Part shown: positions 1-64,000 of the stretch, one piece after another | Layout: each line of letters starts with the position of its first letter | Position numbering within the stretch: the stretch's first letter is position 1 | DNA from: Byssochlamys sp. IMV 00236 | Taxonomy: Eukaryota; Ascomycota; Eurotiomycetes; Eurotiales; Thermoascaceae | Direction of reading: 5' to 3' | Length of the DNA: 64,000 nucleotides | NCBI GenBank assembly: GCA_001931875.2 | Contig: MSJH02000809.1 | Span: forward strand, 248,001 to 312,000 | Notes under the pieces: model-generated | Seen by the model: only the letters and a program-made list of their open reading frames with translations | Told to the model about the DNA's origin: nothing | The model's database searches: none | Translations under genes and position numbers: made by a program

Positions 1-900
1 CTCCGTGCATTATTCACCGACCCATATCGTTGATATTCGCCCCGAGGTCCTCTATGAGAAACTGATGGGTCCCGACCACAATGGGGCCAAAGGACGAGGC
101 GGCTACTGTATGGAACTCAGCATTTTTTTCCATCACATGCTCCGTGGCCTGGGATTCCACGTATATATGACCGCCGTCCGAATCCGCCCCCGGACTGACG
201 GGGTGCCTGGGGGAGAATATGGAGGATTGTACGTCCTTCCATTATACGATCTTCCTTATCTACCCACCTGACAAAAGATTCCCGGACAGCTAATGTGCAT
301 GATAGTACCCATATCAACAACATTGTGCATCTGCCTTCCGGAAAGAGATTCTCCGTTGATGTTGGGTTTGGTGGAGATGGTCCTATCAGCCCACTTCCCT
401 TGGACGAACCAGGGCGAGCCATTCCAAATATCGGCCGGCAGGAAGTTCGACTCATCCAAGACTACATCCCCAGACAGAGATTCCCGGAACCGAAGCTCTG
501 GATTTACCAGTACCGTAATGGGCCTGAGCAGGAATGGAACTCGTTCTATAGCTTTGCCGAAATGGAATTTTTTCAGGATGATTTTGAGGTGATGAATTGG
601 TTTACCAGTGCAAAGAGCTTACACCGCTGGACCGTGCTAGTGGTGCGATTTCTACGGATGGCGGAAGACGTACTTTTTTCAGCTCGTCCTGACTTACCGC
701 TAGACCAGGACATCACTATTACTGGTAAAGTCATGTTGGTGGACAATGCCATCAAAGTCAACCTGGGCGACAAGACGCGCGTCGTGCACACACTGAGCTC
801 AGAAAAGGACCGACGCCAGGCACTCAAAGATTACTTTGGCATTTCTTTAACAGATGAAGAAGCGCGGGGTATCATAGGGTGGGATCAGGCACTCAGCTGA
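1..900 (+). CDS. Arylamine N-acetyltransferase, 5' partial
   Basis: Acetyl-CoA-dependent arylamine N-acetyltransferase; it acetylates aromatic amines and hydrazines in the cytosol, usually as detoxification. The gene enters from the left edge, so the N-terminus is missing. Exons are <1-228 and 306-900; the 77-nt intron has donor GTACGT and acceptor ATAG and keeps frame. The catalytic triad is visible: Cys in RGGYCMEL (exon 1), His in THINNIV right after the splice, and Asp in VDVGFGGDGP. The C-terminal part is of normal fungal length. In Fusarium, NAT family members detoxify plant benzoxazolinone products; whether this one does is unknown. A drug exporter and an iron-enzyme-like protein follow on the same strand. 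Confidence 0.9.
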
Positions 901-1608
901 CATTCAATCTGGATCCGATAGTTATCTACCATGAACAATTTCTTATGTAAGGATTCAGGGGCAAACTGTTATTAGAGCGAGGACTAGACTTATTTGACTT
1001 TTCTCTCTCTTGCAGTTTCCAATAACTCATTGACAATTCTATATTCAGCTTAGTCAGGCTTGAGGTAAAAAATAGTTATATTGTGCAGCCCCATTAATCC
1101 TGACATAATGCCGATTATAGCAATTTCAATGGGGATATAGGCACTTTCTCTGCTGTTCGTGTAATACCAGGAGTCTACCAAGCGATACAGCTTGATGAAT
1201 AAGGCGAGTTGCAACTGTTGTGACATTCTCTCACTTATTATTGTGGCGCACCGTCTCCTGCATCAGGAAGGTCAGCGGATGCAAGTTGTCAGACCAACAC
1301 ACTGCCCTCCATGTATTAATTGCAGCATGGGTTCTCATCCTCATTAGGTGGGCTGCTTCTTCGGGTCGTCGTGCTAGACATTCTGGACCTTGTAGGATCG
1401 TTAGCTCTCTGGGGTTCCCATCCCATCTAATTCTGATTGGAATAACATATCAGCAACCCCTGTCCTAGTATCTTTCTGTAATTCTAGGGGATCCCTCCCC
1501 CATCATTCGGGACGCCCTAGTAATAGTATGGGGAAACCAGTTCGGGTACAGTACAACTGAAATGTACTCCTGGTCTTGTCAGGATTGCTGGAAGTGAGGT
1601 GAATACAT
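901..1608. other. Intergenic, no gene recognised
   Basis: About 700 bases between the acetyltransferase stop and the transporter start. Only short frames occur, none with a recognisable protein. It should hold the 3' end of the first gene and the promoter of the transporter. Confidence 0.5.
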
Positions 1609-3275
1609 ATGGAGACCAGGGTGCGTGGCACGATTTATCTCATCTGCTCCCGACAGTCCGACGGCCAACCGACCTCAATGTCGCTTTCACCTCATTCAGT
1701 GACGAGAAGAGTGTATATGGAGTCCAAAGGCGAGCCGTTAGTTGTTGATCGGATCATCCCAATGGAACCAGATGACAAGACAACACCTGGACACCCTCTC
1801 GACAGCGTTGTGGAAACAACACCGGTCGTGATAATCGACTTCGATGAGTCCATCCGACACCCTCACAATTGGCCGAATGTCCAACGATGGTCCATCCTGA
1901 TCCTCAACACTCTGATCAGCCTCCTGGTGAACCTGTCCACAACGATTGTAGCTCCCTTGCTGGAGACTATCTCAGCAGAATTTCACATGGACCCCCAGGT
2001 GGAAGGACCACTCGTGATGTCGAGCTATGTGCTGACCCTCGCACTCGGGCCTTTGCTGCTGGCGCCCTTCGGGGAGCTATATGGGCGCGTGGTCCTGATA
2101 CAGTGCGGCCTGCTAGTATATCTGGTGTTCAATCTGGCATGCGGATTTGCAACGACCAAGGCCCAGCTCATCGCCTTCCGCGTGTTGGCGGGGATTGGGA
2201 GCGGAGCGGCCCCCGTGGTAAGTCTTGGATCGCTTCCTCACTATTATTCTATGTTTTCCTGCTCAGAGACTCGGTGCAGGTGGGCATCGCCATGATTAGC
2301 GACTGCTTCCGCAATGATGAACGAGGGACCGCCTTGGGGGTCTTGAACATGGCTTTTATTCTGGCTGCTCCCCTGGGGGCCATCGTGGGAGGATTGGCCG
2401 CCCAATCTACGTCCTGGCGATTCATTTTCTTCGCACCCTCCATCGCGGCGGGATTGCTCGTCTTCGTTGGGCTCTTTGTGTACCACGAATCCTATCCACC
2501 GGTCATCCTCTCACGCAAGAAAAGACAATTCCAGCACGACGGCCATCTCGTGTGCAAAACGCCCTATGACGATCGGCACCCGACCATCGCAGACCTCTAC
2601 TATAAGACCATCATCCGACCCGTATACTTCCTCACCACGCAGCCCATCATTCAGGTCCTCTCGCTCTACACGGGCTATATTTACGGCTTGACGTATCTCA
2701 TCTTCTCCACCTTTACCAGCTTGTGGGAACAGCAATACCACGAAACAGCCTCGATCGCTTCATTGCACTACATCGCCGCAGGGATCGGTTATTTCATCGG
2801 GATTGTCGCCTGCATCCTGTTTGCGGATCGAATTTACCGTGGGCTGAAAGGGAAAAACAATGATATCGGGCGACCAGAGTTCCGGATCCCGATGATGTCT
2901 GTGAGTGCTATCCTCATCCCGACGAGCCTCTTCTGGTATGGCTGGACGGCACAAGAGCACATCCAGTGGGTGGTGCCAAATCTGGCGATTGTCCTCACCA
3001 TGTGTGGCTGTACCATTGTCTTTCAATGTACGACGGCCTACTGTATCGAAGCATACCCACTGTATGCGGCGAGTGCCTCCGCAGCGTCCTTTTTATGCCG
3101 GGGGCTCTGTGCTTTTGGGTTTCCCTTATTTGCACCCAGCCTGTATGCACGGCTGGGGTATGGCTGGGGCGATAGCATACTAGGGTTTGTGGCGCTGATA
3201 ATTAGCGGGCTGGTGCCCGTGATGCTGTGGAAATTTGGGGTTCGACTGCGGAAAATAAGTAGCTATGCCGTCTAG
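1609..3275 (+). CDS. MFS transporter, DHA1/TPO1-like drug or polyamine exporter
   Basis: Twelve-helix major facilitator, probably a proton antiporter exporting drugs, polyamines or small metabolites across the plasma membrane. Exons 1609-2217 and 2280-3275 with a 62-nt GT-AG intron give 534 residues, normal for the family. The first membrane segment follows the typical HNWPNVQRW lead, and the loop motif FGELYGR stands between helices 2 and 3. Exon 2 restores the conserved stretch VGIAMISDCFRNDERG, which supports the chosen acceptor. The start is uncertain: in-frame ATGs also lie at 1678 and 1717, and the first 50 residues are poorly conserved in type. Substrate unknown; proximity to the acetyltransferase suggests a detoxification pair, which is inference. 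Confidence 0.88.
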
Positions 3276-3721
3276 ATAGAATTGTCGGGTTGCTTCTTCT
3301 TTCTCCCTTGATAAACCATGTACGTATCTGGCTCGAACAGCGCAGATGATGGGTAGATGATTAAAGAGCCCTACATTGCCTAATAATAGACAACCGAATA
3401 AAAAAAAAATGTATGATAGATGTATCAAGGGCATCATATGATATTCAAAACATTATCTAGTTCACATTCCATTTCAGTTGATTTTGGAAATACAGTCGAT
3501 TTATCCTTGTAGGCGTGGCAATTAGTTAACTACTGCTGATTTGTAACCTAGTCCAGACCAAATTGGTTCACAGACAAGATAAGACAGCAAAATATTCCAT
3601 CCTCAGACTACAGCCAAAATATTTTCTTGTTACCTTTACTGATCTATCAAAGTGGTTTAACCGGATATTGAGGTTAGGAAGATCGGATCTTACTCCAACG
3701 ACTTACTTCTCGTTTCTAGCA

Positions 3722-3900
3722 ATGCCCGATCATGCTGAAGATGGTGATTTAAAGCAGCCCCTGTTGGGCAAGGTTAATGATAATAATAATAATAATGGTT
3801 TGGTGGGCGCCAACAATAGAGAAAATCGGGAGAGATCAAGGTGACAAGCGTCATCTCGGGCTATTCTCCACCGCTCTTCTTCTGTAAGTTGTTTCTTAGA
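3722..3900 (+). pseudogene. Possible relic of a methionine-permease-like amino-acid transporter
   Basis: An ATG at 3722 opens a hydrophilic leader (MPDHAEDGDLKQPLLGKV) with an Asn run encoded by AAT repeats and stops at 3844. In the next frame from 3840 the sequence reads GDKRHLGLFSTALLL, which resembles the start of the first membrane helix of fungal high-affinity methionine permeases. No continuation of the transporter is readable downstream. The match rests on a short motif, so this is a weak call. Confidence 0.25.
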
Positions 3901-5136
3901 CCTTTTACCTTTCCATTCCTGAGTTTTTCTTTTTGTTTTTTTTCCCTTTCTCGAAATAGCTTACATCCGACCATATCTCGCGACCTTGTTTTCCTTTTAC
4001 GTGGTCTTTAGCTTCACTGGTAAGGTGTTAATCTTTCCGTACCTCCTATTTGAGTGGGAGGCATAAAGTGATAATTTTGGGTAAGTTCTTGACAAGACTA
4101 ATTACTTTGCGGCTAATCTTGTATTATATATATATACAATCATAGCTGATTAGGCAGAAGTAGCTTCGAGTCGAGGTCACGGCGAGTACCTAAGCTGAAT
4201 AGGGAATTTCTATATAGTACCTAAGGTACCTACTTTAACAACGAGAAGGATTGAAGACTACTTAGTACATACATTGAAACTGCTGGGCTCCAGAGAGCTG
4301 CTATTCCAATTGTAGTGGCAAAGTTTCAAGCAGGGAATTATGTCGGCGCCTAGAGCTTACCTTGCAGAGTGTGATTGCGTATGCATGCCTCAGAGAGGCC
4401 AAGAAAGACACCTAGAGAATAGGTGTTTTAGTCGAGTGGTAAGGTATATCAGCTTCAGCCATTTAAATAGTCTTGAGGTCCCTGACAGAGAGTGTTTTCA
4501 ACAAGTGGTAGAGAACGCACCGGAGACCCCGGCCTGTTACCTGACTGTCACCTGCTGGAAATCAGCCACTAGGGCTGACAGATGCAGAATACGAATACTA
4601 CTGTTGTTAGCTGTGAGGAATACCTTGCTTGAAAGCTTAATACTAAATGCAACTGTCATGAAAGATGTTGTCGACTCCATCTGACGTGCATTAGCCCCTG
4701 GCTTTGGAGGGTCATATGGTTATTATCAAAAGTTAGCATAGAATCTTGGTTGGGAGGAGGGGGAGGGGGGGGTTAATCGTGGGTCTATTGAGAAGGCTGA
4801 GATATTTGTATCTCAGCTCTGGTCTAGTTTAGCTATGGACCCGTTTGGAGATAAAGCACATAAGGGAAGTTAGTGGACTACTGTAATAGCTTTACAAGAA
4901 AGGTTGATAACCAATGGATGACAGGCAATGGTGGTCTTGCACTTAGCCCTTGCAAGCACTTCAAGCTCAATAAATCAGGTCTCTGGTTTGGAACATGTAC
5001 AGATAGATAGATGGCCCCATGTCTTTTGCCATTGGCCCACATATATAACAGGACTGATTGCAACATTCTGGCGCAATCTGAGCAGTTTCTTTTGTGATTC
5101 CCTCCACACTGGGGTGCAGCAAGAATTTGCTTCTAG
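3901..5136. other. Intergenic, no gene recognised
   Basis: About 1.2 kb of AT-rich sequence with TA-rich runs near 4120-4140, short GGTACCTA-type repeats near 4220 and a G-rich tract at about 4750-4772. The frame at 4340-4684 has no recognisable features. The right part should carry the promoter of the next gene. Confidence 0.4.
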
Positions 5137-7317
5137 ATGGATATCGCGATCTGTATCCCCCTAGCTCTTCTCTATGGAGCGTGCGCGCTTCTCCTTATCC
5201 ACGGCCTAGGCTTCCAACTGCATATGCGGACCATAAAGAACAGTGAATCCTTCACATCCCCAATCGATATCCAGGATGGTCGTTCAGGTTCCTCAGGACA
5301 GGGATCGAATGCAGACCGCCTGACTATATCTCAGCAATATGATGAGTATAAGGAGATGTATTTCAAGCTCCAGAATGTGGAACGGCATCCGGAAGTGATG
5401 CCGCGCGCCAAACATCTTCTACTTGCGTTCCTCTCTGAAGCAATTCTTTGCGCCCATGCGCAGCATGGTGCAATCCTCGCCATTGAGCGATTTTCCCCCA
5501 GCGCGATCGCCGCATTTATGCGCCGCGAGCTGGATCACATCACGCATCAATGGCAACAGTATCTTCAGCGGCGAAAAGAGGGCCACGCCCGGGAGTTGTT
5601 TTCAGATGCGGATGCCGCAAAACGGTGGCTCGTAAAAAAGGCCCCAGTCAAGCTGGTGGACGGCGCGTGGCTTGGTCAAGTCCACACCGTGGGGATTCCA
5701 TTTGCATACCGTTCCATTACCAAGGACGCCTGGCAGGTGCTCTCGGAGGAGCTTGGGGACGGGGATCTGGAGAAGAACCATGTCCACGTGTATCAGAAGC
5801 TAATGCGTCAAATTGGCGTGGATCTCCCGGCTGCCGACTCGGCGGAGTTTATACAAGCCATGGACAATGATCCTTGCATTTGGAAAGGTGCAATTGCGCA
5901 ACTTCTCATAGCCTTGTTTCCAAGTGAATTCCTGCCGGAGACTCTGGGATTCAATATGCATTTCGAGATGTTGACCCTGGAAACCATGGTGGCCGCTACG
6001 GAGCTGCGCGAGGTTCACCTCGATCCCTCCTATTTCAATTTGCACATTTCAATCGACAACGCCGATTCGGGACATATGGCTATGGCGAGTCACATTGTCA
6101 TGAAATACCTGTCGACCGTGCAGGCGGTCGAGGGAGCAGATGCCGCCCAGCAGGCCTGGAAGCGCGTCCAGGCGGGATTTGTGCTCTCCAAGCATCTCCC
6201 GTCCCACCAGCGCAGTTTCCCCAACCAAGGTCCCCTTGCCATAGATCTTATGAGGATCTTTCAAGCTAAATCCGCTGCATGCCATCGACTGCATGACAAC
6301 TGCCGAGTGAGATTGGGCGGCCGGTCACTGAGCACCTGGCTCAACCCGGACCATTTCCAGCGGGAGCGATGGCAGACGGAGTTTCTGGACTGTCTCAGCA
6401 ACGATAGGCTGTGGGTGCGAAAAGGTGACAGTGCAAGCAGCCGACTAGTTCAGCAATGTGTCTGGGGTGGACCCATGTTTGGTGCGTTCACCGATTCTGA
6501 AGTGACCACGATCAAGAACTGGATCGATAGTTTGGCACCCGACAGTCCACTGACATATTGGAATTTCATCGGATGGTCTTGCAGCTCTGATGAATCCCAA
6601 GTCAGCGCCAGTGGCCCAGTCAATCTCGAAAGCGTTTTCCGAGACGCGAGGATTTCTCCTAGTCACCTTCCTCCCCCAGTCCGGAGCATCGATCTCAGCT
6701 TTGTCCCAATCTTCCATAAATTGATCCCACTTTGGTTCGTCCACCCATGTCTGCTCGAGTCGTGTCTCCGGGTTCCAGTTAGGACCACCAACTCGATCGG
6801 CTGTTCGGTGGTTCGTCTTCTTCGCGCCCAGTATGGCTTTGATGAAACCACTGGGATCGCCGGAATGGATGAGATACGCCGGGCAGGATGGGTCGATTTG
6901 ACTGAGATTGGCATGGAGATTATCTCTCATGTCGAGGACATGCCTTCCAAACCCAAGGATGTCGCGGATGTCCTAGAGCGGTGGCCGTCGGCATTTGCAG
7001 AGACGATGCTCGCTTTGGCAATGCGACCCCAGCAGTGTTTCTGGTCCCTGCTGGGTCTCACCCAAGCATTCGTTCATCTGCACCACTGGCTTGCTCTGTC
7101 ACCGTTGCTTTCGCGGAGGACGAGAGCTATCGTCCACCGTATTGCACTGCGGGAACAGGCGAGTTTGGATATGTGTATGAAGGGAATTCAGGAGCAGGAT
7201 TTGGCATATGAGGATTTTTGGAAAGGATATGAGCTTGGCCGGGTCGAAATTGACGGTTGTTTTGAGAAACGCAAATCAACCTCTTCGCTTCAGTTCACCA
7301 TGAGAAAAGGAGCCTGA
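5137..7317 (+). CDS. Membrane-anchored haem-oxygenase-like iron redox enzyme
   Basis: Single-exon protein of 726 residues. Residues 5-24 form a hydrophobic N-terminal segment (anchor or signal anchor), followed by a polar linker and a helical body. Around residues 282-313 a ligand-rich stretch carries Glu282, His294, Asp296, His303, Asp307 and His313 (E-T-M ... REVHLDPSYF ... LHIS ... SGHMAM). This is characteristic of the 'iron-containing redox enzyme' group of haem-oxygenase-like diiron proteins (Pfam Haem_oxygenas_2 type). That family includes oxidases and oxygenases acting on fatty acids, amino acids and N-containing metabolites. The C-terminal half (about 400-726) has no domain I recognise. 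Substrate unknown. The long open frame without introns and normal codon use indicate a real gene. Confidence 0.68.
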   Translation: MDIAICIPLALLYGACALLLIHGLGFQLHMRTIKNSESFTSPIDIQDGRSGSSGQGSNADRLTISQQYDEYKEMYFKLQNVERHPEVMPRAKHLLLAFLSEAILCAHAQHGAILAIERFSPSAIAAFMRRELDHITHQWQQYLQRRKEGHARELFSDADAAKRWLVKKAPVKLVDGAWLGQVHTVGIPFAYRSITKDAWQVLSEELGDGDLEKNHVHVYQKLMRQIGVDLPAADSAEFIQAMDNDPCIWKGAIAQLLIALFPSEFLPETLGFNMHFEMLTLETMVAATELREVHLDPSYFNLHISIDNADSGHMAMASHIVMKYLSTVQAVEGADAAQQAWKRVQAGFVLSKHLPSHQRSFPNQGPLAIDLMRIFQAKSAACHRLHDNCRVRLGGRSLSTWLNPDHFQRERWQTEFLDCLSNDRLWVRKGDSASSRLVQQCVWGGPMFGAFTDSEVTTIKNWIDSLAPDSPLTYWNFIGWSCSSDESQVSASGPVNLESVFRDARISPSHLPPPVRSIDLSFVPIFHKLIPLWFVHPCLLESCLRVPVRTTNSIGCSVVRLLRAQYGFDETTGIAGMDEIRRAGWVDLTEIGMEIISHVEDMPSKPKDVADVLERWPSAFAETMLALAMRPQQCFWSLLGLTQAFVHLHHWLALSPLLSRRTRAIVHRIALREQASLDMCMKGIQEQDLAYEDFWKGYELGRVEIDGCFEKRKSTSSLQFTMRKGA

Positions 7318-7788
7318 AGTCATGGCCGGTTTGTTAAGTAAGTACTAGGCAAACACCACAGGAGCATTTGAAACCTCGGAAGCGAGAAACTAATGACAGC
7401 AAGAAATTGTGGTAACCCTGAATATCATCACTCTACCATAGTCGTTGTTGTTGGCGAAATGATATAAAATATAAAATAATAGCACGTTTCCTTTTCCTGT
7501 CTGCATGCTGGAATAGTATACGCATTGCATTGTCTCTTTCCGCCTTCCCCGCACGGCGTCTTTTCTCCCCGCCGAGTTCCTCTTCCTCCGCAGCGCAATC
7601 CGAAGCGCTCCATTTCCCCGCTCATCATAATCCGCCCATCATATCATCGCCATTGTTTCTTGAACAGGGCATCAATTGCCGCGAGGTATCTCGCACACAT
7701 CGGTTCTGGACTCCAAGCAGGAATTGGATTGCAAGTCCTTAGACAATCAGCATTAACCGAAATACAGGAGAGGCGGTCACTAGACACG
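7318..7788. other. Intergenic, promoter of the isochorismatase-family gene
   Basis: About 470 bases with pyrimidine-rich stretches (7530-7660) typical of fungal promoters. The frame of the next gene stays open upstream to about 7525, so a longer N-terminus cannot be excluded. Confidence 0.4.
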
Positions 7789-8760
7789 ATGGTGGCAGTT
7801 ACAAAGGCTATGCGGATCAGTATGTTTTCTTCTTGATAGATAGAACTATGTTCTGTATTTCGCATCGTGTGTACTTCTGGATATATTGGGGCCACATGCT
7901 AACGTCGTTTGATGAAATTTAGGGAATCCGGCTCTCTTGTATGTCTGCGATCGAGTCCCAAGATTTCACCACTTTTCTTCGATTGCTTTTGGGGAGGGTT
8001 CTATGATGGAGTAAACACTGTTAAATCTCAACTGACAAGCTGGCTATGAAACAGCATCTGCGATGTTCAAGAGAAGTTCAGAACTGCTATCTATGAATAC
8101 CCCAAGTTGTGAGTTTCTTTCAAGCGCGCATCCCACCCCCTTCTCATCTTTCACATGTTTTCCGGAACCTGACATGGAAAAAACAACCAACCGCTATTTA
8201 GGATCGCTACATCTGAGAAACTCCTCAAAGCCTCCGCCCCGCTTCAAATTCCTGTCTTCGTAACGACGCAAAACCGCGCTCGTCTAGGGGAAACTGTCTC
8301 CGAACTACAGCCATACCTCACCGGCCCAAACCTGCGCGCCGACGTGGACAAGACTTTATTCTCGATGATCACGCCTAAGATTCGCGCTCTGCTCCCGGAG
8401 ACCTCCCCTACGACCAGCAACGGTAGCTCTGCGGCTGCTTCTGGAAACAATACGCCGCTTGACGTTATCATTGTGGGTATCGAGACGCACATCTGCGTCA
8501 CCCAGACGACCTTGGATCTGCTGGCTCTTGGACACAGAGTATATGTTGTTGCCGATGGAGTGAGTAGTTGCAATGAGGGAGAGAGGGGGATTGCATTGGC
8601 GCGGTTGCGAGATGCAGGCGCGATCGTTACGACCAGTGAGAGTCTTCTCTTTGAGATTCTAGGAGATGCAAAGAGGGGAGAGTTCAAGGCTGTGAGTGGA
8701 CTGGTGAAGGATACGAAGGAGCAGACGAAGGGGGCTTTGGAGGTTTTCTGTAAGATCTGA
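7789..8760 (+). CDS. Isochorismatase-family hydrolase (ISOC1/2-like)
   Basis: Cysteine hydrolase of the isochorismatase/nicotinamidase superfamily. Exons 7789-7819, 7923-7938, 8055-8108 and 8202-8760 give 219 residues. The joined exons read RNPALLFICDVQEKF and then IYEYPKL-IATSEKLL. The catalytic triad is visible: Asp in CDVQEKF, Lys in DKTLFSM, Cys in THICVTQ. The C-terminal GHRVYVVADGVSSC stretch is also typical. The family acts on small amides or isochorismate-like substrates; the ISOC1/2 branch has no firmly known substrate. Exon 2 is a 16-nt micro-exon, required to keep the conserved N-terminal strand. The start at 7789 is the ATG closest to the conserved core; upstream in-frame sequence makes an extension possible. 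Confidence 0.88.
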
Positions 8761-9027
8761 ACGAGTACACAATGAAGTTAATAGGAAGAGAGGAAATATA
8801 CAAATCGTTAGAGCTATCTTGCGATTGAACCTTATCTATGCTATCTCTTTTTTATCCCTTCTCCGGGGACAGATGGTGACGTAAATCCAAAAGGAAAAGG
8901 GGCTCGGTAGATTTTCATATCTCGTGAGAAACTAGGAGAGGGCGGCTTCCACGTGAGGAAAGACACGAAGTGGCACTCAAGGGATCGTCATGATGCATTC
9001 ACAGTTGTTGTTCCATGTGAATACTAA

Positions 9028-10966
9028 CTATAGATGGATCTCCTGAACCTTGGCACGGCCCGCAAACCAGCTGTTGTCGCCTCGAACGGCGGCCTGGCGG
9101 ATAGCGTAGAGCTCATCCAAGAAAGCAGGCGTGAAACTACCGGGGCCGCGCACGTATTCCTTCGCAGCTGCGTTTTCAGCTGCAATCTCAAACATCAATA
9201 GCCCAGAGAGAATAGCGTGGAGTTTGTCGGTACGGTGGACGGACAGGAAGGCGCCGGTGACGGTCCCCAGGGAACAGCCAGTCTGTAAATAAGTTCGTCG
9301 TCAGCGAGGATGGTCCATATATTGGGTTGCTCCACTGTGATATAAACTGTAAGAAAGGTTGTGAGACATACGCCAGTGATTTGTCCCAAGAATTCGTGGC
9401 CATTCCCAATGGCAAAGACCCGGTTTCCATCACTGAGATAGTCGATATCACCGGTCAAAAGGACGCAGTTACCTATATTAAAGAGAGTGTCAGTCGAGGA
9501 TAGAAAGTTTTTGAGGATTTAGACGGCTCACGTTCACGGCGGGCAAGGTCTCTGGCAAGAGTAGCCTTTTCGCGGTTGTTGAGGGTGCTTGGTCCGCTGT
9601 CAACTCCTCGCTGCATACCCGCACTGTTGCCAAAGACCTCCCTGATTTCCCCTTCGTTGCCCTTGATCAGGTCAAAATAGCCTCCAGCCATGAGCTGCTT
9701 GACGGCAGCCTTTCGAATCTTAGTAGCCCCTGCTCCGACGGGATCGTAAATAACGGGGTTTCCGCCCTTATTGTACGCTAGCATGGCTTTGAGGTAGTTC
9801 GATACGCTCTCGCTGTTAAGAGTTCCCATGTTGATAAGAAGAGCCCCCCCGAAAGTAGAGAGATCGTTGGCTTCGTCTCCATAAGGGGACATGATTGGCG
9901 AAGCACCACTGGTGTTGTGTTGTCAACTTTGATCCTATAACGACAATAGGCAACTGTCCAACTTACATGGAGAGAGCGACATTGGCAGCAAAGTTTGCGA
10001 CGACGAAGTTGATCATGTTGTGAACAAGGGGACGGCTAGTAGCCACTTTAGCGACGATGGATGGCACATCATTCAACAATAATGCCGCCTCGTTCTCGCG
10101 TGGAGTTGGTGGAATGCTTGCGAATGGGGGAAGAGAGCTGATGCGCTTGGACAACTGCGAAGCTGCTGCTCGGGGGTCTTCTGCGGCGATGATGGCACTC
10201 ACCACCGCCACGCCGTCTAGGCCCTTCTTTGTACCTTGCGATTGATAGATAACGCGTTGTACATTGGATTCATTGATTCCACCGATAGAAACAGTTCCAA
10301 CCGGGCGGCCCATGTCGGCGAGAGCATTGAGGATTTCTTTAGTGCCTGCAGTTCCGATTATGGATTTTGTATCCTTCTTCCTGTTCGATAAGATTAGAAT
10401 TTGGAGTCGTTGTGGCATGGATTCTAAGCCGTATTACTTACGTAGGTGTTGCAAACATGGTTCCAATACCCAGGTAATCAGCCCCCTGCTCGACCGCTCG
10501 CTTCGCTTCTGCGACTGATGCGACAGTGACTCCAATAATGGCGTCCTCTGGAAGCAGCTTCTTTGCATCATCAACATCTACCGTTTGCCAGTCCGTCAGT
10601 CAGTGGTCATGACTTAGTAGGTTGGCGTCCTACTCATATCGTCCTGTCCTAGATGGACACCCTCTGCTCCGACCGCCACAGCAACATCGACCCGGTCATT
10701 GATGATCAATGGCACATTGTAAGCCTTCGTGATCTGGTGGAGTTTCTTCGCAGTCTCAATCATCACCCCTGTGTCGCTATGCTTCTCTCTATACTGGACA
10801 ACCGTGACTCCTGATTGCAGTTAGCGGCATCCAACCGGATCATGGCTTCCAACGGGTTGAACTCACCTCCTTTAAGAGACTCCTCCACGACATTGCAGAG
10901 ATCTCGTCCCTGGAGGATAGCGGGCGTTGAGTCTGTGACTAGATAGAGAGACAGGTTGACTGCCAT
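9028..10966 (-). CDS. THI6: Bifunctional thiamine-phosphate synthase / hydroxyethylthiazole kinase
   Basis: Joins the pyrimidine and thiazole halves of thiamine. Seven exons (10867-10966, 10634-10810, 10442-10577, 9967-10380, 9532-9908, 9372-9472, 9028-9282) sum to 519 residues in frame. The N-terminal half is TMP synthase: VVQYREKHSD, DRVDVAVAVGAEGVHLGQDD, GADYLGIGTMFATPTKKDT. The C-terminal half is THZ kinase: VHNMINFVVANFAAN, GASPIMS, PVIYDPVGAGATKIRK, LIKGNEGEI, and ITGTGCSLGTV rebuilt across the last intron. The length fits the fungal fusion. I looked for a TPP riboswitch upstream and saw none; in fungi that element usually sits at THI4 and NMT1 rather than THI6. Divergent from eIF5 across a 1.3-kb spacer. 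Confidence 0.96.
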
Positions 10967-12311
10967 CGTGAACGGAGTTCCTCAGAAGTAGAGGAGACGG
11001 GACACAAGACAGTACGGTTCTGGAGTACAGCTCAGGATATCTATATGAATCAAGAAATAATAGTTAATAGCCCGAGCCAACTACTGAAATGGACTGTAAA
11101 GATTGAGATAGGGGAAGGGCTCTCCAGAGGTTCTTATGTAGAAATTTCCGGGATCTATGCGGAGAGGAAAAGCTTTATACAAGGGCTGATGGTTAGGTGA
11201 CAAAGAGAAGTAGGACGAAGTACATCAGTGAGAACAGAGCATCGCACAGCTGCACCTAACGAAGCATAACGATCGCGTCTGGATCAGAAAGGGTCCGTTA
11301 TCGGTGAGATATATTCCACAGAAAGAGAGTGCGATGGCGGGGCAAGACATGGTTGGAAGAGGTCGAAGGAAGGAAGGGGATTGAATCTTACCAGCAAAGA
11401 CAAGGAAAATGATTGTAAGTATATATATTACGCAAAACTCTCAAGATAATATAATATATACAACAAAAACCCTGCCAACTCTCCTGGACTCTTCGTCCGC
11501 ATCGCCATCTGCCAAGAGTTTCCTCTTCATCCCCGCGAGAGCTCCGGGGAGCACGTGCCACAATTCGCCCAAATAGGATAGGCAAGCGAAGCCACCATTC
11601 CCGAAGCCACCACCGGAGGCACGTGCCCGGGCTGAGTCAGCCAGCCGCCGAGGGCCAACCAGGATCGCGTCTCGAGGCAGGCGGAGGCAGGCTCTCGCTA
11701 TAAACTCCGGCGTCTTCCTTTCCCTACCGGCAAATTTCTTCTTCTTCCACACAACGTGTCTTTTGCCATCGACGTTCTTCACCGTCGACTTCACTATCAT
11801 CTCAACACTTGGCGCTTCTGAATTTATCACTGGCACCTCAGCTGCCGCGCCCACAGTTCATTGCAGCCAAGTCCGGCCTTCATAGCTTTCCACGCCGCCA
11901 CCGTGTCCGTGAGTGACGGACATCAAGAACCATCCGTTGGTTTCTCTTCCCTTGCCAGAGAAAGCCACAGATCGACGTTGAGCAACCTGTCTATGTATTC
12001 GTCCTGCGTGAACGATTTCGAACACCATCTGCCGCCTAAGCTGCAAACTTTTCGCTTCGTGCGGAAACCTTGTAGTATACATTCGAGATCCTGTGGTTGA
12101 AACCTCCTGGGCTGCCCATTTCCGCAGTGTCAACCGACACTAGTCTCTATTCACGACGATTCTTTAACCTAGAAGAACGAGGCAATCTGTGACGCATGTC
12201 TTGTTCCAATAACGCCGTCTTGGTTCAGATTCCTTTTGCCCGCTCCGCCACAACGCCAGCTTCCTCAGTACACTGAAAACGATCAGACCACGCGATCAGA
12301 CCACCGCAATC
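10967..12311. other. Spacer between THI6 and eIF5 with an unassigned minus-strand open frame
   Basis: Shared upstream region of THI6 (minus) and eIF5 (plus). From about 12133 down to 11441 the minus strand stays open in one frame except for a single TGA at 11858-11860. That is about 230 codons, GC-rich and basic (for example GKRHVVWKKKKFAGRE), without an ATG at a convincing place and without a known domain. CACGTG boxes lie at 11552-11557 and 11620-11625. It may be an unannotated exon, a decayed gene or chance in GC-rich leader DNA. Confidence 0.3.
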
Positions 12312-13583
12312 ATGGCCACCGTCAATATCCGTCGGGATATCACCGATCCCTTCTACCGTTACAAGATGGAGAAGCTCCAGTCCAAGATCGAAGGTAAAGG
12401 CAACGGTATCAAGACTGTTGTCGTCAACCTGAACTCGGTCGCCCAGTCTCTCAGCCGGCCCCCATCTTACGTTATCAAGTATTTCGGATTCGAGCTGGGT
12501 GCTCAGGCGAACGCCAAGCCTACTGACGATCGCTGGATCATCAACGGTGCCCATGACGCCCCAAAGCTCCAGGACTACCTGGACGGATTCATTTCCAAGT
12601 TTGTACTTTGCAAGAAGTGCAAGAATCCGGAAACTGATGTGGTCATCAAAGACGGTCGGATCCTGCTTGACTGCAAGGCCTGTGGTCAGCGCTCCGAGGT
12701 TGACCCTCGTCTGAAGCTGAGCACTTTCATCATCAGGAACCAACCTACTAAGGGCAAGAAGGACAAATCCTCCAAGAAGAGCCGCCGTGACCGGAACAAG
12801 GATAAGAGTGATGCGACAGAAAACGGAGATAAAGATGGCAGCCCAGGCGACAGCAACAACTCAGAAGACGGAGAAGCGGAAGACCTGGCCATCGAGGCAA
12901 ACAGCGACGATGAGCTTACTCGTCGTATCAATGCGGAGGCCGAGAATCTTGATAAGGACGATGATATTGACGATGACAACTGGGCCGTTGATGTCTCGGA
13001 AGAGGCCGTCAAAGCCCGTGCCCAGGAGCTTCCTTCGGATCTCAAGCGTGCGCTTGTCATTGAGGATGCTGATGATGAAGAAGGCGATGGTGCCAGCGCC
13101 TATGACCAGCTTGGAAGCTGGATCATCAGCACCGCCGAAGGCAAGGAAGGTGGTGTTGCTGACGTCAGCGACATCGACATCTACATGAAGGCGAAGGAAC
13201 TTGGCATCGAGAGCAAGCACAAGACCTTGACAGTGTTGGCGCAGACTATCTTCGACGAGAAGATTGTTAAGCAGATTCCCAACCGCGCCTCCATGCTTAA
13301 GAAGATGATCACCTCCGAGCGCCACGAGAAGGCTTTCCTCGGTGGTACCGAGCGTTTCGTCGGCAAGGATCACCCTGACCTTATCCCTCAGGTTCCTGCT
13401 ATCCTGCTCCAGTACTACCAGCATGACCTAGTCTCTGAGGACGTGCTCAAGGCCTGGGGTTCCAAGGCTAGCAAGAAGTATGTCGACAGTGCGACCAGCA
13501 GGAAGGTCCGCAAGGCTGCTGAGCCCTTCCTCGAATGGCTCGAGAATGCCGAGAGTGATGAAGAGAGCGAGGAAGAGGAATAG
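12312..13583 (+). CDS. TIF5: Translation initiation factor eIF5
   Basis: GTPase-activating protein for eIF2 in the scanning pre-initiation complex. Single exon, 423 residues. The N-terminal domain starts MATVNIRRDITDPFYRYKM, with the arginine finger region intact. A four-Cys zinc ribbon follows (CKKC ... CKAC, residues about 99-121). A charged linker rich in K, D and E spans about 145-230. The C-terminal W2/HEAT domain ends in the usual acidic and aromatic tail (WLENAESDEESEEEE). The start context is AATCATGGCC. Length and order match other fungal eIF5 proteins. Antisense frames over this gene are codon-bias shadows. Confidence 0.97.
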   Translation: MATVNIRRDITDPFYRYKMEKLQSKIEGKGNGIKTVVVNLNSVAQSLSRPPSYVIKYFGFELGAQANAKPTDDRWIINGAHDAPKLQDYLDGFISKFVLCKKCKNPETDVVIKDGRILLDCKACGQRSEVDPRLKLSTFIIRNQPTKGKKDKSSKKSRRDRNKDKSDATENGDKDGSPGDSNNSEDGEAEDLAIEANSDDELTRRINAEAENLDKDDDIDDDNWAVDVSEEAVKARAQELPSDLKRALVIEDADDEEGDGASAYDQLGSWIISTAEGKEGGVADVSDIDIYMKAKELGIESKHKTLTVLAQTIFDEKIVKQIPNRASMLKKMITSERHEKAFLGGTERFVGKDHPDLIPQVPAILLQYYQHDLVSEDVLKAWGSKASKKYVDSATSRKVRKAAEPFLEWLENAESDEESEEEE

Positions 13584-14501
13584 ATTTGACGTGAAACTCA
13601 GAAATTTTCTCTGGCTCTTTTACCGCTTTCCGGATACTGTTCTTGGGCGCGTCATTCCCTGGGATCACTCTTCCGCTCAGAAAATACTAAACTGTCTTTA
13701 CCGAGAGACTTAGTGCTTGATTCCTGACTATTGTTTATTTTCAAAACTCGAGTTCTTTAGTTCGAAGTAATAGGATCAGCAAACAATATCAATGCAATCC
13801 CTTCTCATCTAACGATTCTCACCACGTAGTAATACTTCCGCTTCAATAACTATATTTACGGGATGCCTGTATAGAAGCAAGACCATAGCTGTCTTTCCCA
13901 CCGTCTTACTGTGCTGCGCAAGATATAGTGGGATACGGACTATATACCGAAGACTGCGGAATGACGCCCGCATGGAATGGTGGGCCAAGGCTTTCCAGAT
14001 AGCATAAATGCTGGGACGAGGTCAAGTCCCTCCTGGAGCTCGATCTGCATTGCCCTTGAATTGCTTTCTAAAGTCGCACTTATATAATTCTATAGCTAAT
14101 TCCTATACCCATAGGAGGTCACCAGCCTGTGCGCCGCTGAACGTTGATGAATACTACTACTACTTTAGGTAATGTACCCACGATGAAGTGTGAAAACTGT
14201 TCAAATATACTGATAGTGACATGGGACAAGCACGACTAATAGGATAGACGGGCGCACTAGCTACAGCATGCTAGGATGGGAGAGTAGTAGGGGAGTAATG
14301 TCACAAAACTAGCAAGAGGTGTCCATTCTGTATGCTAAACTGAAGCGTGTCACGAACGTGTTGAACGTAAGTGCGTCTCTTGTACATGAAGATGTGTTGA
14401 GCAGTACCCCATGACAATAGAAAGAATAAGAAGAGAGAAGTAAATGAAGTAGGGAGAGACCGAGAGAGAGAGAGACCGAGAGAGAGTGTGTGTGTGAAAG
14501 A
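13584..14501. other. Intergenic, tail-to-tail spacer
   Basis: About 900 bases between the eIF5 stop and the 3' end of the HNH-domain gene on the other strand. A GA/GT microsatellite lies at about 14459-14497. No gene recognised. Confidence 0.5.
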
Positions 14502-16037
14502 TCACTCTTCTGGATCGTATTCCGCATCTTCCTCCATGTCCTCCTCCTCGTCAGAACCCTCCTTCATATTCTCTTCATGGGCACTATCCATTTTGGCGTC
14601 GATCTGAACCGAAAGCGCGTAACTAAGAGTTTCTTCCTCCGTGGCACTCCGTGAAGGTGACTCGTTGACCTCTTCAAATACTCCGTTCCAAAATGCCTCT
14701 GGTGCATAATGGTCAGATGCACGACGCGCCAATGCTATAAGCATGGATTTCCGAAGATATGGACCTGGTGTGGCCCATAAAGTGCCTTTGGCCTCAACTT
14801 GTGCCACCCACTCCAGGTTCGACGCGCGGCGCTTGTGGTAGAGGTACGTGACTATGAAGCGAAAATAGAGGTATCTTTTGGCAGGGCGGTTATTCGATAG
14901 GAACTCTAGGGGCTTGTTATGCACATCCTTTTGTATTATCAGCAGTAGCAAAAAGAAAGGAAGCTATATTCCTCAGTATACCTTAAATAAGACTGTATCC
15001 CCCAAGCCGAGGGTTATGATTGGCTTCTCCATGATTTCTTGGTCAATAACGATGCACTTCCACCGAGTTGCTCCATCCTGTGGCTGAGGACGCATTGGTA
15101 CAATTACCAACTGACCGGCATCGAGGGATTTCTCGAGTTGTGCAGCCAGGGTTAGGCCTTATAGAAACGTGAATCAGCACTAGCGTATAATGCAGGATAA
15201 AAAAGCATGCTCACCGTTACGCCTATCCATAGACACCCGCAGGTCGCTTGCTCCGAAGAGATAGGACAGCTGTTCAGACTCTAGAGACTTGGGGACAATA
15301 TGGGCAGCTATGGTAAGGCGGCTTGGAATATGGCGTCCGAGGATGTGACACCATACGAGGCCCTCGTGTGGTTTAGCGGACAGGTATTTGATGACGGCTT
15401 GTCTGTACTTCGATTGGTTGTGCTTCGGGCCTTGTGTTGACAGATTGCTCGCCGCCATTACCTTGTCTGTTACTAGAGAGCTGTAGGCGATCTCCATGAT
15501 CTTGTCCAATTCTCCATGACTGGCGCCAATATTAGCCGAGATCTCATCGTCGATGTCTTCTTCCAGAATCTTGCGTTGTCGTTTAAGCACGAGATTTTCT
15601 TTGTCGAGCTGTCTTTTCCTATTTTCGACCTCCCTGAAAGTCTTGTCGTATTCGCCAATGTCGATCTTTTTAGTCGTTTTCAAATCCGACAATCCGTCAC
15701 GGTACGCTTTAAGAAGTTCAAGGTCGGCCTCGAGTACCTTGGCCTTCTGATCCACAAACTGAGAGATAGAGCTCGTCGCCGAAATGGTAGAGGCTGCAGA
15801 AACTCGTCGAGAATAACTGATAGTTGTCCTATGAAGGATGGCATTCTGGTGACCAGGGGACATGAGAGAAGAGTGTCTCTCTGGAACGACCAGAGGAGGA
15901 TCTGTCGAAGGAGGGATCTGGTCAGACGGGATGAGGGATGAGGTGCGCACTGGTATTGCAAACTTGGGAGGCATTGTGGCCAGAGATGGCAAGCGACTGG
16001 ATAGCAAACTGTCAAATCGTAAAGGGCACGGAAGCAA
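14502..16037 (-). CDS. HNH-domain protein with coiled coil (fungal HNH type)
   Basis: Exons 15215-16037, 14982-15157 and 14502-14927 give 474 residues. A start at the in-frame ATG ending at 15974 (MPPKFAIPV) is equally plausible and would give 453. A Ser/Pro-rich leader is followed by a coiled coil rich in K, E and R (about residues 95-165). The HNH-like core reads VWCHILGRHIPSRLTIAAHI-VPKSL, continuing after the first splice with NGLTLAAQLE and LVIVP. The tail is strongly acidic (EEDMEEDAEYDPEE). Proteins of this fungal HNH group are common and variable in number; nuclease activity has rarely been shown. The second HNH-domain protein at 23.7-24.9 kb is only distantly similar. Confidence 0.75.
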
Positions 16038-17999
16038 CGATGTGATTTGAAGCTCCTAGCTAGTAGCTTGCTTGCTTCTAGATCTGGCGGGGAACTTGGT
16101 CCCATATATGTCTCCTATATCATACAAAGAATCCAGATCCGAGTGATCTAGTAAGCTCTATCCTATAACCAGGATAGCAAAGAACCTGCTGCAAACGGAT
16201 GATAGCACTTCTTTGTGCGCCGACACAAAGAGGGAAGATTCAAAATTAGCCCAGGCTGTCTGTCTAACTTGAAGCAGAATCAGGGAGAAGGCACCTAGGT
16301 GCCTACCTTAGGTAGGTAGTAATGATATAGGCAGCCTTTGACCCTCATTGGTTCCTCTAGGGAATAATATCTCTACTAGACCAATCTAGGCAGCTAAGCA
16401 ATTCTACCTATCTTTCACTTATGAGCGGTGTATATTAGCATACAAAGAATGGCCAAAATGGTTTGACATGGCTGTTTGCAGCGGGTTTCTTTGATCTATT
16501 CTTTATGTGCTTAGAACACGCAATACGTCCTACATCCAATGTGGAGTGAGCAGCTAGTAGTTCCGCTAAATTGTCCAGTAATTATTTGTGTCAGCATTTA
16601 TGGCTTCAATGGGGCGAGCTGCAAAACGCCACTACTACCCTAAACAAAGTGTATAGAACAAACAACGCGAAGCCACCTATTTCCACCAATATAAGGTCAA
16701 AGAAGACATGCCAGAATTGGCAAATGCTCAGGAATAGTGGTAGAGGCAGTGCTTCAGGCAGCAGTGGAGGACGCCAGCTGCAAACGCCCGCTATACAAAC
16801 GGTATGAAGGAAAAAACGGGAAGCCACCTATATCCACCTGTATAGGAACAAAGCAGAAATGTTGGAACCATGGATGCTCAGAAACAGTCACGATCGCAGT
16901 GCTCCAGGCAGCAGTGATTCAGGACGAAGTCCGTGGGTCGATAGATTTCGGTCCTCTCTGGTTCTTCAAGCAATCAAACTCTGTCAGATCCCGCGGCTCC
17001 TACAGGGGGCGAGCTGCAAACCTGCTGAGTTCCGCTGCTGTGTCACCTATACAAACCGGATAGCAGCTGCAACGGGATGCCACCTGCATCGACCTGCATG
17101 GAATCAGTAAAGACGGGAGAAGAACCATGGATCAGTTTAATTAGATGTTCAGCTCAGCTCAGAATAGCCGAGGCATTTGGATAGAGTCGTTGGGCATAAA
17201 CAGCTGGTAATTTCGGTGTCAATTAGTTCTCCAAGCAATCCAGAGATCATTCCCTTTTCATATGCCTTCTCAGAATCTTTGCTTCCGTGATCCTAAATCT
17301 TCACAAACTCTTACTCCCGTATCAAATGCTTTTCTACCACCTTTGCTTCTGTGGTCTTAGATCTTGATAATTTGCTTCGATGTCATTTAGGATTTGGTAA
17401 TATATGACAAATTTTATGTTTCGTTCTAGAACGCCAGATGGGAATTAAACAGAGGTAAGGAATGCTACATTCATTGTAAGATACGCGAATACTAGAGAGT
17501 AAGAGAAGTAGTGAGAAAAGTAGTAACAGTCTGGAACATCGATAGAACCGTAATTTTCGGGCTATCCAGATGGATAATATTGCACAGTAGTAATAGTATC
17601 AATTAACATCCGGCGAGGAAGCTTCTGCTCCTGGTAACCTCCCATGGGGTATCTACTCAGGTCGTTTTTAGTAGCTGCAGATTTTGGCATAGAATTCTGT
17701 ACTGTTAAGTAACTTAGCTTTACAAATTCGCTGGGGCTGACAGACTAGAGGTAGTTATGCGCCTCCTATTTGCCTGCGAGGGATAGGAGCATTGTAGCCA
17801 CTGCTACAAGCTGTGCTAAGTTCTAGAGCAGAAAGGCGAGGTGCTCTGGACTCTGTTGCGTCCGCATAAGGAGGTAAATTGAGATCGACATGTTATCTTC
17901 CCGCAATGGCCATATATGAACCACTTATCCATACATTCTTCATACGTAGACCTTGACATAATAGTCTGCTCCCAGTCATCCAACCATAGCGCATTAACT
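16038..17999. other. Gene-poor region with diverged repeats
   Basis: Almost 2 kb without a recognisable gene. The centre (16611-17135) holds three diverged repeat copies described separately. The rest is AT-rich with GGTAGGTA-type short repeats near 16300. Confidence 0.6.
16611..17135. repeat. Three diverged tandem copies of a dispersed repeat
   Basis: Copies begin near 16611, 16768 and 17006. Shared landmarks in order are GAGCTGCAAA-CGCC, CTATACAAAC, GGGAAGCCACCTAT-TTCCACC, GTCAAAGAAGACATG-CCAG and AGTGCT-CAGGCAGCAGTG. The copies are clearly related but carry many substitutions and small indels. A related set occurs at 51.96-52.50 kb. No coding capacity and no terminal inverted repeats were found, so the class is unknown. 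Confidence 0.7.
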
Positions 18000-18287
18000 C
18001 TAATAATAAGCATATCTATAATCCGGCTTCCCTACCGAACTCGGCCTCGTTGCACTCTTAGACCGCGACCGACTCAGTCTTTTTGCTGCCGATCCACCCC
18101 CTCCCGTATGCTTGTTCGCCGTAGGCGCGCGACGAGGCTGGTTCTTAGCTCGCTTTCGTCCTTTCCGGTCGTGTCCAACATGAGGATCCTCGCGGCTTTT
18201 TTCGGGGTCTTCTTCGCGTAGGACATCGGAGACTTCTTCGCGGGGAATGTTGTAGTCACCGAGGCGGGACTTGGAGGATTCAGACAT
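18000..18287 (-). CDS. Small basic hypothetical protein
   Basis: Uninterrupted 95-residue frame with a strong start context (CACCATGTC). The protein is hydrophilic and basic: an N-terminal GDYNIPREEVSDVLREEDP segment, a basic stretch (GRKRAKNQPRRAP), a Gly/Ser/Arg-rich part (RLSRSRSKSATR) and a C-terminus ending DYRYAYY. No signal peptide or membrane segment. The pattern suggests a disordered nuclear or nucleic-acid-binding protein, but no family is recognised. Confidence 0.5.
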   Translation of the reverse strand: MSESSKSRLGDYNIPREEVSDVLREEDPEKSREDPHVGHDRKGRKRAKNQPRRAPTANKHTGGGGSAAKRLSRSRSKSATRPSSVGKPDYRYAYY

Positions 18288-19160
18288 GGTGGTTTTTGTT
18301 TCTTTGTTGGAACAGGATCGTAGATCTTTATCTCGAGTAAACGAAGGAGAAGAACAAAAGTGGTGGTTGGAGAATTACACGGGCCTCGCTGTCGCTCCTG
18401 CTTTTTTGAGGACGGTGCGGTTTATCTGTTTATCTCTCGTGCGAAAAGCAGAAAGATTAAATAGTTTAAGAACTAGAGATATCTCTATACTGTCTCTAGA
18501 GGGGTTCCAGTGATCCGGTTCACCCTCTTATATCAGCATTAAACTTTGGAAACATCCCCTGACGTCAAAAGAACGCCTCCCGAGCGCATCATGATGCAAA
18601 TCTTCTAACATTTCAGCGTGGACATAGATATATGATGAACGGATCTGAGTCCGGAGATATGGATTGTCGAGGATCGTATTTTGACGATGGCATTCTTGTT
18701 TTGTTGTTCTTCTTCCTTGTAGAAGTGCAAGTTTCTTTTTTCTTCACAGCGGTTCAAAATGTTTTGGAATACTTAAGCTTTCAGTTGTGATCGGCGTTAT
18801 GATTTGATGTGGCGAGGAATAACGGATGGGGTATATGGAAATGAGTGTCTAGTGATTTAGCCAAATGTCAGGATGGTGATTGAAAATTGCTGAGGACATA
18901 TCTCATATTGCAAATATGGAGGTTTTGTGGCGACATGTCGTTGCAGCATACTCTTGGAGTACTCCTGGGGACATAGGAATATTCTGGAATGCATGGCACC
19001 AGTCATTGGCAACGGTACAGCGTGAAGTGTCACATGAAACTTGTCTTCGGCCTCCATGAACCGGACATGAACCTGAAGTTCTGGTTTATAAGTCGCACGG
19101 CTTGTTGGTTTGGCAAGTTCTGACTGGAAGGTCGTGTAAGACGAGATGCCTGCTCTCTTT
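18288..19160. other. Intergenic, no gene recognised
   Basis: About 870 bases: promoter of the small basic protein on the left and 3' flank of the Zn2Cys6 regulator on the right. No supported frame. Confidence 0.5.
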
Positions 19161-21551
19161 CTATTCGACGCTATTTGCGTGTATGGCGTTATCAACACGA
19201 GAAGAGAGTCTAAACGTCTCGTCGAGTCCGATCCAGTGCATTGCGTCCAGCCGCAGCATACCCAAGTTCATCTGTTCATGATACCGGCTCTGTAGGCGCA
19301 AGACTTTTCTCCATCTGTCCACAAGCCTGCGAGCCTTGGCTGCGCGGGCTTCTGTCGGAGCCTGGATGAGCAGTAGCACGACGAAATTCGACATGACTGC
19401 AAAGCCAACTCGTGACCCTGAACATTGTTAGTTGCTGTCTTACATATATTAGAGGCACAGAAGTGGATGCTTACACGAATACCAGAACCCGCAGAAATCA
19501 GACGAGTTAAGATTCGTAACGAATTCAATCACTACTTCAGCGCACCTCTCGGCTGCATCAATGACTGCCTCTGCACCAGCACGAATGTCTGGGTCTATAG
19601 CGAAATCGTCTTGCGTTGCTGAATTGTCCAACGCAACGCATTGAGGGCCTGTTGGTCCTCTCCTCGCCAGCGGACGTAGCACGGCACGGTAGAGGTATAA
19701 CTCTAGGGTCAAATAGGCGAAGTGTACGGGGGCCGTAAGTCCTACCTCCTCAATTGAAGGCTCAGACTCAAATATCTTGCGTAACCGTAGTGACTCTGGA
19801 AGAGACGCATACCAGCGGCTCAGTTGTCCACGGAGCGGGCGGACTGTCTCTAATGAGCCACGGATATTTGTAGATAGTTCTCCAATAGTACGCACAGTAC
19901 TGTAACATCCAAATTAGCGTCACATTGTATCAATGGAAGTACGAAATCGTTTGAATAAAGTGAACTTACTAGAAAGCTTTATAGACATCTTCTGCGATCT
20001 GCGCCAGGCTGCAAATAAGGCGGAAGGGAAGCGCTTGCTGTATCTCGTTGCTAGATACATTAAGAATCGTGTCGAGATTTGATGGCACGGTATCCATTTC
20101 GAAGTCGTCATCTGTGAGCTCCGACACTTGCCAGTCGTCTGTATTGATAAACGAGGGACGGCCAGAGGAAAGGCTGCGCCATTTATCTTCCGAAAACGTT
20201 ATCCACCATAATCTCCTGCGCAAACGTTTCTCCCACCATGGAATACGCCAGGCCTGACAGTCTAGATGTAATCCTAGAGAAGTTGCAAGGCCAACGACAC
20301 TCCCCATGAAGGATGAATGGAAAGGGGTATCTGCAACAGCACTTGTGGATCCTGATCGAGGTTTGTGCTGATAGAGAAGTGCTGCCTGAAGTACCGAAAG
20401 CCGCGGATTGTGCATGTGTATCTGAATGTCGCGATAGGCAATTCTCCATATCTGGTCCGCTGGCGGCTTCCTGTAGACATTTGAAACACACAAGTAACTG
20501 TCGTATGGCACAAATGGTATAGCAGAAGCATAAACAGCTGCCAGCAAATGCGTGGGGATCTTTTGAAGCTCTGAAACATCTGGCAGTAAAGACGGCGCCA
20601 TGACTCGTAGCTGTGAGCGTGACACGACAGGAAACAATGGAAATACATGTGTTAAGAACCTATATAGTTTTAGTAAACGAAAAAGTTGATCAGGAACTGC
20701 ATTAACAATCGGTTCACATACAGTTTGAACAATCTGCGCCCATCTTCCGTAGGAATGAGATTTTCCAGTTCAGTCCTCAGATCGTGTTCTGAAGAAGATG
20801 GTGCGGTGTCACTCTTAAATCCTTCTACAAGGTCATTTGAAGCAATCATGAAATGAACAGGGACCTGCTCTGGTTCGCTGATATCAGCTACATTCCGGAA
20901 ATGCACCTTGTAGAATCTGCGAAGGCCGTGCTCATCAAATCGACAGTGTCGTAGCAGCCATGGATCTGACTCTGCAGATATTCCGAACAACTTCGCAGTG
21001 AAGTCTTGCATTTCATCAAGCGAATGATTTGTTGATGCATGATCCTCTCTCTGATAAGTCTCGGAACCGACACCCTGCGGCGACGAGTTCTGATTGACCG
21101 AGGATGCAGGAGATAGATCCGGGGCACCCCCGATATCTACGCTATGAATGCCATTGCTAGGTTTATCCTCTGTTGTGGGATCTTCTTCATGGTAGACCTG
21201 TGGCGATAGCACATCTTCCATGGCATCTTCGCCTGCTGATGTTTTCGGCGTAAAGTCGCCATACCGATCCAGCGAGCTGTCTGGGAAGCCTTCAGATGCC
21301 GCTATAGCATCCCAATTGAGCATCTCTCGCCCCAAGTCGAGATCCTGCCTCTTCACTTTATTGGATCGAGGTTCAACGGCCAGGACGAAAGTGCAGTCCA
21401 CCCGTGCTGCTTTGCAACGTTCGCACGGGGGTTCATGATCGATCCGGCAGCCCAGCTTGCGATGGCGACAGCGATCACATGGGCGACGTCGTTTAGATCG
21501 ATATGGTCGCGGACTGCCAGGAATGCAATTCGGGGAAGAGTTACTCGCCAT
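19161..21551 (-). CDS. Zn2Cys6 transcription factor with fungal-specific TF domain
   Basis: Nuclear DNA-binding regulator. Exons 20722-21551, 19970-20659, 19475-19899 and 19161-19417 give 733 residues in frame. The binuclear cluster is near the N-terminus (CDRCRHRKLGC ... CERCKAARVDC, about residues 25-53), preceded by the basic YRSKRRRP. The fungal-specific middle domain follows: FKLFLTHVFPLFPVVSRSQL (built across intron 1), WWEKRLRRRLWWITFSEDKW, SSGRPSFI. The joint across intron 3 gives FWYSWSRVGFAV, a usual motif of this class. Target genes are unknown. Its nearest neighbours are a GST and HNH-domain genes; the tyrosinase/UstYa group is 5 kb away, so a pathway-specific role there is possible but not shown. 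Confidence 0.92.
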
Positions 21552-22274
21552 CGAACAAAGGAGTCCTTGCTTGTTGAATATTAATGTCGGAGTTGTCGCT
21601 CTGATCCATCACCCCATTCTATCGGGGAGAAAGCCGTACTCTAAATTCTTAGTCTTTGGATTGACTAATAATTCGAGCTAATAGTTAATACGGGGTTATA
21701 ATCATCGCGCTAGAGCTAAAAGTGTATAACCGGCTAACGGGGTCACAAAGCTGGGCCAGAGCGATGTTCGCTCATTTTATTATCTGCGATACTTAAATAC
21801 ATCTGGGCAGATCTCCCCACTTTTGATTTCTTGATGCGGGGTTCACTGCGACATTGATAATCCCGAGTCGAGACTGGATGCCGCGGAGATTCTATTATAT
21901 TTCTGAAGTATTTTGGGTTTATTCAAACAACACCGAGATCAACCTATGGCTTCCTATGATTGAAATGTGTTGCTCCCTTGTGATGATCTCGTATACAAGT
22001 CCCATACCGATAAACGTCGATGCACCTCCAACTGAGATCACCCCCGGACGCACTGACGACTTGTGACCCGGATATCAGGCTGTTACTGAGGAGCTGCGAT
22101 GCTGATCAACTTTATATTTGAATTTTTTTTTTCCTCCATGTGGCTAAAGAATGCCTCCTAGAACAGAACACACAGTGAATCGTTGACAGTTGCCGCGACA
22201 ATGATCGCAAGAAGAAAGGCCAAGGCCACCCATCAATCGACTGACCCATATCATATCTAAATCCGGGAAATGAG
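21552..22274. other. Intergenic, no gene recognised
   Basis: About 720 bases: upstream region of the Zn2Cys6 gene and 3' flank of the GST gene. The short frames present show no family features. Confidence 0.5.
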
Positions 22275-23079
22275 TCATTGCTGGCTATATTTACTTCCAA
22301 TACCGCGCTGGACTGCTGGTCGCGCGGCAATCCGGTCAATCCACTGCAGGAGATGCGGGAACTGCGACACTTCTTCCTTGGTGAAGCCGCTACGCTCCCA
22401 GTTCTTAACCCACGGCCACGTCTTGATGTCAGCCACGCTGTATTTGCCCTTTCCTTTTCCAGCCAGATATTCTCTTGGCTGACCGGTAAATTTGCCGGAG
22501 AGTTGGATCTCGAGGACGCCGAACACGCGAAGGGTTTCGTTTCTGAATCTCGTGATTGCATCTAGAAAACCATAGAGTTAGGTTGATACCCACACGATGA
22601 AGGGAAGAGCAGATCTAGATTGGACACATACAAGGGATCTTTTCGGGTGCAACCTTGGTGAAATGGTTTACTTGGCCCTGATACGGCGCACCGCCTCCAT
22701 GCCAGAAAAACAGCCATTGGATCGCCTCGTTGCGCTCCAGCTCGTCGCTGAAACCGAATTCGTGTCTCTTATCGTACGTGTCGATTAGATACAGCAATTG
22801 AGCCGATGTCTCGATCACAGGGAAAGGCGGCGATCGCGTGTTGTCCACCAGAGTGGGAATACGTCCGTTGGGGTTCAGACGGAGAAACCACTCCTTCTTC
22901 TGCTCGTTCGTCGAGATATTGATCAGAGTCGTAGTCCATTCAGTTCCGTAGACATCTGCCAATTCTTCTAAGATAATCTGTGTCGCCTGGCCATTGGGTG
23001 TGCTCTGCGTGATAAGGTGCAGTCCCTTGGCCTCCTTGACCTCCTTGGGAGTCTCAGAAATATACAGTTTGTCAGCCAT
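22275..23079 (-). CDS. Glutathione S-transferase, Ure2-like
   Basis: Cytosolic glutathione S-transferase of the fungal Ure2p-like class. Exons 22632-23079 and 22275-22561 give 244 residues. The N-terminal thioredoxin-fold half has LHLITQSTPNGQATQIILEE, NPNGRIPTLVDN and FPVIETSAQLLYLIDTY, the glutathione-binding region with the cis-Pro in RIPTLV. The C-terminal helical half contains LFFWHGGGAPYQGQVNHF and YSVADIKTWPWVKNW, both typical of Ure2-like enzymes. The start at 23079 (MADKLYIS) gives the usual short leader. Probable role in detoxification or redox balance; the yeast nitrogen-regulation role needs an extra N-terminal prion domain, which is absent here. Confidence 0.9.
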
Positions 23080-23748
23080 TTTCAAAGTTACAATTGACAG
23101 AGAATTGAAGGATAAGATGAAAGCTCCAATGCAACTTACAGGAGATGCGTGCACCTCTACTTATGTATCCTTGGCTTACAGCAAGGTGAGGGACGAATCG
23201 TCATCATTGCGGGGTTGTATTGCAGCATCTTGAACCCCGCGTCGGACAGAGCTGGTTTATTACAAATCAACAGAGAGTGAATAGTTATCACTAGTCGCTG
23301 TTATAGCGATGATGATAAATGCGATGGTTTAGTCACGCCAGACTGGAAGAGTATGAGGATGTCCGGTCAACAGAAAACGTAATACTGGGTCTGAAGCACG
23401 TATGCCGATTGCGTACATTTGGCGAAGTGTACAGTATAAAATTGCAATAAACATCAAACAAACTCCGCATCATTATCAGTCAAGAAATGAGTCGCTACTA
23501 TTACTTTTGCGCACAGGATATACCAGAGAGATATCATTAAGCTCATACAAGTCCATAAACATTCAGTCAGATCAAGTCTCCTATTATTCTCCTTCCGGAT
23601 CTCGTGAACGCCCTCCCCAATATCATGAAAATATTCTCTAAAACCCACACATCGCCAAAATAACATGATCCGATCCCTCTTCCCCAATTACATCCCCGAT
23701 CTAAGCCCTACAGACAGTGAGGTCGGTGGGAAAACCAAGGAGATATTC
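23080..23748. other. Intergenic, no gene recognised
   Basis: About 670 bases holding the GST promoter and the 3' flank of the HNH-domain gene. No supported frame. Confidence 0.5.
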
Positions 23749-24867
23749 TCAGGAGGAGACAGTAGCAGCAAGTCGGACGGTGAGGAGCTGGTTCACATTT
23801 GTGGATCCATCCTCTGCGAAGCAAGCAAGATCTTCAAAATCCTGGATATATCTATCGATTTCATATCCTATACCGCTGGCATGAAATATCTCTGCAAGTC
23901 TGTAGTGCACATCCAAGAAGTCCGGATCTGGCAGCTTAATATGCTCATACCCAGGACTGGCGCGAAGCTGTAAGATTCGATTCTGCGGCAATGCCGGCAA
24001 GAAAAGATCAGTGAAGAGAGGATATAACTTCACTTCATATTCATCTTGGTTGCCCTAGAACGAGACAAATTAGGATCTATATTTGCAGGTGAATAAATGA
24101 GACTTCAGTCTATGCATACCGTAGGTCTTAGTGCAATGCGGAAGTCTCCGAACTCGTCATAAATGAAGGCTGCTAACGTTATAGTATTCGACGGGTCATT
24201 TATATTGTCCGTATGAATCTTTTTGTTAAGTCCTGGGAAGCAGTTATACAAGCAGTTCCAACGCTGCATTGCGTTCCTGTCCGAAGGCTATAGGATATTA
24301 GTAAAATAATGCAAAAATAAAAATGGATACATACCTCTTGATTTTTGTAGGACCCATAAAGGAAGGGGATGATATGTGCCACTTCTAGCTTCGCCACCGT
24401 GCCTTCTCCAGGAGGTACTTCGGCACCGGTATTCCTGAAATCACTTGCAAGCAAATACCTGGTGATAATACATCGTCTACCATCTCTCTTCAATGTATTC
24501 TCATATATTTCTTGTTCTCGTCTAGCGGGAGAAGATAGATACGAGGTAACTTTCTCCGCTTGTTCTTGATGCAGCGGAATAGGGGATTGAGGAATAATTG
24601 ATTTTTTTAGATTGGTTCTCACTATATACAATGGTTAAAAGTAAATTTAAATTAATAGAAGAGGTCAAACTAACTTGGGATGAATAGTGATTGGTATATA
24701 TAATCGAAATAATCGTGCAGTCTCGCGTCATTATCCATACTTAAGATATCCCGCGTAAGGTTTATTGCTCCTAACTCTGGAAGGAACTCAAGGGAGGCCA
24801 ATAATCCAGGTACTAGCAGCTTATCCCGACTGCGGTCTCCGAGAATATATCTTCGCACACGATCCAT
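23749..24867 (-). CDS. HNH-domain protein (fungal HNH_2 type), N-terminus uncertain
   Basis: Exons 24675-24867, 24335-24621, 24120-24287 and 23749-24054 give 317 residues from the ATG ending at 24867. Core: LKRDGRRCIITRYL, then VAKLEVAHIIPFLYGS, then across an intron RNAMQRWNCLYNCFPGLN and DNINDPSNTITLAAF. This order (Cys, HI-P, N, F-PG, N-P-N-ITL) is the fungal HNH_2 pattern. Function is unproven for the group. Upstream, a second frame from an ATG near 25149 to 24879 encodes a basic Q/E/P-rich segment (RRSRRGEEPEYGLYEKPKRR) that would be a plausible N-terminus, but it ends in a stop in a different frame. Only an implausibly short 38-nt intron would join them. A sequencing error, frameshift or separate leader are all possible. 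Confidence 0.68.
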
Positions 24868-25227
24868 TGCATTGCGCTTCAAGTTTCCCAATCTTCAGCC
24901 AGGGTAACGGAGAACCCAGACAAGTTCGACATTGTCGAAGGTTCTCTGTAAGACTGCACCTGCTCGCGCCGAAGCTGTTCCCGGTTGCGCTCCTGTTCAG
25001 GCTGCTTCTCGGGCTGCTTCTTGGACTGCTGTTCGGGTTCCTGGTGAGGTTGTTGTTCAGACTGTATATTCTGTCTCTGTCGCCGTCTTTTGGGCTTTTC
25101 GTAGAGACCATACTCTGGCTCCTCGCCCCGTCGAGACCTTCTTAGCGTCATCGCAGCGAGGATAAGATAAGAGAACGATGTGGAGAAGTGGATTATTGGC
25201 TGGAGCAACTCGAGGCTTGACAAATTA

Positions 25228-25891
25228 CGGAGAAGTGTCTCAAAAATAATAATTGCGGAGCACTAGTAAGATTGATTGTTGATGGAAGTCGACTAGACGA
25301 CTAGACCAAAAAGGAGCCTGGAGAACTCCTTAAGAGGTCTGGTCCTAGCTGGATCTAACAACTGTTTTTTGTTGGAACTTGGACACCCCCTCCGGTGGCT
25401 CCTGTTGAGCGCCCTGTTCACTAGTGTCACGTGACCTAGGCGAGCCCATATAGATTCGATCAAGCAAGCTTTCTCCCGCTTTCTTCATTTTTCTCATACA
25501 CGCCCTATATTAACCCTTTCCTTTACAGGAATAGATAGATAAAGCTATTCCTGAATTATCTCCGTAGTTATCCACCCTTATCGCTAATAATATCCTCACG
25601 TCTGCTAAGCTGGCCTTTAATTCTATGGCCTTTCTAGCTCTATTTTGAACCCTCCCGACCTTCTATATATTCATTTTCTCCGCAGCGAATAACAGCTTTA
25701 ATATGATCTAAGATACGTTCTATCTAAGCCTGGATTTTCTTTCCTGGGGAAGATCCTCCCATGCCTTATTCCACTATATTCTTCCCGTCTTATTATCTAT
25801 CCCTATGAAGGTAAGGATTAGTATAGGGCGTGTATGAGAAAAACAGTCAATCTTACTAGTGCTCCGCAATTATTTTTAAGACACTTCTCCG
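25228..25891. mobile_element. 664-bp terminal-inverted-repeat element, TA target duplication
   Basis: Left terminus 25228-25275 and right terminus 25847-25891 are inverted repeats of about 45-48 bp (CGGAGAAGTGTCT ... AGCACTAGTAAGATTGA), nearly identical apart from one 3-nt indel and few substitutions. TA stands directly outside both ends (25226-25227 and 25892-25893), as in Tc1/mariner-Fot1 insertions. A second inverted pair lies inside (25488-25518 and 25813-25843, TCATACACGCCCTATA), marking a nested or subterminal repeat of 356 bp. No transposase frame is present, so it is a non-autonomous MITE-like element. It sits just upstream of the HNH-domain gene. Confidence 0.82.
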
Positions 25892-26288
25892 TAGTGTGTG
25901 GGATAGACTAGAGTTTGGTCGGCACGGAGTTTATGTAGATTGTCTGCTTTTTGAGCGATGCGGTCGAACCGAATATGGTAAGTTAGTTAGCGCGCAACTA
26001 CCTAGGTATATTGGACAGTCCAAATTGGTAGCACTAGCAAAAACATCTTCTCACCCACAGATAGGATAACTGCAGTTCAATAGGACAAGATTATTGAGTA
26101 ATACAGGGTATCTAGAATACAGTTAAGCTCTGCTGGACCATAATCATCAAAAACCGCTGATCAGCTGCATGTGTGTGTGAGACATGTTGATAATAAGATA
26201 ATAGAATGTCTGATAGATAATTTGGATAGTAAAGAGCTTTGGGACTTGGGATTATGTAGTTTTTTTTTTTTATCTTCATGTAAGCTAG
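25892..26288. other. Intergenic, 3' flank of the tyrosinase gene
   Basis: About 400 bases between the transposable element and the tyrosinase stop. A 35-nt sequence at 26161-26195 recurs in the same orientation at 33986-34020. A T-run follows near 26261-26271. Confidence 0.5.
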
Positions 26289-27604
26289 TCATAGTAATTC
26301 ATCATATTGATAACACAAGATCCCTGTCTGCGTATCCATCACATCATCGACACTGACATCAGATGCGAAGCCGCCGAAATCGAGCATGTCTGTTATGTGC
26401 GCGGAAACGGTAGAGTTATTTCGTGAGATCCCATCGTAACCCCCTAAGGAGTTTCCATCGCGATGGTGACGCTGTTGCCAGATCCACCATACGCGATCAA
26501 CCTGGCCATGATGAAGGAAGAAGACGGGGTCTGTGGTGACCATTAGTATGGACTATTACAGATGGAAAAGAATGAGGACGGGATCCATGAGATAACATAC
26601 CATTTGGCGCGGTGACCTTGGAGAAATCGCCCTGGACAATATAGGGGATCGTTAGGTGAGAGGCCTGTTCCACCTTGAGTAGAAAGTCATAATAATCCCG
26701 CTCTTCGAATACCCGGTTCAGTATCGCCGGCTGGACGGTCAGTCTTCCGACCCTTCGGATCACTTCATCGGCGAGGAAACCTCTAGAAAGACAGTGAGGG
26801 TGATAATTCCCCTCATAGTAGGCGGCCTGAGCTCCTGCAAAGGGTCCGTCCAGAACACAGCGGCCGTTAGCAACGCTTTCAGTACCAGATCCGCTTCCTC
26901 CAAATCCAGTCTCATTATCCCAGACCGGGGACTTGCTTAGATCCTCCCAATCTAAAGACCAGTTCCAATACCTGTTAAGTGTGGAACGCAGATTGTCAGT
27001 CATTAGTAGAAACGGGGTGCCAGGTGAACACGCACGGTAGAACTCCACTATAGTTGCAGTGCTTGTGCAGCGCTTGCTCATATAGATGAATGAAATATCG
27101 ATGCCACGGGAGAAAAGGCGCGGCATTGTGAGCTAGATAGTTGGTTAGTCGTCGAATTCTCATTAAACTGCGACGAGCGCAGTTAAGGCAAGACCTTCAC
27201 ACACAGTAGTTTCCGATACGACTATGGAGGAACACAAAGTCGTCATGGATTGTAGTCTCTGATCGCCTCGTGGATGGCGATTCAGTCAAACAGCGGGCTG
27301 CTTCTATATACGCCAACTTTTCACTTCGGTCCAGCGTCCTCCATTCCCGCCGGACCGTGGGATTCTTGCATCGTCTCGACGGCACAGATGACGACGGGGA
27401 AAAAGACAGAATAAAAGCAACGACAGAGAGAAAGAAGACACCGGCAGTGATCGAGAGAAATATCCACCATAAACGATCGTGTTTTCTCACTGCTGCTTTC
27501 GAAGGTGGATTCGCATCTTCAGGATCGTCCGTCAGACCCGGGGACGCTGGGATAGTGGGAGGCCTGTCGCCAGAAAGAAAGCCGCATTTCGCAGACTCAT
27601 CCAT
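26289..27604 (-). CDS. Membrane-anchored tyrosinase-family copper oxidase (UstQ-like)
   Basis: Type-3 copper protein; tyrosinases hydroxylate and oxidise phenols, and UstQ of the ustiloxin pathway acts on peptide tyrosine. Exons 27205-27604, 27036-27132, 26601-26971 and 26289-26530 give 369 residues. Residues about 44-68 form a membrane helix (IFLSITAGVFFLSVVAFILS), so the catalytic domain is probably lumenal. The CuA site reads FVFLHS, NYSHNAAPFLPWHRYF, with three His. The CuB region has SHLTIPYIVQGDFS and NDPVFFLHHGQVDRVWW. Where most family members have H-x3-H, this one has H-x3-P, so one expected copper ligand appears lost. C-terminus is short, without the long tail of pigment tyrosinases. 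Divergent from the first UstYa gene across 524 bp. Confidence 0.87.
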
Positions 27605-28128
27605 TGGAAGAACATATCAATCGTACAATCCCTGAATGATTGCCTGCAAATATGTACTTTGTAGTTGGAGACTGCAGCGTTTCTGAAACTCGCCACTCGG
27701 ACAGAAACCCAACGACGACCACGAAACAGAAACCTGGACCACCATTTGCGGAAAATAGATACGACGTCAGATCAGCAATTATCTGTGGATTTTGGAGATT
27801 CTGCAGCCAAGTAGGCCTACTGCCAAAACGGTCCTAAGTCCGACAGCACGTTAACATTTGGCCCCCATGCAAGCTTTTGGCCCCATGCATCGGTAGCGTC
27901 GTGGGATTGAGCAGATCCCCAGCCACGGAGAGTCAGCAGTTGACACAAGACCTTAGTCCCTGTCATTGCTAGACTCGATGCGTGCTGTAATCTAGTTACT
28001 GTAATAATATCAGCCGAGTAAAGGTTCCTAGTAGCGTAACTTAGGTTGCTGATTCTGTTATTCTTTCCTATCTTCCTCTAAGCTCAGTGTTGTGCTTCAG
28101 ATGGATGCCGATTTTAATATCTCTGAAG
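27605..28128. promoter_or_regulatory. Divergent promoter, tyrosinase / UstYa-like gene 1
   Basis: 524 bases separate the start codons of the tyrosinase (minus) and the first UstYa-family gene (plus), so both are probably controlled from here. No binding site can be named with confidence. Confidence 0.5.
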
Positions 28129-29102
28129 ATGGCTCCAGAATACAAAATCCTGTCTACAGGTGAATCAGATGACGAGTCTGGTAATCTGAAATCTACCTCC
28201 CTAGAGAAAAAGAATCTCCCTCTGAAATGGAAACTTCTCATCTGCGGTCTGCTCTTATCGAATTTGCTCATGCTGGCCGCCTTTTATACGAATAGAGGCT
28301 TTTCTGAAAAGGAAAAGTCGCACCCTGAAGCAGTGCCCACGAATTATGGTGAGTTATTGATACGGGGGGGGTTGTCCATTAGTTTTTCATCATTTCATGC
28401 CCAAAAGCTCTAATTGGAAAGGGAAACAGCAAAAGTCGATACATTAGACACCATTTGGAGGCCATTCTGGTGGAACACGGAATACAGCAGTACGAATGCC
28501 TCCGAGGCAGATGAGCTCTGGGACGCCATTCTTCCTTCTCACGGCTTCGTCGCCATGGATCGCACCTGGGCAAAGGAGAACCAGTGGCCCGAAAGCATGT
28601 ACCTTCCATCGGATAAGAGTAAGGGAGTATATTTGCTGGAGGCGTATCATTACCTTCATTGCCTTGTAAGCGCATCCTTATGAGATCCTTGTGGCGTGGA
28701 TGGAGACAGTAAACTGACTGATGGAACCATTTAGCGAATCGTCCGCAGAACTTTCTGGGAAGCGGTCGAACAGAGGCCTTTTACGCACAAACCGGGCGCG
28801 CATATGAACCACTGCTTTGATGCGCTGCGTCAGGTATGCCGTTGTATCACAATGTGGGAGACCACTACTAAATGATCGTGTTCTAGTATGTTCAATGCAA
28901 CGCCGATAATACCCCACTGTACACATTCGGGGACTTTACTGCCGGCGACGGTCAAGTCCATAAGTGCAAGGACTGGGATCAGCTACGCAACTTTGCGACG
29001 CAGAATACAGCATGTTACCGGGATAGCGTGGAAGCAATTCCACTGGGCGAGCATTTCGGATTCTGCGACGATGGAAATGACGGCGTTATCGATTTACCTT
29101 AA
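28129..29102 (+). CDS. UstYa-family (DUF3328) oxidase 1
   Basis: UstYa-family proteins are membrane-anchored oxidases that cyclise or hydroxylate peptide precursors in fungal RiPP and some NRPS pathways. Exons 28129-28348, 28430-28665, 28735-28833 and 28887-29102 give 256 residues. An N-terminal cytosolic stretch (MAPEYKILSTGESDDESG) is followed by one membrane helix (LLICGLLLSNLLMLAAFYTN, about 43-62). Both signature HxxHC motifs are present: HYLHC at the end of exon 2 and HMNHC in exon 3. A WRPFWWNTEYSS-type segment and a Cys-rich C-terminus follow. An in-frame ATG at 28105 could add eight residues. It converges on UstYa-like gene 2 with 82 bases between the stops. Confidence 0.9.
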
Positions 29103-29184
29103 AATGACTATTTACTTTGAAAGATATTCTCTCGGTTGACGATAATGACATAAAGATCTTCTACCGATATATTCATATCACTGT

Positions 29185-30126
29185 TTACATTCTCGACCGT
29201 GCATCGCTGTGGTTGTGCGCAGGTAATAGTTCGTGGGGAATAAAGCCATGCGCGTCGAAGACCCTCCATTGTTCAGCCCATGCTTTGACTTCCTCGTAAC
29301 TGCGGCACTGTCGGTCAAAACCCCAGTTCGGATTATTGTTTATCATCTGAGTAGCTGGCTCCAGGTTGGCGTCTGCAGCGCACATGAGACTCTGGCGCAA
29401 GTAATCGAAGCAGTGGGCCACGTGAGGAGCTCGGTCGATGTTGAAGTCAAAGTCCTCGTTATCGGACGCAGTGGAGTAATATGCTCGACGGACTAGATAC
29501 TGTAGAAGAAGAAGACGAATTAGAACATCAAGAATACTACCAGTAGAAATCGCAAATTACGTACCAAGCAATGGAGCTGGTGAATTACACCAATCACAGA
29601 CAATTCCGGAGCCAATTCGGGGTGCTTGATATATCCCAGTCCATCTACAGATAGTGAGTGACGCGTTACAAGTAAACAAGAACGAAAAAAAGAAAAGACT
29701 TACTCGGTATGATGGCATTCCAGACAGTGTCTGGCTCGCTAGGCGGGGGAGCAGCTTCAAAGGCGGTATCGTGATGGACATGCTGCTTTGTCCAGTCGAA
29801 GAGAGGGACTGCCACTGTTATTCACATTCTTAAAAAAAAGAGAGGGAGGGAGAAGGGTCGCGGAAAAAGACAAATGGACTATACATACTCTTTGGAATGG
29901 TTCCTGGCAGATCAGATGTGCTAGAACAATTTGTCGAGGGTAGGAAATGCCTCGCGATGACAACGCCCATTACCAGCCCGCAAACCCACAGAGCAGCACC
30001 TGCTAAAGCATAGAAAAAGACAGCATATGGTATGCTCTTAGCATTCCGATTATTATCGACTTTTCCCTCCTCACTAGGTTCTCCTGAGAGCTTAGAGTAA
30101 CGTTGACCGAACAGCGAATCCATCAT
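29185..30126 (-). CDS. UstYa-family (DUF3328) oxidase 2
   Basis: Exons 29889-30126, 29704-29814, 29565-29644 and 29185-29499 give 247 residues. The N-terminus is cytosolic (MMDSLFGQRYSKLSGEPSEE), followed by a membrane helix (YAVFFYALAGAALWVCGLVM, about 33-55) and a lumenal domain. PSEPDTVWNAIIPN-GLGYIKHP leads to the first signature motif HQLHC; the second is HVAHC in exon 4, followed by FDYLRQSLMCAADANLEPA. Both motifs are needed in characterised members. It is quite different in sequence from the first UstYa-like protein, as usual for paired UstYa/UstYb enzymes with separate tasks. The promoter lies in 30127-30488, which is also the 3' flank of the small peptide gene. Confidence 0.92.
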
Positions 30127-30488
30127 TGTTGTGGTTGGGGTGTGGAGAGAAACTAAGTATGAGCTGGACAGCGGAGGGACCAAGTACTTTAACTGACTTA
30201 CTTAGTACTCAGAGGCCCCCATCTAGGTCAGGATGAAAACCGCCACTATATTGGCCAAACAAGTCAAGCAAGCAGATAACACGGCTTTACTGACTCTTCC
30301 TTTTGGGAAAATTGCACCGAAATAAAGTCTAGTTGTATTTGTTTTTGTATTTTATTTAGATATAAGATCAATTATGGTATCCTCTTAGAACGCCCTTGGG
30401 TCAAAAAGACCAAATCTCCATGCATATCACTTATTCGTCTAGCAGATTCGCACCCATCCCTTATAGTCTTGCTTCCCCGATGACTCGT
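30127..30488. promoter_or_regulatory. Promoter of UstYa-like gene 2 and 3' flank of the peptide gene
   Basis: About 360 bases between two minus-strand genes. AT-rich; no specific site identified. Confidence 0.4.
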
Positions 30489-30715
30489 TCAGTAAGTGTC
30501 GCCAATGTTCTTGAGGTCGACCTCGTCAGCTGAGTTGACGCGAGGAACTGCAGATTAAGAAACGTTAGAAGAGTTTATTGTTCGATGTTTCTGGCAATCT
30601 ATTCAATTGGAGACCACCTACCGGAGTGTTCGTCGTTGGGGGCAGCAATTGGGCTGGCCATGGAAAAGCCAACGAGGCCAAGGAGGAAGAAAGTGATAAC
30701 CTTGACGGACTGCAT
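30489..30715 (-). CDS. Small secreted peptide, candidate RiPP precursor
   Basis: Two exons (30622-30715 and 30489-30547) separated by a 74-nt GT-AG intron encode 50 residues. Residues 1-20 form a clear signal peptide (MQSVKVITFFLLGLVGFSMA) with likely cleavage before SPIAAPNDEHS. The remainder is hydrophilic and ends DEVDLKNIGDTY. After the signal the only aromatic residue is the terminal Tyr. UstYa and tyrosinase chemistry targets Tyr, so a gene of this kind next to them is a candidate substrate. Unlike known ustiloxin or asperipin precursors, it has no repeated core and no KR sites for Kex2. It could instead be an unrelated secreted peptide. The clean splice sites, frame closure and signal sequence support a real gene. 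Confidence 0.6.
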
Positions 30716-31511
30716 TGTGGAATATGGATGCACAGAGAGATCTGGTAGTGTTCGAATGGATAGATCTGATATTGAGCACACTTTCTGGTGTCGGCTTTGG
30801 AGGAGGAGAAGGATTGCTAGGTCTTTGCTATCGAGGATGGGAGGCCAACGACTACGGTGAGAGAGATTTAAGTATACAGCTGAATACAAGTTAATAATTA
30901 GATAGAGTCATGCATTGACACATAATAGGAAGGTCATGGGGGCCAGAAATGTTCCGCAGCGGGACGGGAGTGTGGAGAGCATATCGACTTTCCCAGCGTG
31001 ATGACATGGATTCATGGGGGTATTGGGGTTCTGCTAGTTCTCAAGCTGATATGCATTGTTTTAGAGCCGTTGTATGACCTAACTAATAATAATGCCGTTG
31101 AAAGGTCCAAGTATTCGACGGACCGCTGCAGATCCCTGAAGGGCCGAGGCAGACTTAGGACGGGATGAAGCGCCTGCAGCACCGGAAGTTGGGGGCCAAA
31201 CAGAAAGTTAGACACTAATGCTGCAGAAACAAGCATGGGGTTTGAGTTTACTAGATCTTATTATTTACCGGTAAAAATAGCACATTGGTCTTGATGCTAG
31301 GTACGCTGTGACAGGTGCACGCGTGCGAGATTCGCGAGAACCATTAACAGTGATCAGCGTCGTAAGCTACTTGATGGGGTTTCTTCAACTATCTGCAGCT
31401 AAAGGTATTTCGAAATATTCCCCTTCGTTATCTGTTAATGGTTAATTAAATTCGAATCTTAGTAACATACCACCGAAGAGAACCGAAGCGTCATCCTCAG
31501 TCAGTCACATC
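30716..31511. promoter_or_regulatory. Divergent region, peptide gene / O-methyltransferase
   Basis: About 800 bases between the starts of the minus-strand peptide gene and the plus-strand methyltransferase gene. No frame with recognisable features; presumably both promoters. Confidence 0.45.
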
Positions 31512-33015
31512 ATGGAATCCAATTCCGAGCTCTTGAAACTGGCTTCAGCGATATCCTCCTCCACAGCTACTCTAGATCGATATCTGAAGGATAACGGGAT
31601 AGCAGAGCCGTCGTTTGATGCCAATGCTCCTCCTCAACTGGCCCTCAAGTCTGCTGAAGCATTCCAAGCCAAAAACTCAGCTGTCAATGCATGCCTGGAG
31701 CTGCTCGATCGACTGCAAGGGCCACTGACATGTATGCTTCCTTTGGTAGGTTCTTAGTGATTGAAATGAATGTCAATTTAATAGCTTGCTAATGTCTGGT
31801 TAGTACAATGGCAGCGCCCTGCAGGCGATTTCACGCTACAATATTGCCACCCATGTCCCCATTGACGGAAGCGAGATTTCCTATCCCGATCTCGCCAGCG
31901 CAGCCGGTATACATGTCGATGATCTGAAGCAGGTCATCCGCTTCGCTATCGTTTTTCATCGACTGTTTCAGGAGCCCCGGAAAGGATATGTCACCCATTC
32001 TGCCGGGTCGCGCAAGATCGCAGAAGACCCAATTGTGCAGGCTGGTGTTGGGCAGTTCGATGAATTTTATGGCTCGTTTGCCAGAGTGAGTTCGTCGTGA
32101 AATTTAGATAATGCTGCTGCTGACAGTTAATCTCAGACGGTGGACGCCATGACCCAATTCCAGGGGCATGAGCCAAACGAAACGGTGCGTCAGGAAAACT
32201 ATCCTCACTCTTTTATCTTCTTCCTTTTCTGATTAATTTACAGGGTTTCTGCCTCTCCCACAATACCAACGAGGATCTATTTAGCTATCTTCGCTCGCGG
32301 CCAGCCGCAGCGAAGCAATTCTCCGAGGCGATGAAATTCTATACAGGTCCAATTCCGGCATATTCACCGAATCTCCTAGTGCAGGGCTATCCGTGGCATC
32401 AACTTGGGAAAGATGCTGTCGTAGTTGACATGGGGGGTTCAACTGGCCATGTCGCACAGTTAATTGCGCAGGCAGTGCCTGACATTCAGGTTATCGTCGA
32501 GGATCTCCCACATGTTGTCACAGAAGCAGAATCAGCAAGAGCCATGGACAACCAAGAGCTGCGACAACATCGTCCAGTCCTGTTCAAAGCACATGATTTC
32601 TTCACGCCGCAAACAGTTGTCGCCGATGCATACCTGCTCCGCTGGGTGCTGCACGACTGGCCAGATCACTACGTCCTCAAGATTTTGCGCCAGCTGGTGC
32701 CTAGTCTCCGAAAAGGAGCACGTGTTATTATTAACGAAAGCTTGTGTCCTGAATCAGGGTCATTGCCGCTGGCAACGGAGCGATACATCCGGTAGGGTCA
32801 TACTGATAATAGATCTTATAAAAAAAGGAAGCTGACGACGGTTGATCTCCAGATACATGGACTTGATGATGTTGGCCATTAACAAATCACGATTACGGGA
32901 CGAGGAAGAGTGGCAACAGCTGTTTCGCGAAGCGGACCCCAGGTATGGACAATTGAAGTGCTGGACACCGGAGGGATCAGCATTGGCCATTATGGAAGTA
33001 GTCTGGGAGGGGTAA
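31512..33015 (+). CDS. SAM-dependent O-methyltransferase (class II, secondary-metabolism type)
   Basis: Plant-COMT-like fungal O-methyltransferase that transfers methyl from SAM to a hydroxyl of a metabolite. Exons 31512-31745, 31804-32085, 32137-32184, 32244-32791 and 32853-33015 give 424 residues in frame. The N-terminal winged-helix dimerisation part contains YNGSALQAISRYNIATHVP. The SAM motif is VVVDMGGSTGHVAQLIA, followed by VIVEDLPHV. The catalytic region is YLLRWVLHDWPDHYVLKIL, with the base His in HDW, and the C-terminal part has RVIINE and YMDLMMLAINKSRLRDEEEW. Such enzymes usually tailor polyketides or phenols; here a catechol made by the neighbouring tyrosinase is a reasonable but unproven substrate. 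Confidence 0.93.
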
Positions 33016-34218
33016 AGAAGCCATTGTATCTAATCCGTCGATCTAGCTGAGAAATACCGGTTGGCTTTTTCCAGTGGAGACGGTAACATGTATCTACTTA
33101 CTTGGTTCAAGTAACTAATTACGACAGACGGTGGCTGGAAGATAGGGTCCGTGAATCAAAGTAATTAGAGTATATAACCTTATATGTTAGTGTGCCAACA
33201 TACAACATTTCTCGGCTGGAACCGCAGATCCTTGAACGCCACGAGCCATAAGTCATCTTAGTGCGCTCTAGTTTGATCTTTGGCTCTTGACTCTTGAGTA
33301 CAATGTGCAATTCCCGCCCCCACGCGGTCGATCTGCTTATTCCTATCACGCCAAACAGTCGAATAGAACTGTTACATCGACCTGAAAATTTGATCAGCCC
33401 CTCAGATATTAGACCAGCCCCTCAGATATCAGTTTTGGAACCCTATTCATTCATATCTGTCCTCCAGTAGGGGCACTGCCCTGATAGTAACACAACATCG
33501 TCCTAGGACCCCGAAACAGTCCAATGATAATACATGAGTTCCGCATGAAGGCCTAACGCCGAGATACTTACTGCCGCCCTCTGCGCGTGCCAATGTTTGT
33601 GCGCAATATAGGTAGACTCCGTCTGACCCGCTTCGAACCGGGCCACGCAGTACCTAGATAGACTTCGGATTTGTCCACATTGGGAAAATATTGTTCTTTA
33701 CTTAGCGTAAAGTTTCTGGTATGACCTTGCATCGAGTCTAGGTAGGTTCTTCTACACCTTAATGATCCCGCCGCGGAATGGAGGATTTTGAATCGTCGTC
33801 CCAACCACGCGATCGGATGATCTGCATCGAGTGGCTGGAAGAATTGTGCAACATGTTGATCGTTGGCACTCACTGAAGAATTTCCTACGGAGTATTAAAT
33901 CCATTTATAATTCAGTTAACTATCCGACACAGGGTGAAAAGTTCCGCCTTAGTGATATCATACTAAGTCATCTTTTAGTCCTTTGTCAGCTGCATGCATG
34001 TGCGAGACATGTTGATGATAATTGGGCGTGATAACAATTGACTGATTCCGGCAACCATCGCATCATTTTTTATTACCCTATCGTTACCACCTAATTATGA
34101 AATGAAAAGCTGGTTGGATTGTTTCTATAATTTAATTTACTCTGAGAAGTAGAGCCGTGCTGTGCGTTACCTCTTTTAGTACATGAGATAGATCTATTTG
34201 TTCCTTTCTTGCTACCAA
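33016..34218. other. Intergenic, no gene recognised
   Basis: About 1.2 kb. It holds a 20-nt unit repeated twice in tandem at 33395-33430 (CAGCCCCTCAGATATTAGAC) and the right copy of a 35-nt direct repeat at 33986-34020 whose left copy is at 26161-26195. A minus-strand frame at 33568-33873 has no family features. Confidence 0.5.
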
Positions 34219-35241
34219 TCATACAGGCACCGTAACATCTTTCAAAATCTGGAGAATACTATCGACGTCTTCCTTCGGAGTCCGACCCATGCCACACTCT
34301 GTAGCTACTCCAAAATCGCGTGGGACCACGGAACGGGCGACTTCGATACGTCGCTTTGTTCCCTCCAGGTCATGAGGATGCACGAGGCCCAGGTAGAGCC
34401 GTCCATTGGGGCCGATATTGAGCTCCTTCAGCGGTTCGAAATAGGCCTCGTCGTCCCGACTCTTGGGGACTGGGAGGTGCACCCAATCGACAGGATGCTT
34501 AAGACGGCCAGCGATCGAGTTGGCCAGATCAACTATGAGCCCTGTGTCCTGTGGTTCGACAAAGTGCTGATGGTTAAGGTCTCCGTAGCAGAGATGGAAG
34601 CCCAATGGAACATTTGCCGGAATATTAGCGCTGATGCGCTCCAACCGGTCGAGGATGCCTTCCTTGACAGGGGAGAACCAGGCTTTGAGGAAGGGCTCCT
34701 TGATATTACCGCGGTCGAATTCGAGCGCTGTGACCTCGAAACACACGTCCCACTGCAGCGCCAGGTCTTCCGCGGGAATCTTATCGATGATGTTCGCCAG
34801 CGAATCGAGCATTCGCTTTTCGTAGAGAGGCTCTAGCTGTGCGTGGAATTCACTTCTGGTATGGCCTTGAATGCAGGCCAGCGGTGGAGGCAGCGCGACC
34901 AGGAACCGCACACCTGGCGGGATAATATTTTTCTTGCGTAGTTCGACAAAAGTCTCGTAGGACTTCAATGCTACCGTATCATATTCTGTTGGTGGAATCG
35001 ACTCTAGAGTAAAGCCTGGATGGTCGGCCGGCGGTTCGGTGCCGCCCAAAAAATACTGGATGGTCTCCTTTGGAAAACGAGCGAGCTGCCATCCGATATA
35101 GTTGCCTCGATCGCCCGTTTCGCCATCGGGGATGCAACGAACTCGCCCAGGGAGACTGTTGGCAACTGTAGTGAAGACTTCCTCCGCTGACGACAGCGGA
35201 ATACTCCCCACTAGCAAGACTTCAGACGGAGCAGCTGTCAT
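34219..35241 (-). CDS. MetE-like (UROD/MetE superfamily) protein, single barrel
   Basis: Single exon, 340 residues. It resembles the C-terminal catalytic barrel of cobalamin-independent methionine synthase: start SEVLLVGSIPLSSAEEVF, then GFHLCYGDLNHQHF (H-x-C zinc ligands), VDWVHLPVP, LGLVHPHDLEG and VATECGMGRTP with a third ligand Cys. Full MetE has two barrels and about 750 residues; this has only one. Stand-alone proteins of this type occur in many fungi and bacteria with unknown role, possibly other thiol or methyl transfers. It lies 1.2 kb beyond the methyltransferase on the other strand, so membership in that gene group is open. Confidence 0.8.
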   Translation of the reverse strand: MTAAPSEVLLVGSIPLSSAEEVFTTVANSLPGRVRCIPDGETGDRGNYIGWQLARFPKETIQYFLGGTEPPADHPGFTLESIPPTEYDTVALKSYETFVELRKKNIIPPGVRFLVALPPPLACIQGHTRSEFHAQLEPLYEKRMLDSLANIIDKIPAEDLALQWDVCFEVTALEFDRGNIKEPFLKAWFSPVKEGILDRLERISANIPANVPLGFHLCYGDLNHQHFVEPQDTGLIVDLANSIAGRLKHPVDWVHLPVPKSRDDEAYFEPLKELNIGPNGRLYLGLVHPHDLEGTKRRIEVARSVVPRDFGVATECGMGRTPKEDVDSILQILKDVTVPV

Positions 35242-35833
35242 ATTTCGAAGCGGTGGAGTGTTGTCTTTAAAAAGAAATCGAAAAGTAGGCTAATAATATT
35301 GTCTATCTCAGTTTTCTCCCAAGGTTGACAAGTGCCACGAGGAGAGACCAATGGCCTTATGAACCTTTGGGGGGTTATGCTCTTTGAAGGGAAGATGTGA
35401 TATGATATCCGGGGTGGGGAAGTGTTTTTGTGAGGGAACCGGGGCAAAGTAAGTACGTACTTACTTAGCAGACAATCGTCCAGGTCGTTCTTTTTGGACC
35501 CCATCCGGCTAACAAGATCACTAACACACGTTCTCAGAAGGAGACATGTAAGCACTATACATAGATACATACAATGCAGATCATCAAGTCGCAATACCAC
35601 TTTTTTTGGACAATAAGCTAGAGCTGCTTCTCCCCGTCCATCAGCCCTGCCCCAGTCCTTGCACCGGAGAAATGGCCCCCAAAATCTATATGCAACTAGT
35701 CCATCAGATGAAGTGGTGAAGTGTCGTAGACAGCCACAGTGCAGATCGCAAAGTAAGATGTTCGCTTTTTTAAACTATCCATGACTGCCCCTCTCCGCTG
35801 TCATCCAGAAATTAACCACTGTATCTGTCAACC
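35242..35833. promoter_or_regulatory. Divergent promoter, MetE-like / rhodopsin-like gene
   Basis: About 590 bases between two divergent start codons; no distinct site recognised. Confidence 0.4.
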
Positions 35834-37347
35834 ATGGCCTCGTCCCTGACGCCAGAGGAAATTGCCTATTACAAGGCGCATGCCAGTGACAACTTGTCGC
35901 CAAATGAAATCGCTACAGATGTGATCGGGTTTATTGTCGCCTTTACGGCAGTCATCCTCAGAGTAATTGCTCGTCGGCGATCTAGGAAGCAGTGGGGATT
36001 TGGCGCAGATGACTGGATGATCGTAGCTGCGATGGTGAGAGAATCAAGATGATAATTATCATTATCATTTAGTACAAGAGTATTTTTGCTAATGCACTCG
36101 ATATAGTTCCCACTGACGGGGTACACAATCTTGCTGGCTTTATCGATAGTCAATGGCGAAGGACGACATATCATCTTCCTCAAAAACCCCAAAGCCTTCA
36201 TCCAGGTACGTTCACACTATCATGAGTAGTCTGCTAGACCCATCTAGCTAATACGGTGCACAGGAATATGTCGCCGCCATTGTCTGCTATTCCGTCGGCG
36301 TCATGCTGACCAAGATTTCGATCCTGCTCTACTATCATCGTCTCTTCCAATCGGTGACCCTATCATGGGTCATAGGGGCAGTTGTGGTCGCCTACAATCT
36401 GGCCGTGATATTCGTCGCCGCCTTCGAATGTATCCCACTGTCTAGTATGTGGACAGGACAACCTGGGAAGTGTATAGCTACGAAAGTTCCTTTTACGATA
36501 CTGGCGTGAGTAACCACTGGCTCCAACTGACTATCTGGAGAGATCTCAAGTTTTGATGTCATTTATTTTTTCAGGGTCATGAACACATTGACGGATATCG
36601 CTATATTGACTCTTCCTGTTCGCTATGTGTGTAAATTGCGCATGCGGACGACGCGCAAGATCCAGGTGCTCGCTATTTTCATGTTGGGAGGACTGTAAGT
36701 CTCCCTCAGATACCAAATTTACTTACGCAAAGTGTCAATCGCGGACTGATCAATTTTGCATTTCAGCGTTACAATCTTTGGTATCATTCGAGCCGTTGCA
36801 GTCGGCACGTCCAAATCAACGGATCCGACCTGTAAGTCACGCTATGCTGTGGTCGTCCAAAACTCCCAATACTGATTCATAATACTCCACAGACAGCGCG
36901 GTCTATGAAGGAATTTGGTCATACACCGAAATGTGTGTCGGTGTAGTCGCCGCTTGCCTACCTACTCTAGGCCCTCTTGTCAGAAGCGGACAGTCAGGAA
37001 GCTCGGGGAGAGGCCTCTCACTTAAATTCCTGACCCCTTCTCTACGGACATGGCGTATGTCAGCATCTCAGAATCGAGCAAGCGCTTCGATAGACGACAA
37101 GGCGAGCTGGAAATTGCATGGCTGGCCGTCGTCCCAGGATGGACAACAGGACTTCTCCAGCACGGTGCATGCCAATCCATCATCTCTCGAGGAAGCGAAA
37201 GAGAAAGGAGGATCGTCGGATAATGATAGTGGGGTGAATTTCACGGTAGTTGTGTCGCCTGAAGAAGAAGGTGTCGCACGAACAGTATCTCCGCCTCTTG
37301 AGATTCGTGTCAAACGAGGCCTTCATCAGTCTTTTGATCATGTATAG
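35834..37347 (+). CDS. Fungal rhodopsin-domain integral membrane protein (PTH11-like group)
   Basis: Seven-helix membrane protein of the fungal 'rhodopsin domain' family (PF20684 type), common and uncharacterised. Exons 35834-36034, 36107-36205, 36264-36505, 36575-36694, 36767-36831 and 36893-37347 give 393 residues. Typical features: DVIGFIVAFTAVILRVIARR in helix 1, WGFGADDWMIVAAM before helix 2, VMLTKISILLYYHRLF, GKCI in an extracellular loop, VMNTLTDIAILTLPVRYV, and YEGIWSYTEMCVGVVAACLP in the last helix. The tail (about 290-393) is Ser-rich and cytosolic. Family members are often found beside secondary-metabolite genes without a known task. Confidence 0.9.
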
Positions 37348-37735
37348 AAATTTTTATTTGCACAATCCATTCTATGATACCACTTTAACGAGATGGGTTT
37401 CCCATGGCAGGAAAGGTTTCTTGGTTGTCAGTTTAGTACTTCTGTTATGTCCGCCTGATTTTCTTGTTTCATAAGGTATATTGTCCAAGGGTACATGGTG
37501 TTTTCGGCTGTTATTCTTCATGCGACTGTACATACAACCAGAGTCATTATTGATAGCCAATCAGAGGCCTTACAAGATCATGATTAATTAGAAATCCACA
37601 GTGAGCGTAGGCACGTACTGGTCTTGCTACAGACGGGAAAACAAATCGATGGACTTTCATGCTTCTGTACGTATTGCCATTTATATTTACATGGTTGATG
37701 ACGAACTCTAGGTTGATCATGCATCGTTAAATCCC
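37348..37735. other. Intergenic, tail-to-tail spacer
   Basis: About 390 bases between the rhodopsin-like gene and TTI1, both ending here. Nothing further seen. Confidence 0.5.
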
Positions 37736-40700
37736 CTAGAAAACCAGCTCTGCGAATCTCAAGTTTTCGCTCTGCACAAATTTCATCAGAGTTGCAGGTA
37801 GACGTGGGGAACTCGATATCGATACGGTTGGATTTGGCTGGTTCCTTTCCGTGTCTGTGGCATTGCGCTCCCTAGCTTGCTGGAAGATAAACCAGGTAAG
37901 GTCGCCGTTCCAGCTTTCCATAGCTTTGATTGCGCTTTCCACACTTTCGAGCTCCATACTCTTTGTTTCGGCTTGTTTGCGTAATCGTGACTTGGTATAG
38001 TAGTCTGGCCCTGCAAAAGCCGAAATCCACCAGCCCAATAAACCACATATCTCATCGCCAATAGCCAGCGGAAGACGAACGTGCGTAAGAAGGGCAATAA
38101 ATAATGATCCAAGGGCTTTCCAGATACTGTGGTAAGGAGTAAATGAATGAGCCCTTCCGGCCTCGGGTCCACTCGAGGAGAAACCAAGGCTAAGAGCCAT
38201 GTCGAGCTGTCCTTGGGAGTCTTTAGAGACGTCTGATGACTTGGGTGCAGCAGCGGATAGGTGCTGCATACGCTGAATGCGGCGCTCTTTGGCTCGCTCT
38301 GCGTCGAGAAGTACCTTTTCCCACACGCGATGATAAAGTCGCTTCCAGCGCGGAAATTCATTCTCCACGCGGGTTGCCATAAAGTCTCCTGCGGTCTTAC
38401 ACATCGTTTCGACAACGGCACATGCAGAGGTGATTACAAATGTCTCCTCTTTGATATCATTATCACCATTAACATTGTCTGATGCTTTTGCGATTTCTGA
38501 AGAGGCAGAAGCTGCTCTTCCAGACCTAGACAATGTCTCTGTCAATGAAGCAGGGGCGGCAATCCTCGCGGAGACTGAAGGCCAAAGGTCGTTGATAAGC
38601 GGCAAGAAACTGGTTTCATTCAGGGAAAGGACCGGAAGAGCTTGAGTGAGAATGGAAAGAAGTGAGCGGCGAAGAGATGGAGATGGGGAAGAAAGATGTG
38701 GCGGTATGGATTTGACGATATGCAACAGAAGTGTGTGAGATTTGCTTAATGGCTTCTCAGCGTCTTCTGGCTCTCGAGGTGGCGGTAGTGGTCCTTCTGA
38801 TTCGTCTGCCTCTAATGAGTCCGGAAAGGACTCCGGATCCTCCCGTGGCTGCTCAGGACCATCAAGTGCTGCTGTCCATGGCCGCGCTGGATGAGACACC
38901 TTTTGTCCGTCTTCATCCAGGTCGATCTCTGAATAGCGAGCTCTCTTGGACTTGCGAGTTGCCAAGTCCTCCGCTAGCTTAGAGACAGTAATAGGCTCGT
39001 ATTGGCGCTTCTTATGAGAAATGGCCTCTCCTTCCTTACCGGCTGTGATGGACAGCAAAGCTGGTTTCTTTACTCCCTCCTCCACAATAGCTGTCAGAGT
39101 CGAGAAGAGCAATTCGACTAGTCTTGGATAACCATGATACATATCCAGGATTCCAAAGATCGAATCAACCAGGTCATCCAAGTAAGGAATCAAGTTGGCG
39201 CCAGATAGCCTTACCATCATCAGCAGCACTTGTGGGGGATAAGGCGATACGTCGAATGTGTTTAGTTTCAATGCAATCGAGTTGACAAGGTAGTCAGCAT
39301 TTTCAATGAGCATAGTGCTTGTATCGGGGTAATTGCAAGCCGTAGTAAGGAAGTTGAGGCATGCCATCGCATGGTCCTGAAGACTCGTATTGTTCGAAGC
39401 CAAGAACCTAAGAACCGGGTACAAGGCATCGATAAGTTCAGGGCGGAAGGCCTCTCCAACTTCTTGCGCTTGCAGAGCGACTGCTTCCAGGGCGAGAGCT
39501 GAGACGCGCCAATCCCTAGAAGTCGTAATTGGGGCCTCGTTAAGTATGGGTAAAGCTTCATAGTACAACTCCTCAATAAGACCAGAACGAGTATACGATA
39601 ATGCTGTAGATCCCAAGGCATCTAGTGATAGGAGATCTTCGAAGCCCATGGTGCTTTGGGACGTATTTTTCAGGAAATTCAGAGCGAGCCAAAAAGGGGC
39701 TATGACAGAGTCACCGGAGGCATGATGTATTCGGTTCATTATTGATCGTGTAATTGCACCCGCAGAATCTGTGATATTGAGACCTGCAATTAGGGATCGT
39801 AATTCTTTTAGGGTGTTTTGCTGACTGCGATGTTCGAGGAGCACCGGTGGAAAAGATATCGACTTGGCCTTCTGACGAAGAACCTCGAGTTTGACCATGG
39901 AATCACCCGTAGAGCTCAATTGCTGTGGGCCACTGTCCTTGGCCTTGATAACTGCGGCAACACTGTCGCACAGGCCTGAGGCTATGCTGTCATCCAAAAT
40001 ACTAGAACTGGAGCTGATCTCAGAGAGAACGTTGAAAGTTGTGGAGATCTGTTTTATAGCTCTTTGCTTGGCTGTCTCATCATTCCCTTGCATGGTCCTA
40101 GGGAATGCTGTAATCCAGGTATGCAGCGATTCTTTAAGAATATCCACGACATATGTGTAAGTGATCGCAACATGCTTTAGAGCAGCATACCCATCATTCG
40201 CCATACGGTCCGTCTCATCTCCAGCCAGAACGACAATGGTTTCCACCATCAAAGGTAAGGATTCTTGAAGAGAACGAGGGCATCTCTCAACAACCATGAG
40301 ACAGAGCTCCAGTAGCGCACTTTTAACTTCCGGTTTTTCGTGGCGTCTTATTTGTATAACGTTTGCTAGAGCGATCTTTATTTGGCCAGCTGTAGCCTTC
40401 AGCCATGACTCATCTAGTGCAATTCTGTCGTCAGATTTGGGCTTCTCGGCCTGCTCTCCTGCATCGGATATTGCAACATCGTCACGAAGCACCGCTTTCA
40501 TGATCTCAGTTAATAAGTGCAGAGAGCTCTGAAGTAAACGAAATGAGCGGCGTGCTTGTGTCGTCGGTTTTATTATCTTTGTTAGTGCAGATATCGTCCG
40601 TGGCATAATGCTGGCTAGCACCACTCGATCTGTTATGCGAGAACAGAGCGCTCGAAGGGCTGCTACAGCCGCTTCCTGAACATCATTGGAACCGCCGTCC

Positions 40701-41313
40701 GTAAGCCCTTCGAGAAGGATATATGCGGTCTGATCAATTACCGTAGCGGTTCCGACTTCATTGAAGATAGTCCGCTCCGCCACGGGCCCCTCCAGCGCTG
40801 TAAAAAGAGCGCCTAAGCACCTGAATGCCGCGACGGCCAGCTCCTCGGAATCAGGCTTCTCGACCCCACCATTCTGATTTCGATTTGGAGGTCCACCAAC
40901 AAGTATAGTCATCAGAATAATAAGTTGTTTGCCCATCTGCGGCGATAGGCGATGCCTCCACCCCTTCTCGACCAATATTCGCAAACAATCCACAGCAATT
41001 TCAAGGCAACGGGCAGAGACCCTTTTTGTCTCGTTAAAGACGTGGGATAGAGGAAAGAATACATATTCTGCCAACTTCTCGTCAAGGGCGTCTTTAGTTC
41101 GAGGTTCGTTCAGCACGTTGTGCACGGCTTCAAGGGCGTGGAGGACGTCATTCGTAGTTGTTTGGTGAGCTCGAAATTTGAGACCGACGGAACTCAGTTC
41201 AACGCACGGCGGCCGTAACTGCAGACTTAGTTAGCCATAGACGCGATCTTAATGTAACTACTATAACTGGAAGTGCTTGCCTTCTTGAATGCCTCCTGCC
41301 GTAGGTCCTCCAT
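37736..41313 (-). CDS. TTI1: TTI1, TELO2-interacting HEAT-repeat protein
   Basis: Component of the TEL2-TTI1-TTI2 (TTT) co-chaperone that matures PIKK kinases (TOR, ATM, ATR) with Hsp90. Exons 41281-41313 and 37736-41218 give 1171 residues. The short first exon (MEDLRQEAFKK) joins LRPPCVELSSVGLKF in frame. The protein is a long alpha-helical repeat: VFFPLSHVFNETKRVSARCL, ILMTILVGGPP, ALEAVALQAQEVGEAF, and a C-terminal part with YHRVWEKVLLDAERA and LALAIGDEICGLLGWW-like segments. An acidic Pro-rich linker lies near residues 780-830. The single intron (41219-41280) starts with GC rather than GT (AAG|GCAAGC), a recognised minor splice type. Confidence 0.9.
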
Positions 41314-41998
41314 CTTGCAGTTGTCGGATCAGACATTCGGCGATTTTTGTGCCTGATATGAATGGAGAATAGTCAGACGAAGTTTCCACTCGCCAAACTG
41401 CCGCACTTATATTGGATATAAATCAGAAAAGACCTACTGAAAGGTAATCTGCTTATCCATTCTTTCTTTTCGATAAGATAGAATCTTGAATACATCCAGC
41501 TCCAAAGCAGGTCTAGCCAGCCTCGCCGCCCGCCTTTTCTGCCAACAGTTAAAGGCGGTGAATACTGGGCTGTAATTATGTTTGATCTGTTTGCCACCTT
41601 TCATTTAACCAATCAACTAAACACTTCATAACTCTGGATCGATACATTAATATGTTGCTTTTTTCTTTGCTGGCTCTAGTAGCTATAGGAGTCTGATTAG
41701 ACCCAAGAGTGATTTCTAGAACTTTTTACATTATTTGTTACTAGCGATCGAGAAAGTTCCACATTGTTCCTTATTGCCTGCGTAAGTATCGCTTTTTGTA
41801 CGTGTTCACTGCTTAAGTGGTGATGAAACTGCCTAGCATACGGTACATGACTACCATTTATCAAACTTCATAATCAACGCGTGGTATGGCTGATTTTTCT
41901 CATAAGCAGTGAGACGACAATAATTTCGAAAAATACCAGTGGTTTCTACAAGTATCTAACCGAAAATGTTACGAGATAAATTGACTGTTGCAAATCAG
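41314..41998. other. Intergenic, no gene recognised
   Basis: About 690 bases between the TTI1 start and the NRPS-like stop. AT-rich; no supported frame. Confidence 0.5.
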
Positions 41999-44900
41999 TC
42001 AAAACTGCCACTGCTGCAACCAGTTTCGCATCAATGACGCGGAGACTGGCCCCAGCGATCTCATGGTTTCACTTGCTTCTTTGGCTCGCTGGACATCCAG
42101 CGGCACTGAGAGCTTGCTTCCCTCGTCCAGCAGCCCTTGATAGAAACTCAGCAGTTTGAGAGCAGGTTTTTCAGCGATATCCATGTTGCTTGGGTTTTTG
42201 ATACTTTCAAGTTCAGTAAGCCACGCTGAAAACTCGACCGGCTGGACAGTATACTTGTCCTGGATGGCCGGGATCAGTGTTGACCATGGTGTTCGTTCCG
42301 GATTCACTAGATGAAACACGGCCCAGGGAGTATCTGACTGATTTACGCGGCGCATGGAGATTATATCCATCATAATTGAGGAGAGCGTGTCCTGTAAGTC
42401 GCAAGGTCAGCACGGACTGCAGCTGACAAACAATACAGTACCTTATGAACGACAAATCTTACCACAGGCACCCAATCAACCTCCATCGAGCCCAGTTGAT
42501 TAGGGATTTTCCCCATTGCTTTCGAGGTCACAATAATTGTTGGCAGCCATTCGTGCGGATTCCATTGTCCGCTGGCAGTAGTAGGGCCCGCGATTTGTCC
42601 TACGCGGTAGATAGTCGTAGGGACGCGAGATCTTCGCGATGCCTCCAGACAGATGCACTCCGCAATATATTTTGACTCAGCATAGCCTTGTGGGAGAACC
42701 ACCGAGCTGCCCATCGGTTGTTCTGGGACCAACGGTCCAAGATCTGGTGTCCAACCGCCCACTGTACTGATAGAAGAAACAAAGTGAATATGGGTTCTCT
42801 GGCGACTGCTCAAACTAAAATCAACAAAGTGGCGCACACCACGAATGTGAGTGTCTTCGAAGGAATCAACGGAATGATTGAAGTCGACTTTCCATGCATT
42901 GTGAATAATAGTATCGACGGAGTCAAGGAGTTCCCTGTATTTTTCCTCACTGAGACCAAATCGTGGTTCTCCGAATGAGGCTTGAAGGAACTCTACTTTA
43001 CCCTTCAAGTTACTCGCATCCGCGTACAGGCCCTTTCCTTCAAAGCCTTTCTTCTGTCGAAGCTCGGCGTCTGAACGATTGAGACAGTAAATTTTGGAAA
43101 CTGAATCGCTGTTCAACAGGGTATAGAGCAGATAGGTTCCCAGCGAACCAGTCGAACCAGTCAAAATCACAGTTGAGGGTAAATCTAATCCATTATCAGG
43201 GAGGGCTTCCTCCTTGACCGGGATATCGGACGTATACTTTTCGACTAACATCTTGATCTTGTCTTCCCGCGGTATACCATCCTGAACTTTTCCCTCTAAG
43301 ATATTCACGAGGACCCAAGCCAACTGCTCTATTGTCGGGTTAGCGTAAATTGTCTGAGCAGTGATCGCCCCCGGTTTTATTTCCGGCCGACGAAGCTGTA
43401 TGCCCTTTTGCAGCGTTCGAGAGATCTGAATAGTCATTAAAGAATCAAGGCCAGCACTATAGAGGTCTTGATTGATCAGAACTTCAGACTTTCCCAAGAC
43501 ACGGATTACGGTCTGGCGTATATACTCTGTAATGGTTTCTGGGTCCAAGGTCTCGGGAACATGATGGTCCAAGTCATCTTCCAGTTCTGTAGCATAGAGT
43601 GCATCAATCTCTTTCTCATAATCTCGAAGAACAGCTCTACGCTGAATAGTGCCTTTCGGAGTTCGTTTGAATGGTTTGGTCTTTGAGGCGAGTCTGATAT
43701 TGCTCTTCACGATCCGACCATGGGCAGCAATAGACTGATTTGCCTCTTGGACAGTCGGCCAGATTTCCTCAATGAAGATATTGTCGTCCATTTCTGGGAC
43801 GCCCTGGTTTGGTTCCACGAGCAGCCCAGCTTGAAATCGGGACTCGCCGACTACCAGTGCCCCTCGAACCAGGGGATGTCCTGCGATGATTGTCTCCATT
43901 CCGACAGGATTGAATTTCTCGCCGTTGCTGAGGACAATAACATCATCCTTTCGCCCGTAGAATTTCCATAAACGCGGGTTTGTCGGATGTTGAATATACA
44001 GATCGTTGGTTCGGTACACTTTGATTTCGGGGTAAATATGGAAGACACCTTGAAACTCGCGGGAATTCTGCTGTCGAGGAATGACCATCTCGTACAGACC
44101 GTCGCCAAAATCCTGCATATCCAGCCCGTATGCTTCATTCCATTCAAAATAACTCCAGTTGGCTTCGTCCTCCGGCACTAAAGATGGCACCACGCCAATC
44201 TCACTAGCACCAAGAAGAGGTACGATCTGAGTATATTGGCGCAGCCGCTCTCCCGTCTCTGGTGCGAGAGGCGCACCTCCAAAATTCACTGTCCTAAGTC
44301 CTTTGAGACAGTTCAATGCATCACTGGAATGACTCAGGTCTTCCAGGATCGAGGGTGGAAAGACCGCAGCTGTGGGACGGGTTGTCTGTAGAAGTCCTAC
44401 CAAGTGTTCCACCGATAGGGGCTTGTCAGGGCCATACAGGACAGGGATCCCGAACCAAATTGACAAGACAAAGGAGAGTAGTCCCATCCCATGGAAGAAA
44501 GGTGTCGTGGATAGTAGCAGGTCTTGTGAGCTCAGAGTGATGAATGCAGCTGGCTGGCGACCAGCCGGCCATGCAAGCTGAGCAAGATTATCGATGCACA
44601 TCCAGAAACCGTTTGTAAGATTAACTGGTTTCGGCATGCCTGCATGAAAAGAATTAGCACATTATTGCATTATGTCCGTCATACACCTACCTGTGGTTCC
44701 GGAACTATGGATGATGCACAATGTCTCGTTTTCTGCATCAGCATAAGATTTGGTGTACGCATACGAGCGTTGTCCACCCTCATTGCTGAGAATTTCCTTC
44801 AAAGTCGGAACCCGGAAGACTTCCAAGGAAGGCAAAAGTCCTTTTATTTCCAATGTTCGTGTTTCTCGTTCCTCGCTAAAGAAGAACTTGTTGCAACTTG

Positions 44901-45302
44901 TTGCTTGTAAGAGATGAAGATGGGCTTCATCCGAATTTCTGGTAGAAGTGAAGAGAGCCTTCACAAGAAGACGATCAAACGGTTGGCTTTTCTCCAATTT
45001 TGATAAACTGTTAATTGCCTTACCTGATATCCAGTTTTCTGGCATGCTAGCATGAAAATGAAATAGCGCACATCGTTGCTTCCCATATAAGCCAGCGTCT
45101 CCCGGGATTGTGCCGGCCCAATAGTGTTCTCAATCCACCAACTCATGAGGTTCACTGCTTGTGCCAGATCCTTCATCGATAGATCACGGAAGCCACTGGT
45201 CAGCTCTGATCCTTGCGGAATCACCGCGAACAGTTTGTCAGGAGTCTTCTCAGCAAGACGGTCGAGGGTTGTTGCGAGGAGTCTTTTCCTTTTAGTCTCC
45301 AT
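41999..45302 (-). CDS. NRPS-like enzyme, adenylation-thiolation-reductase
   Basis: Carboxylic-acid-reductase-type enzyme: activates an acid with ATP, loads it on phosphopantetheine and releases it reductively. Exons 45024-45302, 44691-44958, 42442-44639 and 41999-42391 give 1045 residues. A domain: GYQALFTSTRNS (across intron 1), IIHSSGTTGMPKP (across intron 2), FGGAPLAPETGERL, YGRKDDVIVLSNGEKFNP. Thiolation domain: DLYSAGLDSLMTIQIS with the Ser for the cofactor (about residue 580). Reductase: TVILTGSTGSLGTYLL (NADP fold), YAESKYIAECICLEA (Tyr-x3-Lys). There is no condensation domain. Products of such enzymes are often benzaldehydes or aryl alcohols; the substrate here cannot be read off. Length matches the fungal A-T-R class. 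Confidence 0.94.
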
Positions 45303-45538
45303 GCTGTCTGTGAGCTTTAACAAATTAATTACTTTCAGAAATAAATGCTGTTTATTATGCAAATGGTGGAGAAATTGTAAATGAACCAGTGTGTGTGACT
45401 CGGAATCGCCTCTCTTGAAGGGGTCATTCTCATGAGTTATATAGTTATGGTAAGGCAACCCATCCTCCGGCGCTTGGTCCAAACCACTAGGCATCTTCCG
45501 TTTCAACCGACATTTCGAGCACATCGAGTGGTGGTTGT

Positions 45539-45861
45539 GAAGCCAAAATTAGGCATACCTAGTGATGTTCAGGCTAGTCAGTGAATAACTAAGAAGTTAA
45601 TCCTCAAATAAGCTGCATAAGCTGGCGTCAAACGAGAAAAGATCTGCGCATCGTATCTGTGCGCATCGTATCAGTGTTAGGAAGCCCGTGCGCGGGTGAG
45701 TCTTAGACAGTAGACTAAGAGAAAGGGTTATGAAGCCGAAGGATTATAAGGTTTCTGACAACACGAGGCTCGAGAATCAAATCAAGATAACGAGTCATCT
45801 GAGTCATCTTACAGGTGGCCGCAGAAATGTGTTGGATTGCCATGGTTTGTGGTTGTCTCAG
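45539..45861. repeat. Direct repeat, copy A (upstream of NRPS-like gene)
   Basis: About 320 bp related in the same orientation to 50127-50437. Shared blocks include AGCTGGCGTCAAACGAGAAA, GATCTGCGCATCGTATCT, AGCCCGTGCGCGGGT, AATCAAATCAAGA and CTTGTGGTTGTCTCAG-type ends. Copy A has an extra local duplication of GCGCATCGTATC. It begins about 240 bp upstream of the NRPS-like start codon and so occupies its promoter. Confidence 0.8.
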
Positions 45862-46129
45862 AAACACAAAAGCGGCTTTTAATGTCACTGAAATCGCGGC
45901 TCTGGATATCAGGGTAATCAACCAGGCCGTCCCAATACTTACCCGGGTGCATTCGAGACGTCCATGCGCATTATCGTAATTTCTATGTCCCTTCTAGCGA
46001 GAGTAAGATCGAAATCAAATAAAGAAATCATACACTCGTGAGGTAGCAGTTCGTTTGCCCATTTTGTCCTCTGGCACATGTTGATCTACAGCAATGGAAG
46101 ATATTTCGTTAGAAGAAAACCGCGACGCG

Positions 46130-48230
46130 CTGAACGTTCTGACTCACCTCTGGATACTTCAAGAGATATTGCCCTAACAAACCTGTTCCTGGCGCACTGT
46201 GGAAGGTCTCAGGTTAGTTACCGTCCCCTGAAAAATCAACAGGAGACTTCAAAGCTCTTCCTGGCTTACGATATCCGCAATTTCCACGATTGTTCCTTGG
46301 ACGCCTCGCTCCATTACTCGGAAACATCATTGAATGTTATCACTGAGGCAGACAACTCTGACTGTATGAACCTTGTCCTGGGGATCGTCTAAAGTATCTG
46401 TAGGGCAATCCACGAAGACAAAAGGTTCAGGCCCTCCATCTCGCTTCCTTAGTGTCAATACGGCACAGGAGTCCTTGGCGATAAGCACGAAACCAAACCC
46501 GCTCTGGCTGGGATTCATGGAACCTTGAGTTGCAGCACCCCCAAACGTCGTGATACCCCATTGTGTTGTGTCGGTTTCCAGGGGGGTATTCCGATGGGAA
46601 CAAGTAGTCAAGTGGTCAGTGGTACGAGTGAAAAGTCAGCGCTGGAGATGTTGAATGCAGAGTTATCCGTGATAGCCCCCAGCGCGTTGAGGTTCGTATT
46701 GTCCAGATCAATGACCCATACCATTAAACCACCAAGGCCTATCTTGTTTGCGTACTCGATCTTGGCCGCGAAAGTAGTAGCGTCGTCGAACCTAAGACAG
46801 TGTTAGGTTTGATATCTTTATGAAAGAAAGGGCACTTACGAGACCCAGTTGTTGCCGTTGTATACCATATAACTCACAGCGGCCGTCGTATTTACATACG
46901 GCGTCGGGCCGGTGCTTGTTATGATCTACATAATCTCTAGAAAGTGAAGCCCCTTGTGAGAACGAGGATCACTGGTTTCGGTCTTTGATGATTTACTTTC
47001 CACGATAAGAGAAGGTTCCAGGCGTACCTGTGCATTTTCCTGCAGTTCCTGCCGCAATGAATGCGCACCCTGGCTTCCAGCACGAGCCATCAGTGAGCTC
47101 GTACGTGCGTCCATAGAAACCCAGTCTCAAGACGATGTCAGAAGGAGGGACATTAGCACGCCAGAACTGATAGAGTGAGTGGTATTCATCAGTTATAACA
47201 TATTGATAAGCTTTTCTAATGGAGTATTACACCCCAAGTCTAGTACGAGACTGATTTCGGTCAGGTTTTTATGAGCAAAAACCTCAGAATCGATGTAAAC
47301 GTCGGTGGCATCCCACACCACATGGAGATCGTACGACATCATATTTACCCAGTCAACATAGGGAACCATACCAGTCATGTCAAAGTTCTGGAGATACCAG
47401 TATGAAGTCGGCGCTGTGAAGGTAACAATGTAGTCCTTGCCGCAGGCATCTATCGCCGTACACAATTCTTGCAGGAGAAGTGCGTAGTTGACTCCATCTT
47501 CCTGGCGGCTGCCGCGGTCGCCTGCGCCCGGGTACTCCCAGTCGAAGTCGATACCATCATACCCATACTGGCCCAGCCAGGCTATCCCATTTTGAATGAA
47601 GGTTGCCCGGTTTTCTATGCTCGAGACCATGCTTGTAAAAATCTCCTGGGTTGGTCCAGCATCCGTCAAGTCCCAACCGCAGACCGATATAATCGAATTG
47701 AGATCCGGGTTCTTGGACTTCAAATTGCCAACGTTCTGATATATAGCCGCTGATACATCAGGCATAGTGGTTAAGTCAAAGTCGGCTGAGATGGAGCCGA
47801 ATGCCACGTTCAGATGCGTGAGTATAGTGGCAGGGATCTGTCCTGGGGACATAGTACCCTACAAAGTCTTAGTGTCAGTATGAGGATCAAGAGAAGCAGC
47901 AGATAATATATCCGTACACATGGACTATTGCTATTCCAAGCCTCCCAATACCCCACGACTCGATTTTGGACACTGCTAGCTGGCACATCAGGCGATGGCT
48001 GCGTACAATCTGACTGGCAACCAGTACCGCAGAACTCACTAGTAGTACCGCAAAAGCCGTACTGTGAGCAACAGACATTTAAGGGGCAGGTCTTTCCAGC
48101 GACGCTCGCTTGCATACTGTCCACACTCCGCTGTAGCATTGCAATTGGACTGGCGGCCGTCGCTGCAGTAAGTAGGCCCCTAGTCGCAACAGCCGCTAGA
48201 GCCACAGTTTCTGCTCCAGGTAACAGTTAT
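46130..48230 (-). pseudogene. Decayed GH18 chitinase (LysM/CBM18 class V type)
   Basis: Reading 3'-ward, recognisable parts are: [12 protein letters not shown] and [10 protein letters not shown] (5' part, one frame, preceded by a TAG); chitin-binding [22 protein letters not shown] (next frame); GH18 domain [17 protein letters not shown], and the catalytic YDGIDFDWEYPG with the Glu intact; GFYGRTYEL; WVSFDDATTFAAKI; SGFGFVLIAKDS; CFRVMERGVQGTIVE. Breaks seen: the 5' TAG and frameshift near 48115-48190, a failing splice near 47200, a TAG at 46926-46928, a TGA at 46608-46610 with frameshift, and more shifts beyond 46330. No signal peptide or start codon remains. The source was probably a secreted chitinase of the killer-toxin-like class; this copy cannot give a full protein. 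Confidence 0.82.
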
Positions 48231-49812
48231 CGGATAGGGAAGATAATTCCCAGTCGAGCGTTTCTACCACCATATCGGTTGATATGAACGGGTATGGGTC
48301 TCTATCAATGCCTTTCCCGGGAAATGGGTCAAGCCGATGGCCGTAATCAGCAAATGGATTCGCCCCTTCACCGTAGAAAAAGTCGTTGGCAGCCCTGTCT
48401 AAACAGCAATACCGCATTATCCCAACAGTTGGGACATGAACTTTTAGGAGTGGTCTTTCGCCTGTAGGACGCTCACGCCAGTCTAGCATGCTGCGCATGT
48501 CTGTAAATAAGTCGTGCCAGTTGCCTCTTTCACCCGTGAAGGACAAGAAACTGAGTTCGATAGATCGTAATGTTGTTGGCAGCGCAGAAAGAGCAGATAT
48601 CAAATCATCTGATTGAACAAGAAACCCAGAAAGACCAAAATGGCGCAGTTTCTGCCATTTTTTGATAGGCATAATTGTTTGTAATGGGACAAAATGCTGA
48701 GCAAACTGCATACTTTGAGGAAAGCCATCACCCTCGACCTGACTATAATCAATCTGAGTCTGCAGGCTGACATGTTTGAGGTCTAATGCCTGGCTGAGGG
48801 CATATAGGAGGTGGCCGTTGCGAAAGGATGACCACCTTTGATCGTTGTAATATTGCCCATTGCAAGTCAGTGCCAGATCAATACGTTCAAATCCTGGTCG
48901 TCGGAGTAATGTCACAAGGTTATTATATTCTTCGCAAGGTCCGTCAAAGATACGGCAATTTAACCCAGTCTCGAGTATATGAGGGTCGATCACCAGCTCT
49001 AAGATTTCGTGATCGCGTATTTCTGCGAGTTCGCGAGTTAGAAGGCAGAAGGCCCGCCATTTAAGTCTTTCTCCCTCTTGATTCCACGGCGGCACAATAT
49101 AGGGTATAAGGCCCTTTTCCGGAAGTGGCCAAATGTGAATATTTGAATAATCAAAATCATCCAAACGTGGGTAAGCATGGAGAATTGGGTAGTTCAAACC
49201 AGGTGGGAATGCACGAATCATTGGAGTCTCGTAGAGCGGGTGATCTAGAATTCCGTGGGCTGCAGGTGTAATAACAATCCTCCGCAATGCTGGAAAGCGC
49301 TGTAGGCCATATCTGAACGCCTCAACATCCGCCTCAGAGGCCAGCACATCTTGTTGTTGCTGTAGCAGTTGCTGATAGTAAGACCACGATTCTTCGATTG
49401 GTAAATCAGGGTGTCTGCGTTGATTTCCTAAAAACTGCTCGGTGTTCCACCAGCAAACTTGGTCGAACCAGGCGGGGACACCTTCTGGAGGTAGAGGTCG
49501 ATCCAAATTCCACATACCCTCTCCCCGTTCAGGAATATGGTCCACTAATTGTACATCGTCCCAGATGACCTCGACGATATGATGGCGGAATTCTTCATCA
49601 TCAGCAATTGCGCGGAAAACTTCGATATTACGCGGATTGGCAGATAAGAAAACTCTTCTCAGGCGAAGATGGGCCCTCTCATTCAATGTCTTGCTTGACA
49701 GACGAAGATTCTTGATGTCTCGGTTTGGCAGGAATGATAACACTAGTTCGAAGATCTCGGCGGGCAGAGCCTGAAATTTTAACCCGGCATTAGAACCAAC
49801 GTCCGCCGGCAT
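48196..49812 (-). CDS. F-box protein
   Basis: Single exon, 538 residues. An N-terminal F-box ([21 protein letters not shown], about residues 15-36) should bind Skp1 in an SCF ubiquitin ligase, and the remaining leucine-rich helical body would select substrates. Such F-box proteins are numerous and variable in fungi. The last 10-12 codons ([11 protein letters not shown]) run into the chitinase remnant, so the native C-terminus may have been altered by the rearrangement that placed the two together. No target can be named. Confidence 0.85.
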
Positions 49813-50966
49813 TGTTGCAGACTTGTGTCTCTACCGAGAGGTCAATACACATACACGAAAGAAGCATGAAAGACACAAGAAACAACAATCACCCCCGCCT
49901 GCACGCCCTCGCGCTTGGACGTCTAAGGTCACCTGACTGATCTTACCAACATCTGGTTTGGATTCAGCGGAATCAACCCGGTGGTACTAGTAGATGATGC
50001 AGTCAGCTTTCACAAAATTTGAAAATTGGTAACGATAATAAGATGCAGAATTTTCTCTCGATATATACTGTACATTGCATATTATCGGATAAGAGAAGAA
50101 AGAGAGAAAGTTACTCAATAAAAAAAGAAGCCAAAATTGTGCATAAGTAGCGATGTTCAGGCTAAATACTTAGTGGTTCATTGAAGAGTTGATCCTCAAG
50201 TAGACTAAGTATATACGCTGCATGAGCTGGCGTCAAACGAGAAACGATCTGCGCATCGTATCTATGCTAGAAAGCCCGTGCGCGGGTAAGTCTTAGAGTA
50301 AGAGAGGGTCATGAAGCCGCAGGATTATAGAGTTCCTTACAATTCGAAGCTCTAGAATCAAATCAAGACAACGAGTTCATTTACGTTATCTGAGTCATCT
50401 TCCAGATTATATTGCCATAGCTTGTGGTTGTCTCAGGACGCATCTTAGCGCTACTTCGATTTCCTCGAATATTTGTTGAGTACTTATGTTAATACGGGCG
50501 GTTATATCCCTTCGTTGGCTTGCTGGGATATACCTCTTACATAATTCGATAAATCTTTAAGTTACTACATTGCATTCTCCTAGTTCTATCAAGATGGTGA
50601 TGGGAGAGCAGAATGATACGGTCTACCTTCAAACTTCTAAAGCCAATTGGAAGATGGGATGAGTAAACATATTATCCATAGCACGTTTCCGACAACTCTC
50701 TGGGAGACTGACTTCTGTGCGTCGAATAGAGGTATTTTTCCTCTTCACAATGGAAAGAGTGGAGTGTACTTGCCGTGCCCGTTCCTTCCTACAATGCAGT
50801 TAACGCCTTCCTGGCTTTATCAGGCTTCACTTGTCCCTCTGTTCCTCTGCAGCATCTCTCCCCATTCTCATCTTCTCATCTTCTCATCTTTTCATTCATC
50901 TCTTCTCCCTTTGGTGCCCTCCCAAGTTCCATTTGATCATTTCGTCTACTCTCCAAAGCTTCAAAA
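49813..50966. other. Intergenic, contains direct repeat copy B
   Basis: About 1.15 kb of divergent upstream DNA between the F-box gene and the CFEM gene. Copy B of the direct repeat lies at 50127-50437. A pyrimidine-rich stretch (50820-50950) precedes the CFEM start. Confidence 0.5.
50127..50437. repeat. Direct repeat, copy B (upstream of F-box gene)
   Basis: About 310 bp related to 45539-45861 and in the same orientation. It lies about 315 bp upstream of the F-box start codon. The two copies bracket the chitinase remnant and the F-box gene, a 4.3-kb interval. Confidence 0.8.
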
Positions 50967-51430
50967 ATGATTGCCTCTATGATCATTGCTGCCTTTTCCA
51001 TCATTGCAGCTGTGGCTGCACAGAACCTGGTCCCCCCATTGACTCTTCCTGATTGCCCGGTATGTGATTATGATAAGAGAATAGCTTGACCGGGTATGCT
51101 AACCATCTTATTGTTCTTATAGAGGAACTGCATTCTCAGTATCTTACCCTCAGCTCCTTCTTTTGGCTGTCTCAGCGTCGACCCGGTTTGTCTCTGCAAG
51201 AGCACCGGCTATAACATGAGTCTCTTGAGCTGTGCCACTACGCTGTGTTCTTCCGCCGAAGTCACTCAGCTGATTAATTACGAAAATGGGTGGTGTGACT
51301 TAGTCGGTATGCATTTTCCTCCATGGCCAGTCTAGAGTAAGTCCTAACAAGAAGAAGGCCTGGTCCCAACACCTACACCTTCTCTCCTACCTTTGCCTTT
51401 TCAGGGTACTACCGTCATTACGGCACTTAA
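50967..51430 (+). CDS. Small secreted CFEM-domain protein
   Basis: Exons 50967-51059, 51123-51306 and 51405-51430 give 100 residues. An N-terminal signal peptide (MIASMIIAAFSIIAAVAAQ) leads to one CFEM domain with all eight cysteines (DC, NC, GC, VCLC, SC, LC, WC) and the haem-ligand Asp in SVDPVCLC. CFEM proteins bind haem or act at the cell surface; some are effectors. No GPI signal follows: the protein ends a few residues after the last Cys (VGYYRHYGT), so it is probably released. The last exon is short and its acceptor (TTTTCAG) is the least certain part. Confidence 0.85.
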
Positions 51431-52990
51431 TGGAGCAAAGACCCCCTCTCGTGCATCGAAGAACAGACTGCTGAGCGAAAAATAAGTCACTGGTAGGTAG
51501 GTTCTTGGTTGTGTTATGACCGCTGTCCTTTAGACGACCTGCTAACTCGTGAAGCTGTCCTCACGGCATATACTGATAGCCGAGAGTTTAAACCTCGATA
51601 CTGTGACGTTCTCGATCGGAATCTGCGGAGGAAAGTACTTATATATATTACTGCTGTATCTGAAAGGCGAGGTTGTTCGGGGACTCCAAACTACATTTTA
51701 TCATACATGTCAATACTATGTGTGAAGATCGAATAAGAGGCTACGGTGAGATATCATGTATGGCTACTGATGCAGTTCTCCGCTGAGACTGTCGAGCGAA
51801 TATTTGCGATGATAGAACACTAGATATAACGATAACCGAAACACATCAAGCATGTGCGTGCCGGCTTCTTACTTAACTTATGGTATAGTTATGTCCTCTA
51901 CTGGCCAACTTGCTACATGTATATGTATTCAGTCTTATAAGTCATCCACAGTAGGTAGCATTATGTCTGCCCCTAACTGCTCAACACGAGCTGCAGGAAG
52001 CCACTACACCCTGCATACGGAGTAAAGTGTCAGCATTTAGCTGACCCATTGCGATATGAGCTGCAGTACGCCACGATTATTCGATAGTGGTTGGCATTCG
52101 GCCGCACCATATTATTCCCTGTTAGTAAAGGGGCGGAAAGCACCTGCATATCCTGGATCGTAAAATAGGTGCTAGATCTCGATGTTCTCCCACCTTAGGG
52201 TTTAAGTAATCAAGATATTCTCCCCATTAGTTAACTAAATTTTTAGTTTACTCACCGTACGTGAGTTCGGTATTCGACGTAAAGAATATAGGACAATGAA
52301 AATTAACCATCTCATTGAATCCCATAGGTCAAAGAAGACAGTCCGCATTGGGGGAATGCGCTGATAGTGGCGGAGGCAGCTCTCGGGCAGTGCTCAGGCT
52401 CTTTATACGTCTTAGGACATAAATAGGCGATAGATTCGATAGCTCCAGTAGTCAAGCAATCAAGATTTATTCTCCCGATTATATATTCAGTTTCCTCCTA
52501 GATTTTGACGAACGCGGGGAGATGCCTGAAATCACGGTCACGTGGTCAATTAAGCGGCGCGCGCGTCACGTCGCGTCTGGATAGCTCCGATCAGACAGGA
52601 TTGCTGCCTCAGCTATAGTGCCTTTCTGAGATAGGAGCCTATTTTTTCTGGGGGTTATAATATCTTCTTTGACTCCTTTGATGTTTATTGATCCTTCTCT
52701 ATGTGCTAGTCGATCTTGCTTATTCGAGGCTAAGCTCTATGCGCGGTCTCCGTATCACTCCGCTGAGCACGCCTCGATTCAGACCAGGAATTGCGTATCA
52801 ATTTCGGGGGAAACCAATCTCTACTTCTATTGGAGCTTTATCATCGAGAATTCCGAGAATCTGTTCTCTTGTCGCTATCGAGAACTACGCTCCGCATACC
52901 AGCACCAGTGCAATTGAAGCTCGCCGACACTTTACTATCAAAGCAACAGGAGACGCGCTTCTGCCGTCATTTAGATCTCCCGTCTTAAAA
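51431..52990. other. Gene-poor region with diverged repeats
   Basis: About 1.56 kb without a supported gene; short frames have no family features. It contains the second site of the dispersed repeat (51965-52500) and, from about 52600, the DNA ligase promoter. Confidence 0.5.
51965..52500. repeat. Second site of the dispersed repeat family
   Basis: Segments match the 16.6-17.1 kb copies in the same orientation: GAGCTGCAGTACGCCACGA (near 52060), GAGCTGCAGGAAGCCACTA (near 51990), AGGTCAAAGAAGACA (52327 on) followed by GATAGTGGCGGAGGCAG, and GATAGATTCG ... AAGCAATCAA (52430-52470). The level of divergence is similar to that between the copies at 16.6 kb. Confidence 0.6.
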
Positions 52991-55883
52991 ATGGCGGACA
53001 GGAAAGGTGGAAAGCAAGCAACACTGGGGTATGTCAGAGATTCACAATCGACGATCGGGTGCGTTCCGGTTGGCTGCAAAAGCGCAGTCATTGAAACGAT
53101 GCGACATTGTCTCTACGTCGGGTGATAGTTTTGCTAATTCAATTGTGTTATCTGCACAGGAAGTTCTTTGGCTCCAGTGCAGCTTCGAAGGATGCGCCTA
53201 AGAGACAGACTACGCTGTCATTTTCAAATAATAGAAAGAAAGAAAAGGACGGAGCTCCCCAAGATGCTGAAGAGGCAGTCGCTACGGAGACTAAGGTCGA
53301 GGAGAATGCGACGAATGGAACCAATGATGTGAAAATGGAAGATGAGATTGCGCCCGTGGATGCTGTTTCTTCATCCCCAGAGAAGGGCGTCAAGAGAGAA
53401 AAGAGCGCCGACGAAGAGAGCGAAGAATCAGATGTTCAACCTGCGACTAAGCGCCGGAGAAAGAGCCCAGAAGGTCGTCGAAGAAATGGACGGAAGTCTT
53501 CACCAGCTGCTGAAAAGGCCGCCACGTCTCCAAAGAGGACTGTCAAAGCCACTACCACTGAGAAGGCTGTTGAAAAGGCCTCAGGCGAGGTGACCCCAGT
53601 GGAAGAAAGAGAAGAGATATCAGAGGTAGAGCAGGGCGAAGAACAATCCGTAAGTGAAGAAGAGGAGGAAGAGAAGCCGGAGCTGAAAAAGAAAGAGATC
53701 GAAAAGGTCCAGGCTACCTTGAAGAGCACTGGAAATGACCCCTATCCCGATTGGAAGCCAGGTGAACCCGTTCCTTACGCCGCTCTTTGTACGACTTTCT
53801 CTCTCATTGAAATGACTACGAAGCGTCTGATTATTTTAGCGCACTGTTCGCTGTTCTTGCGACAAGTGCTGCGACTTACCCCCAATGACCTGCTTCCCAC
53901 TGTGCAGCTCATGATCAATAAGCTCGCAGCGGACTACGCCGGTATTGAGCTGGGAATCGGAGAATCGCTGATCATGAAAGCCATCGGCGAAAGTACCGGA
54001 AGAAGTCTAAAAGTCATCAAGGCAGATCAACATGAGATCGGAGATCTTGGACTGGTAGCTGCAAAAAGCAGATCGAACCAGCCTACCATGTTCAAACCGA
54101 AGCCGCTGACTGTGAGAGGCGTACATGAAGGCCTCCTTGCTATTGCCAAGGTACAAGGCCACGGCGCCCAGGACAAGAAGATATCTGGTATCAAGAAGCT
54201 CTTGTCGGCAGCTGATGCTGCTACCGCTGGAAAGGGCAGTGCTGGTATTGACATCACGAAGAACAAGGGCGGACCCAGCGAAGCAAAGTACATTGTTAGA
54301 TTCCTCGAAGGAAAGCTACGATTGGGCTTGGCTGAGAGGACCGTTCTCGTGGCTCTTGCCCAGGCGGTGGTCGCCCACGAGGCGGCTGTCAAAGGAGAGA
54401 AGCCCCCGAGTGCCGAGAAACTGGCCGAAGGAGAAGCTGTTCTGAAGACTGTTTACAGTGAGCTTCCTTCCTACGAGGTCATTATCCCTGCCATGCTCGA
54501 GCACGGGATCTTCAAGCTTCGCGAAGTTTGCAAACTGCAGCCAGGCGTTCCCCTCAAGCCTATGCTTGCTAAGCCGACGAAGTCTATCACTGAAGTTCTG
54601 GATCGTTTCGAAGGCAAGGACTTTACTTGCGAGTACAAGTACGATGGAGAGAGAGCACAGATCCACTATGTCTCAGGCGATAGTATTCATGAGTATCCCG
54701 GCGCAACGACTTCTTTGAAGAAGGATGGGAAAGGGCTGTGTGCAATCTTCTCTCGAAACTCAGAGGATCTATCAAAGAAATATCCAGACATCCTGGAGAA
54801 ATTGGAGTCCTGGATCAAGCCGGGGACGAAAAGTTTTGTCGTTGACTGCGAGACTGTTGCTTGGGATATGGTCAACAAAAAGGTCCTGCCCTTCCAACAG
54901 CTGATGACAAGGAAGCGGAAAGACGTCAAGGCGGAAGATGTGAAGGTCAAGGTCTGCGTGTTTGCGTTCGATCTGCTGTTTTTGAATGGAGAGGTTAGTC
55001 TACCTAGAGTGACTGAGAGAAATGACTGTCGCTGATTGATTACAGCCAACGGTCAAGAAAACGCTGCGCGAGCGTCGTGCCCTTTTGCACGATACCTTCC
55101 AGCCTGTCGAAGGCGAGTTTGCTTTCGCTCAGTACGGGAATACAAATGAACTCGAGGAGATCCAAAGCCTTCTGGACGAAAGTGTAAAGGCCTCGTGCGA
55201 AGGACTGATGGTGAAGATGCTGGATACTGATGAGAGTGGCTACGAGCCTAGCAAGCGGAGTCGAAACTGGCTAAAGGTACTTTATTCCATTCAAAACCAA
55301 CACAGACTCTAGTAAGCTCACTAACATCTTCCAACAGGTCAAGAAAGACTACCTTGCTGGAATCGGTGATTCCCTGGACCTGGTGGTTCTGGGCGCCTAC
55401 TTTGGCCGTGGTAAACGAACCTCTGTATACGGGGCCTTCCTTCTCGCAGCCTACAACCCAAATACACAAAATTACGAAACAATCTGCAACATCGGTACCG
55501 GCTTTTCGGAAGCTCTCCTCGAAGAGCTCCATAAGGAACTCTCCCCACTCGTCATCGACCGACCAAAGCCATTCTACTCCCACTCTAACGTCCCCAAGGA
55601 CCAGCCAGACGTGTGGTTCGAACCTCGACTCGTGTGGGAGGTCAAGGCCGCCGACCTAACTCTTAGTCCAAGATACAAGGCCGCAGCAGACGAAGTCATG
55701 GGAACAACCGGCGGCGGCAAGGGTATCTCACTCCGGTTCCCGCGATATATCAAGGCCCGTGACGACAAGAAACCCGAGCAAGCAACTACCACGAGGGCCG
55801 TCGCAGAGATGTACCAAAAGCAGGAGAGCGTGGCGAAAGAGAACGCTGGAAAGGGCGGTGTCGATGATGATTTCGAGTACTAG
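52991..55883 (+). CDS. CDC9: ATP-dependent DNA ligase I
   Basis: Joins Okazaki fragments and seals repair nicks; nucleus and possibly mitochondria. Exons 52991-53028, 53160-54993, 55046-55276 and 55338-55883 give 882 residues. The N-terminus carries a PCNA-interaction box QATLGKFF, split by intron 1. A long charged, disordered linker (about 20-200) precedes the DNA-binding domain. The adenylation site is CEYKYDGERAQIHY with the lysine nucleophile; later motifs are CEGLMVKML, RNWLKVKKDY and LGAYFGRGKR. The C-terminal OB fold ends with ISLRFPRYIKARDDKKPE. Length is normal for fungal ligase I. It converges on the capping enzyme gene across a 1-kb spacer with an assembly gap. Confidence 0.96.
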
Positions 55884-56889
55884 CCTAACGTGCAGTCAGC
55901 ACGTCCGTATTTGTCCTCATCTAGTTGTTCATGATATCCAAGGTCTCCATTGTCATGCCTCTTTTTTTTTTCCCTCACGGTTTCATGCTTGATTCAATGT
56001 ATTCTATCACTGATAACATATCATCGAATGATGATTGTGTAGTGTATACTTTTTCAGAAGAATGAGATTCGATTAACGAGGTGAAGTATTCATGATAATG
56101 TCTCTCGCAGTTATGGTATCGTAAACAATCAGCGAGAGCTCATCCACATTATTAACAGTGCTCGTATTGCTTGCTATTTATTAATAACTCCTACTAAATT
56201 AGGCAGGATATACAATCAGAATCATCTTCCTGATTATAAAACCAGACGGCTTATTAAAGAAAAAGGAACATGCACTAACTTATCCCAAATCCAATACTCC
56301 TCCCACTTCCATGGCGCAAATAGGAGAAAGAAATGTTAATTAAGAAAATTGAAAAACAAGGAAGAAGAAGAAGACAAACGGATAATCTACATAAGGACGT
56401 CCAAATTAGATTCCAATTCTGTAAAAAAAAAAAAAAAAAAAAAANNNNNNNNNNNNNNNNNNNNAAAAAAAAAGTATATTAGAACTGAATTGAATTTCAA
56501 CGCAGTAGTATTCCGCCACCGATCCGATGTTTTTATTGCCCGCCTACCCTGTTATCCTCGTGAAGCATAGAAAAATCAAAATGATAAAAAGAAAAGGGAG
56601 GAAGGGATGGATATATGCGGTTCTGGATTCCTTGAGTACCATAAATGGAGAAAAAAGGACGAAGTCAATGATATATAAAAAAAATGATGAATATAATGAG
56701 GATCCTATCCATGAACGCCGGGCACCTTGCATTTGCGAATTGGCAATTCGAGAAATGAGTTTACACATGGTATTGAGTTGTTTGGGGAAAAAAAAATTGG
56801 GGGGCTCGGTATAGGGAGTCGAGAGAGAGGGAAGGGATCTGTGAGACAAAAAAAAAAAGAAAGAAACTGTCTTCTGATCTTCTCTTCTC
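55884..56889. other. Convergent spacer with assembly gap
   Basis: About 1 kb between the DNA ligase and capping enzyme stops. Twenty Ns at 56445-56464 interrupt a poly-A run, so the length here is unknown and a homopolymer probably broke the assembly. No gene is supported. Confidence 0.8.
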
Positions 56890-58119
56890 TCATTCCTCGA
56901 ATTTCCTCTTCACTCCGTTCCCATTCACGTGTACTCTTCGTCTCCGTTCTTCTTCCTCTGCTGCAGCTTGTGCCTGTCTTCGTTTCCATGCAGCTTTGAT
57001 AGCCGGCGCAGCACGGATGAGGTCGTCTTCCGTGACCCGGTCTCGGATACTCTCGAGCACCTTCTCAACAGTAGAGATGTGATTCGCATCTTTCTTATCG
57101 TCGCGGAAGCGGAGGAATCTCCAGCGTCCTTGCTCGTCTTGGTAACACTCGACGATTGTGTCGTCTAGCGGTTTCTGAAGGGACTTGAGGTTCTCCCATT
57201 CTTCCGACGTGAGGTACATCTCGCCGAAGAGGCGATAATCGCCTTGGTTGTAGAGAACAAAGAGGTGGAAGATAGGCATGGCATCGTAATCCGGATAGGG
57301 CTCATGGACACCCTCCGCTTCATCATCCGTATCGGGCTCAAGGAGGGGAAACTCGAGGCGCATGCGGAAATCGATACTATTCTCATTCGGCGGCTTCCAT
57401 TTGAGAATGTGCTCGTCCGTACCAATCTTGTACGGCGTCGAACGACAGGTGAAAATAAGACCATCATTGCCATGGATCCTCTTCACCTTGGGGATAATCT
57501 CTCGGAACATCATCTCGATACCGTAGCTGAACTGGGTTGATTTGTCCTCCACGGCAAAGACCCGATGCTGCTTCTCCTCCGGGTATTTCTTAAACATCGC
57601 ATTATACGGCTTTAACACTTTCTCCTTGAAATACGCCAGTCGTTTATCCAGCGTCCGATGCATCAAGCTCTGTCCGTCCAAGACCATGCAGTCGAAGACG
57701 AGATACTTCAACTGCGTCGTGCCATCCTCGTACGTATCTTTCACCAACTCCCCATCCACCAGCGTATCCACATGGAACGATCGAAACGTGTCGTCGTCAG
57801 GTAAGGGGAAATGAAGACCAGGCACGTATCGGTAGTCATTCTTGCGATCGATCAGATAATGAATTTCCGGCGCGTCCGAGTCCGGGTCCCCGCGCGCAAA
57901 GTACATGAGACAACGGATGCCATCCGTCTTTTCGCACACGTAGTAATCCTCCTTCTGAAGTTCCAGGATATGCTTGGATGAGAAACTGACCGGTTGCGCA
58001 CCGGGGAAGCTGAGATTGTTGCGTCCCAAGAGTTGCGCAACCTCTCGTCTGAACTGGTCCGCGAGGTGCGGATCTGCTTTGATGCCGATGGCATCGATGT
58101 CCGGGAGAGAGTCGGGCAT
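56890..58119 (-). CDS. CEG1: mRNA capping enzyme, guanylyltransferase subunit
   Basis: Transfers GMP to the 5' diphosphate end of nascent mRNA in the nucleus. Single exon, 409 residues, starting at the ATG ending at 58119 (MPDSLPDIDAIGIKADPH). Nucleotidyltransferase motifs in order: I EKTDGIRCLMY with the active Lys; III HVDTLVDGELV; IIIa LKYLVFDCMVLDG; IV NDGLIFTCR; V DEHILKWKPP. The OB-fold part follows, ending in a basic C-terminal helix (EEERRRRVHVNGNGVKRKFEE). Length and order match fungal CEG1, where the triphosphatase is a separate protein. The frame extends upstream but without another ATG. Confidence 0.96.
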   Translation of the reverse strand: MPDSLPDIDAIGIKADPHLADQFRREVAQLLGRNNLSFPGAQPVSFSSKHILELQKEDYYVCEKTDGIRCLMYFARGDPDSDAPEIHYLIDRKNDYRYVPGLHFPLPDDDTFRSFHVDTLVDGELVKDTYEDGTTQLKYLVFDCMVLDGQSLMHRTLDKRLAYFKEKVLKPYNAMFKKYPEEKQHRVFAVEDKSTQFSYGIEMMFREIIPKVKRIHGNDGLIFTCRSTPYKIGTDEHILKWKPPNENSIDFRMRLEFPLLEPDTDDEAEGVHEPYPDYDAMPIFHLFVLYNQGDYRLFGEMYLTSEEWENLKSLQKPLDDTIVECYQDEQGRWRFLRFRDDKKDANHISTVEKVLESIRDRVTEDDLIRAAPAIKAAWKRRQAQAAAEEEERRRRVHVNGNGVKRKFEE

Positions 58120-58782
58120 TTTGGAAACCGTTCCGCGACCTGTTAGAAGGAGGATCCCGTAGGAGGAAGTTCTGTTCAGCTGGTCAAACCGCTGATGGCG
58201 GAACTCATCGAAGTGCACGAGGGTATGGAATCACTGTCTCCAGGCGCAACTTCGCGACGATGACGCCAGGCTCGGATCGCGACACGGTGGTGAAAATGAA
58301 CGGCAAGGGCAGGGCGACCAAGATGCCCCTGGTCAGAGAAGATGCTGGTTCAAAGACGCGCTGAGGCAAACAATCGTCATGCAATTGAATATCCGCGCTC
58401 AACGAAGTCGGGAGCTTCAATGTTGCCGCCTGAGGCAAACGCAGGCATTATTATATGGCCCGTGCGCCGAGGTTCAGCCGGCATGCTTGAAATACGTAGC
58501 CGATTTGCAAGTATATATACGCAAGTTACACAAGTCTCAGTATAATTATTGTATATCAAAGAGATAGTATATGATTTTCCAAGCTAATATATCCTTGAAA
58601 CTAGACTCAATCAATTTGCAACACTAAATCGGGTATCATATCGTTACAGTCTGCTCTGCCCTTACATGCTCCGTATACACGCCGCCGAACCGTAACTCCC
58701 ACATAGCAAAAAAAGGCTATAGTATCACGTAAACCCGAGCCAGAAAGCAGAAACCAGGGAGAAAACATGGCAAACGAGGCGA
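58120..58782. other. Intergenic, no gene recognised
   Basis: About 660 bases with the CEG1 promoter and the 3' flank of SGF73. Short frames in it show no family features. Confidence 0.5.
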
Positions 58783-60310
58783 TCAGGCCACAGCGACCGC
58801 CGTCTTCTTAGGATGATTTTGTACGGAACGGTTTTGGTTCCCCTGCGGAAGAGTCTTCCTGGAATCCGCAGGGAGCTCAGATGTACTCGTCGCAACGGGA
58901 GATGTCAGATCTGGCTCATCTGTAGTCTGGAAAAGACCAAGACCCGTTTGGCCACCGGTGTCTCCGGTACCAAAGAGACCACCGCCTGTAGAACCACCTA
59001 GGACATGCGAAAGCATCTCCTTGATCCGGACGTACTGGTATTTCTTCTTCGTAGGGATCAGAGGATGAGTGACGAGGGGCTGTGGATGTGATCGAGCAAT
59101 TGCAGCCATGACTGACTCCTTCTCCTCATCAGAGTCAACAGGTCCATTATTATCCAGGTCATCTTGCAACGGCGCATTCGCATCGATTGCAGCCTCTGTC
59201 AACATAATCAGCACCAGCACCAACACAACACAGACAAAACCACCAACGGAGGATAAGACTTACTCTGCTGACGAGCCTGGTTCTTCTTCTGATACGCCTG
59301 CAACAACATATCATACGGCAGAGAGCGTCCAGGAACCGCACGCTTCGCACCCATCGAGTGACTCTTACACGTCAACGACCTCGCACACTGAGCGCCATTA
59401 GGCAGCGTAACACCACACTGCTTCTCAACATCCACCGGCCCCTTAGGCTTCGGCATCTTGGGCTTCGGCTCATCCTTCTTCTTCTTTTTCTTCGGCTCTT
59501 TATCCTTCTCATCCTCGGCATCCGCCTTGCGCTTCTTGCCCTTCTTCGTTCCATCATCCGCCATACCCTTGACAGCGCTCTTCTTAGCGCTCTTCTGGCC
59601 CTTCATCGCATCCTCCCCTTCTTTCTCATCATCTTTCTCATCCCCATCCTTATTATCAGCGGCTTTGGCGCGATTCGCTGCATCGCGCGCCTCTTTCTTC
59701 TTGCGTGCCTTCTCCTGCTTCGCTTTCAGACAACTCCGGATATGTTCCGCAGCAGTGTGTTTCAGAACGGGTCTCTTGCAATGTTTGCATATCACCGTCT
59801 CGAGTTGGTCATCTCTCGGCTTCCCCGTCGGGAAGGCAGCCATGGTCTTTTCATCCATTTCAGGTAGAATGGGCGATGAACCAGGAGAGTCGGGGATATC
59901 TTTACCATCTGGAATCAACTACAGTATCAGCACACCACGAAACATCATCCATCCACCACTCTTGACTCCCAAAAAAGGGAAGGCAGTAAGAGATCAAAAC
60001 CATACCCTTCTCCGGCTTCTTCCCCTTCGCAGTCTTCGCCGACGACGACGACGACGACGATGACTTCTTCAACTTGATCTTTCCCGGCTTCATATCCTTT
60101 TCAGAGAACTTATACCCGGACGCATCCACCAAGCTTCCAGAGCTCGACGCGACGGAAGAAGCTAAACAAAAGCACATCAGTTTTCCTCGTCCGGAAGCCA
60201 GTATATTATGTTTTTGGATGAGGGAACGTGGTAGACTCGTAATCAGTCTCTCTCAATGTGCCTGTTTCGCCACACGACGTACCTCTCCCTGTCGTTCCGT
60301 TTGTAGTCAT
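58783..60310 (-). CDS. SGF73: SAGA complex subunit SGF73 (ataxin-7 type)
   Basis: Anchors the deubiquitinase module to the SAGA histone acetyltransferase. Exons 60283-60310, 60006-60161, 59264-59908 and 58783-59195 give 413 residues. The start (MTTNGTTGR) is followed by a Ser run encoded by TCG-type repeats and a basic stretch. The zinc finger is [20 protein letters not shown] (about residues 95-115), then a long Lys-rich linker. The SCA7 domain reads [20 protein letters not shown] and then [17 protein letters not shown]. The C-terminal part carries [16 protein letters not shown]. All splice joints keep frame. A palindromic TCACGTGA stands at 60478-60485, about 170 bp before the start. Confidence 0.94.
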
Positions 60311-60749
60311 AACTGCAGAAATGACTGTAAGTTATATTCCAGAGGCCTTGAGCAATAACAACAAAAAAAGAAAGACAAAACCCGGGAGACCTGGCGATGG
60401 CGCTATATCTCCCTTCCGTCTGGGGTTGACGTTCGATGTCGTCCGTTTCCCTATCAGCCCGTGTGGGGGCGACCGCGTCACGTGACCGGGCGCGAACTGG
60501 TCAACGAGGATGGAATGATCGATGGGTTTAACCATATTGAGGAGTTGTTATTGGCTTGGTTTTGATATAGAAGGAGGATTGTGCTTGAATATATATGATT
60601 ATATTGTAGGACTCGTTTCATAGACTGACTATCAGGTATAAATCATTACCAAGTCCTGACGTTCGATGAATTGAATGAATATGGATTACTTAAGCTAATG
60701 CATAGCTTAGTAGTTAACTATCAATCTTGTATCGTAGAGTACATTAATG
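60311..60749. other. Intergenic, SGF73 promoter and CEM1 3' flank
   Basis: About 440 bases. TCACGTGA at 60478-60485 is a likely bHLH site; nothing else stands out. Confidence 0.5.
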
Positions 60750-62766
60750 TTACATTCGATACCTGGCGAAGCAGAGCGTGCTATTCGTTCCTCCGAATCC
60801 AAAACTGTTGGTGAGCGCAACATCGATAGTTCGCTCCTGGGCAGCTCCCGGCGCATAGTTGCAGTCAAACTCCTCCGTTCGGTTTTCCAGGTTGATGGTT
60901 GGGGGCATTACGTTCTGAGAAAGGGTTGAAATGAAGTTAGTAATGAAATTAATGGTTCAATGCGCATAGTTATCAGGCACGGGGAGTAAGTACGAACCTC
61001 GTGAATGGCGAGAACAGAAAATACGGCCTCGATAGCCCCTGCACCTCCGAGTAAATGTCCGATAGCACCTTTTGTGCTGCTGACGTTGATCTCGGAAGGG
61101 TTTCGTTTTCCTCCTGGGCCAAGTAGGAGTCTCTTGATAGCTGCGTTCTCGGCGGCATCTCCGATCTTCGTAGAGGTAGCGTGCGCGTTGACATAGTCCA
61201 CATCGGAAGGCGATAGTTTCGCACTCCTCAGGGCCTTTTTCATGGCCATGAAAGCGCCCTCGCCGTCTTCCTTCGGGGCCGTTATGTGGTGCGCATCGCC
61301 GGAGCAGCCATACCCAGTTAATTCAGCGTAGATATGGGCTCCTCGAGCTTTAGCATGTTCCAGCTCCTTGATTACTTTTTAGCTTGGAAGTACCACAACT
61401 AAGACGAAGAAGAGGACATACCTCCAAGACCATAACAGCTGCTCCTTCACCTACGACGAATCCCTGACGATCCGCGTCAAAAGGTCTTGAAGCCTTTTCA
61501 GGTGAATCATTAGACGCTGTCGTCAGACTCCTGGCTCTGGCAAAACCTCCCAGTGCCAGTGGATGAATGCACGATTCAGCACCACCGGCAATCATGACAT
61601 CGGCATCGCCGCAAGCAATAAAACGGGACGCATCGCCCACAGAATGCGCTCCAGTCGTACAAGCAGTGGTCACGGAATGGTTAGGGCCCTATCCATGTCA
61701 GTCGCGATGGCTTCGATTGCGTGGACGGAAAAGGGAAGACGGACCATGAAGCCATATCTCATCGATATGTGACCAGCACCCAGGTTGATCAGCAACTTTG
61801 GGACAAATAAGGGAGACACTTTCTTGTATCCCTGGGAATCAAGTTATCAGCCATTATTGGCTTTCTGCATCGGGAGGTACTTTTTTTCACACTTACACCC
61901 TTGTCATATGATAGTATCGTATCATAAATCTCGTCAAAGTTTCCTATACCTGAACCAAGACAGACACCCTAGTTTCAATTAGCATCTGAGCGAATAGAGT
62001 CGGTGAAGGTCGATCGATCTACCGTATCTTCCTTCTGCTGCAGCGAAGTTGGCATCCAGGCGGCATCTTCGAGAGCTTCCTCGGTAGCGGCCATGGCATA
62101 TTGCGCGAACCGGGCCATTTTCCGCTCCTCCTAGAGTAATAGCGGTGATCAGTCCGAGCGTTAGGGTGTCTTGTGTTCATGGTCTATCCATTACTCACAT
62201 CTCTGCTCAACCACTCGGAAGCGGTCCATCCTCCATCCTTCCTGGAGCCCTGCGGCACAGCGGCGGCGATCTGACATGGTATCTCCGCGAAGCGCGGATG
62301 TCTGTCTTTGACGTTGACGATGCCACAATGGCCGTCGAGTAGGCGTTTCCACGTGCGACGGATTCCTAGAACGGATTGATTGACCAAGTCAGATATGATG
62401 ATGATGATAGATATTCGTCACAAAAAAGGCTAGTTGCATGTTCCTAATATTTTTTTTTGTAATTCTTTTCTTTATTTTCATTTCTCCCGTCTCCTCCTGC
62501 TCAGCTCTGGTATAGCTTCCCAAATAGGCAGTCCATTGGAGAAACAAAAAGAAAGAAAAAAAAGCTGTTAGGTCAGCCGGGCCCATCCTGGCGTAAAAGC
62601 CGTGTGGAGACAGGATGAAAAGCCTCGGGATGGGGACTCATATACAGGAAATCACACCAGAACAGGACGAAGAACGCTCGAAAAAGAAGGAGAAGACGAT
62701 GGCAAATGACTTACCCACGCCCAGAGGCGTCACCGCACCGAGACCCGTCACGACGACTCGACGCAT
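60750..62766 (-). CDS. CEM1: Mitochondrial beta-ketoacyl-ACP synthase
   Basis: Condensing enzyme of type II mitochondrial fatty-acid synthesis, needed for lipoic acid. Eight exons (62715-62766, 62199-62365, 62023-62130, 61897-61968, 61745-61831, 61422-61688, 60998-61366, 60750-60914) give 428 residues in frame. The start [18 protein letters not shown] is the usual KAS opening. The Cys-His-His triad is present: Cys in [12 protein letters not shown], His in [12 protein letters not shown], His in [12 protein letters not shown]. The C-terminus has [10 protein letters not shown]. Intron 1 is unusually long (349 nt). The presequence is very short, as in some fungal KAS proteins; a longer one from an upstream exon cannot be ruled out. 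Confidence 0.95.
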
Positions 62767-63522
62767 GGCATCCTGCTTTATGCGAGAATGTCCATTAAGT
62801 CAGTTGGATAGTTAGCTACTGACTAAGAGGAGAAGAATAACTAATAAGAATAGTTAATAATAAGAACAAGAATAATAATATGAAGAATAGTGAAGAATCG
62901 AGGAACAGGTAGATAGATAGATAGAATAGATAGAATAGATGAATAGATGAATAGACAGCTTGACCAGAAGGGAAAGTCTGCACGATGTTCCAACTTCGGC
63001 CTTCTCGGCGTTCGTCCCGAAGCCCTCTCTCAAGTCTCAACGTACTTATGCGTACTTCTAGACGAATAATATGGATCAAAAAGAAACGGAAGGGTACAGA
63101 AAAAAAAAGGGCCTCTTTTCCACACGACTGGACACGCTAAGACTAGCTTGACGGTTTTCCATTCCCTCTCCAGCGATTCGGCAGCTTTCTCGACTTTATC
63201 TAACCCAAGGTAGCTTTTTCTGATTCTCCTCCCCCTCTCCTCGGAGCTCTCCAAGCTCTAATCAAATCAATCAATCAATCAAATCCAACTACTGTCCTCC
63301 CCGAGGCCAGATTCCAGCGGGGCTGGAGGCTTGTGTCGCTTTAGGAAGTTCCAAGCAGAGAAGCAAGAAGTTATTTATCTAATAATATATTTCCAGCTGC
63401 TCATAGCTAAAACTACTACTACCATGCGCTCCACCCGCCGTTATATAGGCGTCTCTCGTCCGCCGTGATTTATTGTTAACTTTTGGAATAATTGAACTCA
63501 ACACATCAGACATACATCCAAT
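62767..63522. promoter_or_regulatory. Divergent promoter region, CEM1 / agmatinase-like gene
   Basis: About 760 bases between two divergent starts. It contains a GATA-type microsatellite (TAGATAGATAGAATAGATGA) at about 62908-62955 and a TCAATCAATCAA run near 63268. No gene recognised. Confidence 0.5.
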
Positions 63523-64000
63523 ATGCCTGGCTGGAAGACCGCCCTCGTGGGCTTTCTAGCTCTGGCTGGCCCCGCCTTCTCTCACTCCCACCACGATAAC
63601 GACGAGACTGAGACTGTTCCCGAAGATCGACGCGCCGAGCTGCTTCACAAATGGGAGCAGGAGGTAAGCTTCTCTCTCTCTCTCAATTCATCCATTCTCT
63701 CATCTCAATCAGACAGTCAACTCATGATAATAAATCACGCAGTGGCCCTTCTCCGGTGTTGCCAGCTTCGCTCACATGAAGCCCGTCAAGTGCTTGATAG
63801 AGCCGGATGAACGCTACGATATCGCTATTATCGGAGCTCCGTTTGATACGGCCGTCAGCTACAGACCTGGTATGTGGGGGGTTTATTTATTTAAAAACCC
63901 CATCAACCAGAAAATCATTATTCTTCAAGATGTCATACTGACTGAACTTTCCCCTCCCCAATTCAGGCGCCCGCTTCGGTCCCCGCGCCATCCGCGCAGC
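63523..64000 (+). CDS. Agmatinase-like ureohydrolase, 3' partial
   Basis: Metal-dependent ureohydrolase that would release urea from agmatine or a related guanidino compound. Exons 63523-63663, 63743-63869 and 63967 to beyond the window. The N-terminus is a likely signal peptide ([19 protein letters not shown]), so this is the secreted or vacuolar fungal form rather than a cytosolic one. Recognisable family parts are [34 protein letters not shown] and [10 protein letters not shown] across the second intron. The metal-binding motifs lie outside the window. Confidence 0.88.

Follow-up and report, generated by a model that had tools for sequence, protein, structure and literature searches.

The described fungal systems closest to the locus reported here are the ustiloxin B and phomopsin clusters and a lichen cluster type published in 2025 as Clan R1 (PMC12048977). 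The ustiloxin B cluster (ustA, ustQ, ustYa, ustYb, ustM) resembles our window (the whole 64-kb stretch of DNA analysed) in encoding a tyrosinase, two UstY proteins and a methyltransferase, and has a secreted precursor where the window has a candidate; according to the available passages of PMC6514808, the first cyclic ustiloxin intermediate is made by ustQ, ustYa and ustYb together. In the descriptions at hand UstA carries 16 YAIG cores flanked by KR and UstM is an N-methyltransferase, whereas the window encodes a peptide with one core and no KR and an enzyme of the PF00891 O-methyltransferase type. The phomopsin cluster (phomA, phomQ, phomY*, phomM) is similar in that PhomQ1' (P0066) is a 41% relative of the window tyrosinase, but the excerpts available describe eight cores in its repeat precursor, five UstY proteins, and S41 peptidases that are conserved in such clusters.

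Clan R1, as far as the excerpts of PMC12048977 describe it, shares with the window a tyrosinase, two UstY proteins with double HxxHC motifs and an O-methyltransferase in one cluster, together with the lack of a repeat precursor, P450, flavin monooxygenases and PLP enzyme. It alone has an FGE-sulfatase gene, a second methyltransferase type and an O-methyltransferase gene between the UstY genes, none of which was seen here (for the FGE-sulfatase, among the five genes and 20 flanking ORFs, scanned as single ORFs). In the same excerpts its authors give it as confined to Parmeliaceae and its precursor as not found; the window offers one candidate. The sequence-only reading had called the cluster undescribed, a word that this published match takes away: the enzyme set is already known, and what is new is the candidate precursor with a single core.

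The dikaritin cluster definitions applied here are those quoted in the available part of PMC12048977. Of the features they name, the window has UstY proteins with two HxxHC motifs, a tyrosinase and a methyltransferase (PF00891, not of ustiloxin's N-methyltransferase type); repeated core or recognition motifs in the precursor, and a transporter or peptidase among the five genes, are absent. The definitions also name a precursor with an N-terminal signal or leader peptide, for which the window offers a candidate, and a Tyr-derived ether macrocycle in the product. Among the 20 of 78 flanking ORFs scanned, an MFS protein (1.8-3.3 kb, at a distance of 23 kb) is the only transporter, and a peptidase can be missing from known clusters too. 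The five genes likewise include no P450, flavin monooxygenase or PLP enzyme, in agreement with the earlier remark that P450, flavin oxidase and peptidase are lacking. The fit to ustiloxin logic also claimed at that stage holds as well: a tyrosinase (PF00264, the PhomQ1' relative) with two UstY proteins (PF11807) is the ustiloxin combination.

Gene content, promoters and relatives of the cluster

In the Paecilomyces variotii genome analysed, the five genes take up 6.7 kb. Their coordinates, first proposed from the letters alone, proved exact to the base, with consensus-type introns and open frames:

26289-27604, minus strand: tyrosinase-like protein, membrane-anchored, 369 aa (gene model, PF00264); 4 exons (27205-27604, 27036-27132, 26601-26971, 26289-26530)
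27605-28128: divergent promoter region common to tyrosinase and UstY1; GGCCCCCAT at 27860-27868, with a putative regulatory role
28129-29102, plus strand: UstY1 (DUF3328/UstYa), 256 aa, two HxxHC motifs; 4 exons (28129-28348, 28430-28665, 28735-28833, 28887-29102)
29185-30126, minus strand: UstY2 (DUF3328/UstYa), 247 aa, two HxxHC motifs; 4 exons (29889-30126, 29704-29814, 29565-29644, 29185-29499)
30127-30488: upstream region of UstY2; GGCCCCCAT at 30214-30222
30489-30715, minus strand: candidate single-core precursor peptide, 50 aa; 2 exons (30622-30715, 30489-30547)
30716-31511: divergent promoter region common to the peptide gene and the O-methyltransferase; GGCCCCCAT at 30936-30944, minus strand
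31512-33015, plus strand: SAM-dependent O-methyltransferase (PF00891), 424 aa; 5 exons

Pfam assigned the tyrosinase (PF00264, E-value 3.7e-38), UstY1 and UstY2 (PF11807, 3.4e-26 and 1.1e-22) and the O-methyltransferase (PF00891, 1.7e-29), and gave no match for the 50-residue peptide. Both HxxHC motifs of each UstY protein, as earlier claimed, can be read from the gene models (HYLHC and HMNHC in UstY1; HQLHC and HVAHC in UstY2), and two such motifs occur in 85 of the 92 listed UstY relatives of at least 200 aa. Database proteins of P. variotii match the models closely: P0002 is identical to the tyrosinase (369/369 residues) and P0001, a "hypothetical protein", to the peptide (50/50), while P0122 agrees with UstY1 in 253 of 256 residues and P0123 with UstY2 in 237 of 247, a two-residue gap at the intron border suggesting that the first-intron splice site of UstY2 may be two codons off. 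In the six-frame search of the whole genome the exons of the window tyrosinase were the only PF00264 matches. Judged by alignment, its second CuB histidine appears to be absent, and likewise that of PhomQ1'.

The 9-mer GGCCCCCAT occurs four times in the 64 kb, and each of the three cluster promoters contains one of these copies. Sets of three regions of this kind had a 9-mer in common in 11 of 1000 shuffles and in 36 of 2000 random triples of real regions. A 10-mer, GGCCCCCATG, is rare (39 occurrences in 47.4 Mb, two of them in promoters of this cluster); since chance is enough to explain a 10-mer in two promoters, the one test counted was that of the 9-mer in three. The five genes may be co-regulated through GGCCCCCAT.

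There are signs of linkage between tyrosinase and UstY genes in relatives, for these genes and not for the peptide or O-methyltransferase. Protein listings, a weak stand-in for synteny, placed tyrosinase and UstY matches on equal-sized contigs in 11 of the 17 organisms compared, P. variotii No. 5 itself included, with contigs as small as 9,059, 14,501 and 31,662 bases. One of the 11, T. rugulosus, lends no support, its gene numbers being about 750 apart, and the remaining six organisms count against linkage, their listed matches lying on contigs of different size. In Penicillium angulare the locus tags of the UstY1 and UstY2 relatives are consecutive, and in A. oleicola both relatives lie on contigs of equal size (23,860 bases). 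The relatives of UstY1 include lichen proteins from two genera of the Parmeliaceae, Imshaugia (62%) and Usnea (73%, over 71% of the query); in the tyrosinase tree the lichen sequences stand outside the Paecilomyces clade. Scans of the genome-contig and viral-contig collections for UstY gave no relative; the analysis covered one fungal genome sequence, that of the window.

The peptide and the repeat precursors of the same genome

The peptide gene lies 362 bp from UstY2. Its product is laid out as a signal peptide to about residue 20, a leader up to Pro-Arg34, and an acidic stretch plus core (residues 35-50), and the C-terminal Tyr50 is the sole Tyr, Phe or Trp of the secreted part. The cleavage sites are predictions, and a crude script would put signal cleavage after residue 16 instead of about 20. 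The gene is no mere chance ORF: none of 2868 intergenic 50-codon windows reached its codon score, and in the other frames the score is near background. The sequence contains no dibasic Kex2 site, repeat, or YxIx motif or core, and falls outside the class of Kex2-processed repeat proteins as worded in the available text of PMC7329392 (three or more repeats, each 8 residues or longer, bounded by KR, KK, RK or RR). No paralog was found in the genome and, beyond P. variotii itself (one match), no relative among 5.8 billion proteins, in a search that depends on shared 5-residue words and in databases where short genes often go unannotated.

The absence of a Kex2-repeat precursor from the window, already remarked on, was borne out by script and tandem-repeat finder alike; as a control, the script detected precursors at three of six other UstY loci of the genome (C802, C827 and C810), separated by about 0.6-1.5 kb from the part of a UstY gene that was matched. 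These three resemble the peptide in having a signal peptide, an acidic stretch ahead of a core with aromatic residues, and adjoining UstY genes; they differ in having three or more cores between dibasic sites, where the peptide has one core, with PR in place of KR. In our models C802 and C827 also share a phase-1 intron after the leader, and C802 has in common with the peptide the order of signal peptide, P-x-A-x-P-N-D-[D/E] leader, phase-1 intron, acidic stretch and core. The alignment score of the peptide with C802 was reached in 17 of 5000 shuffles (leader alone, 2 of 5000), the leader likeness having been spotted before the shuffle test was run; corresponding counts were 53 of 5000 for C827 and 1187 of 5000 for C810, a poor fit among the three compared. 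With its signal-peptide-like start and leader, the peptide is a plausible candidate precursor. At a further locus, C663, with the closest UstY2 paralog among those fetched (49% over 100 residues), the ORFs as read formed no cluster-like gene set, and it was set aside; one neighbour there looks beta-lactamase-like.

Candidate pathway and alternatives

We lean, somewhat, towards the five genes being a reduced, single-core, dikaritin-like RiPP cluster. Enzyme logic, the signs of tyrosinase-UstY linkage, the missing repeat precursor and a plausible peptide precursor uphold this part of the sequence-only reading; its word "undescribed" is not upheld. It is unlikely, though worth weighing, that the tyrosinase, UstY proteins and O-methyltransferase act on a non-ribosomal or other small molecule beside an unrelated secreted-peptide gene. 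DUF3328 enzymes act also on non-ribosomal peptides and polyketides (PMC12048977, in the part available), CctR being an example in the excerpts of PMC12435403; the peptide has no detected relative; and an NRPS-like gene (adenylation, carrier and reductase domains) begins at 42370, about 9 kb from the cluster. The housekeeping gene TTI1 (37736-41230) stands in between, however, so the NRPS-like gene (42-45 kb) carries low weight as a substrate source, and the ustiloxin enzyme combination and the precursor-like peptide gene with its common promoter word argue against this alternative.

A ribosomal cluster whose true precursor comes from a different short gene close by, so far unrecognised, with the 50-residue peptide as a bystander, seems improbable to us. 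Very short genes are easily overlooked, and Clan R1, with the same enzymes, has no recognised precursor in the published excerpts. A crude scan for signal-peptide-like starts gave 23 in 208,844 bases, including those of the three repeat precursors and, three times because loci overlap, the peptide's own. A scan of the region from 18 to 38 kb gave eight candidates, the peptide among them; of the eight, only the peptide also passed a stricter scan (purine at -3), which gave three starts in the whole window. Both of these scans are crude and miss genes whose first exon is shorter than about 24 codons. We think it scarcely more plausible than a long shot that the cluster modifies, in trans, a repeat precursor from another locus, such as that of C802, a Tyr-rich protein with three YAYIAVD-type cores. 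The window supplies the genome's only PF00264 matches and C802 has just such a precursor beside two UstY matches, but these give C802 UstY genes of its own, and in relatives the window tyrosinase seems to be linked with the UstY genes beside it.

In the single-core reading, the peptide would enter the secretory pathway and lose its signal peptide, and cleavage after Pro-Arg34 by a protease, of Kex2 type or another, may release residues 35-50, with Tyr50 the only aromatic residue of the three kinds named above. The copper enzymes (tyrosinase-like protein and two UstY oxidases) would oxidise Tyr50, link it to an upstream aliphatic side chain (Ile46 or Leu43), or both, and the O-methyltransferase could cap a phenol, catechol or carboxyl oxygen. 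The predicted product is a chemically cross-linked peptide from five neighbouring genes of a common mould.

More tentatively, and with rather less than even confidence, we propose that the peptide represents a dikaritin-type precursor with one repeat, and that a widespread class in moulds and lichens (tyrosinase plus two UstY, with or without O-methyltransferase), hidden from repeat-based mining, has as its missing substrates single-core precursors with PR rather than KR, its tyrosinase-like enzyme belonging to a family without one canonical CuB histidine. If so, a very short gene supplies the likely raw material in a single copy, not as a string of repeats, which would explain clusters missed by repeat searches: by the available text of PMC7329392, a large precursor survey set a minimum of three repeats bounded by dibasic sites and would not have seen a gene with one core. 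The question would be open to direct test in a culturable mould that combines this enzyme set with a defined candidate gene and in which CRISPR/Cas9 works (PMC8017634, in the part available).

The five genes and their arrangement

The sequence-only reading had proposed a cluster of a tyrosinase, two UstYa-family proteins (UstY1 and UstY2) with HxxHC motifs, a 50-residue secreted peptide and an O-methyltransferase; all five genes were confirmed, with exactly the same outer limits (26289 and 33015) and with the motifs intact in both UstY proteins. The spliced models, whose introns are of consensus type and 51-81 bases long, give proteins of 369, 256, 247, 50 and 424 residues, for which Pfam reports Tyrosinase once, UstYa twice and Methyltransf_2 once, and no family for the 50-residue peptide. 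The latter lies 362 bp from UstY2 in the following layout:

26289-27604 (-): tyrosinase gene; protein positions 225-226 and 271-275 point to a possibly altered copper site
Tyrosinase (-) and UstY1 (+): divergent pair, with a 524-bp region between them
UstY2 (-), then peptide (-): after UstY1 in gene order
Peptide (-) and O-methyltransferase (+): divergent pair, 796 bp apart

Database proteins of Paecilomyces variotii are identical to our models of the tyrosinase (369/369) and the peptide (50/50, recorded as a hypothetical protein), and match UstY1 at 253/256 and UstY2 at 237/247; the UstY2 alignment has a gap of two residues at the edge of an intron. To judge from these protein matches, the organism is therefore P. 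variotii or a very close relative. The assembly (47.4 Mb in 840 contigs) is larger than the P. variotii genome, which we take to be about 30 Mb, and may include a second organism or haplotype.

The codon-usage score of the peptide exceeds those of all 2868 intergenic control windows (training set: two housekeeping ORFs and the four cluster genes besides the peptide, which was left out), and its two remaining frames score near background. Its start resembles a signal peptide, in the context CACAATG; a scan of the 18-38 kb interval gave eight signal-like starts, of which it alone passed a stricter scan.

The secreted peptide and repeat precursors of the same genome

UstY matches occur at seven loci of the genome. 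In the stretches examined, three of the six loci outside the window (on contigs C802, C827 and C810) hold clear Kex2-repeat precursors, each at a distance of ca. 0.6-1.5 kb from the part of a UstY gene that was matched:

C802:80167-80583 (-), exon 2 at 9168-9392 of stretch L009: precursor with three YAYIAVD-type cores
L012 7819-8381 (-), C827: precursor with 11 KR-separated SADDEAIPFYP copies, of which one carries a substitution, beside UstY
L015 2373-2846 (-), C810: precursor with four DLIEYYI/ELVKFYV-type cores, beside UstY
L018 4-303, C663: UstY2 paralog (49% over 100 residues)

By ORF reading, no recognisable cluster surrounds the paralog on C663. The C802 precursor adjoins two UstY genes and, again by ORF reading, an apparent ABC-transporter gene. 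The C802 locus has no tyrosinase match and is a separate dikaritin-like cluster of the same fungus.

The C802 gene, in its predicted splice model, and the window peptide gene are built alike: each begins with a signal peptide, continues with SAPMAEPNDD (C802) or ASPIAAPNDE (window), is interrupted by a phase-1 intron at positions one codon apart, and carries an acidic stretch and a core in its second exon. With signal peptides excluded, the score of their local alignment was matched by 17 of 5000 shuffles and that of the leaders only by 2 of 5000, compared with 53 of 5000 for C827 (first two repeats) and 1187 of 5000 for C810, figures that are somewhat flattering, as they come from three comparisons and from a likeness that had been spotted before testing. 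The simplest reading of these sequences is that the window gene would be a precursor of the same make, cut to one core. Pro-Arg is a possible Kex2-type site.

Relation to known clusters and enzymes

The cluster had been put forward as undescribed and as dikaritin-like. According to part of PMC12048977, the lichen RiPP cluster class Clan R1 combines a tyrosinase, two UstY, an O-methyltransferase and an FGE-sulfatase, is restricted to Parmeliaceae, and had no repeated precursor found, a single core being deemed possible. With a tyrosinase, two UstY and an O-methyltransferase in common, the window cluster is of the same broad kind, so that its enzyme set was already known; it differs in occurring in a mould and in having a candidate precursor, which is new. 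Among the open-licence PMC papers that literature searches brought up, none describes this cluster in its title or abstract start, and the P. variotii genome paper (PMC6300479) lacks the word 'tyrosinase' in the available portion of its main text. The peptide lacks the repeats of the stricter dikaritin definition, and we therefore file the cluster as a novel dikaritin-like variant rather than as an established dikaritin cluster.

Among the best 120 of 759 tyrosinase relatives is PhomQ1' of the phomopsin cluster (41% identity). A tree built from 46 of the 120 places P. variotii in a 13-row clade (support 100/100) whose named members are Eurotiales; a clade of six named Xylariales-type rows is weakly supported as its neighbour (81/37), and the Eurotiales row of A. 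carbonarius is placed apart. In the UstY tree (56 of the 120 relatives listed) UstY1 and UstY2 form separate groups, and 6 of the 9 rows grouped with P. variotii UstY1 belong to species that the tyrosinase clade contains as well (A. sclerotioniger, A. pseudonomiae, A. oleicola, A. crustosus, A. spectabilis, and P. angulare). In P. angulare the tags of UstY1 and UstY2 follow one another (000963, 000962); in A. oleicola each of the two genes lies on a 23,860-bp contig.

For 20 organisms, a named row exists in the tyrosinase list as well as in the UstY list; excluding P. variotii (whose rows cover many strains) as well as A. pseudonomiae and P. angulare (two hits, different strains) left 17. Of these, 11 have the tyrosinase and a UstY hit on contigs of equal length, including small ones in Nemania bipapillata (9,059 bp), A. 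spectabilis (14,501 bp) and Xylaria telfairii (31,662 bp), large contigs of equal size being uninformative on adjacency; P. variotii No. 5 is another of the 11, and Talaromyces rugulosus lends no support because its gene numbers are ca. 750 apart on a 5-Mb contig. The other six (A. oleicola, Dothistroma, Nemania diffusa, Polyplosphaeria, Usnea, and Xylaria longipes) show no equal-sized contigs, which is weak evidence too, since some rows stand for several sequences.

Copper site, proposed chemistry and promoters

The copper site was compared across 119 of the 120 listed relatives, leaving out P0101, a database relative that reads through introns. At the site of the second CuB histidine, 95 carry Pro, 15 Ser, 6 His, 2 Asn and 1 Arg; PhomQ1' shares the Pro of the window tyrosinase, opposite which an alignment with hemocyanins sets the canonical His in several units. 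H225 and C226 are invariant in all 119. The window tyrosinase and most of these relatives lack the second CuB histidine but keep the invariant His-Cys pair elsewhere; the copper site may be altered, and H225 or C226 might supply the missing ligand.

As reported in part of PMC6514808, UstQ, UstYa and UstYb jointly make the first cyclic ustiloxin intermediate, which UstM then methylates; CctR, a DUF3328 copper enzyme, holds two copper ions by HxxHC pairs and hydroxylates an unactivated C-H bond (PMC12435403, in part). Beyond its signal peptide, the window peptide contains no Tyr, Phe or Trp other than Tyr50. This residue would be the target, cross-linked to an aliphatic residue upstream, and the O-methyltransferase would cap an oxygen. 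The order differs in ustiloxin and phomopsin, whose YXIX core has Tyr before Ile (PMC7329392, in part).

Moderate evidence for joint regulation of all five genes, the peptide and methyltransferase included, comes from GGCCCCCAT, the only 9-mer common to the three promoter regions of the cluster. The 64 kb contain four copies of it (0.34 expected; four reached in 0 of 100 shuffles), three in these regions and one at 12457. A 9-mer shared by three regions of such length turned up in 11 of 1000 dinucleotide shuffles, and in 36 of 2000 when triples of real window segments were drawn at random. A possible cluster regulator is the Zn2Cys6 transcription factor gene at 19449-21608 (-), ca. 5 kb from the tyrosinase, but a GST-like ORF lies between them and GGCCCCCAT was not found upstream of the factor gene. 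The window also holds, at 42370-44661 (-) and probably extending to about 45548, an NRPS-like gene that encodes adenylation, carrier and reductase domains.
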